A DNA stretch of 64,000 nucleotides from an uncultured Clostridia bacterium (GTDB taxonomy: Bacteria; Bacillota; Clostridia; Oscillospirales; Oscillospiraceae), in the NCBI GenBank assembly GCA_945949735.1, contig CAMFFO010000002.1, positions 1 to 64,000 on the forward strand, read 5' to 3'. The notes beneath the pieces are model-generated. The model searched no databases. It was not told where the DNA came from and was given only the letters and a program-made list of their open reading frames with translations. The translations under genes were made by a program, and so were the position numbers. Below are positions 1 to 64,000 of this stretch, piece after piece (the first letter of the stretch is position 1; every line of letters starts with the position of its first letter).

Positions 1-2
1 GA

Positions 3-89
3 TCACCGGGCCTGCACCCTGAGATGGGTGAGAGAAGTGTGAAGCATTTGGAGCGGAGATTGCGGCAGGCGTATGTCAATGTAATTTGA
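3..89 (+). CDS. 3' end of an unidentified gene cut by the window edge
   Basis: An open frame enters from the left edge and ends at TGA 87-89. The 28 visible residues end in a basic helical tail (MGERSVKHLERRLRQAY). This could be the C-terminal recognition helix of a winged-helix or Spo0A-type regulator, but the piece is too short to assign. The frame is supported only by being open and by its charged, protein-like composition. Confidence 0.35.
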   Translation, partial: SPGLHPEMGERSVKHLERRLRQAYVNVI

Positions 90-99
90 CAGGAAGGCA

Positions 100-336
100 A
101 ATTGGTGTTTAGCGCTTTGGTCTAAGTATCCTGTCATTGCGAGACCAGTGCGCACACTGGTCGTGGCAATCCCCTTACTTAGAGGGAAAATGTATCGACA
201 ACTGCCCCACAGAGCGGGAAAACCTTGCGATTTTTGGTGGTAATCGTTACCTGGTTCCTTTCAACCGGGGGATTGCCACGCCACTTAAGCGCACTGGCTC
301 GCAATGACAGCAAAGAACGTACAAACATCAATTTGT
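100..336. repeat. Family A palindromic repeat, copy A1
   Basis: Begins ATTGGTGTTTAG and ends CAAACATCAATTTG, forming imperfect terminal inverted repeats. Inner arms carry CATTGCGAGACCAGTGCGCA on the left and its inverted partner GGCTCGCAATGACAG on the right. Other full or partial copies lie near 2171, 9885, 17280, 22376, 25053, 42861, 48065 and 52983. It fills the gap between the first two genes; no coding potential is evident inside. Confidence 0.85.
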
Positions 337-383
337 CGTACTGCTTGTGCAACCTGGCAGGTATTGCCGGAAACTGCCCAAAG

Positions 384-420
384 ACAGCGGCCCCGGTTGG
401 ATTTCCACCGGGGCCGCTGT
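384..420 (-). terminator. Intrinsic terminator of the 2-hydroxyacid dehydrogenase gene
   Basis: A perfect 14-bp stem (384-397 with 407-420, ACAGCGGCCCCGGT) with a 9-nt loop lies 10 nt past the stop codon of the minus-strand gene. The following U-run on the minus strand is short (CTTTGG), so efficiency is uncertain. Confidence 0.65.
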
Positions 421-430
421 GCGGGTTGGG

Positions 431-1390
431 TTACGGATTGACTACGTTTTGGGGATGTCCCTCCAGAAACGCGCGGATGTTGTCGGCCACACAGGCGAGG
501 AGCCGTTCCCGGCTTTCGGTGGGGGCCCAGGCCATGTGGGGCGTGAGAATGCAGTTTGGGGCGGTGAGCAGGGGGCTGTCCGTGGGGATGGGCTCCCGGG
601 CGACCACGTCCATTGCCGCGCCCCGGAGTTTACCGGTATGAAGCGCCCGGGCCACGGCTTCCTCGGAGATCAGGGGGCCTCGGGCAGTATTGAGGAGGAT
701 CGCACCGTCCTTCATCCGGGAAATTGTTTGCGTGTTAATGATTTCCTTGGTTTCCGGGAACAGAGGACAGTGGAGGGAAACCACGTCGCTGCGCCGGAGA
801 AGCTCGTCAAGCTCCACGTAGCTGCCGACGGCACGTCCTTCTTCGCATTGGCTGCGGCTGTAGGCGAGAACGTTCATCCCGAAGCCGTGGGCAATGCGGC
901 CCACGGCTCTGCCGATTTTGCCGAAGCCGATGATGCCCATGGTTTTTCCCGCCAGCTCCATCTGCGGCGTGGCCCAGAAGCAGAAGTCCGGGCATTCGCT
1001 CCAGCGTCCCTGGTGCACCAGGGTGTCGTGGAGCCCGATCCGATGACACAGCTCCAGCAGCAGGGCAAAGGTGTACTGGGCCACCGCGTCCGTGCCGTAG
1101 CTGGGAACATTGCACACCGGGATGCCCCGATCCCGGGCCGCTGCCGTGTCTATCACGTTGTAGCCCGTGGCCTGAACGCAGACCAGTTTTACACTGGGGC
1201 AGGCGTCCAGAAGGGTGGGGGTGATGGGAGTTTTGTTGGTCAGAAGGATCTGCGCCCCCCGGCTCCGGGCGATGGCCTGGGCCTCCGTTGCGGTGCGGTC
1301 ATAGAGGGTGACCTCACCAAATTGGTTCAGGCAGCTCCAATCCAGGTCGCCGGGGTTCAGGGCGTGACCATCCAGAATAACGATTTTCAT
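431..1390 (-). CDS. D-isomer specific 2-hydroxyacid dehydrogenase (glycerate dehydrogenase-like)
   Basis: The 319-residue protein has the two-lobed layout of NAD-dependent 2-hydroxyacid dehydrogenases. The N-terminal substrate lobe is followed by a Rossmann lobe with GFGKIG at about 155-160, and later by the family LLNTARGPLIS and LTPHMAW segments carrying the substrate-binding Arg and catalytic His. Length is typical. ATG at 1390 is chosen over ATG 1396 because AAGGAG then sits about 8 nt upstream. The family reduces hydroxypyruvate, glyoxylate or similar 2-oxoacids. Substrate cannot be told from sequence; a glycerate dehydrogenase (HprA) role is the usual assignment. It is divergent from the pseudouridine synthase gene and ends in a strong hairpin. 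Confidence 0.88.
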   Translation of the reverse strand: MKIVILDGHALNPGDLDWSCLNQFGEVTLYDRTATEAQAIARSRGAQILLTNKTPITPTLLDACPSVKLVCVQATGYNVIDTAAARDRGIPVCNVPSYGTDAVAQYTFALLLELCHRIGLHDTLVHQGRWSECPDFCFWATPQMELAGKTMGIIGFGKIGRAVGRIAHGFGMNVLAYSRSQCEEGRAVGSYVELDELLRRSDVVSLHCPLFPETKEIINTQTISRMKDGAILLNTARGPLISEEAVARALHTGKLRGAAMDVVAREPIPTDSPLLTAPNCILTPHMAWAPTESRERLLACVADNIRAFLEGHPQNVVNP

Positions 1391-1462
1391 GAACATGGCT
1401 CCTTTCGCTTGCAATGCCATTGTTTTTTTGATAGGATAGGGAAAAGTGCGGGGGAAAACAGT

Positions 1463-2095
1463 ATGGAAATTCTTTATTTGGATGCGGATATTGTGGTATG
1501 CGTCAAGCCCCAGCGGGTGCTGTCCACCGATGAGCCGGGGGGCGTCCCGGAGCTGGTACGGAAAGAGCTGGGGGATGAAAAGGCAGACGTGCGGACGGTT
1601 CACAGGCTGGACCGGGTGGTGGGCGGCGTGATGGTTCTGGCGCGCTCCGCCTCCGCCGCCTCGGAGCTGTCCCGGCAGGTCCGGGAAAACGCATTCGGCA
1701 AGGAGTACCTGGCGGTGGTTCACGGCGAACCTGGGGCAGAGGAAGGGCAGCTGCGGGATTTGCTGGGCAGGGACAAGGCAAGACGCATGACTTTCGTGGC
1801 TGCGGAGCCGGCAAAGGGGATCCAGGAGGCGGTGCTGAGCTACCGGGTGCTGAACCGGGCGGATGACCTCACCCGGGTGCGGATTCGGCTGCACACGGGA
1901 AGAACCCACCAAATCCGGGTTCAGTTTGCCAGCCGGGGAATGGCCCTGGTGGGGGAACGGAAGTACGACACCCGGGAGGATCCCTGCGAGATTGCTCTGT
2001 GGTCGTATATGGTGGAATTCACCCACCCCCGCACCGGGGAGCGGATGACCTTCCGAAAGGAGCCGCCCCAGGTGTACCCCTGGACGGCGGTTTGA
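1463..2095 (+). CDS. RluA-family pseudouridine synthase
   Basis: The 210-residue protein carries the RluA catalytic motif HRLD at about 47-50, with Asp50 as the expected nucleophilic residue. The C-terminal family segment RIRLHTGRTHQIRVQFAS is also present. The family isomerises uridine to pseudouridine in rRNA or tRNA. There is no N-terminal S4 RNA-binding domain, so this is the short form, whose RNA target cannot be predicted. The usual DxxTSG context after HRLD is altered to HRLDRVVGG. ATG 1463 is the first start that begins the conserved catalytic domain (MEILYLDADIVVCVKP); its ribosome site is weak (GGGGGAAAA). Confidence 0.88.
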   Translation: MEILYLDADIVVCVKPQRVLSTDEPGGVPELVRKELGDEKADVRTVHRLDRVVGGVMVLARSASAASELSRQVRENAFGKEYLAVVHGEPGAEEGQLRDLLGRDKARRMTFVAAEPAKGIQEAVLSYRVLNRADDLTRVRIRLHTGRTHQIRVQFASRGMALVGERKYDTREDPCEIALWSYMVEFTHPRTGERMTFRKEPPQVYPWTAV

Positions 2096-2170
2096 AAATG
2101 GGTGCTGAATGAATTGTACCACGGATAAGGAAAAGCGCAAGGGAAATTGCCGCTGCCTTTACAAAAAAGG

Positions 2171-2288
2171 GATGGAAAACTGTTGTTTACCGCTTTGCTC
2201 CAAGTATCCTGTCATTGCCACGACCAGTCTGCGGACTGGTCTCGCAATGACAGAAAACTTTGGGGCGAGGCCGCTAAACAACATTTTA
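2171..2288. repeat. Family A palindromic repeat, short copy A2
   Basis: Starts AACTGTTGTTTACCG and ends GCTAAACAACATTT, with CATTGCCACGACCAGT and TCTCGCAATGACAG arms between. About half the length of A1: the middle segment present in full copies is missing, leaving the two arms joined. Confidence 0.8.
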
Positions 2289-2325
2289 CACCCAAATCCG
2301 GCTTGGGTCGGGGATTGGAGGAGCT

Positions 2326-2592
2326 ATGAGCCATTACGATTATTTTCAGAACAGGGAATGCGAGTATTTCCCCTGTCATGAGGGGGCGGATCCGGAAAGG
2401 TTTAGCTGCCTGTTCTGCTACTGCCCTTTGTACGCTCTGGGCGAGAAGTGCGGGGGCAATTTCCGGTATACGGACAAGGGCATCAAGGACTGCTCCGGAT
2501 GCCTCCGACCCCATCGGCGGGAGAACTACGGGGCAATCTGTGAAAAAATGGGGGAAATCCTGGAACTCGCAAAACGGAAGGAAAACCCTTGA
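2326..2592 (+). CDS. Cysteine-rich small domain (zinc-finger-like) protein
   Basis: An 88-residue protein with nine cysteines, including CEYFPCH, CLFCYCPLY, KCGG and DCSGCLRPH. This matches the pattern of the Cysteine-rich small domain family (Pfam PF04071 from memory), thought to bind a metal through these cysteines. Its biochemical function is unknown; some relatives occur near cobalamin genes, but none are here. GGAGG ends six bases before the ATG. It stands alone between repeat A2 and the tRNA-Ser region. Confidence 0.8.
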   Translation: MSHYDYFQNRECEYFPCHEGADPERFSCLFCYCPLYALGEKCGGNFRYTDKGIKDCSGCLRPHRRENYGAICEKMGEILELAKRKENP

Positions 2593-2669
2593 TTTTTCCG
2601 GCAATAGCTGGTATAATATCCCGGTCGTGATGACGACAAATGGAGATACAATCGAGTTGAGATAGCTAC

Positions 2670-2712
2670 GGAGAGGTATCGAAGTGGTCATAACGGGGCT
2701 GACTGGAAATCG
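2670..2712 (+). pseudogene. Remnant of a tRNA-Ser (GGA anticodon) 5' half
   Basis: GGAGAGGTATCGAAGTGGTC is followed by the D-arm and an anticodon stem-loop whose loop reads CTGGAAA, giving anticodon GGA (Ser). Up to the anticodon it matches the intact tRNA-Ser at 2849 in all but a few bases, and the two share their upstream context (TTGAGATA..TACGGAGA). After the anticodon stem there is no variable arm, no TTCGAAT T-loop and no CCTCTCC acceptor strand, so it cannot fold as a tRNA. Confidence 0.7.
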
Positions 2713-2848
2713 TGGTCGCTACCCGGCAGCTCCCTGACCGGAAACCCTTGATTTTACGGGGGATTCGGGTGTCTTTAACTGTTTATTTTTCTTTGTTCTC
2801 CCCATCGGTTCTTCCCGTTTTCTGAGGTGCTGATGTTGAGATAAATAC

Positions 2849-2937
2849 GGAGACGTATCGAAGTGGTCATAACGGGACTGACTCGAAATCAGTTGATCCG
2901 CAAGGGTCCGTGGGTTCGAATCCCACCGTCTCCGCCA
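2849..2937 (+). tRNA. tRNA-Ser(CGA)
   Basis: The acceptor stem GGAGACG pairs with CGTCTCC, followed by discriminator G and an encoded CCA. The anticodon loop CTCGAAA gives anticodon CGA at 2884-2886, reading UCG. The long variable arm expected for tRNA-Ser and the T-loop GGTTCGAATCC are present. A terminator follows directly. Confidence 0.96.
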
Positions 2938-2945
2938 GAATGCCT

Positions 2946-2985
2946 GCCAGCAGCCGGTTTTCCCGGCTGCTGGCTTTTCTTTTTT
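2946..2985 (+). terminator. Intrinsic terminator after tRNA-Ser
   Basis: GCCAGCAGCCGG pairs with CCGGCTGCTGGC around a short T-rich loop, followed by TTTTCTTTTTT. It is a strong Rho-independent terminator 9 nt after the tRNA CCA end. Confidence 0.93.
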
Positions 2986-3103
2986 CGTTCGGAGCAAGTC
3001 CCAAACCACCCAGCATCGTGTCAGCCGAAGTCAGCTTCGAGCTATAATCCCGGTTGGCGTACGCTCTTTATGCCCCCAAATGTTATCCACAGCCCTGATA
3101 TCC

Positions 3104-3144
3104 GAAAAAAGCAGACCCTTTCTGATTCCAGAGAGGATCTGCTT
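3104..3144 (-). terminator. Intrinsic terminator of the sugar-isomerase operon
   Basis: Read on the minus strand, AGCAGATCCT pairs with AGGGTCTGCT (one G-U pair) and is followed by TTTTTT. It lies about 75 nt past the stop of the minus-strand isomerase gene. The rest of 2986-3216 holds no convincing gene. Confidence 0.75.
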
Positions 3145-3216
3145 GTTTTCTTAGTGGTTATTTATGGCAGCCTCCATTGTGCTGTGTTGCCTTAACATCC
3201 CCTATTGCCATATCCC

Positions 3217-4689
3217 TCAGGCGAAGGGATTTTCGGTGGGGTAGGGGAGGCTCTTGGGCTGGTTATAGGCGATATCGGAGACGCCGAAATACTTGAACAC
3301 CTCGTAAAGCGCCTTGCCGCAGTGGGCAAAGGCCACGGCACCGTGGTGGGGATACCGCTTCTGAATCAGCACATGGCGGTAGAACCGGCCCATCTCGGGA
3401 ATGGCGAACACGCCGATGCCGCCGAAGGAGCGGGTCTTGACCGGTAGCACCTCGCCCTGGGCAATGTAGGAGCGGAGGTTGCCCTCACTGTCACACTGCA
3501 GGCGGTAGAAGGTGATGTCGGAGGCGGCAATGTCGCCCTCCAGGGTGCCCCGGGTGAAGTCGGGCTCGCTGCCCGCGGGCTCCAGCAGACGGTGCTGGAT
3601 CAGCTGGTACTTGACGGCGCAATCCCCGCACATCTTGCAGCTGGGGGTATTGCCGCAGTGGAAGCCCATGAAGGTATCGGTGAGCTTGTAGTCAAACTTG
3701 CCGGCGATATCCTCGTCATAGATGTACTTGGGCACGGAGTTGTTGATGTCCAGCAGTGTTACGGCGTCGCCGGTGACGCAGGCACCCAGGTACTCGGAAA
3801 CCGCGCCGTAAATATCCACCTCGCAGGCCACGGGGATGCCCCGGGAGGCCAGGCGGGAGTTGACGTAGCAGGGCTCAAAGCCGAACTGCTCAGGGAAGGC
3901 GGGCCAGCACTTGTCGGCAAAGACCACGTACTTGCGGTCGCCCTTGTGGTTCTCGGCCCAGTCCAGCAGCGTCAGCTCAAACTGCGCCATCCGCTCCAGC
4001 ATATCGGTGTAGACCTTGGTGCCCATCTCCCGCTGCATATCCGCGATCACATCGGCGATACGGGGGTCACCCTTGTGGGCCTTGTAGGAAACCAGCAGGT
4101 CCAGCTCGGAGTTCTCCTCGATCTCAATGCCCAGCTCGTACAGACCCTTGATGGGGGCGTTGCAGGCGAAGAAGTCCTGGGGGCGGGGGCCGAAGGTGAT
4201 GACCTTCAGATTTTTCAGGCCGAGGATGCCCCGGGCGATGGGGACAAACTCCCGAATCATCTTCGCGCAGTCCTCAGCGGTGCCCACGGGGTACTCAGGG
4301 ATATAGGCCTTCAGATGGCGCATACCCAGGTTGTAGGAACAGTTCAGCATACCGCAGTAGGCGTCGCCGCGGCCGTTGATCAGGTCGCCGTCGCCCTCTG
4401 CCGCGGCGATGACCATGGCAGGGCCGTGGAACTTCTTGACGAGCAGGGTTTCGGGGGTCTCGGGGCCAAAGTTGCCCAGGAACACCACCAGGGCGTTGAC
4501 CCCGTGGGCGCGGACATCGGCGATGGCGTCGGAGGCGTCCTTCTCGTTCTCCACGGTGATGGGGCACTCATAAAGGCCCTCGCCGTAGGCGGCGACGATG
4601 TTCTTGCGGCGCTGAGTGGAAAGGGCAATGGGGAAGCAGTCCCGGGACACGGCGATGATGCCAAGCTTCACTTCAGGAATGTTGTTCAT
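3217..4689 (-). CDS. L-fucose/L-arabinose isomerase family protein
   Basis: The 490-residue protein has the FucI/AraA-like fold signature: an N-terminal segment starting VKLGIIAVSRDCFP, a central AAAEGDGDLINGRGDAYCGM segment, and a C-terminal half with clustered Cys/His (GFHCGNTPSCKMCGDCAVKY, then HHGAVAFAHCG). Such enzymes interconvert aldoses and ketoses with a divalent metal. The substrate is not evident. GGAGATAA precedes the ATG. It is last in a three-gene operon (kinase, DUF4867 protein, isomerase), so an aldose-to-ketose step feeding the FGGY kinase is likely. The CxxCGxC cluster is more cysteine-rich than classical FucI and could bind metal. Confidence 0.85.
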   Translation of the reverse strand: MNNIPEVKLGIIAVSRDCFPIALSTQRRKNIVAAYGEGLYECPITVENEKDASDAIADVRAHGVNALVVFLGNFGPETPETLLVKKFHGPAMVIAAAEGDGDLINGRGDAYCGMLNCSYNLGMRHLKAYIPEYPVGTAEDCAKMIREFVPIARGILGLKNLKVITFGPRPQDFFACNAPIKGLYELGIEIEENSELDLLVSYKAHKGDPRIADVIADMQREMGTKVYTDMLERMAQFELTLLDWAENHKGDRKYVVFADKCWPAFPEQFGFEPCYVNSRLASRGIPVACEVDIYGAVSEYLGACVTGDAVTLLDINNSVPKYIYDEDIAGKFDYKLTDTFMGFHCGNTPSCKMCGDCAVKYQLIQHRLLEPAGSEPDFTRGTLEGDIAASDITFYRLQCDSEGNLRSYIAQGEVLPVKTRSFGGIGVFAIPEMGRFYRHVLIQKRYPHHGAVAFAHCGKALYEVFKYFGVSDIAYNQPKSLPYPTENPFA

Positions 4690-4703
4690 AGCGTTTTATC
4701 TCC

Positions 4704-5342
4704 TTACAATAAATTTGCGATGTCAATGTTCTCGCCGGACAGACCCACATGGGCGCCCTGGGCTGCCTCGGAGGAATCCGGGTGGGCAAGCAGCCACTTG
4801 TTGCGGGCCCAGAGCAGTTTGTCCTCGGAGGACTTGTTTTCAATGGCGGGCTTGTCCGTATTGGTTCCCTGGGGCAAGGCAACCAGCACCCGGAAGCCCT
4901 TGCTTTCGTCACAGTGGCAGGGGGCGTAGTGCAGCGTGGTGGCATAGACCTCTACCAGCACCCCGGCAGGAACCCGGAAGGCCCTGACCTTGGCGGTGTC
5001 CAGGACGCCGTTTTCAATCTCGTCCTGTTTCGCAAGCAGGAGGATAAAGTCCTCGGTGCCCAGGTTAAATTCGCTGTCCCGGTGGTATTCCAGACAGTTC
5101 AGCCTGGTGTTGTGGCCGTTGCACCAGCCAAGCTGCACCGGCATTCCACCGTAGCAATGCTCGGAAACCTCCACCATGGCGGGAAGCTCCTGGAGGGGTT
5201 CATACTCGGGAACATAGTCCACGCCGGGGCCCTGGGGGGCATCCTTTAAGACATTAAGGATTTCCTGCACGGTATCTGCCATACCGTCCACAATCTGACC
5301 GTAGGGCTTAAACTCTGGATCGTACACACTGTAGAATACCAT
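4704..5342 (-). CDS. DUF4867 family protein
   Basis: The 212-residue soluble protein resembles, from memory, the DUF4867 family commonly encoded beside FucI-like isomerases. Features include MVFYSVYDPEFKPYG at the start, a GHNTRLNCLEYHRDSEFN segment, and an LHYAPCHCDESKGFRVLV segment. These His, Glu and Cys residues on predicted strands resemble a cupin-like metal site, which is inference. It lies 14 nt upstream of the isomerase and 5 nt downstream of the kinase, so it is co-transcribed. A role in sugar handling, such as mutarotation or lyase chemistry, is possible but unproven. Confidence 0.75.
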   Translation of the reverse strand: MVFYSVYDPEFKPYGQIVDGMADTVQEILNVLKDAPQGPGVDYVPEYEPLQELPAMVEVSEHCYGGMPVQLGWCNGHNTRLNCLEYHRDSEFNLGTEDFILLLAKQDEIENGVLDTAKVRAFRVPAGVLVEVYATTLHYAPCHCDESKGFRVLVALPQGTNTDKPAIENKSSEDKLLWARNKWLLAHPDSSEAAQGAHVGLSGENIDIANLL

Positions 5343-5347
5343 AAGAA

Positions 5348-6829
5348 TTACTCCTTCGCAAGTCCCGCAAACAGTTCTTTGCAGGCTGGATAGATTTTTT
5401 TAAACTGCTGGTAGCGTTTTTCGTACTTCGCGGCCAGCTTCGGATCGGGCTTTACGGTGGAGGCTACACGGACGATCCGGTCACAGGCGGCTTTCACGCT
5501 TCCGTATTCCCCACAGGCCACCATGGCCAGCATGGCACCGCCCATGCCGGGGCCCTGTTCGGATTCCAGGCACTGCAGTTCGATATTCAGCACGTTGGCC
5601 ATAATCGTTTTCCAAAGCGTGCTCCTGGCGCCGCCGCCGCAGATCTTGGAGCTGTTGATCTCAATACCCAAGGATCTTGCCACCTCCACGCTGTCCCGGA
5701 TGGCGAAGGCCACGCCTTCCAGTACCGCCTGGGTTAAATCGGAACGGGCGGTGTCCATGGTCATGCCGATAAAGGTGCCCCGGGCATTGGTGTCGTTAAT
5801 GGGGCTGCGCTCGCCCATGAGGTAGGGGAGGAAGTACACATGGTTTTCTCCCAGCTTCTCCGGGGTGATGGGGGCCTGCTCCGCAGTGTAGTCTGTGGTT
5901 TTGAAAATGTCCTCCATGAGCCATTTATTGCAGGAGGCTGCGCAGAGCATACAGCCCATCAGGTGGTAGCCGCCGTCGGCATGGGCAAAGGCGTGGAGCG
6001 CGTTATTCCGGTCAACGCCGAATTTCTCCGAGGAGATGAATACGGTGCCGGAGGTGCCCAGGCTGATGTTGCAGCCGCCCGCGCCCACAACGCCGGTTCC
6101 CACAGCGGCCGCGGCATTGTCTCCTGCGCCGGCACAGACTCTCACGGTTTCGGGAATGCCAAGAAGCTTGGCGATCTCCGGCTTCACGGTGCCGATACAT
6201 TCATAGCTTTCGAAGAGGTGTGGCATCTGCCCTTCCGAGATGCCGCAGATGGAGAGCATTTCCTTCGACCAGCATTTGTGCTGAACATCCAGAAGCAGCA
6301 TACCAGAGGCATCGGAGTAATCGCAGGAATGGACACCGGTGAGAACGTAGTTGACATAATCCTTTGGAAGCATGATTTTGGAGATTCTCGCGAAGTTCTC
6401 CGGTTCTTTTTCCCGCAGCCACAGGAGCTTGGGGGCGGTGAAGCCCGCAAAGGCGATGTTCGCCGTCCAGGCGGAGAGCTGCTCCTTGCCGATTTCATTG
6501 TTCAGGTAATCCACCTGCTCCGCGGTGCGGCCATCGTTCCAGAGGATGGCGGGGCGGATCACCCGGTCGTCCTTGTCCAGCACCACCAGGCCGTGCATCT
6601 GACCGCCGCAGCCGATTCCAGCCACCTGGGAGGCATCGAAGTCCCGCAGAAGCTCCGGGACACCCGCCAGCACGGCTCTGCGCCAGTCATCAGGGTTTTG
6701 CTGGCTCCAACCTGGCTGGGGGAATTCCAGGGGGTAATCCCTTGTGACGGTGTTTTGGATCTGTCCGGAGGAGTCCATCAGCAGCAGCTTGACGGAAGAG
6801 GTGCCGAGATCAATTCCGATATATAGCAT
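5348..6829 (-). CDS. xylB: Xylulokinase-like FGGY sugar kinase
   Basis: The 493-residue protein has the FGGY kinase plan. It opens with MLYIGIDLGTSSVK (phosphate loop), contains GGQMHGLVVLD (the xylulokinase-type MHGLV signature, catalytic Asp nearby), GAGDNAAAAVGTG, and the C-terminal GGGARSTLWKTIMANVLN signature. Length fits the family. It phosphorylates a ketose, most likely D-xylulose, with ATP. The start at 6829 follows AGGAGC. It is the first gene of the operon behind a good promoter and diverges from a ROK regulator, a common arrangement for xylose-type control. Because the partner isomerase is FucI-like and not XylA, the true substrate may be another ketose. Confidence 0.88.
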   Translation of the reverse strand: MLYIGIDLGTSSVKLLLMDSSGQIQNTVTRDYPLEFPQPGWSQQNPDDWRRAVLAGVPELLRDFDASQVAGIGCGGQMHGLVVLDKDDRVIRPAILWNDGRTAEQVDYLNNEIGKEQLSAWTANIAFAGFTAPKLLWLREKEPENFARISKIMLPKDYVNYVLTGVHSCDYSDASGMLLLDVQHKCWSKEMLSICGISEGQMPHLFESYECIGTVKPEIAKLLGIPETVRVCAGAGDNAAAAVGTGVVGAGGCNISLGTSGTVFISSEKFGVDRNNALHAFAHADGGYHLMGCMLCAASCNKWLMEDIFKTTDYTAEQAPITPEKLGENHVYFLPYLMGERSPINDTNARGTFIGMTMDTARSDLTQAVLEGVAFAIRDSVEVARSLGIEINSSKICGGGARSTLWKTIMANVLNIELQCLESEQGPGMGGAMLAMVACGEYGSVKAACDRIVRVASTVKPDPKLAAKYEKRYQQFKKIYPACKELFAGLAKE

Positions 6830-6908
6830 GGTATGCTCCTTTGACGCATGGATCGGCGGTGGGAGCTGCCGTCCGTGATAGGTTACGCAAGAAACTAGCG
6901 TTACTAAA

Positions 6909-6937
6909 ATTGTAGCACGGGATGAGGATATGTGCAA
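6909..6937 (-). promoter_or_regulatory. Sigma-A-type promoter of the xylB operon
   Basis: Minus strand: -35 TTGCAC, 17-nt spacer, -10 TACAAT, about 80 nt upstream of the kinase start. The transcribed leader at 6893-6909 contains AAACTAGCGTTACTAAAA, an imperfect AAACTA/TTAGTT-like dyad that could be the ROK operator. Confidence 0.8.
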
Positions 6938-7038
6938 TACTGTTTTTTAGATTACAGGGTTTTTATGAAACTCCCACAAAATGAGAAAAAATAATTTGTC
7001 CAAAATGCAAGGGTTATCCCTTTGATTGCCCAAGGAAC

Positions 7039-7066
7039 TTGCGTTTTTGAAAAAATGTGGTATGAT
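7039..7066 (+). promoter_or_regulatory. Promoter of the ROK regulator gene
   Basis: -35 TTGCGT and -10 TATGAT with 16-nt spacing, about 50 nt before the chosen start. It diverges from the xylB promoter across about 100 bp, so one repressor could control both. Confidence 0.7.
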
Positions 7067-7116
7067 GAAACCAATCTGTGCAGGAGCAATGCGCTCCAGG
7101 GGAAGGGCCGGTGAAT

Positions 7117-8385
7117 ATGAAACGAAAGAATGCGCCTGCTTCCATGCCCTCGGATCTCAAGTATTCCAATCGGATCCAGGTGATTAACGCATTCTTAAGC
7201 GGCGGAACACTGTGCGCCAGCGATGTCTCGGAGCGGATCGGGCTTAGCCGCCAGACGGTGATGAAATCCATCCAGTTTTTTGTGAAGAGCGGTCTGCTGG
7301 TGTCCGAGGGAAAGGGAAGCTCCACCAGTATGGGTGGAAAACGTCCGGAGCTGTTCGCCCTGTCCCGGGAGAAGTATTTTCTGTGCATTGCTCTGTGGCC
7401 GCAGGAGCTGAGGTTTCACCTGTATACCATCGGAAAGCAGCTGGCAGACAGCCTTTGCCTTACGATTCCGCTGCCGGACAGCCCGAAAACAGCCATTGAC
7501 AACGCAGGGCAGCTGGCCCGGCAGCTCCTGGAAAAAAATCGGGTTTCTCCGGATAATCTCTGCGCCGTCAGCCTGTCCACGTCCGGCACGATGGACTACA
7601 ATACCGGGCGGCTGAAGTACAGCTCTCAGTCTCCCCAGTGGGGCGTGGATCTGCCGCTGAGGGACTGGCTGAAGCCCTGGTTTGGATCGGATACTCTGAT
7701 TTTTCTGGAAAACGCCGGGAAAATGACTGCAAGACCCTTTCTCCTTGAACCGGAGCTTTCCGAAAAAAGGGTGATGGTCATTTTCTCCGGCTGGGGACTG
7801 TGCAGCTGCATGATTGAAAAGAATCATATCCTCAGCGGGAAGAATTCCCTGATCGGTGAAATCGGACATATGATTATTGATCCCAACGACCGGGAGGTCT
7901 GCGGCTGCGGGAGCCGAGGCTGCCTGGAAAGGCTGGTGAGCGAAGGGAGAATGCGGCGGCTGGTGGAGCGGAAACTGGCGGATTATCCCCAGTCGGCTTT
8001 GGGAACGCGGCCGCAGCAGGTTACGATTGCGGAGATTTTCCGCTGCTCCCAGGAAGGAGATCCGCTGGCCCGGGAACTGGTGAATTACCTGGCGCGGGTT
8101 TTTGCAACGGCTCTTCGGAACATCTCTCTGGTCTTTGACCCGGATCAGATCGTGTTTCAGGGAGACTATGCCCAGGCGGACTCGTTTTTTGATCGGCGGC
8201 TTCGGGAGTATCTGGGTGAATTTCAGTATGCCCCCGACCCCTTTGAAATCCGGTATGACCGTCGGCCCCTTGCGGAAATGGACGCTCTGGGTTCTTATAT
8301 TGCCCTTACTGAGCGGTATTTCGACGCGCCGGATCTTTACATGGAGTCGGAGGAGGAAGCTGTGCGGCAGCCCGATTTCCCATAA
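7117..8385 (+). CDS. ROK family transcriptional regulator (XylR-type)
   Basis: The 422-residue protein has an N-terminal winged helix (about 15-70, with ASDVSERIGLSRQTVMKSIQ) fused to a ROK sugar-kinase-like domain. The ROK zinc motif is seen as IGHMIIDPNDREVCGCGSRGC. The ATG at 7117 is preferred (AGGGGAAGG about 10 nt upstream); GTG 7111 and GTG 7078 are in-frame alternatives. XylR-type ROK proteins repress sugar operons and release DNA on binding the sugar. Divergence from xylB supports that role here. The kinase-type ATP-site glycines are weak, as in most regulatory ROK proteins. Confidence 0.88.
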   Translation: MKRKNAPASMPSDLKYSNRIQVINAFLSGGTLCASDVSERIGLSRQTVMKSIQFFVKSGLLVSEGKGSSTSMGGKRPELFALSREKYFLCIALWPQELRFHLYTIGKQLADSLCLTIPLPDSPKTAIDNAGQLARQLLEKNRVSPDNLCAVSLSTSGTMDYNTGRLKYSSQSPQWGVDLPLRDWLKPWFGSDTLIFLENAGKMTARPFLLEPELSEKRVMVIFSGWGLCSCMIEKNHILSGKNSLIGEIGHMIIDPNDREVCGCGSRGCLERLVSEGRMRRLVERKLADYPQSALGTRPQQVTIAEIFRCSQEGDPLARELVNYLARVFATALRNISLVFDPDQIVFQGDYAQADSFFDRRLREYLGEFQYAPDPFEIRYDRRPLAEMDALGSYIALTERYFDAPDLYMESEEEAVRQPDFP

Positions 8386-8501
8386 GTGCGGATCATCGGT
8401 GTTCGGGAGCATCGGATCGTCTGCTGCTGAGGGACAATCTCTCGCTGTCAGGTTTTGCCGATCAATTCAGAGCTTCCTTAGGTTCAGAAAGCTGAGGTAT
8501 T

Positions 8502-9854
8502 ATGGCGTCAATGGAAAAGAATCTGACAAAGGGCGGCGTGTTTCGGACGCTGTTGGGCTTCTCGCTGCCCTTCCTGCTTTCCTATTTCCTGCAGACCCTC
8601 TACGGCATGGCGGACCTGTACATCATCGGACAGTTCTGCGGCGTGGAGAGCACCACCGCCGTGTCCATCGGCAGCCAGGTGATGCATATGCTGACGGTGA
8701 TGATCGTGGGCCTGGCCATGGGCTCCACGGTGCGCATCGGCCAGGCCGTCGGCGGCGGGAAGCTGGAGGAAGCCTCCCGGGCGGTGGGAAACACTGTGAC
8801 GTTGTTTTTGGGAGTATCCCTCGCCGCAACCGCGCTGCTGCTTATTCTGGTGAAGCCAATTGTGGCGGTGATGTCCACCCCGGAGGAGGCCGCGGCGGGC
8901 GCGGTCAGCTACCTTACGGTTTGCTTCCTGGGGATTCCCTTCATCACGGCCTACAATATCATCAGCTCCGTTTTCCGGGGAATGGGGGACTCCAAGAGTC
9001 CCATGTACTTTGTGGCGGTGGCTTGTGCGGCCAACATCGCGCTGGATTATCTCTTCATCGGCGCTCTGGGAATGGGGCCCGCCGGGGCTGCGCTGGGTAC
9101 GACCCTGGCCCAGACCATCAGCGTGCTGGTCTCCCTTGCGGTGATCCGCGGAAAGCAGACGGGAATCACCCTGCGCAGGGCGGATTTCTTGCCGGAAAAG
9201 GGCATGATGGGGGCCCTCCTCCGGGTGGGTGTTCCGGTGGCCCTCCAGGACGGGTTTATTCAGATCGCGTTCCTGGTGATTACGGTCATTGCCAACCTGC
9301 GGGGCTTAAACGACGCGGCCGCTGTGGGAATTGTGGAGAAGATCATCGGATTTCTGTTCCTGGTGCCGTCCAGTATGCTCTCCTCGGTTTCCGCTCTGTG
9401 CGCTCAGAACATCGGCGCGGGGCGGCATGACCGGGCGAAAAAAACCCTGGGCTATGCCATCGCGCTGTGCGTGGGCTTTGGCCTTATCTGGGCGGGCGTA
9501 ATGCTCCTGGCGGCGGAGCAGTTTGTGGGGCTCTTTGCCCAGGACGCGGAGGTGATCCGGCTGGGCGGAGCGTATATGCGGGGCTATGTATGGGACTGCG
9601 TGCTGGCGGGAATCCATTTCTGCTTCAGCGGGTATTTCTGTGCCTACGGCCGTTCGGGGTTCTCGTTCCTGCACAACAGCGTGTCCATTGTCTGCGCCCG
9701 GATCCCCCTGGCGTATCTGGCGTCCAAAGCATTTCCGGATACCCTGCTGCCCATGGGCCTGGCCACCACCACCGGCTCGGCGGTCTCCGTAATCATCTGC
9801 CTGGCAGTCTTCGCCTGGATGCAGAGGAAGAGAATACGGGAGGAGAAAACATAA
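8502..9854 (+). CDS. MATE family multidrug/toxin exporter
   Basis: The 450-residue membrane protein has about 12 hydrophobic helices and the MATE plan: an N-terminal LLGFSLPFLLSYFLQTLYGMADLYIIGQF segment shortened here to its key features (GFSLPF, YGMADLYIIG), VSIGSQVM, and repeated GMGDSKSP-like loops (RGMGDSKSPMYF). It couples export of cationic compounds to Na+ or H+. The ATG at 8502 has GAGG 5 nt upstream. It follows the ROK gene by 116 nt but has no evident functional link. The C-terminus ends RKRIREEKT, just before repeat A3. Confidence 0.9.
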   Translation: MASMEKNLTKGGVFRTLLGFSLPFLLSYFLQTLYGMADLYIIGQFCGVESTTAVSIGSQVMHMLTVMIVGLAMGSTVRIGQAVGGGKLEEASRAVGNTVTLFLGVSLAATALLLILVKPIVAVMSTPEEAAAGAVSYLTVCFLGIPFITAYNIISSVFRGMGDSKSPMYFVAVACAANIALDYLFIGALGMGPAGAALGTTLAQTISVLVSLAVIRGKQTGITLRRADFLPEKGMMGALLRVGVPVALQDGFIQIAFLVITVIANLRGLNDAAAVGIVEKIIGFLFLVPSSMLSSVSALCAQNIGAGRHDRAKKTLGYAIALCVGFGLIWAGVMLLAAEQFVGLFAQDAEVIRLGGAYMRGYVWDCVLAGIHFCFSGYFCAYGRSGFSFLHNSVSIVCARIPLAYLASKAFPDTLLPMGLATTTGSAVSVIICLAVFAWMQRKRIREEKT

Positions 9855-9884
9855 AAAGGCTTACTGACCTGACTTGGCAGACAG

Positions 9885-10109
9885 GAAAACTGTTGTTTGA
9901 AATAATGCTGTCATTGCGAGACCAGTGCGCACACTGGTCGTGGCAATCCCCCCGTTGAGAGGAACCAGGTATCGATTACCACCAAAAATCGCAGGAACCC
10001 ACGTTTTTAGGTGCTTATCGGTACATTCCCCATCTAACCGGGGGATTGCCACGCCAGTGTGCGCACTGGCTCGCAATGACAGCAAAGAACGTTCAAACAC
10101 CAATTTGTC
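9885..10109. repeat. Family A palindromic repeat, copy A3
   Basis: Left arm AACTGTTGTTTGAAATAATG then CATTGCGAGACCAGTGCGCA; right arm GGCTCGCAATGACAG and ending CAAACACCAATTTG. Interior text such as GGAACCAGGTATCGATTACC is inverted relative to A1, so the internal part is itself symmetrical. Confidence 0.85.
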
Positions 10110-10149
10110 GGTCTGCTTCGCCGTGCGCTTCGCCGTGCAGACTGGCATG

Positions 10150-10196
10150 AAAATATCCCCCCAAGGATTCGTGAGGAATCATTGGGGGGATATTTT
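10150..10196. terminator. Long palindromic hairpin, probable bidirectional terminator
   Basis: AAAATATCCCCCCAA and TTGGGGGGATATTTT form a 15-bp perfect stem closed by an imperfect GGATTC/GGAATC segment. The A- and T-rich ends serve as a U-run in either direction. It lies between the MATE gene and the truncated transposase and may be the remains of an IS end or terminator. Confidence 0.7.
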
Positions 10197-10212
10197 GGCA
10201 TGAAGAAACGGT

Positions 10213-10722
10213 TTATTTGCCGGAGGGTTCCGGGAGGCGGGCTTTCTTTCCGGAGAGAGAGGCGGTTTTGGAGCGGGTGCGGGACAGGGAGGCATCCGTA
10301 AAGCTGCCTCGTTTCAGGGTGTAGCCCCCTTCCTTCAGCGCACGGCTCACTGCGTCGGAGAAGGCCTTGTCCAGGGAGCTGCGCTGCAGCAGGTGCCGGA
10401 ACTTCCGCAGGGTAGTCCGGTCCGGTACGGTTTCGGTAAGAAAATCAATGCCGGTAAATTTGCGCATACAGTAGCTGTCGTAAATGGCGTCCTCCGTGGC
10501 CGCATCGGACAGGCGGAACCAGGTTTGCAGCAGGTACATCCGGAGCATTTTCTCCGGCGCCATGGGCGGACGGCCCCGGCCGCCCTTGGGATAGTGGGGG
10601 CGTATGGCGTCCACCCATTCCTCCCAGGGGATCAGCTCCTCCATGGTATACAGGAATGCCTCCCGCCGGGTTTTCCGCTTGCGGAGGCTGTATTCAAAAT
10701 CACTGATGGTCTGCTGCTTCAT
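10213..10722 (-). pseudogene. Truncated IS5-type transposase (N-terminal domain only)
   Basis: The 169 residues match the DUF772/InsH N-terminal part of IS5 group transposases: an early ISDFEYSLRKRKTRREAF segment, GGRGRPPMAPEKMLRMYLLQ, then TVPDRTTLRKFRHLL. Normal length is above 300 residues; here the frame ends soon after SFTDASLS, the usual first catalytic Asp region, leaving no room for the rest of the DDE core. No second fragment is found nearby. It is therefore a dead remnant. MKQQTISDFEY is taken as the start. Confidence 0.8.
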
Positions 10723-10810
10723 TCTTCCACCGCCATTCCTTAGAATTATCGACATTATAGCATAATTTTCGAAGAAATGGTAGAGGGAATTCGGTAGATT
10801 TTACAAAATG

Positions 10811-11034
10811 TGCTTATCGGGTTAGCTCAGCAAGGCGGAAAAGTGGTGTTTGCCGGGATGCTATCGTAGGGGCGGCTATTAGCCGCCCGCAGCCTTCCGG
10901 TTCTGACAGCACTGCGTTCTAACGGAAATACGTAAGAATTGGAACGTCTCGGGCGGCTAATAGCCGCCCCTACGGTGGCGTTTGCAATCCTTCAGGCACC
11001 AATTTATCTGGAAGCTGAGTCAAGCCGATAAGCA
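10811..11034. repeat. Family C palindromic repeat, copy C1
   Basis: Outer inverted ends TGCTTATCGG and CCGATAAGCA enclose arms ending GTGGTGTTTGCC / GGCACCAATTT, and a core hairpin TAGGGGCGGCTATTAGCCGCC with its inverse AGCCGCCCCTA. The second copy, C2 at 18431, is in reverse orientation. It accounts for most of the 392-bp gap 10723-11114; the rest shows nothing recognisable. Confidence 0.8.
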
Positions 11035-11114
11035 TTTTACAAAATATGACAATCAGTTGTTCCTGACGATCTGGAATGTCCCTCAAAAGCAGTTTTTGGA
11101 AGGTGGCTGATTTG

Positions 11115-11510
11115 TCAGTATGAGGCTTCATCGATCATGGCGCATAAATCGATTTGACGATCGCTGCAGCAAAGTGTTATCCCGTTGCCATAACTGAATG
11201 ACACATTGATTGTTTTTCCCTTATAGGTTCCATAAAAGAAATAGTATGAGTTGTAAACGTTGAACCTGGGGTTATAACGTTCATAATCCACGCTTTCGAG
11301 AAACTCCTGAACACTGGAGTAGTAGTCGTGATCCAAATCGCTGTCGAAGCCCACATCGTGATCCCCTTCCCTTTCGCCGTGTCCCAGCGCAACATCCGGA
11401 TTGCGGATCATGGCTTTCAGGCAATCAATCACTGTGTATGGCTCAGAAATCCGATAGCGTTTCAAGACTTCACCGTTCTCAAAGGTACTCATTTTTTCAA
11501 GATGCAGCAT
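11115..11510 (-). CDS. Small acidic hypothetical protein
   Basis: A 131-residue soluble protein, acidic in the middle (EREGDHDVGFDSDLDHDYYSS) and with a tyrosine-rich NVYNSYYFFYGTYKG segment. No family is recognised. The ATG at 11510 is chosen because AAAGGAG lies about 8 nt before it; the upstream GTG at 11516 is too close to that site. It is the last gene of the minus-strand accessory run and lies 64 nt after the FHA-SseB gene, so co-transcription is likely. Function unknown. Confidence 0.6.
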   Translation of the reverse strand: MLHLEKMSTFENGEVLKRYRISEPYTVIDCLKAMIRNPDVALGHGEREGDHDVGFDSDLDHDYYSSVQEFLESVDYERYNPRFNVYNSYYFFYGTYKGKTINVSFSYGNGITLCCSDRQIDLCAMIDEASY

Positions 11511-11574
11511 CTGCACAACTCCTTTCTGCGGGGAAATGTCCCAGTAGGAACGATTCCGAAACCATTTGCGTGGA

Positions 11575-12543
11575 TCAGCCGTGGGGCATGATGGTGCGGC
11601 GTACCCAGTTGGGGCCGGGACAGTTGTCCGTATAATTCAGATTCTGGATGTGATACCAGATCGTTCGCAGAACGCTCCCGGAAAGGACCAGAGGGTGGTC
11701 GGAGAAGGGATCGATGACCACATCCCGCCCGGTCTGCATGATCAGATTGAAAATGGGAAGGGGATAGTCATAGAGAAAGGCTCCCAGATTGGTACCGCCC
11801 TTGCAGGCCTCTTCCTCTGAGGTGAACAGCGGAAGCTGGAGTTCCAGATCTTCACGGTACTGAATCGAATTCAGATACGCACAGTCATATTTGACCGAAG
11901 AATTTCTCCGGGCGGGAATGGGTGGAATATACACCTTGGAGTCGGTTCCGTCCTCATTATAGTGAATCCCCAACCAGGAGTACATGGGCATAGTGGTCAG
12001 CAGCGTGCTTATCAGCGTAATGAGATCCTGATCACCGGTTTTGGCATAATCCGAAAGGGCTCTTTCCATCTGCTGTCCCACGATCCATGCGGCGTCCATG
12101 GGCTTTCTGTGGGTTTGCGGAATGTACTCCACCGCGAATTTCGTGACGCCTTGCACGTCAATGGTGTTGAAGCAGGGGATGGCATAACGGTTCCCGGGCC
12201 GCAGACGGATCCCGTTGAGCCAGACATTATACGCTCCGTCCAGGCTGACGACATACCAAGTGGTGTTGGGGGCGTCATAACTCAGCATGATGATGGTTCC
12301 TGCAAGCTGGGTGTCACTGTAGAAAATGTCATCCCTGTTTTTACCGATGAAGATCCTGTTCCGATCAAAGAAACGCAGCTGCATATCCTGATGGACAAAC
12401 AGATATACTTTTCTCTCCGCCTTATCACTTGCCGGAAAGGGCATGGGATCTGCCAGGGGAAAGCGTTCCGGCGCGGGTGCGGCCGGGGTGGTCGTCTCTT
12501 TCTGCACGGCTTTTGAACGTTTAAAATGAAAAAAGCTGCTCAT
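11575..12543 (-). CDS. FHA-like domain fused to an SseB-like domain
   Basis: The 322-residue protein starts with a Pro/Ala-rich linker (about 15-40). A forkhead-associated-like beta region follows at about 60-140: IFIGKNRDDIFYSD, TWYVVSLDGAYNVWLNGIRL, the order of strands seen in FHA domains. A C-terminal region at about 215-305 has the SseB N-terminal pattern (CAYLNSIQ, LPLFTSEEEACKG, VVIDPFSDHPLVLSG). FHA domains bind phosphothreonine; SseB-like domains occur in type VII-linked and stress proteins of unclear role. Canonical FHA residues (GRS...SxxH) are only partly kept (IGKN; no clear SRxH), so phosphopeptide binding is uncertain. A Ser/Thr kinase and PP2C phosphatase lie 8 kb away. The start follows GAGAGGAG. 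Confidence 0.65.
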   Translation of the reverse strand: MSSFFHFKRSKAVQKETTTPAAPAPERFPLADPMPFPASDKAERKVYLFVHQDMQLRFFDRNRIFIGKNRDDIFYSDTQLAGTIIMLSYDAPNTTWYVVSLDGAYNVWLNGIRLRPGNRYAIPCFNTIDVQGVTKFAVEYIPQTHRKPMDAAWIVGQQMERALSDYAKTGDQDLITLISTLLTTMPMYSWLGIHYNEDGTDSKVYIPPIPARRNSSVKYDCAYLNSIQYREDLELQLPLFTSEEEACKGGTNLGAFLYDYPLPIFNLIMQTGRDVVIDPFSDHPLVLSGSVLRTIWYHIQNLNYTDNCPGPNWVRRTIMPHG

Positions 12544-12597
12544 TGGGATTCTCCTCTCGTAAGGCCGCGTCTGACTGTGCGCAGACGCGGGACTTTA

Positions 12598-12758
12598 GGC
12601 AACACCGCACAATTGCGTCAGCGGATCTCAGCGGATCTTTTGCGCCATTTCTGCAGTTCCAAAAACGGGAAATACATACAGTATTCCCCCGTTTTTGAAA
12701 CTTTGAAATGGCACAAAATCTCTCGCTGAGCTTCCTTGCCGAATTATGCGGTGTTGCC
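12598..12758. mobile_element. MITE-like non-coding element
   Basis: Terminal inverted repeats GGCAACACCGCACAATTGCG and, inverted, GGCAACACCGCATAATTCGG enclose 161 bp. The flanks read TTTA on both sides, a possible 4-bp target duplication. An inner hairpin AAAAACGGG/CCCGTTTTT occupies the middle. There is no coding capacity. It sits between the FHA-SseB gene and the next gene upstream. The hairpin CGCGTCTG..CAGACGCG at 12564-12588 is just outside it. Confidence 0.7.
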
Positions 12759-12772
12759 TTTATTCTTTCGCT

Positions 12773-13261
12773 TTATCGATGCCGGCGAGAGCTGCCGTAC
12801 TTCATGCTGCTTCCGCATCTGGGGCATTTCATGTTTTCGTATCGGTCAAAATACACAAGGGAGCTTCCGCATTTCCAGCAGGGCGTGGGAATTTGAAGCA
12901 CTCTTTCATAAGACGCTTCGCTGTTAAAGCCGGACAGGTGGTACGAGTCAGTCCAGTCATCGTATTCCAGTTCCGCCCGTTTTCCCTTTTTGTGAATGTA
13001 TACCGCGATTCTTCCGCCAAAATGGATCTCATCGCAGTGCGGGCAATAGGCATACTCCCCGGATCTGGATAAATATACACTGTCCGGGGATCTCATCCTG
13101 TTCTGTAATTCCCGTCCATATTTCCCGGCGGCAATGGCTTGGGTGATTTCCGTGTGGTACTGCCAATACGATTGTCTGGAAAAGCCGGTTTCGCCGGAGG
13201 TAAAGCGATATTCACAGGAACAAAACGGGTTGGAGCAGCTGCACTCATGCAGTACGGCCAT
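12773..13261 (-). CDS. Zinc-ribbon hypothetical protein
   Basis: The 162-residue soluble protein has three cysteine groups: CSCSNPFCSCEY near the N-terminus, CPHCDEIHFGG in the middle, and a C-terminal pair CWKCGSS and CPRCGSS typical of a zinc ribbon. No catalytic motif is visible. The GGAGG ribosome site is 8 nt before ATG 13261. It lies in a same-strand run with other zinc-finger proteins. It may be a nucleic-acid or protein-binding adaptor; function unknown. Confidence 0.65.
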   Translation of the reverse strand: MAVLHECSCSNPFCSCEYRFTSGETGFSRQSYWQYHTEITQAIAAGKYGRELQNRMRSPDSVYLSRSGEYAYCPHCDEIHFGGRIAVYIHKKGKRAELEYDDWTDSYHLSGFNSEASYERVLQIPTPCWKCGSSLVYFDRYENMKCPRCGSSMKYGSSRRHR

Positions 13262-13365
13262 CTGCGCGCCTCCTTTCCGCAGTTTTTGCGCTTCCTTTCA
13301 GCCTGCTCCAGCAGCGGGGCAGGGAAGCTGCCATGCGCCCATGCGACGCCCGGACTGATGCTCCG

Positions 13366-14226
13366 TTATCGGGGGATTTCCGCTAACTGCTCCACGATTC
13401 TCTCAATCATGGTTCCAACGTACTGTGCGTTAAAATCCATTGCGAAGTAATTCATACCAAGGCGTTCCTGGATTTGCACGGAATCCTGAAACAGATTGGA
13501 CAGGGAAGAATTACCGGCGTTGGACAGCTTCCGTTTGTAATCCTCGGCCTGCTCCGCAAGCTCCTGGAACATTCCTATGACGGTCTCCATATTTTCCGCG
13601 TTCGGATCATATGCCTCAAGGTTTTTCAGGGCGTCGCGGGTCAGCTGGGAGCATTCATCAAATCCTTCGATTGCCTCATCAATCTTATCCCGAAGCAGCA
13701 CATCCAGAATCGCGTGGGAGAATTTGTCCATCGCTTCGTGGTAAATCTCTTTGTTGTTCAGTATGGCGCGGACGAACGGCTCATAGCCTTCGTATTCCTT
13801 CAGACTGACGACCAGCTCCGCGTACTCCAGCTCCGGGCACAGTTCCACCGTGACCCCTGCCTGCTGTGCGGCGTTCAGGGCTTGCTCGTAGGCGGTGATC
13901 AACTCCGTGTCCACAATCGGATCAACGGCGTAATCCTCGGCCAGATAGGTATAGGGATGATCCCGGAAGAAGGTCAGATAGTCGTCGACAGCCTTCAGAA
14001 GGTCATATTCCGCCCGCGCGCTGACCAGCACATCGTAATTTGTCACCTTTTCCTTATTTTTGTCGGAAAGAGCGTTGTAAGCCTCTTCCGCTTCGACGAT
14101 CTGCGCCTCGCTCCCGAGGGATACCGTCCCGATAGCGTCTATCAGCGCAACGGTCTTTTTGGGAGTAGCGCAGCCGCAAAGCGTACAGCAAATCAGCGCG
14201 CAGATCAAAAACAGCTTCCATTTCAT
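13366..14226 (-). CDS. Putative lipoprotein with helical repeat-like N-terminus
   Basis: The 286-residue protein starts with a signal peptide and lipobox ending LCGC, Cys19 being the expected lipidation site. It continues with IDAIGTVSLGSEAQIVEAEE, a short helical module seen in many clostridial surface proteins, then about 200 residues of predicted helix with little Cys. It should be anchored on the outer face of the membrane. No enzymatic motif is seen. GGAGAGG precedes the start. It belongs to the accessory minus-strand run between two zinc-finger genes. Confidence 0.72.
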   Translation of the reverse strand: MKWKLFLICALICCTLCGCATPKKTVALIDAIGTVSLGSEAQIVEAEEAYNALSDKNKEKVTNYDVLVSARAEYDLLKAVDDYLTFFRDHPYTYLAEDYAVDPIVDTELITAYEQALNAAQQAGVTVELCPELEYAELVVSLKEYEGYEPFVRAILNNKEIYHEAMDKFSHAILDVLLRDKIDEAIEGFDECSQLTRDALKNLEAYDPNAENMETVIGMFQELAEQAEDYKRKLSNAGNSSLSNLFQDSVQIQERLGMNYFAMDFNAQYVGTMIERIVEQLAEIPR

Positions 14227-14393
14227 AGAATATCCTCTCCTTGCTTTCCTGTGTGGGGGGGGTAAAGTGAAGTTTGAATGTGGCGGCTCTTTCGGCGAAG
14301 CCCTCCTCTAGCCAACTGCGGAGGGATTGGCATTTTCGTGCGGATTCCCTCCGCGCGGCTGACAGACGCGTGGAAAATCTCCCGGCTTTCTTT

Positions 14394-15590
14394 TCAGGAT
14401 CTTCGGTAAAGCGTATAGGTCGCGCCGTCCTGGTAGTTATAGACTTCCAGCGTGTTTGGGCCTGTCAGCGTCAGCTCCATCACATTTGCCGAAATACTGC
14501 CTGTGTCATTGGTCCATACCAGAGTCGTGTCCCAGATGGCCCAGTAGATAGTCCCAATGGGCTTGGAAACCATGGAAATATTGGACGACATATAGAAGCT
14601 GCTCCAGGAATCCGGATCGTTCACGGTGAAGCTTATGTATTTGCCATAGTTCGAATCCCACCAGGTGCCAACCATCCATGCGTATTTACAGCCGCTGCTG
14701 GTGATTATGTTTTGCCCGAGACTCGTAAACCAGAGCTTTTCCAGCGCTTCCCTGTGCTCTTTCACAAACAGCGACGGCGCGGCGGTGTTGTACTCCGAGA
14801 ACAGCAGCTCCAGTTCCTCCCGGAACGGATAGCGGCCCTCCGTGAGCATCTCCATCAGGATCTGCCGCACGGTAAAATCATCGCTGTTCCAGCTGCCGCT
14901 GGCGGAATACAGCGGCTTGCTGCACAGCATACTGTATAGATCCGCGCTTTGCACCCGGGTCAGCTGAACCACAGAGCGCAGCTGCTTTGCCTGGGCAACA
15001 TCGGGATTTTTCAGTGTCTCTGTCAGGCAGCTTTTGATCGCCTTCCACGCGCTGTCCTTCGCGCCCGGATAGTCTTTCAGAAGGTTAAACTGCCGATAGG
15101 CGTCAATATATTGGCGCTGGGTCAGAAGATGGGTTCCGTAATCAAATCGAATTTCTGATTTCAGCGCCTGGGCGGCGGGGTCGGAGGAGGCTTTCTGCAG
15201 GAGCGCCAGCGCCTGGTTGTATTGCCCCTCCCCCGCCAGGCTTTCCGCCCAGCCCAACAGGGACGCAAGCTCCTTCTCACGGCTGTCGCGATAGGTTTCC
15301 ATGGAGGAAAAAGCGTCGTAAGCCAGGGCGTACTCTCCGCGCTCCAGCAGCGAGCAGGCGTTGAGGTATGCGCTGTAGCGGGGCCACAGGGCAAGCGCCG
15401 CGCACAGCGCAGCCAGAACGGCAGCGCAGAGAATCCACAACAGAATACGCCTTTTCCGGGAGGTGTCCCGAACCGGGCGGGAAAAGCCGCAGACAATGCA
15501 GACATCGCCTGCGTTCCGGGTTTCGCAATCCGGGCAGACCCATTCCGCATGACAGCTCCGGCGGCTGTTTTCACGGTATTCGCTTTCCAA
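14394..15590 (-). CDS. RanBP2-type zinc finger / transmembrane / extracellular helical-repeat protein
   Basis: The 398-residue protein begins with a zinc finger WVCPDCETRNAGDVCIVCGF at about 17-36, similar to RanBP2-type fingers (WxCxxC...N...CxxC). A single transmembrane helix follows (about 50-69, LLWILCAAVLAALCAALALW), then a helical region at about 75-220 with TPR-like repeats (ERGEYALAYDAFSSM, GEGQYNQALALLQKA, TQRQYIDAYRQFN). The C-terminal part is beta-rich (DDFTVRQILMEMLTEGRYPF, GTIYWAIWDTTLVW). The start appears to be TTG at 15590, with GAGGA 8 nt upstream. It is 41 nt after the DUF975 gene. It probably senses or scaffolds at the membrane; function unknown. Confidence 0.68.
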   Translation of the reverse strand: MESEYRENSRRSCHAEWVCPDCETRNAGDVCIVCGFSRPVRDTSRKRRILLWILCAAVLAALCAALALWPRYSAYLNACSLLERGEYALAYDAFSSMETYRDSREKELASLLGWAESLAGEGQYNQALALLQKASSDPAAQALKSEIRFDYGTHLLTQRQYIDAYRQFNLLKDYPGAKDSAWKAIKSCLTETLKNPDVAQAKQLRSVVQLTRVQSADLYSMLCSKPLYSASGSWNSDDFTVRQILMEMLTEGRYPFREELELLFSEYNTAAPSLFVKEHREALEKLWFTSLGQNIITSSGCKYAWMVGTWWDSNYGKYISFTVNDPDSWSSFYMSSNISMVSKPIGTIYWAIWDTTLVWTNDTGSISANVMELTLTGPNTLEVYNYQDGATYTLYRRS

Positions 15591-15631
15591 AATCAGTTCC
15601 TCATAGGGCTCTGTGCATCAATGACCCGTGG

Positions 15632-16504
15632 TTACAGCTCCGGAGGGGGCGAAAAGCTGCTTTTTGAGTCCCCTTCGGAAGTGGGCGTCCGAACGTCGCC
15701 CAAAACGTCATGGTACTCCTCTGTGTCGCGACCAATGTAATCATCCTCCGTGCGCGGCTTTCGTAACTCGTCGTAGAAGCCTGCCCATACCGTATCGTAG
15801 AGCGCGAAATAATACATCAGGCCTACGAGGTTGAAGGAAAGAAGATTCAGGACGTCCCATCCTAAAAATTTCATTCTCCGGACAAACATCTCCATTTTAT
15901 GTCCGTGAGTCAGTTCTGCGGAGCATTTCAGCGCATCCTCCGCGGAGATCCCGGGATTGTCATAGAGAACATAGGGCGCAAGCATATAGCTGAACTGTTT
16001 GACATAGCCGAACACGGGCACCAGCATCCACAGGCCGATACGCAGCTTGATCCAGAACATACCGGCCATGGTTCTGCCATAGTCATGCATACCCTCAAAA
16101 AGGGTGGCAACGTTAAGATCCTCATCCCGGTACAGGTGCAATCCGGCAATGTGTTCGCCATATTCAAAAATGTTGCCCAGAAAGATCTTATAAATGGCTT
16201 CGGCAATCAGGACGCCTCCCAGCGCAAACATGAGACCGAAAAGCCAGCCGATCAGGAAGGAAAGTACCCAGTTCACCAGCCAGACCACAATGAAAAAGGG
16301 AATCGTCTCTCCAATCCGAAGCACAGCTGCTTTGTGGGCCTGATGGAGGAGCTTGTCCTCGGGCACCAGCCCGGTTTTTCGGGTGGTTTTACGCATGGGC
16401 CGCTCCCTGCCGCATACGCGGCAGCTGCTTCCGGTGTTGATTGTCTCACATCTGGGGCATTTCCAACCTTTGGGGACACCTGTGTGTCTTGTTATAGACG
16501 GCAT
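15632..16504 (-). CDS. DUF975-family membrane protein with N-terminal zinc finger
   Basis: The 290-residue protein carries a zinc finger at about 14-33 (WKCPRCETINTGSSCRVCGR) like that of its neighbour, then a DUF975-type integral membrane region with about five helices. It keeps the family segment YMLAPYVLYDNPGISAEDAL followed by SAELTHGHKMEMFVRRMKFLGW. DUF975 proteins have no known biochemical role. The finger is not part of the usual family and is shared with the next gene, suggesting that these proteins act together. GGAGGAAGAAAA precedes the ATG. Confidence 0.75.
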   Translation of the reverse strand: MPSITRHTGVPKGWKCPRCETINTGSSCRVCGRERPMRKTTRKTGLVPEDKLLHQAHKAAVLRIGETIPFFIVVWLVNWVLSFLIGWLFGLMFALGGVLIAEAIYKIFLGNIFEYGEHIAGLHLYRDEDLNVATLFEGMHDYGRTMAGMFWIKLRIGLWMLVPVFGYVKQFSYMLAPYVLYDNPGISAEDALKCSAELTHGHKMEMFVRRMKFLGWDVLNLLSFNLVGLMYYFALYDTVWAGFYDELRKPRTEDDYIGRDTEEYHDVLGDVRTPTSEGDSKSSFSPPPEL

Positions 16505-16552
16505 TTTTCTTCCTCCTTCATGATATGGGCGCCCGCGTGGGCTGCCCGTTTC

Positions 16553-17143
16553 CTATTCCCTTGCCGGTTCTGTTTCCGCGTCCGTGGAGGGCGGTGTTTC
16601 CTCTGCCTCCGGGAGGGAGGCTTCCGCCTCTGTGGGAACCTCCGGTACCGGTTCCCACTGGGCATAGAGCGTCAGTGGTTCCCACAACGGAAGGTCAAAG
16701 GGATCCCCCGGATTGACGCCCATTCCGTTTCCCTCCGGCTTGGTATTCCAGCCTGTGAATCGCCAGCTTCCGGTATCCTGCAGGGTGGGAACCGTCTGCC
16801 CCCGGGAGATGGACGGGACATCCGCCCCCTGTTCGTCCGGAAGGTTCCGGTCAAAGCACACTGTGTACACCGGAGCCTTTGCGGCGGAAGTCGCCGCGCG
16901 CAGCTGCCTGAGCTGAAGGACACCGAGGATTTCGAGCGCACAGGTGATCACCGCGACGACGAGAATCACGGCCAGCAGCCCGGACGAGGAAGCGGGATTT
17001 TTGGGGCGGGCGACCGAATGCTCATCGATCCCGGGAATTTTGCCCGGGCGGCTGCAGGTGCGGCTTATAAACTCTGTCTGCCGGTGGCAATACCGACAGG
17101 TCTCTCCCGTGTCTGTTTTCCTGCCGCAGTGCGGACAAATCAT
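16553..17143 (-). CDS. Zinc-ribbon / transmembrane / InlB B-repeat-like protein
   Basis: The 196-residue protein has a cytoplasmic zinc ribbon (MICPHCGRKTDTGETCRYCH, 1-20), a basic linker, one transmembrane helix (about 55-76, LLAVILVVAVITCALEILGV) and an outer domain at about 90-165. The outer domain carries the Listeria-Bacteroides repeat pattern (VCFDRNLPD, TGWNTKPEGNGMGV, TLYAQWEPVPE). It ends in an acidic Pro/Glu-rich tail. InlB B-repeats are adhesion or spacer modules. It is first in the minus-strand accessory run, 48 nt upstream of the DUF975 gene. Confidence 0.7.
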   Translation of the reverse strand: MICPHCGRKTDTGETCRYCHRQTEFISRTCSRPGKIPGIDEHSVARPKNPASSSGLLAVILVVAVITCALEILGVLQLRQLRAATSAAKAPVYTVCFDRNLPDEQGADVPSISRGQTVPTLQDTGSWRFTGWNTKPEGNGMGVNPGDPFDLPLWEPLTLYAQWEPVPEVPTEAEASLPEAEETPPSTDAETEPARE

Positions 17144-17279
17144 TTTGAATTCCCCCTCCCGAGGTGTGATGCGTCCATTGTACCAGCGCCGGTTTCCGGA
17201 TAGGGGATACCTTGTCGAAACCGTACAGAAAATGTAATCAATTTCAAAACGGGACCGCAGCCATCAAACGACGGGCGGG

Positions 17280-17514
17280 TAAGTTGTTGTTTAGCGGCTT
17301 TGCTCCAAAGTTTTCTGTCATTGCGAGACCAGTCCGCAGACTGGTCGTGGCAATCCCCCAGTTAGAGGGGAAATGTACCGAAAAGTACCAAAAAATAGGA
17401 GTTGCCGCGATTTTTGGTGGTAATCGTTACCTGGTTCCTTTCAACCGGGGGATTGCCACGCCACTTAAGCGCACTGGCTCGCAATGACAGCGTTAATTCG
17501 CTAAACAACAATTT
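17280..17514. repeat. Family A palindromic repeat, copy A4
   Basis: Left end AAGTTGTTGTTTAGCGGC and right end GCTAAACAACAATTTCC form clear terminal inverted repeats. CATTGCGAGACCAGTC and GGCTCGCAATGACAG arms lie inside. It fills the gap between the InlB-repeat gene and the LytTR gene. Confidence 0.88.
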
Positions 17515-17539
17515 CCATTTCTCCCACGGGAGTCTGGGG

Positions 17540-18274
17540 CTAATAGAGCGTGGGATACTCTTCACTGATCAATTCGGTGCAGTAGCCGCAGTAGGCGCTG
17601 TGCAGGGCATCGGAAAAGGTGCTGCCCACGGGGATCTCGCAGCCGTTGATCATCTGAATATGGGAGGGGCACAGCATATGAATGTTTTGCAGGTTCACAT
17701 AATAGCTGCGATGGCACTGGGCGAAAACAGTGGTGCCGCTCTGCTCCAGAAGATCTTTTGGGGACTGATAGGTTTCAAAGGAATAGGTTTGGGTCACCAC
17801 AAGGGTTTTCCGAAGATTCTTTTCCATGTACAGGATCTGGGAGCAGGGGATGATCCGGTGCTCCCGTCCTGCAATCAGATGGACGTAACGCTCGCGTTTG
17901 CGCTCCAGAGAGGCGACCAGACGGTTGATCACGGTGATCAGATGCAGGGGCACCAGATCCTTGGGCAGCAGGACACTGTGGGACAGCCGGTACATTTCCG
18001 GAACCACATTGTTTTCTTCACTTAACAGGATCGCCATGCAGTGCGGATTCTCGGCCCGTACCTTCAGAATGATATCCACGCCGCATTCGTGTTCCAGATT
18101 CTGGGATATGATTAGGATGTCGAAGGATTCCGTGTTGGTGCAGACGTCCTCCACCAGCCAGCCGGGCTTGCAGTAGGTCACAATCAGACTTTCCCGGGTG
18201 CATTCGATCTGACGCACCAGACCGGTGAGCCACTGAACGTATCTCCAATCGCTGTCGCAAATTCCGATTCGCAT
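17540..18274 (-). CDS. LytTR-type response regulator with degenerate receiver
   Basis: The 244-residue protein has an N-terminal receiver-like domain (MRIGICDSDWRYVQWL, 1-120) and a C-terminal LytTR DNA-binding domain (about 135-240, with YMEKNLRKTLVVT, CHRSYYVNLQNI, GCEIPVGSTFSDAL). The acidic pair near the N-terminus is kept (D7, D9). The phosphoacceptor position in FDILIISQNL reads Ser57 where Asp is expected. Either the receiver is regulated without phosphorylation or it is pseudo-receiver type. No histidine kinase is adjacent. GGGAGGGATTCC precedes the ATG at 18274. It is oriented away from the vWA cassette. Confidence 0.82.
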   Translation of the reverse strand: MRIGICDSDWRYVQWLTGLVRQIECTRESLIVTYCKPGWLVEDVCTNTESFDILIISQNLEHECGVDIILKVRAENPHCMAILLSEENNVVPEMYRLSHSVLLPKDLVPLHLITVINRLVASLERKRERYVHLIAGREHRIIPCSQILYMEKNLRKTLVVTQTYSFETYQSPKDLLEQSGTTVFAQCHRSYYVNLQNIHMLCPSHIQMINGCEIPVGSTFSDALHSAYCGYCTELISEEYPTLY

Positions 18275-18430
18275 GGAATCCCTCCCTCCCGGGCGCATCC
18301 CGTCCCATAAATATGCCGCGACGACAGAAACAAAAAATGATCGCGTGGTAATCATTATTTTACTACGGAAGAACGATCAATTCAAAGAAGAAAGCATAAC
18401 TTGCAGCTTATTTGTCATAATTTGCATACT

Positions 18431-18608
18431 TGCTTATCGGCTCGACTGAGCTTCCGGATAAACTGGCGCCTGTAGGATTGCAAATGCCGCCCGAGACGTT
18501 CCGATTCTTACGTATTTCCGTTGAAACACAATGCCTTCAGAGCCGGCAGGCTGCGGGCGGCTGTTGGCCGCCCCTGCGATAGCATCCCGTCAAACACCGC
18601 TTTTCCAC
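18431..18608. repeat. Family C repeat, copy C2 (reverse, incomplete)
   Basis: TGCTTATCGG opens the copy, followed by segments matching the reverse complement of C1 (CCCGAGACGTTCCGATTCTTA, shortened here to GACGTTCCGATTCTTACG; then GGCGGCTGTTGGCCGCCCC). The right outer end and one core arm are missing. The remainder of 18275-18846 contains no convincing gene; TTACAATATT at 18668 is a possible -10 for the vWA gene, with no good -35. Confidence 0.7.
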
Positions 18609-18846
18609 GGGAAGGAACCCAAGTGCTCCGGACAACCGGCTGTCTGCAGGGGGATGCTGGATTTCGTTACAATATTTTGGGTTTTCCGACAAGGAATTTC
18701 CCCGAAAGAGAAGGGAGCAGATACAATATACCCAACGGGTATCACCCCGGAAACCGGTCATCCGGAAATATTGGAAAGCCCCGATCCGGTAGCGGAGCCG
18801 AAGAAGAGTCTCCCTTCGTATCCAGGGATTTCCGGGAAATGAGGTT

Positions 18847-19605
18847 ATGATTATGAATCAGGGAAGCTATTCATACGCCAGCCGGGACGATGGACAGGGA
18901 AGCTACAAGGTGCAGTTTTCTTATAATGTGGATCTGGTGTTGTGCATCGACGGCACCAAAAGCATGGAGCCGGTCATTCAGATGGTGAAGGAGAACGCGA
19001 AAAGGCTTCCGGACGATATCCTGCGGGAGGCGGCGGAGAAGAACAAGCGGATCAACAGCCTGCGCATCAGGATCATCGTTTTCCGGGATTACCGGGAGGA
19101 CGGGGTGCACGCCATCGAAACCACGGATTTTCTGAACATGCCGGAGCAGAAGGATGCTTTCTGCAGCGCGGTAAATTCCATCGAGGCAATCGGCGGAGGG
19201 GACGAGCCGGAGGATGGCCTGGAGGCGCTGGCCTATGCCATGGCATCCAAATGGCGGTGGCCCTCGGGAGGTCAGAAGTGCCGCCAGATCATTGTGGTCT
19301 GGACCGACGCATCCACCCATAAGATCGGTTACGGAAGCGCCGCGCCGAATTATGACCCCAAGATGCCAAAGGATTTTGCGGAACTGACGCAGTGGTGGGG
19401 AGATGAGCAGGACAATCCCAAGGCAAAAATGCATTATTCCTCCAAACGGCTGCTGCTGTTCGCTCCGGATGCCAAATTCTGGAGCACCATCAGCGAGAAC
19501 TGGGATAATGTGATCCCTGTTAAGACCATTGCCGGACAGGGAATGCGGGAACGGGATTACGACGAAGTGCTGGAGCTGCTGGTCAATACCCTAACTGTAA
19601 ATTGA
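18847..19605 (+). CDS. TerY-like von Willebrand factor A domain protein
   Basis: The 252-residue protein is one vWA domain. The metal-ion-dependent adhesion site is seen as DLVLCIDGTKSM (D35-G-T37-K-S39), and QIIVVWTDASTH carries a further site residue. vWA proteins of this kind (TerY-like) pair with a PP2C phosphatase and a Ser/Thr kinase in Ter-linked gene triads. Here exactly those two genes follow. A cytoplasmic location is likely since no signal peptide is seen. The MIMNQG start could be ATG 18847 or ATG 18853. It probably presents a client or metal to the kinase and phosphatase, which is inference from the family. Confidence 0.82.
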   Translation: MIMNQGSYSYASRDDGQGSYKVQFSYNVDLVLCIDGTKSMEPVIQMVKENAKRLPDDILREAAEKNKRINSLRIRIIVFRDYREDGVHAIETTDFLNMPEQKDAFCSAVNSIEAIGGGDEPEDGLEALAYAMASKWRWPSGGQKCRQIIVVWTDASTHKIGYGSAAPNYDPKMPKDFAELTQWWGDEQDNPKAKMHYSSKRLLLFAPDAKFWSTISENWDNVIPVKTIAGQGMRERDYDEVLELLVNTLTVN

Positions 19606-19632
19606 TCTCTTTCGGAACTGCTGAGGATTCGT

Positions 19633-20604
19633 ATGGGCATCATCACATTCACACTGAGCGTCTGTGAGGAAAAGCGCGCCCAAAAAGGGGAGGACGCGCC
19701 TCTCAGACTGACCTATGGCGAACGGGCCGGAATGATCGCCTGCATGGACGGCTGCGGCGGCAGCGGCGCCCGCAGATATCCCCAGTTCGGAGACTGGACC
19801 GGTGCAAGGATTTCCGCACGGCTTATCGGCAACACGCTGGCGGATTGGTTCCAGGCCGGGGGCATGGACGCCCGGGGAACCGGAGACGCAGCGCCGGAGG
19901 CTTTGGCGGGTCAGCTTCAGTCGCTGCTTTCCAGCCGCCTGAAGGAAGTCAAGGCGCAGATTTCTCCGGAGGATACGGCATTTTCCGGCCGCATGAGCAA
20001 GACCCTGCCGTCTACCCTGGCTGCCGTGCTGGTGGAGGCGGCGGGGAGGAACCGCTGCCGGATCTGCTCGTTCTGGGCAGGAGATTCCAGAACCTATTTT
20101 TTCCCGGCATCCGGACTTCGTCAGACAAGCCGGGATGATATTCGGGGAGGGGCGGATCCCTTTGACAGCCTGATCGGGGACGGGATCCTTTCCAACGTGG
20201 TCAGCGCCGATTCGGACTTCCGAATCAACTGGGCGGAGACCTTTTCCCTGGAACCCTGTATGGTGCTGACTGCCACGGACGGCTGCTTCTCCTATTTCCC
20301 TTCGCCCATGCATCTGGAAGAGCTGCTCCTGGATACGCTGATCAGTGCGCAAACGCCGCTGGACTGGGAGAATGCCCTGAGGGAGGAAATCGGTGCGGTG
20401 GCGGGAGATGACTATACGCTTCAGCTTGCTGTGGTCGGTTTCTCCAACTTCCGGGCGCTGCAAACCGCGTATACGCCCCGCCGGGAGTATTTCAGAACCC
20501 GTTTCACCCAACCGCTCTGTCAGATCCTGAAGGAGAATGACCTTGCGGGACATCGTGCCCTTTGGATGGCTTATAAACAGGATTACATGGCGGAGGAAGC
20601 GTGA
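19633..20604 (+). CDS. PP2C-like protein phosphatase
   Basis: The 323-residue protein carries PP2C motifs in order: MIACMDGCGGSG (metal-binding Asp39), KTLPSTLAAVLVE, FWAGDSRTYFF (GDSR), VLTATDGCFSYF (TDG) and GDDYTLQLAVVGF (second metal Asp pair). It should be a metal-dependent Ser/Thr phosphatase opposing the kinase encoded next. Length is near that of stand-alone PP2C with a C-terminal extension of about 50 residues (RREYFRTRFTQPLCQ onward) of unknown role. It follows the vWA gene by 27 nt and nearly abuts the kinase gene. Confidence 0.86.
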   Translation: MGIITFTLSVCEEKRAQKGEDAPLRLTYGERAGMIACMDGCGGSGARRYPQFGDWTGARISARLIGNTLADWFQAGGMDARGTGDAAPEALAGQLQSLLSSRLKEVKAQISPEDTAFSGRMSKTLPSTLAAVLVEAAGRNRCRICSFWAGDSRTYFFPASGLRQTSRDDIRGGADPFDSLIGDGILSNVVSADSDFRINWAETFSLEPCMVLTATDGCFSYFPSPMHLEELLLDTLISAQTPLDWENALREEIGAVAGDDYTLQLAVVGFSNFRALQTAYTPRREYFRTRFTQPLCQILKENDLAGHRALWMAYKQDYMAEEA

Positions 20605-20606
20605 GA

Positions 20607-21530
20607 ATGAAAGCAGGTATCAACGGCCTGGAAAGGATCAACGGCTATCAGCTGACTGCTCCCTGGACAACCAGCGGCAGCGCACAGTGGAGCTTCGCGG
20701 AAAAAGGCGGCAGCGAGTGGTTCATCAAGCGCTTCCTGGCCCCGAAGCGAAAGCGCGCGGAGGACGGTATTCCCCAAAGTACAGTGGATACCGCCAACGC
20801 CCGCTGCGACGCCTTTGAAAAAGCCCGGCAGGAGCTGTACCGCAGGATTCGGGAAGCCGATAACGGGAATATTGTTTTTGTGTCGGACTTCTTCTGTTAT
20901 GGTTCCAGCTATTACGCGGTGAGTCCCCGGATTCCCGCCGCAGGACTTAGCGTGAAGGGCATTGCGGAGCAGCCCCAGGAGAAGAGAATTCTCCTGATGA
21001 AGATTCTGACCTACTGCGTTCAGAGCCTCCACGACCACGGTGTTGTCCACGGAGATCTGAAGCCGGCAAACATTATCCTCAAGCGCACGGCAACCGGGGG
21101 CTTTACGTTGAAGCTGATTGATTTTGACGCGGGCTTCCTGGAAGAGGAGCCCCGCAGCGGGGATCGGATCTCCTTTGACACCGTGTATGCTGCGCCGGAA
21201 ACCCTGCTGGCGTTGGAGGATGATTCCATCCGGCTGACGAATAAGATCGATATTTTCGCCCTGGGGCTGATTTTCCACGAATATGCCTGCGGCAGGCAGC
21301 CCTCGCTTCCAATGGACTGCCCCTCGGCGGTTTACGCGGTGTTAAACGGAGAAGTTCCCCAACTCAACGGGGATCTGCCGGGATGGCTGCGGCAGCTGAT
21401 TGCCAGGATGCTTCTGCCTGATCCAGCCCAGCGGCCGGATGCGCAGACGGTATTCCGGAGGCTGCAGGAGCAGAACGCACCGGGCATGGAAAACGGAAAC
21501 AGTTTCTTTCACAGACCGAACCCGCTGTAG
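20607..21530 (+). CDS. Serine/threonine protein kinase of the vWA-PP2C triad
   Basis: The 307-residue protein has the eukaryotic-type kinase core. The ATP lysine is probably K41 in EWFIKRFLAP. The catalytic loop is VVHGDLKPANIIL (D150, N155), the DFG position reads DFDAG (172-176), the activation segment ends in AAPETLL (APE 196-198), and NKIDIFALGLIFHEYACG is the helix F segment. The glycine-rich loop is poor (TTSGSAQW), and DFD for DFG is unusual but known in divergent kinases. No transmembrane or PASTA segment is present, so it is soluble. ATG 20607 sits 10 nt after GGAGG; GTG 20601 would overlap the phosphatase stop. It completes the TerY-type triad. Confidence 0.86.
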   Translation: MKAGINGLERINGYQLTAPWTTSGSAQWSFAEKGGSEWFIKRFLAPKRKRAEDGIPQSTVDTANARCDAFEKARQELYRRIREADNGNIVFVSDFFCYGSSYYAVSPRIPAAGLSVKGIAEQPQEKRILLMKILTYCVQSLHDHGVVHGDLKPANIILKRTATGGFTLKLIDFDAGFLEEEPRSGDRISFDTVYAAPETLLALEDDSIRLTNKIDIFALGLIFHEYACGRQPSLPMDCPSAVYAVLNGEVPQLNGDLPGWLRQLIARMLLPDPAQRPDAQTVFRRLQEQNAPGMENGNSFFHRPNPL

Positions 21531-21556
21531 GACGGGATTACGACCGACCTGTGTCC

Positions 21557-22402
21557 ATGAACTATCAGCGGGAATCATCGGTTCACAAAGATAGTTACCG
21601 GGGAGACCAGGTGCTTGGGCGGGCCGAGTGGTTCCTTGACGTGCTGAACCGGGTGAACGGGAACCGGAACGGGAGGAATCTGCTCTGGAAGGCTGCGGCG
21701 TCCGCGCCTGTGGGCTTCTGCCATATCACCTCGGGCGTTCTGGGGACGCTGCTGGAGGGTATTATGGACGGCCTGAACCTGGACAGAATCCAGCGCCGGT
21801 TTGCACGGCTTGAAGAAATAGAGACGCGCTGGAAAGCACCCGCTCCTGCAGACCACGAGGGCGGCGTTTTTGCCGGAGTGCCCACCAGAACTGCAAAATC
21901 CAAAAGCGATGACCTGACGTCCAGGGTGAATATGACCTGGGTGAAATTCCGCGACACGGTGCTGCCCCGTGCCACAAAAATAGAATTCCAGGTGAGGCAG
22001 GGAAAGGACAATTTCTGTGCCATCGTTACCGCGGAGGATCCCGATGCGCCTCCCATCATCCAGTGGGACAGCCCGCAGCGGCGCAATCCTTTCAGCCTCT
22101 ATGTTTACAGAGGGGGATCTACGCCCGATCTCTGGGGGCTGACGCCCGGATACTGTAAGGTGACGGCGGTCACCCTGCAGCCGACTATGTGGCAGCCAGG
22201 TTTTGAACACAAGGGGAAATCGGTGATCTTTCTTCTGGAGGGCTGTCGGGATCACCGGGAGTCGGGTCTGGCTTTGTTCCCGGAGATTCTGAGAAGTGAG
22301 CTTCATGAGGTTCGTGCCACCATTGAGGCTTACTCCAATAGTCATGTTCTGTCCGGAGCCGAGGAAGCCTCCGCCTGCGGACTGGTTCGCAATGACAGAT
22401 AG
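21557..22402 (+). CDS. Unknown protein, fourth gene of the kinase cassette, 3' end derived from a repeat
   Basis: The 281-residue protein has no family I can name. After a helical N-terminus (about 20-95), a distinct region at about 120-240 includes TWVKFRDTVLPRATKIEF, APPIIQWDSPQRRNPFSL, YVYRGGSTPDLWGLTPGY and PTMWQPGF. The Trp/Pro-rich, conserved-looking pattern suggests a folded domain. It lies 26 nt after the kinase gene on the same strand. The last residues (ACGLVRNDR) are encoded by a fragment of repeat A, so the original C-terminus was probably lost or replaced. The start is set at ATG 21557; its ribosome site is weak. Possibly a substrate or effector of the kinase, which is inference. 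Confidence 0.6.
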   Translation: MNYQRESSVHKDSYRGDQVLGRAEWFLDVLNRVNGNRNGRNLLWKAAASAPVGFCHITSGVLGTLLEGIMDGLNLDRIQRRFARLEEIETRWKAPAPADHEGGVFAGVPTRTAKSKSDDLTSRVNMTWVKFRDTVLPRATKIEFQVRQGKDNFCAIVTAEDPDAPPIIQWDSPQRRNPFSLYVYRGGSTPDLWGLTPGYCKVTAVTLQPTMWQPGFEHKGKSVIFLLEGCRDHRESGLALFPEILRSELHEVRATIEAYSNSHVLSGAEEASACGLVRNDR

Positions 22403-22430
22403 TTTTGGACGCAAAGCGACAAACACCAAT
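22376..22430. repeat. Family A repeat fragment, copy A5
   Basis: TGCGGACTGGTTCGCAATGA matches the right arm of copies A2 and A8, and AGCGACAAACACCAATTTTT matches the A-type right end. Only the right half is present. It overlaps the last codons and stop of the fourth cassette gene. Confidence 0.75.
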
Positions 22431-22462
22431 TTTCCATGCTGCGGAAAACCGGAGAACGAAAT

Positions 22463-22504
22463 GGCGGCTCTGAAAGACAGCGATTGCTGCTTTTCAGAGC
22501 CGCC
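22463..22504. other. Strong hairpin between convergent genes
   Basis: GGCGGCTCTGAAA and TTTCAGAGCCGCC form a 13-bp perfect stem around a 16-nt loop. It lies between the convergent fourth cassette gene and helicase gene. There is no good T-run on either side, so termination is possible but not certain. Confidence 0.6.
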
Positions 22505-22526
22505 AAATATTGTTGGCAGCACACGC

Positions 22527-24764
22527 TCAAACGGAATAGGGTTCCCAATTGAGAATGGTTTCCCGGAGGCCGGGAAGATCCAGAACGCCCAGGGCGAAGC
22601 CCTTGCGTACCAGCTCCTCGGGGAGGTATTCGTCATACTTATCAAAGAGGGGCAGCTCCTTCGGGTACACCAGCTCCAGGGGGTCAATGGGCTTTCGGAT
22701 CTCCTCCAGCAGCACCCGGAAGAAGGTGCGCGCGTCGGCCTTCATGGTGAACTGCATATAGTAGGGCCGGGCGGAGTCCAGATTCCGCAGGCCCAGACGC
22801 TCCCCGCATTTGATTTTCAGGAACCGCTCCATGGCGAGAAAGGTATAGGTTCCCACCCAGGGGAGCAGACACCACATGGTGCCGCCCAGGTTGATGAGGG
22901 GCTCTTTTGCCGCGCCGGAGTGGGCGGCGGTGAAGCGGGCCTGCTCCAACCGGGCCACAGCGTTTTTCATCAGGTAGGGGTAGCTCCGCTCCTCCTGGAG
23001 CACTTTGCGCATCCGCTGGAGAATTTTGGTATGGAGGTCTCCGGGGCACTGGCCAAAGTAGGCGGGGATGCTGCCCCGCACCTGCTCACAGTAGACCAGG
23101 TGCCGCTTGTGATCCACATCCAGCACCAACCAGACATGGCCCGCGATGGCCAATTTCTCCCCGACAGGAGGCGGCAGTACTACGGTTCCCAGCTCCTGGG
23201 AGTCACAGCGGACGGTGTACTCCTCATTCTCCTGGAACACACCGTAGAATTTGAAGGAGTTCACCACCCGCTCCCCGGCGAGGCCCACGATCAGGCCGCC
23301 CTGGTCGGTGGTCTGGATGTGGTCTGTGGAGATCAGGTGCCGCAGAAGAACCTTGTAATCCTCCTGACTGATCCGGCGGAAGTAGGAAAGACGCAGCACC
23401 CGGTCGGCCAGGGCCCGGGGGGACAGCTCCCCACAGGAGGCCAGGGTGGACATGGTCTGGTGGTAGAGCAGGCTGTAGGGAAGCCGGTCCAGGCGGGGCG
23501 GCTCCACCCAGCGCTCCTCCAGGTACAGCTGCACCAGGGCGATGCCCTGCAGCAGCTTCCAGGGGATGGTGGAGGGGAGCATGGCCCGCATCTCCGGCTC
23601 GTCCTCGCGCATGACGAACCACATCTCCGGGGGCTGCTCCCGCCGGCCGGTACGGCCCATCCGCTGCAGGAAGGAGGACACCGTCCAGGGAGCGTCGATC
23701 TGGAAGGCCCGTTCCAGCCGTCCGATGTCGATGCCCAGCTCCAGGGTTGCAGTGGTCACGGTGGTCATATACTGGGAGTCGTCCTTCATGATTCCCTCGG
23801 CGGTCTCCCGGAAGGAGGCGGAGAGATTGCCGTGATGAATCAGGAACCGATCAGGCTCGTGGTTGCGCTCGCAATACTGCCGCAGGGTGGTAGTGACGGT
23901 TTCGCACTCCTCCCGGGAGTTGACGAATACCAGGCATTTTTTCCCGCGGGTGTGCTCGAAGATATAGCCCAGTCCCGGGTCGGCGTTGGCGGGGGCCTGG
24001 TCGGTTTTTTCCTCCAGTACGCTCAGCGCCTCAATGTCCGTCCGATCCTCGCCGGCCTGGACATCCTTCACATAGAAGTGCTCCATGCTCAGCCGCCAGC
24101 GGCTGCCCTTGGCCTCGATTTTGGGGATGATGGTTTTCCGTCCGGTGCCCAGGGCCAGGAATTCTCCCGTGCCCTCCGGGTCGCCGATGGTGGCGGAGAG
24201 GCCGATGCGCCGGGGGCTGACGCCCGCCAGCCGGGAGAGCCGCTCAATGAGGCACAGGGTCTGCCCGCCCCGATCCCCCCGGAGCAGGGAGTGGACTTCG
24301 TCGATGACCACGAACCGCAGATCCCCAAAGAGCCTCGGGATGGCGGCGTGCTTATGCAGCAGCATAGCCTCCAGGGATTCCGGGGTGATCTGGAGAATGC
24401 CGGAGGGGTGCTTCATCAGCTTTTCCTTGTGGCTCTGGGCCACGTCCCCGTGCCAGTGCCAGACGGGAATGCCCGCCGCCGCGCACAGGTCGTTGAGGCG
24501 GGAGAACTGGTCGTTGATCAGCGCTTTCAGGGGCCCAATGTAGATGCAGCCGATGGAGGCAGGAGGATCCTCGGAAAACAGGGTGATGATGGGAAAGAAC
24601 GCGGCCTCGGTCTTTCCGGAGGCGGTGGAGGCGGTGAGCAGCACATGGTCGTCGGTATTGAAAATGGCCTCCCCCGCGGCCACCTGGATGGCACGCAGGT
24701 TTTCCCAATGGTTGCGGTAGATATACTCCTGAACAAAGGGCGCGTAACGGTCAAAGGTTCCCAT
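22527..24764 (-). CDS. Lhr-like DEAD/DEAH-box helicase
   Basis: The 745-residue superfamily 2 helicase has Walker A TASTASGKTEA (about 45), GPLKALINDQFSRL, Walker B FVVIDEVHSLL (DEVH), SATIGD motif III, then helicase lobe 2 with CLVFVNSREECE, TTATLELGIDIG and QRMGRTGR. The C-terminal 300 residues are a helicase accessory region without a recognised nuclease. It uses ATP to move on nucleic acid. It is the downstream member of a TerB / BrxD-like ATPase / helicase set, separated from the ATPase gene by 446 bp that hold repeats B1 and A6. Lhr-like helicases also serve in BREX systems, but no BREX methylase or PglZ is here. Confidence 0.88.
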   Translation of the reverse strand: MGTFDRYAPFVQEYIYRNHWENLRAIQVAAGEAIFNTDDHVLLTASTASGKTEAAFFPIITLFSEDPPASIGCIYIGPLKALINDQFSRLNDLCAAAGIPVWHWHGDVAQSHKEKLMKHPSGILQITPESLEAMLLHKHAAIPRLFGDLRFVVIDEVHSLLRGDRGGQTLCLIERLSRLAGVSPRRIGLSATIGDPEGTGEFLALGTGRKTIIPKIEAKGSRWRLSMEHFYVKDVQAGEDRTDIEALSVLEEKTDQAPANADPGLGYIFEHTRGKKCLVFVNSREECETVTTTLRQYCERNHEPDRFLIHHGNLSASFRETAEGIMKDDSQYMTTVTTATLELGIDIGRLERAFQIDAPWTVSSFLQRMGRTGRREQPPEMWFVMREDEPEMRAMLPSTIPWKLLQGIALVQLYLEERWVEPPRLDRLPYSLLYHQTMSTLASCGELSPRALADRVLRLSYFRRISQEDYKVLLRHLISTDHIQTTDQGGLIVGLAGERVVNSFKFYGVFQENEEYTVRCDSQELGTVVLPPPVGEKLAIAGHVWLVLDVDHKRHLVYCEQVRGSIPAYFGQCPGDLHTKILQRMRKVLQEERSYPYLMKNAVARLEQARFTAAHSGAAKEPLINLGGTMWCLLPWVGTYTFLAMERFLKIKCGERLGLRNLDSARPYYMQFTMKADARTFFRVLLEEIRKPIDPLELVYPKELPLFDKYDEYLPEELVRKGFALGVLDLPGLRETILNWEPYSV

Positions 24765-24810
24765 AGATTACCTCGAAAAAGGATATAGAGAATAACGTTG
24801 CGGGAAGGAG

Positions 24811-24985
24811 AATTGCTGTTTACGGTTTTCAAGCACCTTACGTTGCCACCGTAGGGGCGGATATTATCCGCCCGAATCGTTCCGGTTTTTGAGCATTTCC
24901 GGTGAATGTGCGTGCTATCCATGCGGTAAGGTTGCGGGCGGATAATATCCGCCCCTACGGTGATAGTGCTGTAAACAACAATTTA
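24811..24985. repeat. Family B palindromic repeat, copy B1
   Basis: AATTGCTGTTTACGGTTTTC left end and GCTGTAAACAACAATTTAC right end. The inner arms TAGGGGCGGATATTATCCGCC and inverse GGCGGATAATATCCGCCCC (each written here within 21 bases) form hairpins. It differs from the other B copies by a few bases only. It separates the helicase and ATPase genes. Confidence 0.9.
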
Positions 24986-25052
24986 CAATGCGAATCAATA
25001 GTTGAAACAGGCAATAAACGTCAGAAAACGTGGTAAGCAGTTGAAAAAACGG

Positions 25053-25177
25053 TGTCATTGCGAACCAGTCCGCAGACTGGTGTGGCAATCCCCCCGTCCT
25101 TCCGGGTGCTTATCGACACGTTTTTCCTCTAACCGGGGGATTCCCACGCCAGTGTGCGCACTGGCTCGGAATGACAG
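25053..25177. repeat. Family A palindromic repeat, short copy A6
   Basis: TGTCATTGCGAACCAGTCCG left arm and CACTGGCTCGGAATGACAG right arm, with GTGGCAATCCCCCC and GGGGGATTCCCACGCC between. The terminal TTGTTGTTTA ends are not clear here. Confidence 0.75.
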
Positions 25178-25210
25178 CATGATTTTGGCATTTCAACTCT
25201 TGATTGGCAT

Positions 25211-26524
25211 TTACAGTTCAAACTCCGCGAAATTGGGGGAGGTTTCTTCCTCCTCCACGGCGTTCTGGGCGAAGGTAAAGCGGTCGCTGCCAAGAAGCTC
25301 CCGAACCTTCACGCCGGGGTTCTGGTACACAATGTCCAGCACCTGGATAAAGTCCCGGATCACCTCCCGGGGGGTGATGTGGGTGTCCGCGCCGATGCGG
25401 CCGAACTCAATCTGGATGAAGTCCACCATGTCGGGCTCCGTGACGATCTGGGGATACTCATACAGTCCCGCGTGGATGTCCGCCAGCTTCTCAATGAGAA
25501 TCAGCATTTCCTCATGGGTTAGGGGCTGCAGACGGATGACGGGGGAAAGCAGATCCTTGTGCTCTCCGGTGAAGTGGCCGTCAGCCAGCCGGGAGCGGAG
25601 GGCTTCGTAGCTGTAGACGCCCCGGCGGGGATCCTCCATGCACTGGGGGGTGCCGCAGAGGATGATGCCGAAGTGCTGGGCCTTGCCTTGCATGGTGTCG
25701 TTGTACATGGTGAGGATCTTCTCATAGTTATACTGCCGGGTGATGGCGTTGGGAATCTTGTAGATATTCACCAGCTCGTCGATGAGCACCAGCATTCCGG
25801 CGTAGCCCGCCTGCTTGAGGAAAGCGGCGAAGAGCTTCAGGTATTCGTACCAGTCGTCGTCGGTGATGACGATGTTCACCCCCAGCTCCTGCCGGGCTTC
25901 GGATTTGGTGGGGTATTCGCCCCGGAACCATTTGAGCACCTTGGCCTTCAGGGCATCGTCTCCATTGATATGGGCCTCATAATACAGGGTCAGCAGCCGG
26001 GCAAAGTCGAAACCGTGCACCATCTCGTTCAGGGAGTAGATCACCGCGGAGATGCGCTTTTCCACCAGCTTCGCAAGCCCCGGATCCGTGGCGCCAAGAC
26101 CGGAGGATACCATGACCTCCTGCTGGACGGAGCTGATCCAGCGATCCAGTATCAGCGACAGCGCGCCGCCCTCGGGCTTGGTTTTGGTGGACATATTCCG
26201 GATCAGTTCCTTGTAGGTGGCAAGGCCCTGGCCCCGGGTGCCCTGGAGCCTCCGCTCCGGGGACAGATCCGCGTCCACCACCACGAAATTCTTCGCCATG
26301 ACGTAATTGCGGATAGTCTGCAGCAGAAAGCTCTTGCCGCTGCCGTACTGACCTACGATGAAGCGGAAGGAGGCGCCGCCGTCGGCTACGATCTCCACAT
26401 CCCGCAGCAGGGCGTCAATTTCCTCCTTGCGCCCCACGGCCACATATTGAAGCCCCACCCGGGGCACCACGCCGCCCTTCAGAGAATTGATCAGAGCCTG
26501 GGCGATTCGTTTGGGTATTTTCAT
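25211..26524 (-). CDS. BrxD-like ATP-binding protein (DUF2791 family)
   Basis: The 437-residue protein has Walker A FIVGQYGSGKSFLLQ (about 57-70) and Walker B GMLVLIDELVNIYK. The opening MKIPKRIAQALINSLKGG is typical of the DUF2791 ATPase group that includes BrxD of BREX systems. It should be a soluble P-loop ATPase that remodels or loads a DNA-bound partner. Its start overlaps the TerB-domain gene stop by 4 bp (ATGA), so they are translationally coupled. The usual BREX partners (PglX, PglZ, BrxC) are absent; TerB-linked sets with this ATPase and an Lhr-like helicase are a separate known association. Confidence 0.82.
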   Translation of the reverse strand: MKIPKRIAQALINSLKGGVVPRVGLQYVAVGRKEEIDALLRDVEIVADGGASFRFIVGQYGSGKSFLLQTIRNYVMAKNFVVVDADLSPERRLQGTRGQGLATYKELIRNMSTKTKPEGGALSLILDRWISSVQQEVMVSSGLGATDPGLAKLVEKRISAVIYSLNEMVHGFDFARLLTLYYEAHINGDDALKAKVLKWFRGEYPTKSEARQELGVNIVITDDDWYEYLKLFAAFLKQAGYAGMLVLIDELVNIYKIPNAITRQYNYEKILTMYNDTMQGKAQHFGIILCGTPQCMEDPRRGVYSYEALRSRLADGHFTGEHKDLLSPVIRLQPLTHEEMLILIEKLADIHAGLYEYPQIVTEPDMVDFIQIEFGRIGADTHITPREVIRDFIQVLDIVYQNPGVKVRELLGSDRFTFAQNAVEEEETSPNFAEFEL

Positions 26525-27945
26525 GGGTGTACCATCTCTTTCAGTTCTTCAATATAGTCTCCCACCAGCTCCGGGCGGTCATTCATTTCCAGCACGGAGT
26601 CCGCGAAGGTATCGTAGAGCTTGTCGTTGATGCCGTCCACCAGAACGGAGAGCAGGTGCCCTTCGGACTGAACCCAGCTCAGATCCCCGCCGTAGAGCAG
26701 GCAGCGGAGCAGCCGATATTCCGCATCGTCCAGAGGCGTGTCCGCGGAGGGCTCCGGTGCGGGAGGCTCCGGGGCCTGGGGTTCCTCCGGCTCCAGCTCC
26801 TCCTCCACGGTCAGCTTGTCCCGGGTCAGGGCGGCGTCGGAGCGGATGGAGGACAGCTTGGAATAGTCAATGGTAATGACCTTCGCTTTGGCGGCCTCCT
26901 TTTGGGCAAGCAGCTTCTGAATCTCCTCGCGGATCAGCTTCAGGAGCCATTTGGTGTCCGTCTCACACTTGACCGGATGGCCATAGCCGTATTCCTGACG
27001 CATGAAGGAATCGATGGTTTTTACCAGTTGGTTCAACCTGGTGTTGGGGCGCTGGTGGATGTCCAGGCGGTAGAGGGTCCAGAAGCCGTTGCGGCACCGG
27101 TAGAGGGTATACCGGCTCAGACGGTATTCCCGGTCCCGGGATTTCTCCCGGTGGCAGAATACGGCGGTGGAGAAGGGGGCGGCGAACAGTTCCATAGGCT
27201 TGCCGAAATACTGCTGAATGAAGGTATTTTTGCGGTGGGCATAGTGGTCGGAGACCTTCCGGAGCACCCGGACAATGATCTCGTCCATGTCCTCCCGGTT
27301 CCCGGCGTAGAATTTCGAGCGATCAAGCCACTTGGTAAAGTACCGAACCGCCTCTATGACTTTTTCTTTTTCCTGGGTCTGCACGTCCTCCAGCATGGCA
27401 GCATAATTGTCAAAAACCATCTGGGGCAGGGCGGCAAGCAGCCCCGGATCCAGTTCGAAATAGGCTGCGTACTCATACAGCCACTGGTTCAGGTAGGGGA
27501 GAATCCTGTCGTCCAGGGAGCCGTAATCCTTGTGGAAGCGCAGCAGCTTCTCATAGCCGTCCAGAGGGTCTGTCACGCCGATCTGGTTGAGGAGCTCGTA
27601 GATGTAGAGAAACGCGAAGGACAGGGAGGTTTTCTGCAGGTTTCCCGCCCGGAGCTTCGTCCGCCAGGAAAAGTAGCCCCGCAGCTCCTGATCGGAGAGA
27701 GCCTGGTACGTGGGGTAATAGCAGGTCACGTTCTTGTCAAAGGGGTAATCATCGGAATAGAATTCCAGAAGCTTTGCCTGCTTGAGAAACAAAGCGCTGC
27801 GGGAATCCCGGGCGCCCGGGCCGCTTTCCAGGGAGCGGGCCGCCTGAAGCGCGGCGGGAAGGCGTTCCCTGGGCTGTTCGTTCCGGGGACGGATGGACTC
27901 CTCCCGGAATACGGTGGAGTAGAACCACTCGGCGGCTTTCTTCAT
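26521..27945 (-). CDS. TerB-N / TerB-C domain protein
   Basis: The 474-residue protein carries the TerB N-terminal region pattern (FLKQAKLLEFYSDDYPF, YYPTYQALSDQELRGYFSW, FLYIYELLNQIGV) at about 75-180 and a C-terminal TerB-C-like segment (about 395-470) after an acidic Pro/Glu linker (EPEEPQAPEPPAPEPS). TerB domains are helical and tied to metal sensing and membrane or DNA processing in Ter systems; the exact role is unknown. ATG 27945 is used; an in-frame GTG at 27969 is an alternative. It is the first gene of the trio with the ATPase and helicase. Confidence 0.82.
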   Translation of the reverse strand: MKKAAEWFYSTVFREESIRPRNEQPRERLPAALQAARSLESGPGARDSRSALFLKQAKLLEFYSDDYPFDKNVTCYYPTYQALSDQELRGYFSWRTKLRAGNLQKTSLSFAFLYIYELLNQIGVTDPLDGYEKLLRFHKDYGSLDDRILPYLNQWLYEYAAYFELDPGLLAALPQMVFDNYAAMLEDVQTQEKEKVIEAVRYFTKWLDRSKFYAGNREDMDEIIVRVLRKVSDHYAHRKNTFIQQYFGKPMELFAAPFSTAVFCHREKSRDREYRLSRYTLYRCRNGFWTLYRLDIHQRPNTRLNQLVKTIDSFMRQEYGYGHPVKCETDTKWLLKLIREEIQKLLAQKEAAKAKVITIDYSKLSSIRSDAALTRDKLTVEEELEPEEPQAPEPPAPEPSADTPLDDAEYRLLRCLLYGGDLSWVQSEGHLLSVLVDGINDKLYDTFADSVLEMNDRPELVGDYIEELKEMVHP

Positions 27946-28264
27946 TCGGTTGGTATCCGTGGCCCTCACCCCTCGGTCAAATGTTTGCTAATATCATACA
28001 CGATTGGAAGGAAACAGTCAAGGGGCGGTTGGGGATTCCTGGAAAGATCCTCTTAGGGGAGGAAAGACAAAGCCCCGGAACCAATCAGGTTCTGACCAGT
28101 GCTTGCGGTCTTAACCAGCTTCCCACTGCCAGTGTTCAGCTTGTTTGTGAAGCAGACGGTTCTCGCGGCACCTGCGGTCACAGCCATCGAATGCTGGTTT
28201 CCCATGACGGAGGAATTTGCGCGGAGGCATTCCCGGCCGGCATAAACGGAGTACCTTCACCGGG

Positions 28265-28564
28265 AGATGAGCGGGTTTCCCTGCTTCTGTCCCCGGAGCC
28301 TGTGGGAATCACGTCCGCGTGGGGAAGCCTGATTGAGAATCTGTTCATCCTTCCCCAGGCGCAGAACAGGGGGGACGGCAGCAGGCTGCTCCGCTTTGCC
28401 ATGGCCATGCGTAAGGGAACGCCGGAGCTCTGGATTCCGGAGAACAACGAGGGGGGCAGGCGATACCGAGGTTCGGATTCCGAGAAACCGGAAGGGCGAA
28501 TCCGCTGAGCGATACCCTGCGGGAGATCCGGATGGTTTTCGCCGGCGGCATGGGTGAATTGTAA
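28265..28564 (+). pseudogene. Frameshifted GNAT acetyltransferase remnant
   Basis: In one frame, SLIENLFILPQAQNRGDGSR then LLRFAM..TPELWIPENNEGGRRY reads like the acetyl-CoA-binding half of GNAT N-acetyltransferases. About position 28466 the homology moves to another frame, continuing RFGFRETGRANPLSDT and LREIRMV to TAA 28562-28564. The 5' half is unrecognisable. So it is a decayed gene; its former substrate is unknown. Confidence 0.6.
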
Positions 28565-28593
28565 AGGAAATTGTGGTTATTTTTTCACAACGC

Positions 28594-28622
28594 TTGTTTT
28601 TTCCGGGGAAGGACGCTATAAT
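28594..28622 (+). promoter_or_regulatory. Promoter of the xpaC-telA pair
   Basis: -35 TTGTTT and perfect -10 TATAAT with 17-nt spacing. The -10 overlaps an in-frame ATG at 28621, so the transcript should begin near 28629 and translation must start downstream (ATG 28654). Confidence 0.8.
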
Positions 28623-28653
28623 GGAGACAAATGAGCATATGGAGAGCGTGGGT

Positions 28654-29886
28654 ATGGCAAACAATGTACAGCACCCGGATTGGGACGACCTGGGCCGGAG
28701 CATCCAGGAGGCCGTGGACAGGGCCGTGGGTTCCCGGGACTTTGGAAAACTGAATCAAACCATTTCCGACATTGCCGGGAAAGCGGTGGATATGGGCGCA
28801 CAGGCCGTGCGCAAGGGTGTGGAGAACGCGTCCCGCCCCAGGCCCGAATACAAGATCGCAAAACCCAACCTGCCCCAGGAGAAGGTGCAGCTTCCTGCCG
28901 TCTACGCGAAAACCGGAGGGATGACCGCCTGGGGCGTGGTGAAAACCACCTTGGGAGGAATGCTGTCCTTTTCGTTCCTGATCGCGCTGCTGACCCGGCT
29001 GCTGTCCTTTGCCCTGATGGGCACGGCGATTCTGACCTGGGGCATGGCGGCGCTGGGGGTGCTCTTTTTGGGCTCGGTCTGGACGCTGGGCAGCGGCATA
29101 TCCGACCTGTGCACGCTGAGCCGGTTCAACCGCTACCGCAGGGCCCTTGGGACAAGCACCCACCTGGCCCTGGAAAAGCTGGCCCGGAGTGTGGGAAAAA
29201 CAGAGAAATTCGTCCGCCGGGAGGTTCAGCGGATGATCGACAAGGGCCTTTTCCTGGAAGGCCACCTGGACAAGGAGGAGACCTGCCTCATCACCAGCAA
29301 CGAAACCTACCGCAATTTTGAGCGCAGCCGGTTGGAGCTGGAGGCGCGCCAGCGTCAGGAGGCGGAGGAGAAAAGACTCCTGGCCGCCCGGGAGGCTGCC
29401 GAACGGCAGCGGAAGGCCGTGTCGGCCCCGAATGCCCAGGTGCAGGAGGTACTGGATCGGGGAAATGCTTTCATTGCCCAGATCCGCAGCTGCAACGACG
29501 CCATCCCCGGGGAGGAAATCTCCGGGAAGATCTCCCGGATGGAGCTGATCGTTCAGCGGATTTTCCAGCGGGCGGAGCAGCATCCGGAGATTGTCCCCGA
29601 TTTGAAGAGGCTGATGGATTATTACCTGCCCATGACGGTGAAGCTCCTTACCGCTTACGCCGAGATGGACGCCCAGCCCGTCCAGGGGGAGACCATTCAG
29701 GCCTCCAAGCGGGAGATCGAGGACACCCTGGACACCCTGAACCTGGCCTTTGAAAAGCTGCTGGATTCCGTATTCAAGGAGACGGCCATGGACGTTTCCA
29801 GCGATATTTCCGTACTGAACACCCTCCTTGCCCGGGAGGGACTGGCGGAGGATGAATTGACGAAACTCCAGAAACAGAATATCTGA
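28654..29886 (+). CDS. XpaC-like (5-bromo-4-chloroindolyl phosphate hydrolysis) family membrane protein
   Basis: The 410-residue protein has an N-terminal helical segment, two close transmembrane helices at about 105-150 (LSFSFLIALLTRLLSFALMG, ILTWGMAALGVLFLGSVWTL) and a long cytoplasmic helical region with a KxxRREVQRMIDKGLF segment and a coiled coil (ARQRQEAEEKRLLAAREAAE). This is the layout of XpaC-type proteins that are usually encoded just before telA, as here. The precise function is unknown despite the name. ATG 28654 follows GGAGAG and the promoter. It is 19 nt from telA. Confidence 0.82.
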   Translation: MANNVQHPDWDDLGRSIQEAVDRAVGSRDFGKLNQTISDIAGKAVDMGAQAVRKGVENASRPRPEYKIAKPNLPQEKVQLPAVYAKTGGMTAWGVVKTTLGGMLSFSFLIALLTRLLSFALMGTAILTWGMAALGVLFLGSVWTLGSGISDLCTLSRFNRYRRALGTSTHLALEKLARSVGKTEKFVRREVQRMIDKGLFLEGHLDKEETCLITSNETYRNFERSRLELEARQRQEAEEKRLLAAREAAERQRKAVSAPNAQVQEVLDRGNAFIAQIRSCNDAIPGEEISGKISRMELIVQRIFQRAEQHPEIVPDLKRLMDYYLPMTVKLLTAYAEMDAQPVQGETIQASKREIEDTLDTLNLAFEKLLDSVFKETAMDVSSDISVLNTLLAREGLAEDELTKLQKQNI

Positions 29887-29905
29887 CGAGAAAAGGAGAA
29901 TCCTT

Positions 29906-31051
29906 ATGGAAGACATTAACAAGCCCATTGTACCCAGCCTGACCCTGGAGCCTGATCTGGTGGAGGCACCCCAGCTGGCGGTGGCGGAGGAAACCGCCCT
30001 GCAGCAGCCCCAGGTGGAGGAGCCGGCGCTGACCCCCCAGGAGCGGGAGATGGTGGCCCAGGTTGCCGCCAAGATCGACGTGGAGAACACCGCCCAGATT
30101 CTGCAGTACGGCGCGGGAACCCAGAAGAAAATGGCGGATTTCTCCGACGCGGCCCTGGCCAACGCCCGCACCCAGGACTTAGGCGAGGTGGGCGACCTGA
30201 TCGTCAGCGTGGTGGGAGAGCTGAAGGGCATGGACGCCGATGAGGAAAAGAAGGGCTTCCTGGGCTTCTTCCGTAAGCAGGCTGACAAGCTGGAGACCAT
30301 GAAGAGCCGCTACGCCAAGGCGGAGGTCAATGTGGAGAAAATTGCCGACGCCCTGGAGCAGCATCAGGTGCGGCTGCTGAAGGACTCCGCGCTGCTGGAC
30401 AAGATGTATGAGCAGAACCTGGCCTACTTCAAGGAGCTGACCATGTACATCCTGGCTGGCAAGCAGAAGCTGGAGCAGGTGCGCACTGGGAAGCTGCGGG
30501 AGCTGGAGCAGCAGGCCAAGGCTTCGGGCCTGGCGGAGGATGCCCAGGCTGCCAAGGACCTGGCGGACAAGTGCGCCCGGTTTGAGAAAAAGATCCACGA
30601 TCTGGAGCTGACCCGTGCTATTTCCATTCAGACTGCCCCCCAGATCCGGATGATCCAGAACAACGACAATGTGATGGTGGAGAAAATCCAGACCACCCTG
30701 ATGAATACCATCCCCCTGTGGAAGAACCAGATGGTGCTGGCTCTGGGCATAGCCCACTCCACCGAGGCTGCTCAGGCCCAGCGGCAGGTGACGGACATCA
30801 CCAACGCCCTGCTGAAGCAGAACGCTGAGAAGCTGCACATGGCCTCCGTGGAGACCGCCAAAGAGGCGGAGCGGGGCATCGTGGATATCGAGACCCTGAA
30901 AAAGACCAACGCCGAGCTGATCCAGACCCTGGATGACGTGATGAAGATTCAGACCGAGGGCCGCGCCCAGCGCCTGGCCGCCGAGGCGGAAATGGCAAAG
31001 ATGGAGAACGACCTGAAAGCCAAGCTCCTCCAGATCCGGGACGGACAGTAA
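29906..31051 (+). CDS. TelA-like toxic anion resistance protein
   Basis: The 381-residue helical protein matches the TelA/KlaA family: the early FSDAALANARTQDLGEVGDL, FLGFFRKQADKLETMKSRY, the VNVEKIADALEQHQVRLLKD segment, the long coiled region with LDKMYEQNLAYFKELTMYIL, and RAISIQTAPQIRMIQNNDNV. TelA proteins are tied to tellurite and other toxic-anion or antimicrobial tolerance, mechanism unknown. AAAGGAGAATCCTT precedes the ATG. With xpaC it forms a two-gene operon next to the TerB trio, reinforcing the Ter character of the block. Confidence 0.9.
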   Translation: MEDINKPIVPSLTLEPDLVEAPQLAVAEETALQQPQVEEPALTPQEREMVAQVAAKIDVENTAQILQYGAGTQKKMADFSDAALANARTQDLGEVGDLIVSVVGELKGMDADEEKKGFLGFFRKQADKLETMKSRYAKAEVNVEKIADALEQHQVRLLKDSALLDKMYEQNLAYFKELTMYILAGKQKLEQVRTGKLRELEQQAKASGLAEDAQAAKDLADKCARFEKKIHDLELTRAISIQTAPQIRMIQNNDNVMVEKIQTTLMNTIPLWKNQMVLALGIAHSTEAAQAQRQVTDITNALLKQNAEKLHMASVETAKEAERGIVDIETLKKTNAELIQTLDDVMKIQTEGRAQRLAAEAEMAKMENDLKAKLLQIRDGQ

Positions 31052-31070
31052 ACGGCATCCAGGGAAGGAA

Positions 31071-31245
31071 AATTGTTGTTTACAGTTTTCAAGCACCTTA
31101 CGTTGCTACCGTAGGGGCGGATATTATCCGCCCGAAACGTTCCGGTTTTTGAGCATTTCCGGTGAATATGCGTGCTATCAATGCGGTAAGGTTGCGGGCG
31201 GATAATATCCGCCCCTACGGTGATAGTGCTGTAAACAACAATTTA
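31071..31245. repeat. Family B palindromic repeat, copy B2
   Basis: Ends AATTGTTGTTTACAGTTTTC and GTGCTGTAAACAACAATTT. Nearly identical to B3 at 34022. It lies immediately after the telA stop. Confidence 0.93.
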
Positions 31246-31294
31246 CATTCCTATCATACAAATAGCACCCTTCCGGGTTCCGGAGGGGTGCTGT

Positions 31295-31558
31295 TTATAT
31301 GCGGGAGAGGAAGAGAATTCCTGCCAGAAGCTGCAGAGCCAGGATCAGGGGAATTCCAATGGTGAATTTGGGGTGCCGGGTTTTGTGGCGGGCGGTGTAC
31401 ATTCCGATCAGAGCGCCCAGGCTGCCGCCCAGCAGGGCGGAGGTCATCAGGACGGATTCGGGGATGCGCCACTTCTTTTTTCTGGCGCGGTGCTTGTCCG
31501 CAAGCATAAGTCCGAAGGCCAGGGCATTGATTAAAGCGAGGTACAGGCAAAGTATCAT
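31295..31558 (-). CDS. DUF1294 family small membrane protein
   Basis: The 87-residue protein has an N-terminal helix (MILCLYLALINALAFGLMLA), the DUF1294 segment DKHRARKKKWRIPESVLM, and two more helices (LLGGSLGALIGMY, IPLILALQLLAGILF) with ARHKTRHPKF between. It is a small integral membrane protein of unknown function. AAAGGATT lies before ATG 31558. It is divergent from the lipoprotein gene across 28 nt. Confidence 0.85.
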   Translation of the reverse strand: MILCLYLALINALAFGLMLADKHRARKKKWRIPESVLMTSALLGGSLGALIGMYTARHKTRHPKFTIGIPLILALQLLAGILFLSRI

Positions 31559-31586
31559 CTGAGAATCCTTTCGGGAGGGATGGATA

Positions 31587-32075
31587 ATGAAAAAACTGTT
31601 CTGGATGCTCCTTCCGCTTCTGCTTCTGGCGGGGTGCGCCGCCCGGGAAACCATGGAAACCCTGGGGGATATCCCGGTGGAGGGGACGGCTGCACCGCAG
31701 AGGCAGATCAGCGTGAAATTGCCGGATGAGGCGGCGGTTCCCGCCGCGGAAAGCGACAGCGGGCGGATCTATCTGTGCAAGGATTACGAAATTATCATCC
31801 AGACCCTGGAAGCAGGGGATCTGGACGAAACCATCCGGACGCTCTCCGGCTATGACCGGGACAGCCTCACGGTGATGAAAACCCGGGCGGAGGGGGCCGA
31901 CCGGTACGATTTTGTCTGGGCCGCCGCCGGGGAAAACGGAGAGCGGCTGGGCCGGGCGGTGATATTGGACGACGGAAATTATCACTACACCATGACGGTG
32001 CTGAAGGACGCCGAGGCAACAAAAAAGACCCAGGTGGTGTGGCGGACGGTGTTTGAATCCTTTTCTCTGGTCTAG
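31587..32075 (+). CDS. Small putative lipoprotein
   Basis: The 162-residue protein starts with a signal peptide and lipobox (LLLLAGC, Cys17). The mature part holds a single alpha/beta domain (SGRIYLCKDYEIIIQTLEAG, DRYDFVWAAAGENGERLG). Relatives are not recognised. It should sit on the outer membrane face. GGGAGGGATGGATA precedes the ATG. Its stop overlaps the convergent WYL regulator gene stop by 4 bp. Confidence 0.75.
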   Translation: MKKLFWMLLPLLLLAGCAARETMETLGDIPVEGTAAPQRQISVKLPDEAAVPAAESDSGRIYLCKDYEIIIQTLEAGDLDETIRTLSGYDRDSLTVMKTRAEGADRYDFVWAAAGENGERLGRAVILDDGNYHYTMTVLKDAEATKKTQVVWRTVFESFSLV

Positions 32076-33061
32076 GTAAGCTCTGAATACTGTTCCAGGG
32101 TTTCCCTGCACAGCTTCACGCATTCGTCAATGACGCTCTGGGGGTAGACAATCTGCGCTTTTGCCCCAAAGCCGATGACCCAGCTGAGGAACATGGGGGA
32201 TACGGCCACATCCACGGTGAAGAGAAAATGCTCCTCGCCGTCGGGAATCAGCATGGTATCCCGGCCGAAACGATCCACCACCACATTCACCAGATCCCGG
32301 TGGAACCGGAGCTTTACGGTGGTGGACTCTCCGGCGTACATCTGAAACAGCCGGTTGGCGTGTTCTGTCAGGGCTTTGCCTGTCAGTTCCGGGCAGGGGA
32401 TCCTCTTTTCTTCGGACAATTGGATATCGCTCATCCGATCCACCCGGTAGCTGGTGACCCCGTGCCGGGGGGACAGGGCCAGAAGGTAGCAGTTTTCATG
32501 ATCCTGGCACAGACCGTAGGGGCTTGCCGTGTAGCTTTTGTCCCGGTAGCGCCGTTTGCCGTCGATCCCCCAGTCAAAATAGCGAAAAACAATCTGCTTG
32601 TTGTGAGCGATGGCTTCCTGAATGGCGTCCACGTTGTAGTAGATGGTCTCGTTCATGCTTTTGACCCGACCGGACACCAGAACGTCCCGCCGCATGAGCT
32701 TGGCGTCGTAAACGCTGCACTGGCTGCACAGCTTCTCGATCAGCTCCCGGGATTTCTTGGCGGTGAGGAACCGGCTGGACTGGACGGCGTCAATGAGCAG
32801 CTTCAGCTCCGGCAGCTCGAAGTTCCGGGAGGCGATGTAATAGCCGCCGTTCTTCCCGGGGAGGGACACGATATCCATGCCGTAGTCCTGGAGGGCCGCA
32901 ATGTCCGAATAGACGGTCTTGCGGTCACAGACAATATTGTGCTGCTGCTCCAGCATGGACAGCAGCTCCGAAGCTCTCACCGGGTGATCCTGGTGAGAGT
33001 TTTGCAGCAGATAGTCCTGAATATAAAAGATCTTCAGCTTTTGGTTGTCGGATTTCGGCAT
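32072..33061 (-). CDS. HTH-WYL domain transcriptional regulator
   Basis: The 329-residue protein has an N-terminal winged helix (about 5-65, VRASELLSMLEQQHNIVCDR, RKTVYSDIAALQDYG) and a WYL domain (about 145-235) with KQIVFRYFDWG, SPYGLCQDHENCYLLAL and TSYRVDRMSDI. WYL domains sense ligands such as nucleic acid fragments or nucleotides, and several WYL regulators govern defence or DNA-damage genes. It is divergent from endonuclease IV across 108 bp with back-to-back promoters, so regulation of that repair gene is plausible. The family is not specific enough to name the ligand. Confidence 0.88.
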   Translation of the reverse strand: MPKSDNQKLKIFYIQDYLLQNSHQDHPVRASELLSMLEQQHNIVCDRKTVYSDIAALQDYGMDIVSLPGKNGGYYIASRNFELPELKLLIDAVQSSRFLTAKKSRELIEKLCSQCSVYDAKLMRRDVLVSGRVKSMNETIYYNVDAIQEAIAHNKQIVFRYFDWGIDGKRRYRDKSYTASPYGLCQDHENCYLLALSPRHGVTSYRVDRMSDIQLSEEKRIPCPELTGKALTEHANRLFQMYAGESTTVKLRFHRDLVNVVVDRFGRDTMLIPDGEEHFLFTVDVAVSPMFLSWVIGFGAKAQIVYPQSVIDECVKLCRETLEQYSELT

Positions 33062-33081
33062 GGAACTCCCTCCTTTCCTTC

Positions 33082-33109
33082 AGTATAGCACATCTATTCG
33101 GCGGTGCAA
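33082..33109 (-). promoter_or_regulatory. Promoter of the WYL regulator
   Basis: Minus strand: -35 TTGCAC, 16-nt spacer, -10 TATACT. Only 9 bp separate it from the divergent endonuclease IV promoter, so a single bound regulator could cover both. Confidence 0.75.
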
Positions 33110-33118
33110 ACGGAAAAT

Positions 33119-33147
33119 TTGCATTTTTTAAGGAAATGTGGTATGGT
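33119..33147 (+). promoter_or_regulatory. Promoter of the endonuclease IV gene
   Basis: -35 TTGCAT, 17-nt spacer, -10 TATGGT, about 22 bp before the ATG region. The AAAGGAGG ribosome site follows at 33154-33161. Confidence 0.7.
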
Positions 33148-33169
33148 AAGGCGAAAGGAGGGGCTGCAT

Positions 33170-33997
33170 ATGATTTACGTAGGCTGCCATTTGTCCGCTG
33201 CGGCGGGGTACGAGGCCATGGTGCGCACCGCGCTGGACATCGGCGCAAATACCTTCGCCTTCTTTACCCGGAATCCCCGGGGAAGCCGAGCGAAAAGGGA
33301 GGATCCCGCGGATGCCACCGCTGCCGTGGAGCTTCTGGAGAAAAACGGGTTTGGGCCGCTGGTTGCCCATGGAGCGTATACCATGAATCTGTGTACGGCG
33401 GAGCCTGAGGCCAGGGCTTTCGCGGCGGAGGTGCTGCGGGACGATCTGCGCCGGATGGCGGCGATTCCGGGACAGTATTACAATTTCCATCCCGGCAGCC
33501 ATGTGGGCCGGGGAACCGAGGCTGGGATTGCGGATATCGCCGCGGCCCTGAAAAAGGCTCTGGAGCCCGGGTATCCCGTGACGGTTCTGCTGGAAACCAT
33601 GGCCGGCAAGGGCAGCGAAATCGGGGGCAGCTTCCGGGAGCTGAAGGACATCCTGGACGCGGTTGGCTCCAACAGGGTTGGGGTGTGCCTGGATACCTGC
33701 CACGTCTACGATGGCGGGTACGATATTGTGGGGAATCTGGACGGGGTGATCGCGGAATTCGACGCGGTGATCGGTCTGGGGAGGCTCAAGGCCCTCCACA
33801 TCAACGATTCCAAGAATCCCATGGGCAGCCGGAAGGACCGGCATGAATGTCTTGGAAAAGGAAGTCTGGGGTACGATACCTTCCGGGCTATTGTCAATCA
33901 CCCTGTGCTGAAAGGGCTCCCCATGATTTTGGAAACCCCCAACGAGCTTCCAGGCTACGCCGAAGAAATCCAGTGGCTTCGCAGCGCGGAGAACTGA
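33170..33997 (+). CDS. nfo: Deoxyribonuclease IV (AP endonuclease)
   Basis: The 275-residue TIM-barrel protein matches endonuclease IV: it opens YVGCHLSAAAGYEAM (metal-binding His), has NFHPGSHVG, LLETMAGKGSEIG, GVCLDTCHVYDGGYD, ALHINDSKNPMGSRKDRHE and LETPNE, all residues that hold the three-zinc site. It cleaves DNA 5' to abasic sites in base excision repair. AAAGGAGG precedes ATG 33170. It is regulated, by position, from a divergent promoter shared with a WYL regulator. Length is normal. Confidence 0.95.
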   Translation: MIYVGCHLSAAAGYEAMVRTALDIGANTFAFFTRNPRGSRAKREDPADATAAVELLEKNGFGPLVAHGAYTMNLCTAEPEARAFAAEVLRDDLRRMAAIPGQYYNFHPGSHVGRGTEAGIADIAAALKKALEPGYPVTVLLETMAGKGSEIGGSFRELKDILDAVGSNRVGVCLDTCHVYDGGYDIVGNLDGVIAEFDAVIGLGRLKALHINDSKNPMGSRKDRHECLGKGSLGYDTFRAIVNHPVLKGLPMILETPNELPGYAEEIQWLRSAEN

Positions 33998-34021
33998 TTG
34001 GGCAGCATGGGGGAGGAAGGT

Positions 34022-34198
34022 AAATTGTTGTTTACAGTTTTCAAGCACCTTACGTTGCTACCGTAGGGGCGGATATTATCCGCCCGAAACGTTCCGGTTT
34101 TTGAGCATTTCCGGTGAATATGCGTGCTATCAATGCGGTAAGGTTGCGGGCGGATAATATCCGCCCCTACGGTGATAGTGCTGTAAACAACAATTTAC
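34022..34198. repeat. Family B palindromic repeat, copy B3
   Basis: Ends AAATTGTTGTTTACAG and GCTGTAAACAACAATTTACC. Near-identical to B2, suggesting recent movement or gene conversion. It lies between nfo and the FHA-FtsW gene. Confidence 0.93.
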
Positions 34199-34298
34199 CA
34201 TCCCTGCGCGGGTGTATTTAAGAAATATTAATTTGACAGCGGGCGGGTTTTGTGCCATGCTATACTAGTGATGTTATGGAAGAAGGGACGGTGACGGT

Positions 34299-36020
34299 AT
34301 GGAAGGCTTGCTGGAGGCGTTTTATGCGTCCAGGGATACCTATGTCAGCGTGTATCTGGGACTGCTTCGGTACGCTGCGCCGCTGCTTGCTGTTTTTTTG
34401 CTGGTGCGGTGCGCAAAGCCTTTGCTGACATTTCGCCGGGAGCCGGAAATCTGGGCCTGGCTGAATCTGCCGGGGGACAATCAGATCCCCATTACCCACT
34501 GGGAAAACGTGATCGGACGGAGCAAAAGCTGTGACGTGACCATTAATTTTCCTACGGTATCCCGCAATCACGCGGTGCTGACCCGCTACGACGACGGCAG
34601 CTGGACCATTACCGATGCCGGCTCCAAGGACGGCGTGCAGGTCAATGGAGATCCTGTGCAGATCAGTGTCATCCGGGAGAAGGATGTGATCTCCATCGGC
34701 GGCGTGGATATGCGGCTGCAGCCCATCACCGCCAAGCAGGAGCAGCGTCAGGCGGAGCTGCGCACCAAGGCTGCCAGCGGCTGGGACAGCGTGGGCAATT
34801 TGCTGGTTCTGACACTGCTGCAGTGCCTGATGGTGTTGGGATATCTTCTCGCGGGGAACCGGGAGGACTTTATGACCATCCTCCAGGGTTTTGGCGGGAT
34901 CATGATCTGCCAGTGGGCGCTGCTGATCTTCTATCTGATCATCCGCAGAACCTCCTTCGAGGTGGAAACCCTGGCATTCTTCCTGTGTACCGTGGGTATG
35001 GCGGCCATCGCCTCGGTAAAGCCGGGGGAGACAGTTAAGCAGCTTATTGCCATGGCGCTGGGTGTCGTGACATTCCTGGCTGTGGGCTGGTCGCTGCGGG
35101 ATCTGGAGCGTGCCAAGATTGTCCGTTATCTTGCCGTGGTGGCGGGCGTGGGCTTCCTGGTGATCACACTGCTCTTCGGCCGGGAATACTATGGTGCGAA
35201 GAACTGGCTGGTGATCGGGGGAATGTCCCTGCAGCCCTCGGAGCTGAGCAAGCTCTGTTTCGTCTACGCGGGAGCCTCCACCATGGATCGGATTATGAAC
35301 AAGCGCAATATCATCCTGTTTATCGCCTATTCCGTGGTGATCTGCGGATTTTTGGCGCTGATGAATGATTTCGGAACTGCGCTTATCTTTTTCTGCGCGT
35401 TTCTGGTCATCGCGTACCTGCGCTCCGGGAATATGGGCACCATCGCCCTGGCCGTGACAGCCCTGGGCTTTGCGGGGGTGCTGGCGCTGAAGATCGCCCC
35501 TCACGCCCTGAAACGGTTTGCCGTGTGGCGGCACGTCTGGGAAGATCCCTTCGGGGGTGGTTATCAGCAGACCCAGGCCATGATCTCCATTGCGGCGGGA
35601 GGCCTGCTGGGACTGGGCCCGGATCGGGGACGGCTGCAGAAGGTATTCGCGGCGGACTCGGACATTGTGTTCGCCACCGTATCCGAGGAATGGGGACTGA
35701 TTCTTGCGGTGATTACGGTGCTGTGCATCGTGGTGTTCGGCCTGTTTGCCATTCGAACCGCGAGCGTGACCCGCAGCAGCTTCTATGCCATCGGTGGATG
35801 TACCGCCGCCAGCATTCTGGTAATTCAGACCATTCTCAACTGTCTGGGCACCGTGGATGTGCTTCCCTTTACCGGCGTCACCTTCCCCTTCTTAAGCAAC
35901 GGCGGTACCAGCATGATCGGGGCGTGGGGACTTCTTGGCTTTGTCAAGGCGGCGGATACCCGGCAGAATGCCAGCTTTGCCGTCCGCTTTACAGGCGGTG
36001 GGAGGGATTCCGATGAATAG
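34299..36020 (+). CDS. FHA domain fused to FtsW/RodA/SpoVE-family lipid II polymerase/flippase
   Basis: The 573-residue protein has one N-terminal transmembrane helix (about 20-38), an FHA domain (about 60-140: NVIGRSKSCDVTINFP, SRNHAVLTRYDDGSW, GSKDGVQVNGDPV), then a FtsW/RodA-type region with about nine helices. The latter keeps NDFGTALIFFCAFL, ISIAAGGLLGLGP and the C-terminal GVTFPFLSNGGTSM signature. SEDS proteins polymerise peptidoglycan glycans. The FHA has the canonical GRS..SRxH residues, so it should bind phosphothreonine. This fusion is known in Actinobacteria and some Clostridia. It overlaps the next gene, a transpeptidase, by 8 bp. Confidence 0.9.
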   Translation: MEGLLEAFYASRDTYVSVYLGLLRYAAPLLAVFLLVRCAKPLLTFRREPEIWAWLNLPGDNQIPITHWENVIGRSKSCDVTINFPTVSRNHAVLTRYDDGSWTITDAGSKDGVQVNGDPVQISVIREKDVISIGGVDMRLQPITAKQEQRQAELRTKAASGWDSVGNLLVLTLLQCLMVLGYLLAGNREDFMTILQGFGGIMICQWALLIFYLIIRRTSFEVETLAFFLCTVGMAAIASVKPGETVKQLIAMALGVVTFLAVGWSLRDLERAKIVRYLAVVAGVGFLVITLLFGREYYGAKNWLVIGGMSLQPSELSKLCFVYAGASTMDRIMNKRNIILFIAYSVVICGFLALMNDFGTALIFFCAFLVIAYLRSGNMGTIALAVTALGFAGVLALKIAPHALKRFAVWRHVWEDPFGGGYQQTQAMISIAAGGLLGLGPDRGRLQKVFAADSDIVFATVSEEWGLILAVITVLCIVVFGLFAIRTASVTRSSFYAIGGCTAASILVIQTILNCLGTVDVLPFTGVTFPFLSNGGTSMIGAWGLLGFVKAADTRQNASFAVRFTGGGRDSDE

Positions 36021-37374
36021 AGTTGTAAAAAGAAGCTGGCTTATGGGCCTGTTTGTGTTCCTGCTGCTGGGAGGGCTGTGCTGGTTCCTCTTTGAATACG
36101 CCGTATCCGCGCCGAAGTGGATCGGCTCGGCGGGCTCCAGCTATGTCCATGCCGGAACCGTTGGCTACGGCAGCGTGACCGACCGGGCGGGGGAGAGTCT
36201 GCTGGAAATTGGCGACAGCAAGGCCTACAGTACCGACGCGGCCACCCGGATCTCTACCATGCACTGGCTGGGTGACCGGCAGGGGAACATTTCCGCGCCC
36301 GTCATTTCCAACTACGCGGCGGATATGTCCGGATATGACATCCTGAACGGTGTGTACGATTTTTCAGGACTGGGCGGGGAAATGGAGCTGACCATTTCCG
36401 CCCGGGTGCAGAACACGGCCATGGAGGCCCTGGCGGGAAGAAAGGGCACCGTGGCGGTTTACAATTATAAGACCGGGGAGATCCTCTGTGCAGTGAGCGG
36501 GCCCTCCTATGACCCGGATAACATTCCGGATCTGACGGGGGAGGCTTATGAGGGCGTGTTTCTGAACCGCTTTGTTCAGTCATCCTACGTCCCCGGTTCC
36601 ATCTTCAAGGTGGTGACCGCTGCCGCTGCCCTGGACTGCGTGCCGGACATTCTGGACAGAACCTTCCGCTGCGACGGGGTGGTTCAGTACGGCGAGGAAC
36701 GGGTCACCTGCGAGAAGGCCCATGGAACGCTGGATCTGAAGGGCGCCCTGGCCCATTCCTGCAACTGCTGCTTTGCTCAGATCGCCGAGCTGGTGGGCAG
36801 GAAAAACATGAATGCCTATGTGAAACAGTTCGCCATTACGGAGCCGGTACGCTTTGACGGCATCACCACCGCCAAGGGCAATTACGACGTGTCCGAGGCG
36901 GCTCCGGTGTCCTTCGCCTGGAGCTGTATCGGCCAGTATACGGATCTTGTCAATCCTTGCCGCTTTCTGACCTTTATGGGCAGCATTGCCGGGGGAGGGG
37001 TTGGGGCGGAGCCCTACATCGTTTCCAGCGTCAGCGCGGGAGGAAAGCAGGTGTACACGGCCCAGACTGTGAAAACAGGCCGGATCGTATCCGAAGAGGT
37101 GGCCGGCATCCTCCGGGAGTATCTGGAGAATAATGTGAATACCATCTACGGCGCGGGAAATTTCCCGGGACTCACCGTCTGCGCCAAGTCAGGAACCAGC
37201 CAGCTGGGAGGGGGACAGACCTCCAACGCCATGTTTGCCGGGTTTGTGGCGGAGGAAGCGTATCCGCTGGCATTCCTTGTTGTGGTGGAAAACGGAGGCT
37301 ACGGCGCCAGCACCTGCGTGCCCATCCTCTCCCGGGTTCTGGCTGCCTGCAAGGAGGTCTTGGACGGAGAATAA
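36013..37374 (+). CDS. Class B penicillin-binding protein transpeptidase
   Basis: The 453-residue protein has an N-terminal membrane anchor (MNRVVKRSWLMGLFVFLLLG) and a C-terminal transpeptidase with SxxK at YVPGSIFKVVT, SxN at LAHSCNCC and KSG at VCAKSGTSQ. These are the three active-site motifs. It crosslinks peptidoglycan outside the membrane. The N-terminal region is short for a class B PBP. The ATG at 36013 overlaps the stop of the FHA-SEDS gene, a classic SEDS-PBP pair, and the short PBP suggests an accessory (sporulation-type or PbpA-like) set. Confidence 0.9.
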   Translation: MNRVVKRSWLMGLFVFLLLGGLCWFLFEYAVSAPKWIGSAGSSYVHAGTVGYGSVTDRAGESLLEIGDSKAYSTDAATRISTMHWLGDRQGNISAPVISNYAADMSGYDILNGVYDFSGLGGEMELTISARVQNTAMEALAGRKGTVAVYNYKTGEILCAVSGPSYDPDNIPDLTGEAYEGVFLNRFVQSSYVPGSIFKVVTAAAALDCVPDILDRTFRCDGVVQYGEERVTCEKAHGTLDLKGALAHSCNCCFAQIAELVGRKNMNAYVKQFAITEPVRFDGITTAKGNYDVSEAAPVSFAWSCIGQYTDLVNPCRFLTFMGSIAGGGVGAEPYIVSSVSAGGKQVYTAQTVKTGRIVSEEVAGILREYLENNVNTIYGAGNFPGLTVCAKSGTSQLGGGQTSNAMFAGFVAEEAYPLAFLVVVENGGYGASTCVPILSRVLAACKEVLDGE

Positions 37375-37438
37375 CCGGTTTGTGCATTGTTGACAAAAAA
37401 CTACAGAATTGTTAAGAGAATATGTAGTGTTTGCCTCG

Positions 37439-37467
37439 TTGACAAATGTCCTCCCATGAGATACAAT
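37439..37467 (+). promoter_or_regulatory. Promoter of the leader-livKHMGF transcript
   Basis: -35 TTGACA, 17-nt spacer, -10 TACAAT, both near consensus. The transcript would start about 37475, 23 nt before the leader ORF. A second TTGACA lies at 37390 without a good -10. Confidence 0.88.
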
Positions 37468-37497
37468 AGCTTCAAATTCAAGGGGAGGTACAAAGCA

Positions 37498-37668
37498 ATG
37501 ACCGAACGGTTTTCTTCTGCAACCAGTCGTTCCAACCGCTGTTTCGCAGCGGCTGCCTGTGCTGCCTCCTCTTCCGTCCGCGATCTATTGGACACTGCCG
37601 AATTGCTGGTAGTGTCCATTTTCGCGCTTTGCCTGCTGGTACTGCGAATTATGCTGCCAATTGGGTAA
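37498..37668 (+). CDS. Leader peptide rich in Leu/Val/Ile upstream of livK
   Basis: A 56-codon ORF has a good ribosome site (GGGGAGG, 10 nt upstream). The C-terminal half, from about residue 29 (DLLDTAELLVVSIFALCLLV then LRIMLPIG), has 15 Leu, Val or Ile in 28 residues. It ends at TAA 37666-37668, just before an attenuator and the LIV transporter genes. This is the layout of branched-chain amino acid leader peptides. The hydrophobic run could alternatively make it a small membrane protein. The first half (SATSRSNRCFAAAACAASSS) has no clear role. Confidence 0.65.
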   Translation: MTERFSSATSRSNRCFAAAACAASSSVRDLLDTAELLVVSIFALCLLVLRIMLPIG

Positions 37669-37722
37669 CCGGAATTCATGTTGTATGAAGAAGCGGTTAC
37701 GACGAAACGTAGCCGCTTTTTT
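37665..37722 (+). promoter_or_regulatory. Attenuator with antiterminator/terminator pairing before livK
   Basis: A terminator is formed by AAGCGGTTACG (37691-37701) with CGTAGCCGCTT (37708-37718) and a T6 run. The competing upstream sequence GTAACCG (37665-37671), which includes the leader stop codon TAA, is complementary to CGGTTAC (37694-37700) in the terminator's 5' arm. A ribosome at the stop would mask it and allow termination; a stalled ribosome upstream would leave it free to antiterminate. A further hairpin TGGACACT...AGTGTCCA lies at 37590-37620 inside the leader. Confidence 0.65.
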
Positions 37723-37749
37723 ATAGTATGAAGAAAAGGAGAATACATT

Positions 37750-38958
37750 ATGAAAAAGGTACTTGCACTTGTTTTGGCTGTTATCATGGTGATGTCCCTG
37801 GCCGCCTGTGGCAGCAAGACGGATACCCCCACCGAGGCTCCGAAAACCGACGATGCCCCGCAGACCACCGAGGCTGTCGGCTCCGACGCCGCTCCTGCCG
37901 GTGCGATCAAGGTCGGCGCCATCGGCCCTCTGACCGGTGACTACGCCATCTACGGAAGCGCTGTTGCCAATGGCATCCAGATCGCAATCGAGGAGATCAA
38001 CGCCAAGGGCGGCCTGCAGTTCGAGCTGCTGAGCGAGGATGATCAGGGCGATCCCACCATGTCCGTGAACGCCTACAACGTGGAGATGGAAAAGGGTATG
38101 CAGGTTCTGCTGGGCACCACCACCTCCGGCGCCTGCGCCGCGGTTGCTGACGTTGCCAACGAGGAGCGCGTATTCGTTCTGACTCCCTCCGCTTCCAACC
38201 CCGTTGTCAACGAGGGTAAGGATAATGTTTACCAGGTTTGCTTCACCGACCCCAACCAGGGCGCTTCCTCCGCACAGACCATTAAGAGCCTGGGCCTGGG
38301 CACCAAGATCGCTGTGATCTGGAACAACGCGCAGGACTACTCCACCAGCATTTACCAGTCCTTCATGGCGAAGGCTCAGGAGATCGGCCTGGAGGTCGTT
38401 TCCGACACCACCTTCTCCGATGACGGCAACGCTGACTTCTCCGTCCAGCTGCAGGACGCTGCCAACGCCGGCGCGGATCTGGTATTCCTGCCCATCTACT
38501 ACACCCCCGTTGTTGCCATTATGCAGCAGGCTGACGCCGCCGGTTACGGCTTCAAGTTCTTCGGCGTTGACGGCATGGACGGCCTGCTGGCCGTGGAAGG
38601 CTTCAACACCGCTCTGGCCGAAGGCTCCTACATGCTGACCCCCTTCGATGCCAACAAGACCGATGACCTGACCGCTTCCTTCGTGGCCAGCTACGAGGCC
38701 AAGTTCGGCGTTACCCCCAACCAGTTTGCCGCTGACGCCTATGACGCCATGTACATTTTCTACGCTGCCTGCCAGGAGCTGGGCTTCACCTCCGAGACGA
38801 CTCCTCAGGAGATCTGCGAGGCCATGATCCCCTGGATGCAGAGCTTCACCTACACCGGACTGACCGGCGAGGGCATGGTATGGACCGCTGACGGCTGCGT
38901 GAGTAAGGTTGCCACCGCTTACGTTATCAGAGACGGCGCTTACGCTTCCGTTGACTGA
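37750..38958 (+). CDS. livK: Branched-chain amino acid ABC transporter substrate-binding protein
   Basis: The 402-residue lipoprotein starts MKKVLALVLAVIMVMSLAAC with the lipobox Cys at 20, then a Thr/Pro/Ala-rich linker to about residue 52. The binding protein domain follows: GAIKVGAIGPLTGDYAIYGS, TTTSGACAAVADVANEERV, VLTPSASNP, DPNQGASSAQTIK, FFGVDGMDGLL. This is the LivJ/LivK-type periplasmic-binding fold and binds Leu, Ile or Val outside the cell. AAAGGAG precedes the ATG. It heads livKHMGF behind the attenuator. Its codon usage is the most uniform in the window, consistent with high expression. Confidence 0.93.
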   Translation: MKKVLALVLAVIMVMSLAACGSKTDTPTEAPKTDDAPQTTEAVGSDAAPAGAIKVGAIGPLTGDYAIYGSAVANGIQIAIEEINAKGGLQFELLSEDDQGDPTMSVNAYNVEMEKGMQVLLGTTTSGACAAVADVANEERVFVLTPSASNPVVNEGKDNVYQVCFTDPNQGASSAQTIKSLGLGTKIAVIWNNAQDYSTSIYQSFMAKAQEIGLEVVSDTTFSDDGNADFSVQLQDAANAGADLVFLPIYYTPVVAIMQQADAAGYGFKFFGVDGMDGLLAVEGFNTALAEGSYMLTPFDANKTDDLTASFVASYEAKFGVTPNQFAADAYDAMYIFYAACQELGFTSETTPQEICEAMIPWMQSFTYTGLTGEGMVWTADGCVSKVATAYVIRDGAYASVD

Positions 38959-38984
38959 TGCGTTGACTCCATTCCGCTAAAACA

Positions 38985-39027
38985 AACCGGGCGGGTCCCG
39001 CTCCCGTGGAAAAGGATCCGCCCGGTT
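38985..39027 (+). terminator. Intergenic hairpin between livK and livH
   Basis: AACCGGGCGG pairs with CCGCCCGGTT around a 23-nt loop. There is little U-run, so it may slow polymerase or stabilise the abundant livK message by blocking 3' decay. Confidence 0.6.
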
Positions 39028-39126
39028 CCATGCCTCTCCCGGGATGACAAGCCATGGTCACCCCCCGGGGAGTGACCGGGGCTTATCACCCTGGAAAACA
39101 ATGAAAAAGAAGGAAGGAAAAACGGT

Positions 39127-40011
39127 ATGACAATGTTCTTGTCCAACCTGATTAGTGGGATCAGCCTGGGCAGCGTCTATGCCATCATCGCGCTGGGATA
39201 CACCATGGTGTACGGCATTGCGAAAATGCTGAACTTTGCTCACGGCGATATTATTATGGTGGGCGCGTATATCTGCTTTACCTGTCTGTACAGTCTGGGG
39301 CTTTCTCCTGCGGTGGGGGTTCTGGCCTCTGTGATGGTGTGTACGCTGCTTGGCATCCTGATCGAACGTCTGGCCTACAAGCCTCTGCGGCAGGCCACAT
39401 CTCTTGCCGTGCTGATCACTGCCATCGGCATGAGTTATTTTCTGCAGAATTTGGCCCAGATGATCTGGGGCGCCAACCCCAAGAGCTTCCAGACCGTGAT
39501 CCCCGCCGGAAATCTTTCCATTATGGGCGGAGAACTGAAGATCTCCTATGTTTCCATGGTTACCATCGCCGCATCCGTGGTCGTTATGGTAGCCCTTTCG
39601 CTTTTTGTCGGACGCACCAAGATGGGACGCGCCATGCGCTGTGTGTCGGAGGATAAGGGCGCGGCACAGCTGATGGGTGTCAACGTGAATCTGACCATTT
39701 CCGTGACCTTCGCCATCGGTTCCGCCCTGGCCGCCATAGCCGGTGTGCTGATGTGCTCGGCTTATCCCACCCTGAAGCCGACCACCGGCGCCATGCCCGG
39801 CATCAAGGCGTTCACCGCTGCGGTATTTGGCGGCATCGGCTCCATTCCCGGCGCAATGCTTGGCGGCATTCTGCTGGGTGTCATCGAAATCCTGGGCAGA
39901 GCCTACGTCTCCTCGGAACTGGGTGATGCGTTTGTTTTTGCGGTGCTGATCCTCGTCCTGCTGATCAAACCCACCGGTTTGCTTGGCAAGAAGATTCACG
40001 AGAAGGTGTGA
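39127..40011 (+). CDS. livH: Branched-chain amino acid ABC transporter permease LivH
   Basis: The 294-residue membrane protein has about eight helices and the LivH features: NLISGISLGSVYAIIALGYT, MVYGIAKMLNFAHGDIIMVG, RPLRQATS-type loop (AYKPLRQATSLAVLITAIGM) and the GAMPGIKAFTAAVFGGIGSI EAA-like loop that docks to the ATPase. It forms the pore with LivM. AAGAAGGAAGG precedes the ATG. Confidence 0.94.
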   Translation: MTMFLSNLISGISLGSVYAIIALGYTMVYGIAKMLNFAHGDIIMVGAYICFTCLYSLGLSPAVGVLASVMVCTLLGILIERLAYKPLRQATSLAVLITAIGMSYFLQNLAQMIWGANPKSFQTVIPAGNLSIMGGELKISYVSMVTIAASVVVMVALSLFVGRTKMGRAMRCVSEDKGAAQLMGVNVNLTISVTFAIGSALAAIAGVLMCSAYPTLKPTTGAMPGIKAFTAAVFGGIGSIPGAMLGGILLGVIEILGRAYVSSELGDAFVFAVLILVLLIKPTGLLGKKIHEKV

Positions 40012-40021
40012 GGTGGCAGAT

Positions 40022-41080
40022 ATGAAAAAGACAACGGTTTCCAAGCTGCTCCAAAAGTACCTTCCCTATGTGATCGTGATCGTGGGCTTCGCGGTGTGCC
40101 AGTCCATGGTATCCGCTGGTACGATGCCCCGCACGACGAAATCCCTGCTGATTCCTGTGTGTGTCTATATTGTAATGGCGGTTTCCCTGAACCTGACCGT
40201 CGGTATTTCCGGCGAGCTGAGTTTGGGCCATGCCGGCTTCATGTCAATCGGCGCCTTTACCGGTATCGTGATCGCGGCTTATGTCCGTGAGGTGTTCGGA
40301 TGCTCGGAATCGCTGCAGCTGCTGATTTCCATTGCTGCCGGCGGTGTGATGGCTGGGCTATTCGGTTTCCTGATCGGAATTCCGGTGCTCCGTCTGCAGG
40401 GCGACTACCTGGCCATTGTGACCCTGGCCTTCGGTGAGATCATCCGCAACATACTAAACTGCATTTACATCTCCGTTGACGGCTCCGCGCTGCGGTTCTC
40501 CTTTAATCAGCCCAATCTTCCCGGTAAGCTCCTGTTCCGCGGCCCCACCGGCGCCACCGGCGTCACCCGGATCGCTACCTTCACGGCGGGATTCATCCTG
40601 GTTCTTTTCACGCTGTTTGTGGTTTTGAATCTGGTGCATTCCCGCTCCGGCCGTGCGATCATGGCTGTTCGGGACAACAAGATCGCTGCGGAAGCCTGCG
40701 GACTGGACGTGACCAAATACCGCATGATGGCGTTTGTTACCTCCGCAGCTTTGGCAGGTATGGGCGGCGCGCTGTTCGGACAGAACTATTCCACGCTGAC
40801 TCCCGCCAATTTCTCCTTCAATGCGTCGATCCTGATCCTTGTGTATGTGGTGCTGGGCGGTATCGGCAACATCACCGGATCGATCATTGCCGCAACGATT
40901 CTGTATGTCCTGCCTGAGGAGCTGCGTGCCTTTGCTGACTACCGGATGCTGGTTTATGCTGTGGTTCTGATCGGGGTCATGCTGCTGACCAACAACCGGA
41001 CCATCAAGAATTTCCTGAATTCCCTTCGGGAAAAGATTCGCGGAAATGAAGAGAAGAAGGGCGGTGCGCTGCATGAGTGA
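40022..41080 (+). CDS. livM: Branched-chain amino acid ABC transporter permease LivM
   Basis: The 352-residue membrane protein shows LivM signatures: SLNLTVGISGELSLGHAGFM, QGDYLAIVTLAFGEIIRNIL, RAIMAVRDNKIAAEACGLDV (docking loop) and LVYVVLGGIGNITGSIIAAT. It pairs with LivH in the membrane. ATG 40022 lies 10 nt after the livH stop with GAGGTGG upstream. The C-terminal end (REKIRGNEEKKGGALHE) runs 8 nt into the livG start. Confidence 0.94.
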   Translation: MKKTTVSKLLQKYLPYVIVIVGFAVCQSMVSAGTMPRTTKSLLIPVCVYIVMAVSLNLTVGISGELSLGHAGFMSIGAFTGIVIAAYVREVFGCSESLQLLISIAAGGVMAGLFGFLIGIPVLRLQGDYLAIVTLAFGEIIRNILNCIYISVDGSALRFSFNQPNLPGKLLFRGPTGATGVTRIATFTAGFILVLFTLFVVLNLVHSRSGRAIMAVRDNKIAAEACGLDVTKYRMMAFVTSAALAGMGGALFGQNYSTLTPANFSFNASILILVYVVLGGIGNITGSIIAATILYVLPEELRAFADYRMLVYAVVLIGVMLLTNNRTIKNFLNSLREKIRGNEEKKGGALHE

Positions 41081-41930
41081 CAAAATCAAGCGGAAAAGCG
41101 ACACAAAGATGGTTCCGTTCCCTTCCCACGCCATTGTTCCTGAGCGGGATTTGGGGAGCCGGCCCGTGCTGGAATGCAGCCACCTGGGGATTGATTTCGG
41201 CGGCCTGCGTGCCGTGGATGATTTTAACCTGACCATCGGAAAAACGGAAATCGCCGGCCTGATCGGCCCCAACGGCGCAGGCAAAACCACGGTTTTCAAC
41301 CTGCTTACCAAGGTATACCAGCCTACCTCCGGAACCATCATGGTAAACGGCAAGGATACTGCCGGAATGAATACCGCTCAGGCCAACAAGCTGGGCCTGG
41401 CGAGAACCTTTCAGAACATTCGACTGTTCAATCAGATGACTGTGGAGGATAATGTCCGCATTGGCCTGCACAATCAGATTTCTTACGGTATGTTTTCCGG
41501 TATTCTCCGCCTGCCGCCTTACTGGTCAGGGGAGAAGAAGCAGCATGAAAAGGCTATGGATCTTCTGTCCATTTTCCACATGGAGAATATGGCCAATGAG
41601 AAAGCGGGAAGTCTGCCCTACGGAGCTCAGCGTCGTCTGGAAATCGTCCGGGCCCTGGCCACGAATCCCAGCCTGCTGCTGCTGGATGAGCCTGCCGCCG
41701 GTATGAATCCCAAGGAAACGGAAGAGCTGATGGATAACATCATCAAGATCCGTGATCAGTTCCAGATCGCCATTATGCTGATCGAACATGATATGAATCT
41801 GGTTATGGGCATCTGCGAGGGCATCTGCGTTCTGAACTTCGGCAGGGTCATCGCCAAGGGTACTGCCGAAGAGATTCAGCATAATCCGGAAGTGATCGAG
41901 GCCTACCTGGGCCGTCAGAAGGAGGACTGA
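41073..41930 (+). CDS. livG: Branched-chain amino acid ABC transporter ATP-binding protein LivG
   Basis: The 285-residue ATPase has Walker A GLIGPNGAGKTTVFNLLT, Q-loop in LARTFQNIRLF, an ABC signature region SLPYGAQRRLEIVRALAT (degenerate LSGGQ, as is usual for LivG) and Walker B LLLLDEPAAGMN, with IMLIEHDMNLVM supplying the switch His. It energises LivHM import. It overlaps the end of livM. The leading 30 residues (KRKSDTKMVPFPSHAIVPER) are an extra N-terminal extension. Confidence 0.94.
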   Translation: MSDKIKRKSDTKMVPFPSHAIVPERDLGSRPVLECSHLGIDFGGLRAVDDFNLTIGKTEIAGLIGPNGAGKTTVFNLLTKVYQPTSGTIMVNGKDTAGMNTAQANKLGLARTFQNIRLFNQMTVEDNVRIGLHNQISYGMFSGILRLPPYWSGEKKQHEKAMDLLSIFHMENMANEKAGSLPYGAQRRLEIVRALATNPSLLLLDEPAAGMNPKETEELMDNIIKIRDQFQIAIMLIEHDMNLVMGICEGICVLNFGRVIAKGTAEEIQHNPEVIEAYLGRQKED

Positions 41931-41932
41931 AT

Positions 41933-42652
41933 ATGAGTGATAAAAAGTGCCTTCTTCGGGCGGATAATCTGAATGTATATTACGGCTCCATCCATGCCAT
42001 TAAGGATGTGTCCTTTCATGTGGATGAGGGCGAGATCGTGACGCTGATCGGCGCAAACGGCGCGGGAAAGACCACCACGCTGAATACCGTGGCGGGACTC
42101 ATGAAGCCCAAATCCGGCACGGTCACCTTTGATGGGAAGGTTATTTCCGGAATTCCGGCCGACCGGATCGTGTCCTTGGGCATGGCTCTTTGCCCGGAGG
42201 GACGACGGATATTCCAGCATATGACGGTTCGGGAGAATCTGGAAATGGGCGGCTACAGCCGTCCCGGAAGCGAGATTGAAGATTCCATCGAGCAGGTGTT
42301 CCAACGGTTTCCCCGGCTGAAGGAGCGGCGCAAGCAGATCGCGGGCACCCTCTCCGGCGGCGAGCAGCAGATGCTGGCAATGTCCAGGGCTCTGATGAGC
42401 AAGCCCAAGCTGATGATGCTGGATGAGCCCTCCATGGGTCTGGCGCCCATTCTGGTGGATCAGATCTTTGATATTATCAAGGAGCTCCATCAGGCGGGAA
42501 CAACGATTCTCCTTGTGGAGCAGAATGCACGCAAGGCGCTGCAGGTGGCTGATCGGGCCTATGTCCTTGAAACGGGCAGCGTGACCCTCAGCGGCACCGG
42601 CGCAGAGCTGGCCAGCTCCGACTCGGTCAGAAAAGCGTACCTCGGCGGTTAA
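41933..42652 (+). CDS. livF: Branched-chain amino acid ABC transporter ATP-binding protein LivF
   Basis: The 239-residue ATPase has Walker A TLIGANGAGKTTTLNTVAGL, ALCPEGRRIFQHMTVRENLE, ABC signature GTLSGGEQQMLAMSRALMS and Walker B LMMLDEPSMGLAP with TTILLVEQNARKAL. It is the second ATPase of the LIV importer. GGAGG lies in the last codons of livG, 2 nt separate the genes. A terminator follows. Confidence 0.94.
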   Translation: MSDKKCLLRADNLNVYYGSIHAIKDVSFHVDEGEIVTLIGANGAGKTTTLNTVAGLMKPKSGTVTFDGKVISGIPADRIVSLGMALCPEGRRIFQHMTVRENLEMGGYSRPGSEIEDSIEQVFQRFPRLKERRKQIAGTLSGGEQQMLAMSRALMSKPKLMMLDEPSMGLAPILVDQIFDIIKELHQAGTTILLVEQNARKALQVADRAYVLETGSVTLSGTGAELASSDSVRKAYLGG

Positions 42653-42658
42653 TTTCAG

Positions 42659-42693
42659 ACACCCCCTGCATACAATGTGCAGGGGGTGTTTTT
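42659..42693 (+). terminator. Terminator of the liv operon
   Basis: ACACCCCCTGCA pairs with TGCAGGGGGTGT around a 7-nt loop, followed by TTTTT. It lies 7 nt after the livF stop. The 3' arm GGGGG also forms the ribosome site of the next small ORF. Confidence 0.92.
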
Positions 42694-42843
42694 ATGTGCC
42701 GGAAACGTCATATGCATGGATGGTGCATGATCTGCCTGGGGTTTGGCATTTTGGTGGGACACTGCCTGGATTCCTGGTTTCTATGCGCGGTAGGAGGCTT
42801 TATCCTGGTTGTGGTGGGCTTCTGCACGCTGCGGAGAAGATAG
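42694..42843 (+). CDS. Small hydrophobic protein, 49 residues
   Basis: MCRKRHMHGWCMICLGFGIL begins the protein; two hydrophobic stretches (CLGFGILVGHCLD, WFLCAVGGFILVVVGFC) end in CTLRRR. It looks like a small membrane hairpin. Its ATG lies in the T-run of the liv terminator, and GGGGGTG of the hairpin would serve as its ribosome site, so translation depends on read-through and hairpin opening. Function unknown; it may be fortuitous. Confidence 0.5.
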   Translation: MCRKRHMHGWCMICLGFGILVGHCLDSWFLCAVGGFILVVVGFCTLRRR

Positions 42844-42860
42844 AGCCGGAATGTTGAGCA

Positions 42861-43113
42861 GATAAATTGGTGTTTGTCGCTTCACGTCCACGATTATCTG
42901 TCATTGCGAACCAGTCCGCTTAAGTGGTCGTGGCAATCCCCCGGTTGAAAGGAATCAGGTAACAATTACCGCCAAGAATTGCGGCGAAACTCACTTTTAC
43001 CGGTACTTTTCGGTACATTTCCCCTCTAAGTAAGGGGATTGCCACGACCAGTGTGCGCACTGGTCTCGCAATGACAGTATTTTTTCGGGTTCGCACTTGT
43101 AAACAACAATTTA
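42861..43113. repeat. Family A palindromic repeat, copy A7
   Basis: Left end AAATTGGTGTTTGTCGC, right end TTGTAAACAACAATTTAC; the two ends are of different variants. Interior arms CATTGCGAACCAGTC and TCTCGCAATGACAG. Fills the 338-bp gap before the SipL-like gene. Confidence 0.85.
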
Positions 43114-43181
43114 CATAAGGAATATCCTTGTCCCCCGGGGAATATGCTTTGGTAACACTGCGTGGAGAAGGAGTGATCCGC

Positions 43182-44684
43182 ATGGAGATTCAATTTAAAA
43201 ACTACGCCTGCGCCTGCCTGGACACGTGCTTGTGGGAGGTTCAGAATGCCGAAGGGACGCTGGAGATTCGCGTGCCGGATGGAATGCCGGATATCGGCAG
43301 GATTCTGGCTTCCTGGGGACAGCCTATCCTGAGAGGGAAGGAATGGAGAAGTGAGCAGATTTCCTTCTCCGGAGGAATGATGGTATGGGTGCTGTACGCG
43401 CCGGAGGACGGAAGCGCGCCTGGATGCCTGGAGGGGTGGATTCCGTTCCAAATGCGCTGGGATCTGCCTGGGAATATCCGGGATGGTCAGATCCGCATAG
43501 GGCTGACGACTCGGTTTGTGGATGCCCGGTCGGTTTCTGCCAGGAAAATCATGATTCGCGCGGGGCTGGCAGCCATGGCCGAGGCCTGGACACCCGGGGA
43601 AGCGCAGCTTTATTCCCCCGAGGAGATCCCCAAGGGGGTGGAGCTGAAACGGGAGCGGTACCCAATGCGGCTGCAGAAGGAGGCGGGAGAGAAAACCTTC
43701 CTGCTTGCCGAGGAGCTGCCCCTGCCCGGCTCCGCGCCCCAGCCGGAGAAGATCCTCTACTGCAGCTTAAGTCCGGAGGTAACGGATCAGAAGGTGATGG
43801 CGAACAAGGTGGTTTTCCGGGGAAACGGAAATCTTCATATGCTTTATACCGCGGAGGGCGGACAGATTCATAGCTGGGACTTCCCCCTGGCGTTTTCCCA
43901 GCTGGCGGAGCTGGAGGAGAGCTATTCCGGGGACGCCCAGGTCAGCGTTATCCTCTGCGCCACCACTCTGGAGCCGGAAATAGACGATGAGGGTGTTCTG
44001 AAGCTGAAGTGCGCGCTGGTTGGACAGTATTTGGTGGATGATATTCAGACCGTAGAGGTTGTGACGGATGCTTACTGTCCGGGAAGAAGCATGGAAATGA
44101 CCATTCAGGAGCTCTGCTTGCCCGTGATTCTGGATTCCAGTAAAGAGAGCGTTTTTGGAGAGCAATCCATTCCTGCGGGAGGAAATCTGGCGGCGGATGT
44201 TCAGCTGCAGGCGGATTACCCAAGCGTCCGTTCCGGTGAGGACGGCCTGCAGATCGAGATTCCCGGTTCCATGCAGGTGCTCTATTATGACCGGGATGGG
44301 ACACTGCAAAGCACAACATCCCGCTGGGAGGGCAAATGCAGCCTCCGCGCGGACGGGGATTCCCAGGTGATCGCCCGGCCCCTTCCAACCCCGGAACCAC
44401 AGCTTATGGTGGGCGGCGAGCGTATGGACGCCCGGTGGGAGCTTCCCATGGAGATTGTCACCACGCAGCGAACCCACATTCCCATGGTCACCGGGCTGGA
44501 ACTGGGGGAGGCGAAGAAACCCGAACCGGGCCGCCCCTCTCTGATTCTGAAGCGGGTGGGTTCGGACGGCCTCTGGGAGATTGCCAAGCACACAGGCTCC
44601 ACCATGGAGGCCATCCGCAAGGCCAATAACCTCCGGGATGAGCCGGAACAAGGACAGATGCTCCTGATCCCGGTAGGATTGTAA
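43182..44684 (+). CDS. SipL-like spore-coat morphogenesis protein (DUF3794 and LysM)
   Basis: The 500-residue protein has DUF3794/SPOCS-type beta regions across about 1-430, such as FKNYACACLDTCLWEV, TLEIRVPDGMPDIGRILASW and EQSIPAGGNLAADVQLQADY. A C-terminal LysM module lies at about 450-498 (GLWEIAKHTGSTMEAIRKAN, LIPVGL). This is the plan of SipL, which binds SpoIVA at the forespore surface in clostridia. It acts in the mother cell during coat and cortex assembly. GAAGGAG lies 8 nt before ATG 43182. Repeat B4 follows. Confidence 0.85.
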   Translation: MEIQFKNYACACLDTCLWEVQNAEGTLEIRVPDGMPDIGRILASWGQPILRGKEWRSEQISFSGGMMVWVLYAPEDGSAPGCLEGWIPFQMRWDLPGNIRDGQIRIGLTTRFVDARSVSARKIMIRAGLAAMAEAWTPGEAQLYSPEEIPKGVELKRERYPMRLQKEAGEKTFLLAEELPLPGSAPQPEKILYCSLSPEVTDQKVMANKVVFRGNGNLHMLYTAEGGQIHSWDFPLAFSQLAELEESYSGDAQVSVILCATTLEPEIDDEGVLKLKCALVGQYLVDDIQTVEVVTDAYCPGRSMEMTIQELCLPVILDSSKESVFGEQSIPAGGNLAADVQLQADYPSVRSGEDGLQIEIPGSMQVLYYDRDGTLQSTTSRWEGKCSLRADGDSQVIARPLPTPEPQLMVGGERMDARWELPMEIVTTQRTHIPMVTGLELGEAKKPEPGRPSLILKRVGSDGLWEIAKHTGSTMEAIRKANNLRDEPEQGQMLLIPVGL

Positions 44685-44700
44685 CGGCCAATTGCAGGAT

Positions 44701-44876
44701 AAATTGTTGTTTACAGCACTATCACAGTAGGGGCGGATATTATCCGCCCGCAACCTTACAGCATTGATAGTACGCACATTCACCGGAAATGCTCAAAAAC
44801 CGGAACGTTTCGGGCGGATAATATCCGCCCCTACGGTAGCAACGTAAGGTGCTTGAAAACTGTAAACAACAATTTT
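44701..44876. repeat. Family B palindromic repeat, copy B4 (inverted)
   Basis: AAATTGTTGTTTACAGCAC left end and AAACTGTAAACAACAATTTT right end. It is the reverse complement of the B2/B3 orientation. Confidence 0.93.
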
Positions 44877-44885
44877 CAACATAAA

Positions 44886-44957
44886 GACAGCCTGCAGTGT
44901 GGGGCCGCGAAAACGCCGTTCCGGGGGAGAACCGGGACGGCGTTTGGGCAGGCTGTC
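44886..44957. other. Nested inverted-repeat structure, possible structured RNA or terminator
   Basis: GACAGCCTGC (44886-44895) pairs with GCAGGCTGTC (44948-44957), and inside it AAACGCCGT (911-919) with ACGGCGTTT (937-945), then CCGG with CCGG. The 72-nt result is a long, G+C-rich forked hairpin. No U-run follows. It lies about 180 nt before the CobW-type gene. The rest of 44958-45072 shows nothing recognisable. Confidence 0.55.
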
Positions 44958-45072
44958 GCGTTTGGGGGAAGGACCTGCCTGGAAACAGCTTAACGAAAAT
45001 CCTCTGTCATTAGCAAGGGGAATCTGTCGAAGAGAACGCCGGGGAGAAGAAAGAAGTTTTTTCGGTTTCCGC

Positions 45073-45101
45073 TTGTCATAGCATTGTTTTGGTGGTATAA
45101 T
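45073..45101 (+). promoter_or_regulatory. Promoter of the CobW-type GTPase operon
   Basis: -35 TTGTCA, 17-nt spacer, perfect -10 TATAAT, 35 nt before the ATG. No clear Zur or Nur box was identified by eye. Confidence 0.82.
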
Positions 45102-45135
45102 ATCGGGTAGAATTTTTATATAGAAGGTGTATTCC

Positions 45136-46326
45136 ATGACAAAAATCGATATTTACTCCGGGTTCCTGGGCGCCGGAAAAACGACCCTGATCAAGAAAAT
45201 GATCCAGGAGGGCTATCAGGGGGAGAAGCTGGTACTCATTGAGAACGAATTCGGTGAGATCGGCATTGACGGCGGATTCCTGCAGGATGCGGGCATCAAC
45301 ATCACCGAGATGAATTCCGGCTGCATCTGCTGCTCTCTGGTGGGTGACTTCGGAAAGGCTCTGGTTAAAGTCATTGACGAGTATCATCCCGACCGGATCA
45401 TCATTGAACCCTCCGGCGTGGGCAAGCTGTCCGATGTGATCGGCGCGGTGAAGAAGGTTATGAACGAGGATGTTACGCTTGGTCATACCGTGGCTGTGGT
45501 GGACGCGGGCAAGGTCAAGGTGTATATGAAGAACTTCGGTGAGTTCTATAACAACCAGGTGGAGACTGCCTCTGCCATCATTCTCTCCCGTACCGATTCC
45601 ATTCCCCAGGCGAAGCTGGACGCCGCCGTGGCCATGCTGCGGGAGCACAATGACAAGGCGGCCATTGTCACAACCCCCTGGGGTCAGCTCACCGGGGCGC
45701 AGCTGATGGACGCCATGGAGGGACAATCCTCCCTGGCCCGGGAGCTGGCGAAGCTGGAGGAGGAGCATCACCATCATCACGACCATGACGACGATGACGA
45801 TGATTGCTGCTGCCATGACCATGAAGAGCATGGACACCATCATCACGACCATGATGATGACGATGATGGCTGCTGCCATGACCATGAAGAGCATGAGCAT
45901 CACCATCACGATCATGAGCACCATCATCATGACCATGACGACGATTGCTGCTGCCATGACCATGAGGAGCATGAGCACCACCATCATGATCATGACGAGA
46001 ACTGCACCTGTGGCTGCCACGACCATGGGCACCATCACCATGACCATCACGCCGATGAGGTCTTTACCTCCTGGGGCGTGGAGACTGCCAGAAAGTTCGA
46101 CAAGGCCGCGGTGGAAGCCGCTTTGAAGGAACTGGACACCGGGAAATACGGCGCGGTGCTTCGCGCCAAGGGCATTCTGCCTGCAGCAGACGGAAGCTGG
46201 ATCCACTTTGATTATGTTCCTGAGGAGATCAATGTGCGTACCGGCGGTGCGGATATCACCGGCAAGCTGTGCGTCATCGGCTCCAAGCTGGACGAGAAGG
46301 GCATCGCGGCTCTCTTTGGGGTGTAA
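45136..46326 (+). CDS. COG0523/CobW-family GTPase with long His/Asp/Cys metal-binding run
   Basis: The 396-residue protein has Walker A SGFLGAGKTTLIKK (8-21), the family CxCC motif in NSGCICCSL (63-66), EPSGVGKLSD and a SRTDS guanine-specificity segment. Residues 211-307 are almost only His, Asp, Glu and Cys (HHHHHDHDDDDDDCCCHD and similar blocks, repeated about six times). The C-terminal domain (about 308-396) is CobW_C-like. COG0523 GTPases deliver zinc or other metals to target proteins. The run should bind many ions, making this a store or a chaperone with buffer. The ATG at 45136 follows AGAAGGTG. Confidence 0.9.
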   Translation: MTKIDIYSGFLGAGKTTLIKKMIQEGYQGEKLVLIENEFGEIGIDGGFLQDAGINITEMNSGCICCSLVGDFGKALVKVIDEYHPDRIIIEPSGVGKLSDVIGAVKKVMNEDVTLGHTVAVVDAGKVKVYMKNFGEFYNNQVETASAIILSRTDSIPQAKLDAAVAMLREHNDKAAIVTTPWGQLTGAQLMDAMEGQSSLARELAKLEEEHHHHHDHDDDDDDCCCHDHEEHGHHHHDHDDDDDGCCHDHEEHEHHHHDHEHHHHDHDDDCCCHDHEEHEHHHHDHDENCTCGCHDHGHHHHDHHADEVFTSWGVETARKFDKAAVEAALKELDTGKYGAVLRAKGILPAADGSWIHFDYVPEEINVRTGGADITGKLCVIGSKLDEKGIAALFGV

Positions 46327-46329
46327 GCC

Positions 46330-47274
46330 ATGCAGCAGATTCCAGTCTATGTCTTTACCGGGTTCCTGGATTCCGGAAAGACGAAATTCATCCAGGAGAC
46401 CCTGGAGGACCCCCGGTTCAACGCCGGAGAGCGGACGCTGCTGCTTGTTTTTGAGGAGGGGGAGGAGGAATATGACTTCTCCACCTATCCTCACCAGAAT
46501 GTGTTCCAGGAGGTTCTGGATCAGCAGACCGTGACCACAAAGGAGCTCCAGGCCCTGGCCAAAAAGTACAAGGCTCAGCGGGTTGTGGCGGAGCTCAACG
46601 GGATGCAGCAGGTGGGCGACCTCTATATGCGCTTCCCGGAGAACTGGGCCGTAGCTCAGGAGGTTATGTTTGCCGATTCCACCACCTTCCAGGCCTACAA
46701 CGCCAATATGCGCAATCTGGTGATGGACAAGCTGGTGGGCGCCCAGATGGTGGTGTTCAACCGAATGACGCCTGGCCAGGATGTGATGCCGCTGCATAAG
46801 ATCGCGAGAGCCGCCAACCGCCGGATCGACATCCTGTATGACTACACCGACGGCACGACGCAAATGGACGACATCGCCGATCCGCTGCCCTTTGATATCA
46901 ACGCTCCTGTGATTCAGATTCTGGATCAGGATTTTGCCCTCTGGTACCGGGATGTGACGGAGGAACCGGAGAAATATGACGGGAAAACCGTCTGCTTCAA
47001 GGCCCAGGTGGCCATGCTTCGGCGGAATAAGGATGGGATCTTTGCCCCGGGCCGGTTTGTGATGACCTGCTGTGTGGAGGATATCCAGTTCTGCGGCATT
47101 CCCTGCCGGTATGCGGAGGCGGCCAGTCTGGAATCCCGTTCCTGGGTGATGGTCAGCGCAAAGATCAGCGCGGAGAAGCACCCGCTGTACAAGGGCGAGG
47201 TGGGCCCTGTGCTCACCGCCATCCGGGTAGACCGCAACGCAGAGCCCGCCGATCCGGATGTGGCAACGTTCTAG
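46330..47274 (+). CDS. CobW-type GTP-binding protein with DUF1980-like C-terminus
   Basis: The 314-residue protein has a P-loop FTGFLDSGKTKFIQ and VVAELNGMQQVGD and VVFNRMTPGQD segments of a CobW-type domain, but it lacks the CxCC motif. Its C-terminal region (about 200-300) has FALWYRDVTEEPEKYDGKTV, RFVMTCCVEDIQFCGIPC, which resembles the DUF1980 (YcgQ-type) domain. It starts 4 nt after the first GTPase stop, so the two are one operon. A joint metal-delivery role is likely; the C-terminal identification is by eye. Confidence 0.82.
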   Translation: MQQIPVYVFTGFLDSGKTKFIQETLEDPRFNAGERTLLLVFEEGEEEYDFSTYPHQNVFQEVLDQQTVTTKELQALAKKYKAQRVVAELNGMQQVGDLYMRFPENWAVAQEVMFADSTTFQAYNANMRNLVMDKLVGAQMVVFNRMTPGQDVMPLHKIARAANRRIDILYDYTDGTTQMDDIADPLPFDINAPVIQILDQDFALWYRDVTEEPEKYDGKTVCFKAQVAMLRRNKDGIFAPGRFVMTCCVEDIQFCGIPCRYAEAASLESRSWVMVSAKISAEKHPLYKGEVGPVLTAIRVDRNAEPADPDVATF

Positions 47275-47282
47275 ATAACAGC

Positions 47283-47314
47283 AAACCTCCGGGAACGGTG
47301 TTCCCGGAGGTTTT
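47283..47314. terminator. Bidirectional terminator between the GTPases and pgsA
   Basis: AAACCTCCGGGAAC pairs with GTTCCCGGAGGTTTT around GGT. The A-rich left and T-rich right ends serve both convergent units. Confidence 0.9.
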
Positions 47315-47327
47315 GACATTGATACGC

Positions 47328-47906
47328 TCAGGTATCCATATCCTGAACCTTGGTGTTCTTCCCAAAGTAGGCAAGGATATAGCTGATGAAGGAGAAAATC
47401 AGAAAGCCGGTATCCACCAGAGCGATGGTGTTGACTGCGCCACGGGGAATGCCAGGGAAAAGCACCAGGGCGATGAGGCTGACAAACAAAATGGTGGTGC
47501 AGATTTTTCCCGCCATCAACGCGCCCGGAAGCATTTTGCCCTTGCGGAAGTGAATGATCCCCACGATGAGCTGAAAGCCCTCCTTGATGACGAAAAGCAC
47601 CAGCACGGGACGCAGCACCGGGTAATGGACGGACAGGCACAATGTCAGGGAAAACTGGGTCGCTTTGTCCGCAAGCGGATCCAGAACCTTGCCGACCGTG
47701 GAAATCATGTGGAAGCGGCGGGCGATTTTGCCGTCGATGAGATCCGTCACGCAGGATACCGCGAGGATCGCTCCCGCCACATAATACTGCCAGTCCTCTT
47801 CCGCGTTCAGGTAGACGGTAATATACACAGGAATCAGCGCCAGACGGAACAGGCTCAGCAGATTCGGGATGGTGAAAACTTCCTTTTTCCAGTCTTTGAT
47901 ATACAT
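47328..47906 (-). CDS. pgsA: CDP-diacylglycerol-glycerol-3-phosphate 3-phosphatidyltransferase
   Basis: The 192-residue membrane protein has the CDP-alcohol phosphotransferase motif DLIDGKIARRFHM then GKVLDPLADK, matching Dx2DGx2AR(x8)Gx3Dx3D. About five further helices follow. It starts phosphatidylglycerol synthesis at the inner face of the membrane. FTIPNLLSLFRLALIPVY is the usual PgsA start region. The ATG at 47906 is preceded by GGAGGAGAAACC. Substrate among CDP-alcohol enzymes is inferred from the N-terminal and motif context. Confidence 0.9.
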   Translation of the reverse strand: MYIKDWKKEVFTIPNLLSLFRLALIPVYITVYLNAEEDWQYYVAGAILAVSCVTDLIDGKIARRFHMISTVGKVLDPLADKATQFSLTLCLSVHYPVLRPVLVLFVIKEGFQLIVGIIHFRKGKMLPGALMAGKICTTILFVSLIALVLFPGIPRGAVNTIALVDTGFLIFSFISYILAYFGKNTKVQDMDT

Positions 47907-48064
47907 GGGTTTCTCCTCCGGTGGGCAGTTGGGGTTATAATTGCCATATTAGCGTATTATAGACAGATTTGAGAACATTATCAAGTATGGGGAGAGAAAA
48001 TGGGCAAAAATTCATAAAATGGAAATAAATAGGTGATTTGCATCCGGTTTCTCTCCTGGCGTGG

Positions 48065-48296
48065 AAAATTGTTGTTTGTGTGTTCTTTGCTGTCATTGCG
48101 AGCCAGTGCGCTTGAGTGGCGTGGCAATCCCCCGGTTAGTGGGGAAATGTATCGACAACTACCCCACAGAGCGGAAAACCTTGCGATTATTGGCAGAAAT
48201 CGTTACCTGGCTCCTCTCAACGGGGGGATTGCCACACCAGTCTGCGGACTGGTTCGCAATGATAGCTTCTTTTTTAGTACGCTAAACAACAATTTA
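48065..48296. repeat. Family A palindromic repeat, copy A8
   Basis: AAATTGTTGTTTGTGTGTTC left end and GCTAAACAACAATTTATC right end, with CATTGCGAGCCAGTGC and GGTTCGCAATGATAG arms. Fills the gap upstream of pgsA; the remaining stretch 47907-48064 has no recognised site. Confidence 0.87.
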
Positions 48297-48342
48297 TCTG
48301 CGTGATACGACATGGAGACAGGCTTTCGGTATTGTTCGGTTT

Positions 48343-48870
48343 TTATGGACGATAGCGGCTGGCGGCAAGGGGATAGTGGAGCGCCAGGTGCTTCCAGGTG
48401 ATCTTATCCAGCTCTCCGGTCATGGGAAGGCTGCTGAGGGCCTGCAGCGTGGCGATGGAATCCGCTGTGGCTTCGTCCAGAAGTCCTCCCTGGGAGGGAA
48501 GGGGGATGCTGTGATAGACCTGGGAGAGTACCGTCAGCATGGCCTGGGCCAGGTACAGATTCGGGTGAACCTCCCCCTTGCAGATGACCTGCCCGGGGGC
48601 TAAGAGAATATCCAGGGGCTGGGCTGAGGTGACCCGGATCAGGGCTGGGTTACAATGACGGACAATGGCTTCCCAGGTGGGAAGATCCGTCACCCCGGTG
48701 ACGCCGAGGCCGTGGCGGCGCTGAAAATGCGACACGGCCGCCATGGTTTCGGGGCCGTAGATCCCGTCGGGAACCAGCGTGGGATGGCTGGGGTCATCCT
48801 CCGCGATGACCCGGAGCATGGTTTGCAGCGCCCGGATGGGCTGGCCGACAAAGGATTCGGTTGGTCTCAT
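48343..48870 (-). CDS. Peptidoglycan-binding domain protein
   Basis: The 175-residue protein has two PG_binding_1-like helical modules: IRALQTMLRVIAEDD, PDGIYGPETMAAVSHFQRRH (about 10-65) and LYLAQAMLTVLSQVY, LLDEATADSIATLQALSS (about 105-170). No catalytic domain or signal peptide is seen. The start overlaps the stop of the next gene upstream by 4 bp. Related small clusters occur in spore-wall contexts of Clostridia. Confidence 0.82.
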   Translation of the reverse strand: MRPTESFVGQPIRALQTMLRVIAEDDPSHPTLVPDGIYGPETMAAVSHFQRRHGLGVTGVTDLPTWEAIVRHCNPALIRVTSAQPLDILLAPGQVICKGEVHPNLYLAQAMLTVLSQVYHSIPLPSQGGLLDEATADSIATLQALSSLPMTGELDKITWKHLALHYPLAASRYRP

Positions 48871-50099
48871 CGTACCGCCTCCTGACTGACTGGATCCTGG
48901 TTCCCCATGCTCAGGGAGTTTCCGGGGAACTGGGTCATGGTTGAGGTTCGGGAATACCGGTTGCGGGGGTTGTTTCCGCTGATGATTGCGGAGGTGAAGG
49001 GGAAGCTCTCCGGGTCACGCCAGGAGATGGCTTCAATGCCGGAGAACTGCTCGTAGATCCCGTCCCAGGTTTCCGCGTTCACAACCCCGGTCTGAGGAAG
49101 CCCAAAGCGGCGTTGGGCGGCGAGTACCGCGTTCTCGGTGGCGGAGCCGAAAATCCCATCCACTGTTACCGGAGGTATTTCCGGGATGTAGGCCGAGAGC
49201 ACCGAGAGCATATACTGAAGATGCTCCACCTTTACCCCGGTATCTCCCCGGCTGATGGGGTTTGTGGTGGCCCAGGAGATGGAATAGAACCGCTGGCCTT
49301 GGCTGCGCAGCTCCGAAAGGGAGGTAACGGCTGTGTAAATCCGGACGAGGGCGTACCAGGTGGCCTTTCCTACCACACCGTCCGGCTCCAGACCAAAGAC
49401 CTCCTGGAACCGACGAACCGCCGCCTCGGTCTGGGCGCCGAAGATTCCGTCCACCGGGGAGATTTTTGGGATGGATGGGTAGTTCTGTGAGATCCGGTTC
49501 AGGGATGCCTGAACCACCACCACGCTGGGGCCGGAAAAGCCCCGGCGCAGGGCAATGCCGGGGTAGGAGGAGGTGATTCCCCGGATGGGGGCATCGGTGA
49601 CGATTTCCACGTCCCCATAGTAGCTCCTGAGAATCTGGGTGGAGTTGTAGCCCTGCTTGGCAAGGTTTTGACTGCCCCACTGGCTCAGTCCCTCGCAGGT
49701 GACGGTGGTTCCGTTGCAGAATTTGGCGGCCAAGGGCTCCACGAAGCCGGGACGGCGGAGATAGTCGTTGAACAGATCGTCCACCAGCCGGGCCACATTG
49801 GTAAAATAGCTCCGTCCGTTGACAAAGAATTGGTCGTAGGCCGTGGAGCTGGTGATGTCAAAATCATAGCCCCGGCTGCGGTAGAACTCGGTGTACACCC
49901 GGTTCAGTGCGAAGGATACGATGGCCAGAATGTTGGCCCGGAGGGCGCTTTCCTCCCAGGTGGGATAGATCTCGCTGGAGGCTACGTTCTTGACATAGTC
50001 GATAAAGCTGACGGTCACGTTCTGGGCATCGGAGCCCGGCGCGCCCAGGTGAACCGTAATCCGCTGGGGTACATAGGGCGTTACAGGGGGCATAGGCAC
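48867..50099 (-). CDS. SpoIID-like domain with two peptidoglycan-binding modules
   Basis: The 410-residue protein has an N-terminal region (about 12-190) with a SpoIID/LytB-like pattern: FIDYVKNVASSEIYPTWEES, ALRANILAIVSFALNRVY, FCNGTTVTCEGLSQWGS. Two PG_binding_1 modules follow (VVVVQASLNRISQNY, PVDGIFGAQTEAAVRRFQ at about 205-270; VEHLQYMLSVLSAYI, VDGIFGSATENAVLAAQ at about 305-365). No signal peptide is seen. SpoIID-type enzymes cut glycans during engulfment; residues for activity were not verified. Likely acts on cortex or spore wall. Confidence 0.78.
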   Translation of the reverse strand: MPMPPVTPYVPQRITVHLGAPGSDAQNVTVSFIDYVKNVASSEIYPTWEESALRANILAIVSFALNRVYTEFYRSRGYDFDITSSTAYDQFFVNGRSYFTNVARLVDDLFNDYLRRPGFVEPLAAKFCNGTTVTCEGLSQWGSQNLAKQGYNSTQILRSYYGDVEIVTDAPIRGITSSYPGIALRRGFSGPSVVVVQASLNRISQNYPSIPKISPVDGIFGAQTEAAVRRFQEVFGLEPDGVVGKATWYALVRIYTAVTSLSELRSQGQRFYSISWATTNPISRGDTGVKVEHLQYMLSVLSAYIPEIPPVTVDGIFGSATENAVLAAQRRFGLPQTGVVNAETWDGIYEQFSGIEAISWRDPESFPFTSAIISGNNPRNRYSRTSTMTQFPGNSLSMGNQDPVSQEAVR

Positions 50100-50102
50100 C
50101 TC

Positions 50103-50483
50103 CTACAGGTTCTGGGGCGGCGTGTTGAAGATGATGTTCTGGCTCCAGGATTGGGGAAGCTCCGCAAGGGGGATCATCTCCAAATTCTGCAAGGTGGTGG
50201 TATCCGCGAATACCTGAAGGTTCTCCGATTCGATCTGTTCATAGCCCTTCAGATGAGCGTACAGATTCACGGAGGTGAAGGGCTTCTCCCCGGGGTCCGG
50301 GGACTGGCTCTCCGCCAGATCCGGTACCGGAATCTCGATGGGGGCAATCTGACCGCTGCGATCCGTCAGACGCATGGCAATCGCCGTTCCGTCGGTGGAT
50401 GTGACGGCTATGGCCACATTTTCCAGAGGAAGCTGGGCATAGCTGGAGTAGGCGTGTACCTGTATGTAGCCTGTGGCAGGCAT
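50103..50483 (-). CDS. Small beta-rich hypothetical protein of the spore-wall cluster
   Basis: The 126-residue protein opens MPATGYIQVHAYSSYAQLPL and includes VAIAVTSTDGTAIAMRLTDR and VNLYAHLKGYEQIESENLQV, resembling a carboxypeptidase-regulatory-like beta sandwich. No signal peptide. It begins at ATG 50483 (AGGAGGGATTTC upstream) and its stop lies 4 nt before the SpoIID-like gene, so they are co-transcribed. Possibly a structural partner of that protein. Confidence 0.62.
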   Translation of the reverse strand: MPATGYIQVHAYSSYAQLPLENVAIAVTSTDGTAIAMRLTDRSGQIAPIEIPVPDLAESQSPDPGEKPFTSVNLYAHLKGYEQIESENLQVFADTTTLQNLEMIPLAELPQSWSQNIIFNTPPQNL

Positions 50484-50557
50484 GAAATCCCTCCTTATGG
50501 CGTTCTGGATTATTATATGCGGCGAAGGGGAATTCGGTTCCGCCACGGGCCTTTCCG

Positions 50558-50986
50558 TTATAGGAAGCTCTGCATCTGGCGAATGTTGGCGGTTTCGCAG
50601 TCCAGGAGCTTCTGGGATAGGGTTCTGATTTTTTCGTCCGGTTGGGGAAACTGGTGGAGGTTTTTCAGACCCTTGATCATCCCCTTGGTATTGCCCTGGA
50701 TCATCATGTCTGCGATCCGGGAATCGCAGTTTCCCCGGCTCAGCTTCATCCGGGTCATGGCGTCCGTCATGAAGCGGAGCGCGGGATCCAGCTCCTCCAC
50801 CTCCCAGCCCCGCTGAGAGGCGATTGCGTGAGCTTCGCTTTCAATGGCGTCATACTCCCGGAGCTGGGATTCCAGCGCCTTGCGCAGGCCCGGACGCATA
50901 CTGGCGTTTAGACAGCTCCGGATCCCAAGCTGACCCATTTGGGTGGTTTTCAGAAGAGAGGACAGTATTTCCTTCCCGTTTTTCAT
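50558..50986 (-). CDS. Helical hypothetical protein (DUF2383/ferritin-like?)
   Basis: The 142-residue protein is all helix: MKNGKEILSSLLKTTQMGQL, LRKALESQLREYDAIESEAH, MMIQGNTKGMIKGLKNLHQF. The pattern of spaced Glu and His (EYDAIESEAH) recalls four-helix bundles of the ferritin-like or DUF2383 type, but the metal ligands are incomplete. No signal peptide. It is divergent from asnB. Function unknown. Confidence 0.6.
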   Translation of the reverse strand: MKNGKEILSSLLKTTQMGQLGIRSCLNASMRPGLRKALESQLREYDAIESEAHAIASQRGWEVEELDPALRFMTDAMTRMKLSRGNCDSRIADMMIQGNTKGMIKGLKNLHQFPQPDEKIRTLSQKLLDCETANIRQMQSFL

Positions 50987-51094
50987 GCTGCATCACCTGG
51001 GAGCAGTATGCCCCGGCCCCGCAAAAATCATTCACCCGGGAATACTCCCCGTTTTTCCGGCATAGGCTATGCGGACGGAAAGGATGTGTTGGGT

Positions 51095-52918
51095 ATGTGC
51101 GCAATCGCGGGAGCCGTTGGGCTTAGGGTGGACGCGGACACCGGGAAGAAGATGCTGGGCACCATGGTTCGCAGGGGGCCGGATGGGGAGGGGGTCTTTC
51201 GGCAGGGGGAATGCTGCCTGCTCCACAGACGGCTTGCTGTCATCGATCCAAGGGGTGGTGCACAGCCCATGGAGCTCCGCTGGGCGGGAGAAAGGTACGT
51301 GCTGGTCTACAATGGGGAGCTGTACAACACGGATTCCCTTCGCCGGGAGCTGGAGGGCCTTGGGCACCGCTTCCTGGGACACTCGGACACCGAGGTGGTG
51401 CTTCACGCCTATGCGGAATACGGGGAAGCGTGTCTGGAGCACTTCAACGGGATTTTTGCATTTGCCGTCTGGGAAACTGTTCGGGAATCGTTGTTCCTGG
51501 CCAGAGACAGGATTGGGGTAAAGCCCCTGTTTTATCTGCTTCACCGGGAGGGCCTGCTCTTCGCCTCGGAGATGAAAACCATTCTGGCGTACCCCGGGGT
51601 TCGGGCGGAGCTGGATGAAACCGGCGCGGCACAGCTGATTCTGATGGGCCCCGGCAGGCTGCCCGGCAGCGGCGTGTTCCGGGGGATGCAGGAGCTGGAA
51701 AGCGGCTGCTGTGCCCGGTTCGAGGGAGGGCGTCTGCAGCGCCGCCGGTACTGGAAGCTAAAGGATCGGGAGCACCGGGATTCCTTTGAGGAAACCGCCC
51801 AGCGGGTACGGGAGCTGGTCACCGACGCCATTCGCAGCCAGATGGTATCCGATGTCCCCATCGGAACCTTCCTGTCCGGCGGGCTGGATTCCAGCATCAT
51901 CAGCGCCATCTGCGCCGGGGAGATGGCCAAGCGGGGGGAGCGGCTTCGAACCTTCAGCGTGGACTACCGGGACAACGACCGGTATTTTCAGCCCGGGAAA
52001 TTCCAGCCCAATTCCGACGGACACTTCATCCGCGTGATGGAGGAGGCCCTGAATTCCAGGCACAGCCGGACGGTGCTGAGCCCCCGGGATCTGGCGGACT
52101 GCCTGGAGGAGGCGACCATTGCCCGGGATCTGCCTGGAATGGCGGATGTGGATTTCTCCCTGCTGGCCTTCTGCCGGGAGATCCGAAGGGATGTGACGGT
52201 GGCCCTCTCCGGCGAGTGTGCCGATGAGATTTTTGGAGGATATCCCTGGTACAGAGACCCGGAGGTGCGGGCACTGGAGGGGTTCCCCTGGGCCCAGAAC
52301 ACCCGGACGCGGGCATCGCTGCTGGGAGAGGGCCTGCGGGGACGGTTGAATCCGGAAGAATTTGTCATGGATGCCTACCGGAAAACCTGCCGGGAAAGTG
52401 ACATTTTGCCGGGGGTGTCTGCGCAGGAACGGCGGATGAAGGAAATGGTGAACCTGAATTTCAACTGGTTCATGCAGACCCTGCTGGATCGGAAGGATCG
52501 AATGAGTATGTACTGCTCCCTGGAGGTGCGGGTGCCCTTCTGCGATTACCGGATTGCGGAATACCTGTACGGCGTTCCCTGGGAGTACAAGGATTACAGG
52601 GGCCAGGAAAAGGGCCTTCTGCGCTATGCCATGCGGGGGCTGCTGCCGGAGGAGGTGCTGTACCGGAAGAAAAGCCCCTATCCCAAGACCTTCGACCCGG
52701 AGTATGAGCGGATCATGGATAGCCGACTCCGGCGGACGCTGAACCGGGGGGATTCGCCCCTGGAGGCACTGGTGGACAGGGAAGCTCTGGAAACGCTGCT
52801 GGATGAGGAAAGCCCTTGGCCATGGTATGGACAACTGATGCGCCGCCCTCAAACCATGGCCTACTTTTTGCAGCTGGATTTCTGGCTGCGGCATTACAAT
52901 GTGCAGCTATTGTTTTAG
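51095..52918 (+). CDS. asnB: Glutamine-hydrolysing asparagine synthase B
   Basis: The 607-residue protein begins MCAIAGAVGL, so Cys2 is the glutaminase nucleophile after Met removal. The first domain (RRGPDGEG, YNGELYN, GHSDTEVVLH, FAFAVWET) hydrolyses glutamine. The second has the ATP pyrophosphatase motif GTFLSGGLDSSIISA and the ALSGECADEIFGGYPWY region. It makes asparagine from aspartate. ATG 51095 is the only start that places Cys at position 2; GGAAAGGATG is about 11 nt upstream. Some relatives act in sporulation or antibiotic resistance; no specific hint here. Confidence 0.94.
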   Translation: MCAIAGAVGLRVDADTGKKMLGTMVRRGPDGEGVFRQGECCLLHRRLAVIDPRGGAQPMELRWAGERYVLVYNGELYNTDSLRRELEGLGHRFLGHSDTEVVLHAYAEYGEACLEHFNGIFAFAVWETVRESLFLARDRIGVKPLFYLLHREGLLFASEMKTILAYPGVRAELDETGAAQLILMGPGRLPGSGVFRGMQELESGCCARFEGGRLQRRRYWKLKDREHRDSFEETAQRVRELVTDAIRSQMVSDVPIGTFLSGGLDSSIISAICAGEMAKRGERLRTFSVDYRDNDRYFQPGKFQPNSDGHFIRVMEEALNSRHSRTVLSPRDLADCLEEATIARDLPGMADVDFSLLAFCREIRRDVTVALSGECADEIFGGYPWYRDPEVRALEGFPWAQNTRTRASLLGEGLRGRLNPEEFVMDAYRKTCRESDILPGVSAQERRMKEMVNLNFNWFMQTLLDRKDRMSMYCSLEVRVPFCDYRIAEYLYGVPWEYKDYRGQEKGLLRYAMRGLLPEEVLYRKKSPYPKTFDPEYERIMDSRLRRTLNRGDSPLEALVDREALETLLDEESPWPWYGQLMRRPQTMAYFLQLDFWLRHYNVQLLF

Positions 52919-52982
52919 CGCCTGTTTCTTGACGCATAGGATGTTTCGTGGTAGAATAAAAAAATCCAGGAGAAGCGCAGTG

Positions 52983-53218
52983 GTAAATTATTGTTTGAAA
53001 AAATGCTGTCATTGCGAACCAGTCCGCAGACTGGTGTGGCAATCCCCCGGTTGAAAGGAACCAGGTAACGATTACCACCAAGAATTGTTGCAACTCCCAT
53101 TCTTTAGGGTACTTTTCGGTACATTTCCCCTCTAACCGGGGGATTGCCACGACCAGTGTGCGCACTGGTCTCGCAATGACAGAAAACTTTGGGGCAAAGC
53201 CGCTAAACAACAATTTAT
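52983..53218. repeat. Family A palindromic repeat, copy A9
   Basis: AAATTATTGTTTGAAAAAATG left end and GCTAAACAACAATTTATCG right end. Interior CATTGCGAACCAGTC and TCTCGCAATGACAG arms. Fills the gap between asnB and pyruvate kinase. Confidence 0.87.
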
Positions 53219-53300
53219 CGCAGAATACAGCTTTCCTCTGACTTGAGGTTTGTTTGAAAGGATCCCGCGCCGATGGTGTGGGAGGAATAGGAGAAGCGAT

Positions 53301-54713
53301 ATGCGTAAGACAAAAATAATCTGCACCATCGGCCCATCCAGTGCCAATGAGGAGACTTTGACCCAGATGTGCCTTGCCGGTATGAATGTGGCGCGGCTGA
53401 ACTTTTCCCACGGCACCCATGCCGAGCATAAGGAGAAGATGGACCTGGTGAAGAAGGTTCGGGAAAAGCTGAATCTGCCCATTGCCATCATGCTGGATAC
53501 CAAGGGGCCGGAGTATCGTATCCGAACCTTCCAGGGCGGAAAGGTGGAGGTGAAGGAGGGCGACCCGTTTACCTTTACCACCGAGGATATTCAGGGAGAC
53601 CGGACGCGGGTTTCTGTGAATTATGCCGGATTGATCCGGGATCTTTCCGTGGGGGATCGGATTCTGGTGAACAATGGTCTGGTGGTCTTTGAGGTGGAGA
53701 AGCTGAAAGGATCCGAGGCCATCTGCCGCACCCTGGTGGGCGGCGTTCTCAGTGACCGGAAAAGCATGAGCTTTCCCAACAAGGTCATGTCCGGCCCCTT
53801 CCTGTCGGAGCAGGACAAGGCGGATCTGCTGTTCGGAATTGAAAATGACGTGGATTTCGTGGCGGCCTCCTTCGTGTCCACCAAGGCCGATGCGGTATCC
53901 CTGCGGGAGTTCCTGAATGCCCACGGCGGTGAGCACATCGACATCATTGCCAAGATCGAGAACCAGTCCGGTGTGGACAATATTGAGGGAATATGTGAGG
54001 CCTGCGAGGGCATTATGATTGCCCGGGGCGACCTGGGGGTGGAGATTCCCTTTGTGGAGGTTCCCGCTATTCAGAAGCTGCTGATCAACAAGTGCCGGAT
54101 GCTGGGCAAGCGGGTAATCACTGCCACGGAGATGCTGGAATCCATGATCTACAATCCCCGCCCCACCCGTGCGGAGATTTCGGACGTGGCCAATGCGGTG
54201 TATGACGGCAGCAGTGCGGTCATGCTCTCCGGGGAGTCCGCCGCGGGCAAGTACCCGGTGGAGGCAGTTCGGAACATGGCGCAGATCTGTGAGTACACGG
54301 AAAAGCATACCAGCTACCGCAAGCGGTTTTATAACGCGGAGTTCCGCATCCGGGACAATCTGGATGCCATTTCTCACGCAACCTGCGCCATGGCCATTGA
54401 CGTGGATGCCAAGGCCATCGTGGTTTGTTCCGTATCCGGAAAAACCGCCCGCCTGGTCAGCCGGTTCCGCTGTCCGGTGGATATCATCGGCATGACCACC
54501 GACCCCAAGGTCTGGCGGAAGCTGGCGCTCAGCTGGGGTGTCACCCCCACTCTGAGCGAGGCCTTCACCAGCATGGACGTGATGTTCCACTATGCCCGAA
54601 ACAGCGCAAGGGATATCCTGAAGCTCAGCTCGGGGGATAATGTGGTTCTCACAGGCGGCCCTATCAACGGCAAAAGCGGAAACACCAATACCATCAAGGT
54701 CGAGCAGATTTAA
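53301..54713 (+). CDS. pyk: Pyruvate kinase
   Basis: The 470-residue protein has MRKTKIICTIGPSSANEETL, ARLNFSHG, MLDTKGPEYRI, FVAASFVST, IIAKIENQSGVDNI and MIARGDLGVEIPF (the catalytic Lys/Glu/Asp site), and TATEMLESMI. It converts phosphoenolpyruvate and ADP to pyruvate and ATP. It is the short form without an extra C-terminal phosphohistidine domain. The E in TATEMLE replaces the usual Q. The ATG at 53301 follows AGGAGAAGCG; a terminator follows. Confidence 0.95.
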   Translation: MRKTKIICTIGPSSANEETLTQMCLAGMNVARLNFSHGTHAEHKEKMDLVKKVREKLNLPIAIMLDTKGPEYRIRTFQGGKVEVKEGDPFTFTTEDIQGDRTRVSVNYAGLIRDLSVGDRILVNNGLVVFEVEKLKGSEAICRTLVGGVLSDRKSMSFPNKVMSGPFLSEQDKADLLFGIENDVDFVAASFVSTKADAVSLREFLNAHGGEHIDIIAKIENQSGVDNIEGICEACEGIMIARGDLGVEIPFVEVPAIQKLLINKCRMLGKRVITATEMLESMIYNPRPTRAEISDVANAVYDGSSAVMLSGESAAGKYPVEAVRNMAQICEYTEKHTSYRKRFYNAEFRIRDNLDAISHATCAMAIDVDAKAIVVCSVSGKTARLVSRFRCPVDIIGMTTDPKVWRKLALSWGVTPTLSEAFTSMDVMFHYARNSARDILKLSSGDNVVLTGGPINGKSGNTNTIKVEQI

Positions 54714-54718
54714 TCATC

Positions 54719-54756
54719 CGCCTCCCCGGAAATTTTTCGGGGAGGCGTTCTTTTTT
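54719..54756 (+). terminator. Terminator of pyruvate kinase
   Basis: CGCCTCCCCG pairs with CGGGGAGGCG around a 9-nt loop, then TTCTTTTTTC. A strong terminator just after the pyk stop. Confidence 0.93.
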
Positions 54757-54873
54757 CACCAAATGGAAGTGGCAAAATTCGGCAAATTCAACACATGAAA
54801 TTTGACGGGAATTGTGTTATTATATAGTCAATTAAGGGATGATGGCCGGTTTTTTCAGGGGGAGGAATTTGAA

Positions 54874-55392
54874 ATGTATCAGATTGGCGACCGCCTTGTG
54901 TATGGAGTTCACGGAGTATGCCAGGTGGCTCGTGAGGAGCAGCGCAGAGTAGACGGGAAGGAATTGACCTACCTGGTTCTGGAGCCTGTGGGGCAGCGCG
55001 GCGCGTGCTATCTTGTCCCGATCCAGAACCCTTCCGCCATGAAACGGCTTCGTCCTCTTCAGAACCGGAACGCCATGGAACAGCTGCTGCGCTCCGGCCC
55101 GGAGCTGCCGGATGCCTGGATTCCGGAGGAGCCCGTCAGAAAACAGCGCTATCGGGAGTACATTGCCAGCGCGGATGTGGAAAGCCTGATTCGCATGATC
55201 TGCTCGTTATACCGTCACAGGGAGCTGCAGCGCGCTTCCGGGAAGAAATGTCATGTCAGCGACGAGAACTTCCTCCGGGATGCGGAGAAACTCCTGTCCG
55301 GTGAGGTGGCTGCGGTGATGGGGCTGGAGGAGGATCAGGCGAAAAATCTGATCCGGAGCAGGCTCAGAATCTCTGACCGGACAACCGGATAA
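54874..55392 (+). CDS. CarD family transcriptional regulator
   Basis: The 172-residue protein has the CarD/TRCF RNA-polymerase-interacting domain (1-65: YQIGDRLVYGVHGVCQVARE, LVLEPVGQRGACYLVPI) and a C-terminal helical domain (about 85-165, KQRYREYIASADVESLIRMI, ASGKKCHVSDENFLRDAEKL). CarD proteins bind the RNA polymerase beta subunit and stabilise open promoter complexes. GGGGGAGGAATTT precedes ATG 54874. A promoter with TTGACG (54800) and an AT-rich -10 region lies about 60 nt upstream. Confidence 0.88.
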   Translation: MYQIGDRLVYGVHGVCQVAREEQRRVDGKELTYLVLEPVGQRGACYLVPIQNPSAMKRLRPLQNRNAMEQLLRSGPELPDAWIPEEPVRKQRYREYIASADVESLIRMICSLYRHRELQRASGKKCHVSDENFLRDAEKLLSGEVAAVMGLEEDQAKNLIRSRLRISDRTTG

Positions 55393-55400
55393 TACAAAGA

Positions 55401-55428
55401 AAACGCCCCGTGAGGGGCGTTTCTCGTT
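55401..55428 (+). terminator. Terminator after carD-like gene
   Basis: AAACGCCCC pairs with GGGGCGTTT around GTGA, followed by TTCTCGTT. It also faces the convergent HAD gene and could stop it in reverse (AAAGAAAAC). Confidence 0.82.
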
Positions 55429-55445
55429 GCGCGGGAGAACCCGCC

Positions 55446-56087
55446 TCACAGCGTCTGGAGAATGCTCAAAAGCTCATCCATGGTCGCTGCGATGGCGGCG
55501 GCTCCCGCTTTTTTCATTTCTTCCACACTGCCATAACCCCAAGCGACGCCTACCGCAGGGATTCCGTGGGCGGCGGCCCCCAGAATGTCAAATACTGTGT
55601 CCCCGACCATGACCATCGGTTCCTCGGTTCCGTGCTGCTGAAGCAGATAGGCGATCACCGCGTCCTTACTGCTGCGGGAGCGATCCAGGGAGGCTCCACA
55701 GATACGGTCAAAGAAGTGCGCCAGGTCAAAGTGTTCCAGAATTTCCACGGACATATCCTCGGGCTTGGAGGTGGCGACAAACAGCCGATGGCCCTGGGCA
55801 CGAAGCTGCTCCAGAAGCTCCCGGATGCCGGGATAGGGGGTGTTTTCAAATTTTCCGATGGGCACATACCGGCTGCGGTAGATCCGGATGGCCTCATCTA
55901 CCTGATCCTCCGGGACTCCGAATTGCCGGAAGGTATCGTGAAGCGGGGGGCCGATAAAGACCCGCAGAGCGTCCCGCGGGGGAATGGGAATTCCGAAGCG
56001 TTCCAGGGCCAAGGCCGCGCAGTTCATGATTCCCTCGCCGGAATCTGTCAGGGTTCCGTCCAGATCGAAAAGAATGCTTTTGGGCAT
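55446..56087 (-). CDS. HAD-superfamily phosphatase (phosphoglycolate phosphatase-like)
   Basis: The 213-residue protein has HAD motif I ILFDLDGTLTDSGEG, motif II LFVATSKPE, the Lys of motif III near SSKDAVIAYLL and motif IV VMVGDTVFDI. The helical cap (about 15-85) marks the phosphoglycolate phosphatase/PpaX-like class. Its substrate is not predictable from sequence; relatives act on phosphoglycolate, pyrophosphate or nucleotides. AGGAGGTAATT lies before ATG 56087. It is convergent with the carD-like gene. Confidence 0.88.
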   Translation of the reverse strand: MPKSILFDLDGTLTDSGEGIMNCAALALERFGIPIPPRDALRVFIGPPLHDTFRQFGVPEDQVDEAIRIYRSRYVPIGKFENTPYPGIRELLEQLRAQGHRLFVATSKPEDMSVEILEHFDLAHFFDRICGASLDRSRSSKDAVIAYLLQQHGTEEPMVMVGDTVFDILGAAAHGIPAVGVAWGYGSVEEMKKAGAAAIAATMDELLSILQTL

Positions 56088-56433
56088 AATTACCTCCTGT
56101 GGATTCTTCCGGACAGGAAAAGGGCTGGCGGATAAAAAGCCGGCCTTTTCCGCCCCGGGAGAATGTCTTTTTCCCATGATAGTGGATTTGCAGAAAAATG
56201 TCAATGGATTCCATGGCTTCCGGGCCGTTTTCCGGAGAATCCCCCCAGTCAAACATCTTTTTAGAAAATCAGCGTCCAGAGCCTGATTTCGCCAGCAGGT
56301 GACAGCGGCTTCGTGTTAGAATCGGGACGTATCCGGGATATACAGCAATTCTCTCAGAAAAGCGGCGCGAAGAGGGAGTTGGTCTGCCGCTTTGCGCCGC
56401 AAAGCCATTTTATTTTCAGAAAGGATGGATTCT
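56088..56433. other. Intergenic region without a recognised feature
   Basis: The 346-bp gap between the HAD gene and the adhesin gene holds no repeat-family copy. Apart from the AGAAAGG ribosome site of the adhesin gene and an unconvincing TTAGAAT box at 56314, nothing regulatory was recognised. Confidence 0.5.
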
Positions 56434-58953
56434 ATGGATATTTTTCGCAAACGGTTCCTGGCCGCCCTGCTGGCACTGACATTCCTGGCAGCGGCCCTGG
56501 GAACAGCTCTGCCGGAAGCCAGGGCGGAGGAGGAATTCACGGATCCCTATGTGCTGAGCTTCGAGGGGGATGTGGGCGGGTATGCCTACAGCGGCGTGCC
56601 GTTTTTGTACACCAGCCCCTTCCAGATGTACCATACCTACCATGCCCCCGCGGGTTCCGACCCTGACTGGCCCTATACATACAGCGCCGAGGTGTTTCAG
56701 TTGATCAACACCACGCTCCTGGCACAGGGCGGGGAGGGAGCCTACGCCTCCATCGGGGCCTATTGTACGGATGTGGCATCCTATACCCGGGGCAACACCA
56801 ATTACCGACGGATCAACCTGGAGGATTCCACCTACCATGCCTCCGGCGCCGCCGCCAGGCTTCGCAGTGTGATCCTGAAGAGCTTCCCCTATGTGACGGA
56901 TATGGAAACCATCACCGCTTCCGCCAACACCTGGCTCCGGGCCAACGGCCTGACGGAAATCCGGCAGCTTCAGGTGGGGGAGGCCATCCTCGCCACCCAG
57001 CAGGCCATCTGGAAGATCACCCATGGGGAAAGCTACTCCATCGATGATGCCTATGTGGGCTGCGGAAACTATGACGGCTCCAACGCGGTGTTCCAGACGA
57101 ACAGCGGGGAGGGGGAGACGGAATACACCGAGAACAACATTCAGATGCTCTTTGAGTACCTGATGGCCCTGCCCGGAACGGCGCCCATTTCCGATGCCGT
57201 CAGCGAGGCTGTATTTGAGGAGCCTGTCTACAGCGCGGTGCGGGAGGAGGACGGAACCTACACCGTAGTCGTCAGCTTCCGGGTGAACACCCAGGTTGGG
57301 GAACGGGACAGCCTGACCTTAAGCGCACGGTGCGGTGACCAGCGTCAGAGCATCGAGCTTACCGAGGGCGGCAGCTATCAGTTCACCTTCCGGGATCTGG
57401 AGGATCGTCCCGAGGTCAAGCTGGAAATCAACGGCTATCAACTGGGCGGGGACGTATACCTGTTTGACGCCCCCGGCAGCCGGGATACCTCCCAGTCCAT
57501 GGTGGGCTATGACGACAGTCTGCTGCCTGTCCACGGCGAGGTGCTGGTGACCCCCGACCGGATCCTGAACATTCTGAAAACCACCAGCGAGGTGGAGGGA
57601 AAGAAGCCTCTGGCCAATATCTCCTTTGAAATCTACCGCGTTGCGGATCTGGAGCAGTTGGAGCAGGGGACGGTGACCCTGGGGGAGAAGCCCACCCGGG
57701 AGGACATCCTGAGATACCAGAAGCAGGAGAATCTGGTCGCCACCCTGACCACCGATGCTCAGGGCATGGCCAGCTACAACTTTACGGAAAATGGCCAGCC
57801 GGATGGGGCATACCTGATTGTGGAGCAGTACAGTGCCGCCACCACGGGCGCAATTGAGCCATTTTTTATCCTGATTCCCGGTACTACAGAGGATGGCTCC
57901 GGCCACAGCTACAGTCTGTTTGTCAGCCCAAAGAACATCTCCGAAACCGGGCCGGACATCAAAAAGGACGTCACGGAGATTGAGAATAACAGCGATTCCT
58001 TCGACATGGGCCAGGAGCACACCTGGATTCTCCGGGGCGGTGTGCCCGCGGGTATCGGCTCCGCCCAGAGGTATGCCATTTCCGATACACTGGACTACCG
58101 CCTGACCTATGTCAAGGGCAGCCCTGTGGTAAAGCTCTTCACCAAAGCAGGGGAGGAGCTGAGTATGACGGACGACACCTTCTACACCCTGGCGGAGGGG
58201 ACGGCTGTGGTGGACGGGCGTACTGTAGACCGGTTCTCCGTATCCCTCACGGCAAAGGGCATGGCCTATGTGGCGGGCAACCTGGGCGAGGGCTCCCATC
58301 TTCCGGAAATCCGGGTATACTACAGGGCTGCCATCAATGAAAATGCCGGGCTTGGGGAGCAGATCCCCAACCAGGCCCATGTGGATTACCTGAATTCCGC
58401 GGGAATGGACTATGACGCGGATTCGGATATCCCCGAGGTTCATACCGGCGGCATCCATCTGCTGAAAACCGATGCTGAGGGGAATCCCCTTGCCGGAGCG
58501 GAGCTGCGGATTGCCCGGGAAGCTACGGAAGCGGAGCTGGCGGATGAAAGTGTGGTCAAGCAGAAGCTGACGGTCCAGGGCGAGGTGCTGGATGTGGTAT
58601 TCGTGGACTTCCTGCCACAGGCGGATCTGAGCGGGGAAAAGGTGGACAGGGTTGTCACCGGTGAGGACGGAAAGGCGTCCTTCTGCGGCCTGGCCTACAG
58701 CAGCTACTACCTGGTGGAGACCAAAGCCCCTGGGGGCTACAACCTCCTTACGGAGCCGGTAGCCGTGCAGATTGACGGGGAAAGCCATCTGGTAACTGAG
58801 GACAAAGACCCTACGGTGCGGATCATCAATACGAAGTTTGTGCTGCCGGAAACCGGCGGTACAGGCACCGCGCTGTTTACAGTGGTGGGCCTGCTGATTA
58901 TCGGATCGGCAGCCATCCTGATCTTTATGAACAGCAGAAAGAAAAAATCCTGA
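56434..58953 (+). CDS. Thioester-domain, LPxTG-anchored surface adhesin with Cna/SpaA-like domains
   Basis: The 839-residue protein has a signal peptide (cut near AEEE at 31-35) and a thioester-type domain in the first 260 residues, with Cys111 in AYCTDVAS and the TQxA motif in ILATQQAIW (Gln189), the pair that would form an internal thioester. At least three isopeptide-type modules follow (KTTSEVEGKKPLANISFEIY, a DIKKDVTEIENNS region, and HTGGIHLLKTDAEGNPLAGA at about 670). A sorting signal LPETGG with a hydrophobic tail and RKKKS ends it (804-839). It should be covalently displayed on the cell wall and bind host targets through the thioester. ATG 56434 follows AGAAAGG. Confidence 0.88.
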   Translation: MDIFRKRFLAALLALTFLAAALGTALPEARAEEEFTDPYVLSFEGDVGGYAYSGVPFLYTSPFQMYHTYHAPAGSDPDWPYTYSAEVFQLINTTLLAQGGEGAYASIGAYCTDVASYTRGNTNYRRINLEDSTYHASGAAARLRSVILKSFPYVTDMETITASANTWLRANGLTEIRQLQVGEAILATQQAIWKITHGESYSIDDAYVGCGNYDGSNAVFQTNSGEGETEYTENNIQMLFEYLMALPGTAPISDAVSEAVFEEPVYSAVREEDGTYTVVVSFRVNTQVGERDSLTLSARCGDQRQSIELTEGGSYQFTFRDLEDRPEVKLEINGYQLGGDVYLFDAPGSRDTSQSMVGYDDSLLPVHGEVLVTPDRILNILKTTSEVEGKKPLANISFEIYRVADLEQLEQGTVTLGEKPTREDILRYQKQENLVATLTTDAQGMASYNFTENGQPDGAYLIVEQYSAATTGAIEPFFILIPGTTEDGSGHSYSLFVSPKNISETGPDIKKDVTEIENNSDSFDMGQEHTWILRGGVPAGIGSAQRYAISDTLDYRLTYVKGSPVVKLFTKAGEELSMTDDTFYTLAEGTAVVDGRTVDRFSVSLTAKGMAYVAGNLGEGSHLPEIRVYYRAAINENAGLGEQIPNQAHVDYLNSAGMDYDADSDIPEVHTGGIHLLKTDAEGNPLAGAELRIAREATEAELADESVVKQKLTVQGEVLDVVFVDFLPQADLSGEKVDRVVTGEDGKASFCGLAYSSYYLVETKAPGGYNLLTEPVAVQIDGESHLVTEDKDPTVRIINTKFVLPETGGTGTALFTVVGLLIIGSAAILIFMNSRKKKS

Positions 58954-59010
58954 CGCGGGGAATGGAGGATGGACCTTTGGCCCATCCTCCATTCGATTGG
59001 GAGGTACACT

Positions 59011-59901
59011 ATGGGGAAAAAACGCATCGTCTGGCTGTACCTGTTCCTGGCGGCAGGGGTGATGATCCTGTGCTATCCAACGGTGAGCAGCGCGGTCAAC
59101 CGGCGCAGCGGCTCCTACGCCATTGGACTGTGGCAGCGGGATATGGGGACGCTGGAGGATAGCGCGCTGGAGGCGCAGCGGCTTCAGGCACAGCGGTACA
59201 ATCAGGAGCTGCTGACGGGGGGAGAGCCGGAGGGGTATGAGGAATGCCTGAACCTGGGCAACGGGATGATGGGCTACATTCGGATTCCCAGAATCGATGT
59301 GGAGCTTCCCATCTACCACGGGGTGGAGGAGGACACGCTGGCCCGGGGGGTGGGGCATCTGCCCGGCACAGCTTTGCCCATTGGAGGCCCAGGAAACCAC
59401 GCGGTGCTCACGGGGCACACGGGGCTGCCCAGCGCCCGGCTTTTCACCGACCTGACGGAGCTGCAGGAGGGAGACCGGTTCTACATCCACACGCTGGATG
59501 AGGTTCTGTGCTATCAGGTGGATCAGATTCAGGTGGTGCTGCCCAGTGAGGGGCAGGCGCTGGCGCCCCAGCCGGGGAAGGATTTCTGCACATTGGTGAC
59601 CTGCACCCCCTACGGCATTAATTCCCACCGGCTGCTGGTTCGGGGAAGCCGGGTCATTCAGGAGGAACTGATTTCCGCTGGAGAGGCGCCGGAGCAGTCG
59701 GGAAGAACTCTGGGACTGGTTTGGCTGCCAATGCCGCTGTGCGCCGTGGCCGCAATTGCCTGTCTGTGCAAGCGAAGCCTTGACGCCAGACGCAGACGGA
59801 ACTATAATACATCCGATGAAACAGTCCGGAAAAAGAAGAGGAAGGGCCGGTTATGGAAGTTCAAAAAATACAAGGGGAAGTACTTAGCGGAAACGCGCTG
59901 A
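59011..59901 (+). CDS. Class C sortase
   Basis: The 296-residue protein has an N-terminal membrane anchor (8-28), then a sortase domain with catalytic His136 (VLTGHTG), Cys198 (TLVTCTPYG) and Arg207 (NSHRLLVRG). The C-terminal second hydrophobic segment (LVWLPMPLCAVAAIACLC) with a basic tail is typical of class C pilin sortases. It joins or anchors LPxTG proteins; the adhesin upstream is its obvious substrate. ATG 59011 follows GGGAGG. Its last 49 bp overlap the next gene in another frame. Confidence 0.93.
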   Translation: MGKKRIVWLYLFLAAGVMILCYPTVSSAVNRRSGSYAIGLWQRDMGTLEDSALEAQRLQAQRYNQELLTGGEPEGYEECLNLGNGMMGYIRIPRIDVELPIYHGVEEDTLARGVGHLPGTALPIGGPGNHAVLTGHTGLPSARLFTDLTELQEGDRFYIHTLDEVLCYQVDQIQVVLPSEGQALAPQPGKDFCTLVTCTPYGINSHRLLVRGSRVIQEELISAGEAPEQSGRTLGLVWLPMPLCAVAAIACLCKRSLDARRRRNYNTSDETVRKKKRKGRLWKFKKYKGKYLAETR

Positions 59902-60590
59902 AGATCCTGGGAGCTCTGGCTATGGTGGCGGATCATGTGGGACTGATGTTTTTCCCTGGGATGACGATGCTGCGGATCGTGGGAAGGCTGGCCTATCCCA
60001 TTTTTGCCTATATGATCGCCGAAGGGTGCGCCCACACCAGGAACAGAGGGAGGTATTTCCTTCGGGTGTTCGTCCTGGCGGCGTTGTGCCAGATTGTGTA
60101 TTACCTGGCGGAGGGGAGCGCGTATCTGAGTATTCTGGTCACCTTCTGCTGTGGGATCGGCATGGTTTTCGCGCTGCAGGATATGAAGCAGGAGCTCTTT
60201 TCCGGGGAGCGTCCCCGGTATTTGGGCGCGGTGGAATTTGCGTTGACGGTTGTGCTGGTATGGCTGCTGAACCGGAGGCTCACCATTGACTATGGTTTCT
60301 GGGGCTGCATGGTTCCGGTATTTTCCAGCCTGTTTCAGAGTGTGGAGGGCGCTCCCAACTGGCTCCGAAAGCTGGATCGGAAGGCGGTTCATGTGGCAAT
60401 GACCGGCGTGGGACTGATCTTGCTTTCCTGGGATCTGAAGGGTATCCAGGTTTGGAGCCTGCTGGCTCTGCCGCTGCTGATGCTTTATTCCGGCAGACGG
60501 GGAAAATGGAATATGAAATACTTCTTCTACATCTTCTATCCTGCCCACCTTGCGATCCTCCAGGGAATTGCCTGGTTGCTTGCAAGGTAA
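59853..60590 (+). CDS. TraX-family membrane protein
   Basis: The 245-residue protein has about seven helices and matches TraX: NALKILGALAMVADHVGLMF, LRIVGRLAYPIFAYMIAEGC, HTRNRGRYFLRVFVLAALCQ. TraX is tied to pilin N-acetylation in F plasmids, but chromosomal relatives are widespread and of unknown role. Translation starts inside the 3' end of the sortase gene (GAGGAAGG upstream), so the two are coupled. A link to pilus or cell-surface modification is suggested by position only. Confidence 0.85.
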   Translation: MEVQKIQGEVLSGNALKILGALAMVADHVGLMFFPGMTMLRIVGRLAYPIFAYMIAEGCAHTRNRGRYFLRVFVLAALCQIVYYLAEGSAYLSILVTFCCGIGMVFALQDMKQELFSGERPRYLGAVEFALTVVLVWLLNRRLTIDYGFWGCMVPVFSSLFQSVEGAPNWLRKLDRKAVHVAMTGVGLILLSWDLKGIQVWSLLALPLLMLYSGRRGKWNMKYFFYIFYPAHLAILQGIAWLLAR

Positions 60591-60596
60591 GGATTG

Positions 60597-60640
60597 AAAA
60601 ATACATCCGCACGACCTTCTGTCATGCGGATGTATTATTG
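60597..60640. terminator. Bidirectional terminator after the sortase-traX unit
   Basis: AATACATCCGCA pairs with TGCGGATGTATT around a 13-nt loop, with AAAA before and TATTG after. Serves the plus-strand genes and the convergent minus-strand gene. Confidence 0.85.
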
Positions 60641-61087
60641 TCAACGGAAGGCGCTGAAGAATTTTGCCAGGGGTTCGATGACGGCGGACAGGTCCTGGAT
60701 GGCCTTGTTCAGGGCGTCAAAGTCGATGGCGTTGATTTTCTCCAGAGTCTCCACCAGACCGTCCTGATTGGTGGAAACCAGCGTGTCAACATTGGTGACC
60801 AGGGAATCCACGTTGGTCAGCAGAGACTGCATCTGCTGGACCAGGGAGGTCACGTCCATGTTTGCCAGCTCCTGCGTAGTGGCTTCCAGGTTCCCCAGGA
60901 TCTGCTCCGCCTGACCGACCATGGCCTCCACCCTGGGCACCGCAACAAAGACCAGCACCACCACAATCACGCAGCAAACCAGACTGATGAGACTGAACAG
61001 GCATTGCAGCCGGGTGTATTTCAGCTGCTGGCGGCTGTACTCCTCCAGAGTAGAAAGGCGCGTTCCCAATTCCTGATCGTTTTCCAT
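60641..61087 (-). CDS. Single-pass coiled-coil membrane protein (DUF948-like)
   Basis: The 148-residue protein has a cytoplasmic N-terminus (MENDQELGTRLSTLEEYSRQ), one transmembrane helix (about 30-52, LFSLISLVCCVIVVVLVFVA) and a long helical C-terminus with heptad-like repeats (QAEQILGNLEATTQELANMD, LLTNVDSLVTNVDTLVSTNQ). Similar proteins (DUF948 type) form membrane-tethered coiled coils of unknown function. GGAGG is 6 nt before ATG 61087. Confidence 0.78.
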   Translation of the reverse strand: MENDQELGTRLSTLEEYSRQQLKYTRLQCLFSLISLVCCVIVVVLVFVAVPRVEAMVGQAEQILGNLEATTQELANMDVTSLVQQMQSLLTNVDSLVTNVDTLVSTNQDGLVETLEKINAIDFDALNKAIQDLSAVIEPLAKFFSAFR

Positions 61088-61126
61088 GTTGTAACCTCCT
61101 TGATGTTTTTCTTTTGAGGGAAGCGA

Positions 61127-61303
61127 AAAATTGCTGTTTACAGTTTTCAAGCACCTTACGTTGCTAACGTAGGGGCGGATATTATCCGCCCGAAACGTTC
61201 CGTTTTTTGAGCATTTCCGGTGAATATGCGTGCTATCAATGCGGTAAGGTTGCGGGCGGATAATATCCGCCCCTACGGTGATAGTGCTGTAAACAACAAT
61301 TTC
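61127..61303. repeat. Family B palindromic repeat, copy B5
   Basis: AAAATTGCTGTTTACAG left end and GCTGTAAACAACAATTTCC right end. Same orientation as B1-B3. Fills the gap between the coiled-coil gene and fumC. Confidence 0.92.
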
Positions 61304-61328
61304 CGTTTTCACGCGGCTTGGGGAAGGG

Positions 61329-62693
<1,365 letters not shown>

Positions 62694-62726
62694 ACGCGTT
62701 CGCTCCTGTCGAAAAAGGTTTCTTTC

Positions 62727-62755
62727 AGTATATTCGATTTTGGGGCAGAATGCAA
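62727..62755 (-). promoter_or_regulatory. Promoter of fumC
   Basis: Minus strand: -35 TTGCAT, 17-nt spacer, -10 TATACT, followed by an AAAGAAACC leader. Near-consensus. Confidence 0.85.
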
Positions 62756-62795
62756 GCGTTGCTTTCGATCCAATGGAGGAAGCGGAGCGTGGAAG

Positions 62796-62932
62796 CCGTA
62801 GGGGCGGCTATTAGCCGCCAGAAACGTTCCGGTTTTTGAGCATTTTCGGATAAAACGGACATTTCCGTAGTCGTTAGGTTGCGGGCGGCTAATAGCCGCC
62901 CCTACGATAACAAATTACCAAACACCAATTTA
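62796..62932. repeat. Family C palindromic repeat, copy C3
   Basis: Core hairpins TAGGGGCGGCTATTAGCCG and its inverse CGGCTAATAGCCGCCCCTA, with CCGGTTTTTGAGCATTTTCG between, a segment it shares with family B. The right end is CAAACACCAATTT. So C3 mixes B-like interior with C-type arms. Confidence 0.8.
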
Positions 62933-62969
62933 ACTGTTCCCCGAGGGGAGAAATGACGCGAAAAGGGGA

Positions 62970-64000
62970 TTATCCTGCTTCGTAGACAAAGACCTGATAG
63001 CTTTCCAGAAGCTGCTGGTATTCCTGCTGAGAGATGGGCTTCCACTGTTCGGGGATGGATTCCACAGGGATATCCCAGGAGTCCAATTCCGCCTTGGCCC
63101 ACTTGGCGTCGCCGCCGTTGGGGTCATAGCGCAGGCAGTCCCGCAGGAAAAAGCCGTCTTTCAGGATGCGCAGGAAGGTGTGGTACTCAACGCCGTCCCG
63201 GGTTTCGGTGAAGCCTGGAAGCTTCCCTTCGTTGGATACCGGCTGAGCACCGGCATTGTGGGCTTCATAGAAGAGGAAGCCGTCCTCATGAATCCACTGG
63301 GTGAGCATTCTTCCCTGTCCGTCCAGCAAGCAGACCGCCCGGAACCAGCCGTCATACATCACGGCCAGATCCAGAACCCCATCGTTGTCGAAGTCGTCCT
63401 GGAAGTAGAACAGCATTTTATCCGGGAAGAGGCTTTGGAACCGGGTATAGAGATCCGTGGCGGATACGGCGCCCTCGGCAAAAGAATGCACCTCCGGTTC
63501 CCGGTAGGAATATTCGTCACAGATGGAGTCATAGACTTCCAGGGAAATTTCCTCCCAGTACATGGGGCTTTCCCGGAAGGCGCGCACATCCTCTCCGGGA
63601 GCATTGGTGCAGCGGAACCAAGGCCCATCGGCGTTGGAAGAAAGATCTCGCTTCAGGAAATCCCGATATCGAAGGGTATCCCCGTCCACCTCCAGGAACA
63701 GGTAGTAGGTCTGGTTTCCGTGAACCTGTGTGGATTGAATGACCGGGGCGCCGTCCTGTGCCCAGCGGATCCAGAAGCCGGTGTAATAGGCGTCGAAGGG
63801 CAGCTCCTCCATATAGCCGTTTTTCAGGGTATAGAGCATGGAATAATCCTGGGCGCTTCCATAGCCTACGGCCAGCTCTTCCGTTCCGTCGCCGTCAAAG
63901 TCCAGAAGGGTATAGTAGCCGTTCGTATCGCTCCGATGGGCCAGGAAGTACTCCTCATAGCTTTTGGGAGCGGTGGCCTGCTGATTTTCCAGGCGGATGC
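62970..64000 (-). CDS. Partial gene: secreted or surface protein with FG-GAP-like Asp repeats
   Basis: The frame is open to the right edge of the window (343 codons visible, N-terminus missing). It contains two FG-GAP or EF-hand-like segments, LLDFDGDGTEELAVGYGSAQ and FQDDFDNDGVLDLAVMYDGW, in which spaced Asp could bind Ca2+. Between are beta-rich stretches (YYLFLEVDGDTLRYRDFL, CSTxx-like not seen). The end is YQVFVYEAG. No fold beyond this is recognised, and whether it has a signal peptide cannot be seen. Confidence 0.8.
   Translation of the reverse strand, partial: IRLENQQATAPKSYEEYFLAHRSDTNGYYTLLDFDGDGTEELAVGYGSAQDYSMLYTLKNGYMEELPFDAYYTGFWIRWAQDGAPVIQSTQVHGNQTYYLFLEVDGDTLRYRDFLKRDLSSNADGPWFRCTNAPGEDVRAFRESPMYWEEISLEVYDSICDEYSYREPEVHSFAEGAVSATDLYTRFQSLFPDKMLFYFQDDFDNDGVLDLAVMYDGWFRAVCLLDGQGRMLTQWIHEDGFLFYEAHNAGAQPVSNEGKLPGFTETRDGVEYHTFLRILKDGFFLRDCLRYDPNGGDAKWAKAELDSWDIPVESIPEQWKPISQQEYQQLLESYQVFVYEAG

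Follow-up and report, generated by a model that had tools for sequence, protein, structure and literature searches.

A conserved vWA, phosphatase and kinase triad in a Clostridia genome and the apparent phage-gene relic that follows it

TerY-P systems (Anantharaman 2012, Gao 2020) have kinases with a C-terminal zinc ribbon or OB-fold, as described in PMC11090510, and TerY-P-like modules have been reported as stand-alone defense systems (PMC11090510). In actinobacteria, kinase, PP2C and vWA genes are linked in GAP1-N2 GTPase systems, for which peptide binding by the vWA protein has been suggested (PMC7159879). A third point of reference comes from animals: integrin alphaIIb-beta3 binds the C-terminus of fibrinogen gamma (KQAGDV), whose Asp sits at the integrin's metal ion (PMC4813479).

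We analyzed a 64,000-nt stretch of DNA (contig CAMFFO010000002.1, positions 1 to 64,000, forward strand; hereafter the window) that contains a vWA gene, a PP2C gene and a kinase gene followed by a fourth open reading frame (ORF). Like TerY-P, this locus has a stand-alone vWA protein, a PP2C-like phosphatase and a Ser/Thr kinase encoded in one operon. In contrast to TerY-P, the kinase consists of a catalytic domain and a short tail, and zinc ribbons are found on separate membrane proteins.

The triad and the neighboring Shango operon

We found four ORFs on the same strand, at 18847-19605, 19633-20604, 20607-21530 and 21557-22402, with intergenic gaps of 27, 2 and 26 nt, as an earlier note on this DNA had given. 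There are alternative GTG starts for the kinase at 20601, which would produce a 4-nt overlap with the PP2C stop codon, and for the fourth ORF at 21551. Sequences resembling ribosome-binding sites are upstream of the PP2C gene (GAGG) and the kinase gene (GGAGG). The catalytic motifs previously described are present in all three proteins: DGTKS in vWA; DGCGG, GDSR, TDG and GDD in PP2C; and HGDLKPAN, DFD and APE in the kinase.

The first gene (18847-19605, plus strand) encodes a vWA protein of 252 aa with a match to Pfam VWA_4 (2.1e-9), a match to Pfam Integrin_beta at 25.6 bits (cutoff 24.8), and an integrin beta-I-like fold as judged with Foldseek. The second (19633-20604, plus strand) encodes a PP2C-type phosphatase of 323 aa. 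It was identified by its metal-site motifs, which are invariant across an alignment with about 12-13 triad phosphatases; its match to Pfam PP2C_2 is weak and below threshold (0.0027). The third (20607-21530, plus strand) encodes a Ser/Thr protein kinase of about 307 aa (Pfam Pkinase, 1.9e-20).

These three genes form a triad, as had been noted, and the set is conserved. We took a census of triads by searching with PP2C and found 28 besides that of the window, across Clostridia and beyond. Triads were present in 14 of 391 genomes of the class (a count that includes the genome of the window). Within the genus, where 136 genomes were searched, eight others had triads, and so did five further genomes of the same order; one triad was on a Herpetosiphon plasmid and one on a gut-derived contig. 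Across the phylum, a search with PP2C mostly returned other PP2Cs with weak scores, and a scan of viral contigs with the triad PP2C gave no match.

The locus had been likened to TerY-P. The grouping of vWA, PP2C and kinase genes on which that comparison was based is correct, but the kinase does not have a C-terminal zinc ribbon or OB-fold: its domain stops at residue 285 of 309, with no CxxC pair beyond that point and no second Pfam domain. The vWA and PP2C proteins had no match in PADLOC even at E 10, although PADLOC v2 may contain no TerY models, and there was no annotated TerY among the matches when the vWA protein was compared by tblastn to 72,556 plasmid records. Because the kinase is without these domains, we conclude that this is not a canonical TerY-P system.

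A Shango operon adjoins the triad. SngA (26521-27969), SngB (25211-26524) and SngC (22527-24764), all on the minus strand, are present with full-length PADLOC matches (3.8e-67, 1.6e-192 and 1.1e-277, respectively). A MITE-like repeat is located at about 25053, between SngB and SngC. The Shango operon as a whole (22527-27969) is convergent to the triad, separate from it, and not part of it. One possibility is an anti-phage system of the TerY-P type that works with Shango. The same three enzyme classes are present, TerY-P-like modules are reported defense systems, and the adjoining set of SngA, SngB and SngC is complete. However, the kinase and the PADLOC and plasmid searches gave the results described above, and no other triad that we found adjoins Shango. 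We consider this combination unlikely, and an anti-phage function of the triad is unproven, its one line of support being the adjoining Shango operon.

The fourth ORF and the phage family PHROG 1735

The fourth gene had been described as unassignable and as a possible effector or target of the phospho-relay. We found that the fourth ORF (21557-22402, plus strand) had no match in Pfam, PADLOC or NCBIfam, and nothing significant in a PDB sequence search, in keeping with the first description. It was not confirmed as an intact component, but matched the phage family PHROG 1735 (phrog_1735, 2.3e-47), of which it appears to be a shortened relic. It can be aligned to the family over nearly its entire length, with identity up to 52%.

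We compared the fourth ORF by alignment with 103 other, full-length members of the family. Full-length members are about 530 aa (most at about 525-600 aa, with some reaching 735) and have an N-terminal CxxCR, a middle helical segment and a C-terminal DRWD, an architecture that the fourth ORF does not have. It retains two blocks that correspond to about residues 194-261 and 303-508 of L020, a full-length member from Oscillospiraceae. The N-terminal part of ~190 residues, which carries the CxxCR Zn motif, is absent. An internal helical segment of 41 residues is deleted, and the C-terminal strands that end in DRWD are also absent. It lacks 36 of the 76 columns with conservation of at least 90%; 39 of the 40 retained ones are unchanged. 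The missing pieces were not found elsewhere within the window, and there was no second copy of the ORF in the genome assembly (81.5% complete).

The 3' end of the ORF comes from a repeat. The window contains many copies of a MITE-like repeat of about 170-200 bp with inverted termini TGTCATTGCGA...GGCAATCCCC (at 134, 2241, 9911, 17318, 42901, 48093, 53009 and elsewhere). The end of one such repeat (22375-22432, no strand assigned) is fused to the fourth ORF and supplies its last residues and stop codon. Its terminus is identical to that of other copies, and 56 bp of this remnant match 42864-42919 at 91%.

Genes of PHROG 1735 (loci L002-L028, L060 and L063-L142) are widespread in phages, at times beside RtcB, ligases or NAD-salvage genes. 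A tblastn search with the fourth ORF gave matches in 72 phage records and nine plasmids, and a search with the family alignment gave 22 loci in bacteria and 117 viral contigs; the fourth ORF alone, as a single-fragment query, had no hits among either genomes or viral contigs. In a Rhizobium phage and in an Eleftheria plasmid, the gene comes after one for the RNA ligase RtcB; in two other records, ribonucleotide reductase, DNA ligase or PseT is encoded nearby. We also looked for a function through structure. The predicted structure of L020 (pLDDT 90.7) had no fold match in the PDB below E 0.77, and this approach to the fourth ORF was dropped.

None of the 28 other triads had the fourth gene; the contigs of L050, L054 and L056 end at or inside the set, and the downstream gene is unseen there. 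Likewise, none of 108 PHROG 1735 loci had a vWA or PP2C gene near the family member, and large kinases with weak matches were present at two of the 108. That is, homologs of the fourth gene are scattered without the triad, the outcome by which the earlier note would have its cassette idea fail. We therefore reject the proposal that this gene is the effector or target of the phospho-relay. The same two counts rule it out as a conserved member of a cassette.

Based on sequence, we read the fourth ORF as a phage gene that was shortened recently, has decayed, and is downstream of the triad by chance. We are confident that it is a relic standing outside the triad system. There is a small chance that the shortened form is still in use, because the deletions are in-frame and the retained core is well conserved. 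One form that this could take is a repurposed short phage protein that now serves the triad as an effector or decoy. The reading frame is open through 283 codons even though two internal segments have been lost, both in frame, the kept residues are well conserved, and the spacing to the kinase is close. In contrast, the ORF is missing from all 28 other triads, its 3' end derives from the repeat remnant, it is not preceded by a good ribosome-binding site, and both the part with the Zn motif and the C-terminal strands of the predicted fold are gone. We regard repurposing as very improbable. Reading the ORF as a relic corrects a tempting mis-assignment, in which what is left of a phage gene is taken for an effector.

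Zinc-ribbon membrane partners and a shared C-terminal tail

We found the closest relative of the triad in locus L147 (identity of 57% for vWA, 45% for PP2C and 54% for the kinase). In L147, the triad is in one operon with homologs of three genes of the window. In the window, the partner genes are on the minus strand, at 13.4-17.1 kb. They encode a zinc-ribbon/TM protein (16553-17143), a zinc-ribbon membrane protein with DUF975 (15632-16504; DUF975 1.3e-17) whose C-terminus is SSFSPPPEL and whose homolog is directly before vWA in L147, and a zinc-ribbon/TM/TPR-like protein (14394-15590). The last gene of the partner operon (13366-14226, minus strand) encodes a lipoprotein-like protein, as judged by its sequence and position only. 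A LytTR response-regulator-like gene (17540-18355, minus strand; LytTR 2.3e-14) also has a counterpart (5.6e-20) near the L147 operon. Many clostridial relatives have two small zinc-ribbon/TM proteins encoded 5' of vWA, and many have variable genes interposed between PP2C and the kinase.

Since the L147 operon contains the triad together with homologs of the partner genes, we take the system of the window to be the same one, except that here the membrane genes are encoded on the strand opposite to the triad. That is, gene content indicates that the true partners of the triad are the zinc-ribbon membrane proteins. The segment that holds the triad has a MITE-like repeat close to each end (17318 and 22375), and we infer an inversion.

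In the relatives, the kinase and several of the interposed membrane proteins end in a common tail, [WF]FxxAGDL-COOH or close variants. A wide version of this pattern, drawn with most tails already in view, fit 16 of 22 kinases and 13 of 143 other operon genes. It fit none of 1,562 other ORFs (0/166 outside genes and 0/1,396 background ORFs). A narrower pattern was fixed before five hold-out loci (L151-L155) were fetched, and three of the five had the tail: on the kinase in L151 and L152, and on an interposed protein in L153, where the kinase has none. L154 had a near match (FFRPGNL), and L155, from a distant branch, had no tail. TM segments were predicted in 12 of the 13 tailed partners. With the tail removed, several of these partners had no BLAST relatedness to each other that we could detect.

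In the window, the kinase has the C-terminus GNSFFHRPNPL, a drifted tail (FFHRPNPL) without the acidic residue, which is also absent from the kinase tails of L147 and L154. The DUF975 protein (FSPPPEL) was the sole fit to the wide pattern among 232 open segments of the window, and P was allowed at the relevant position of that pattern only after this tail had been seen. In addition, a contig filed as a bacteriophage from human feces (L062:1-2783) has the order PP2C-kinase-vWA and a kinase with the C-terminus KFKQAGSLF. We found no paper on the AGDL tail in the open-access literature.

The shared tail is quite probably a real interaction motif. Its presence on both kinase and membrane partner suggests how such sets may assemble.

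The vWA protein as a possible docking hub

The predicted model of the vWA protein (pLDDT 87.8) was compared to the PDB with Foldseek, and the top 50 matches were all integrin beta subunits (E about 1e-8). A vWA profile matched only integrin beta-8 among PDB sequences, and weakly (E 0.002). Single-sequence PDB searches found nothing, so the likeness to integrin is seen only through the profile and the fold. The MIDAS (D35-x-T37-x-S39), together with D119/P121/E122 and D154, is invariant in 19 homologs. We take D35, T37, S39, D119, P121, E122 and D154 to be beta-I-type metal residues, by correspondence to beta3. In one relative, an intact vWA copy has beside it another whose metal site is degraded (L048:8869-9573; IGCTGDM), a pairing that recalls the duplicated vWA genes of Type III-A CoCoNuTs.

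Given the integrin-like fold and metal site, and the precedent of KQAGDV, we propose that the vWA protein docks the tails. The triad would be a reversible phosphorylation switch tied to the zinc-ribbon membrane proteins, and vWA would be its intracellular docking hub, with a metal site like that of integrin beta-I. Tails, on linkers of the kinase and of the membrane partners, would bind this site through Asp/Glu. Docking would bring the kinase to its putative membrane substrates, and PP2C would undo the phosphorylation. We infer both the binding of the tail by vWA and the role of the partners as substrates. The whole of this explanation, in which switch, membrane partners and docking hub are joined with a relic downstream, is the one we favor, with moderate confidence.

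The individual steps are not equally secure. It may be that the vWA metal site is the receptor of the tail, a suggestion that we make tentatively. Triads without tails (L058, L059 and L061) share their vWA metal motif with the tailed ones, and thus tails cannot be predicted from the motif alone. It is also possible, if rather less than probable, that the tail is a signal for a different reader, such as PP2C, a protease, a chaperone or the kinase itself. The tail is confined to the kinase and partners, PP2C is no less invariant across these operons, and a terminal D-L could suit other proteins that read C-termini. However, vWA is the only component whose fold is known for binding such acidic C-terminal peptides.

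If vWA is the reader, there could be an intracellular integrin-like code in these clostridial operons. The beta-I-like vWA hub would bind the AGDL tail common to the kinase and to zinc-ribbon membrane proteins that are otherwise unalike, and any protein with the tail would be recruited to the kinase/phosphatase pair. We consider a code of this kind conceivable but somewhat doubtful. The phospho-switch itself apparently carries the recruitment tag, and a plain search for tails could reveal substrates.

The proposed system is like the GAP1-N2 systems (PMC7159879), in which a kinase with a zinc ribbon or TM helices is found beside PP2C and a stand-alone vWA protein. It is unlike them in that no GTPase or GAP1 was identified here, and in that there is a concrete candidate for the peptide, the shared tail. 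It is like integrin beta-I and fibrinogen gamma KQAGDV (PMC4813479) in having a vWA fold with a metal site and an acidic C-terminal peptide in which AGD is followed by a hydrophobic residue. In contrast to integrin, the vWA protein of the triad is cytoplasmic and bacterial, has no alpha subunit, and has about 15% sequence identity, and its binding to the tail is putative. If the tail does bind the vWA metal site, then the ligand chemistry by which platelets engage fibrinogen also operates inside bacterial cells.
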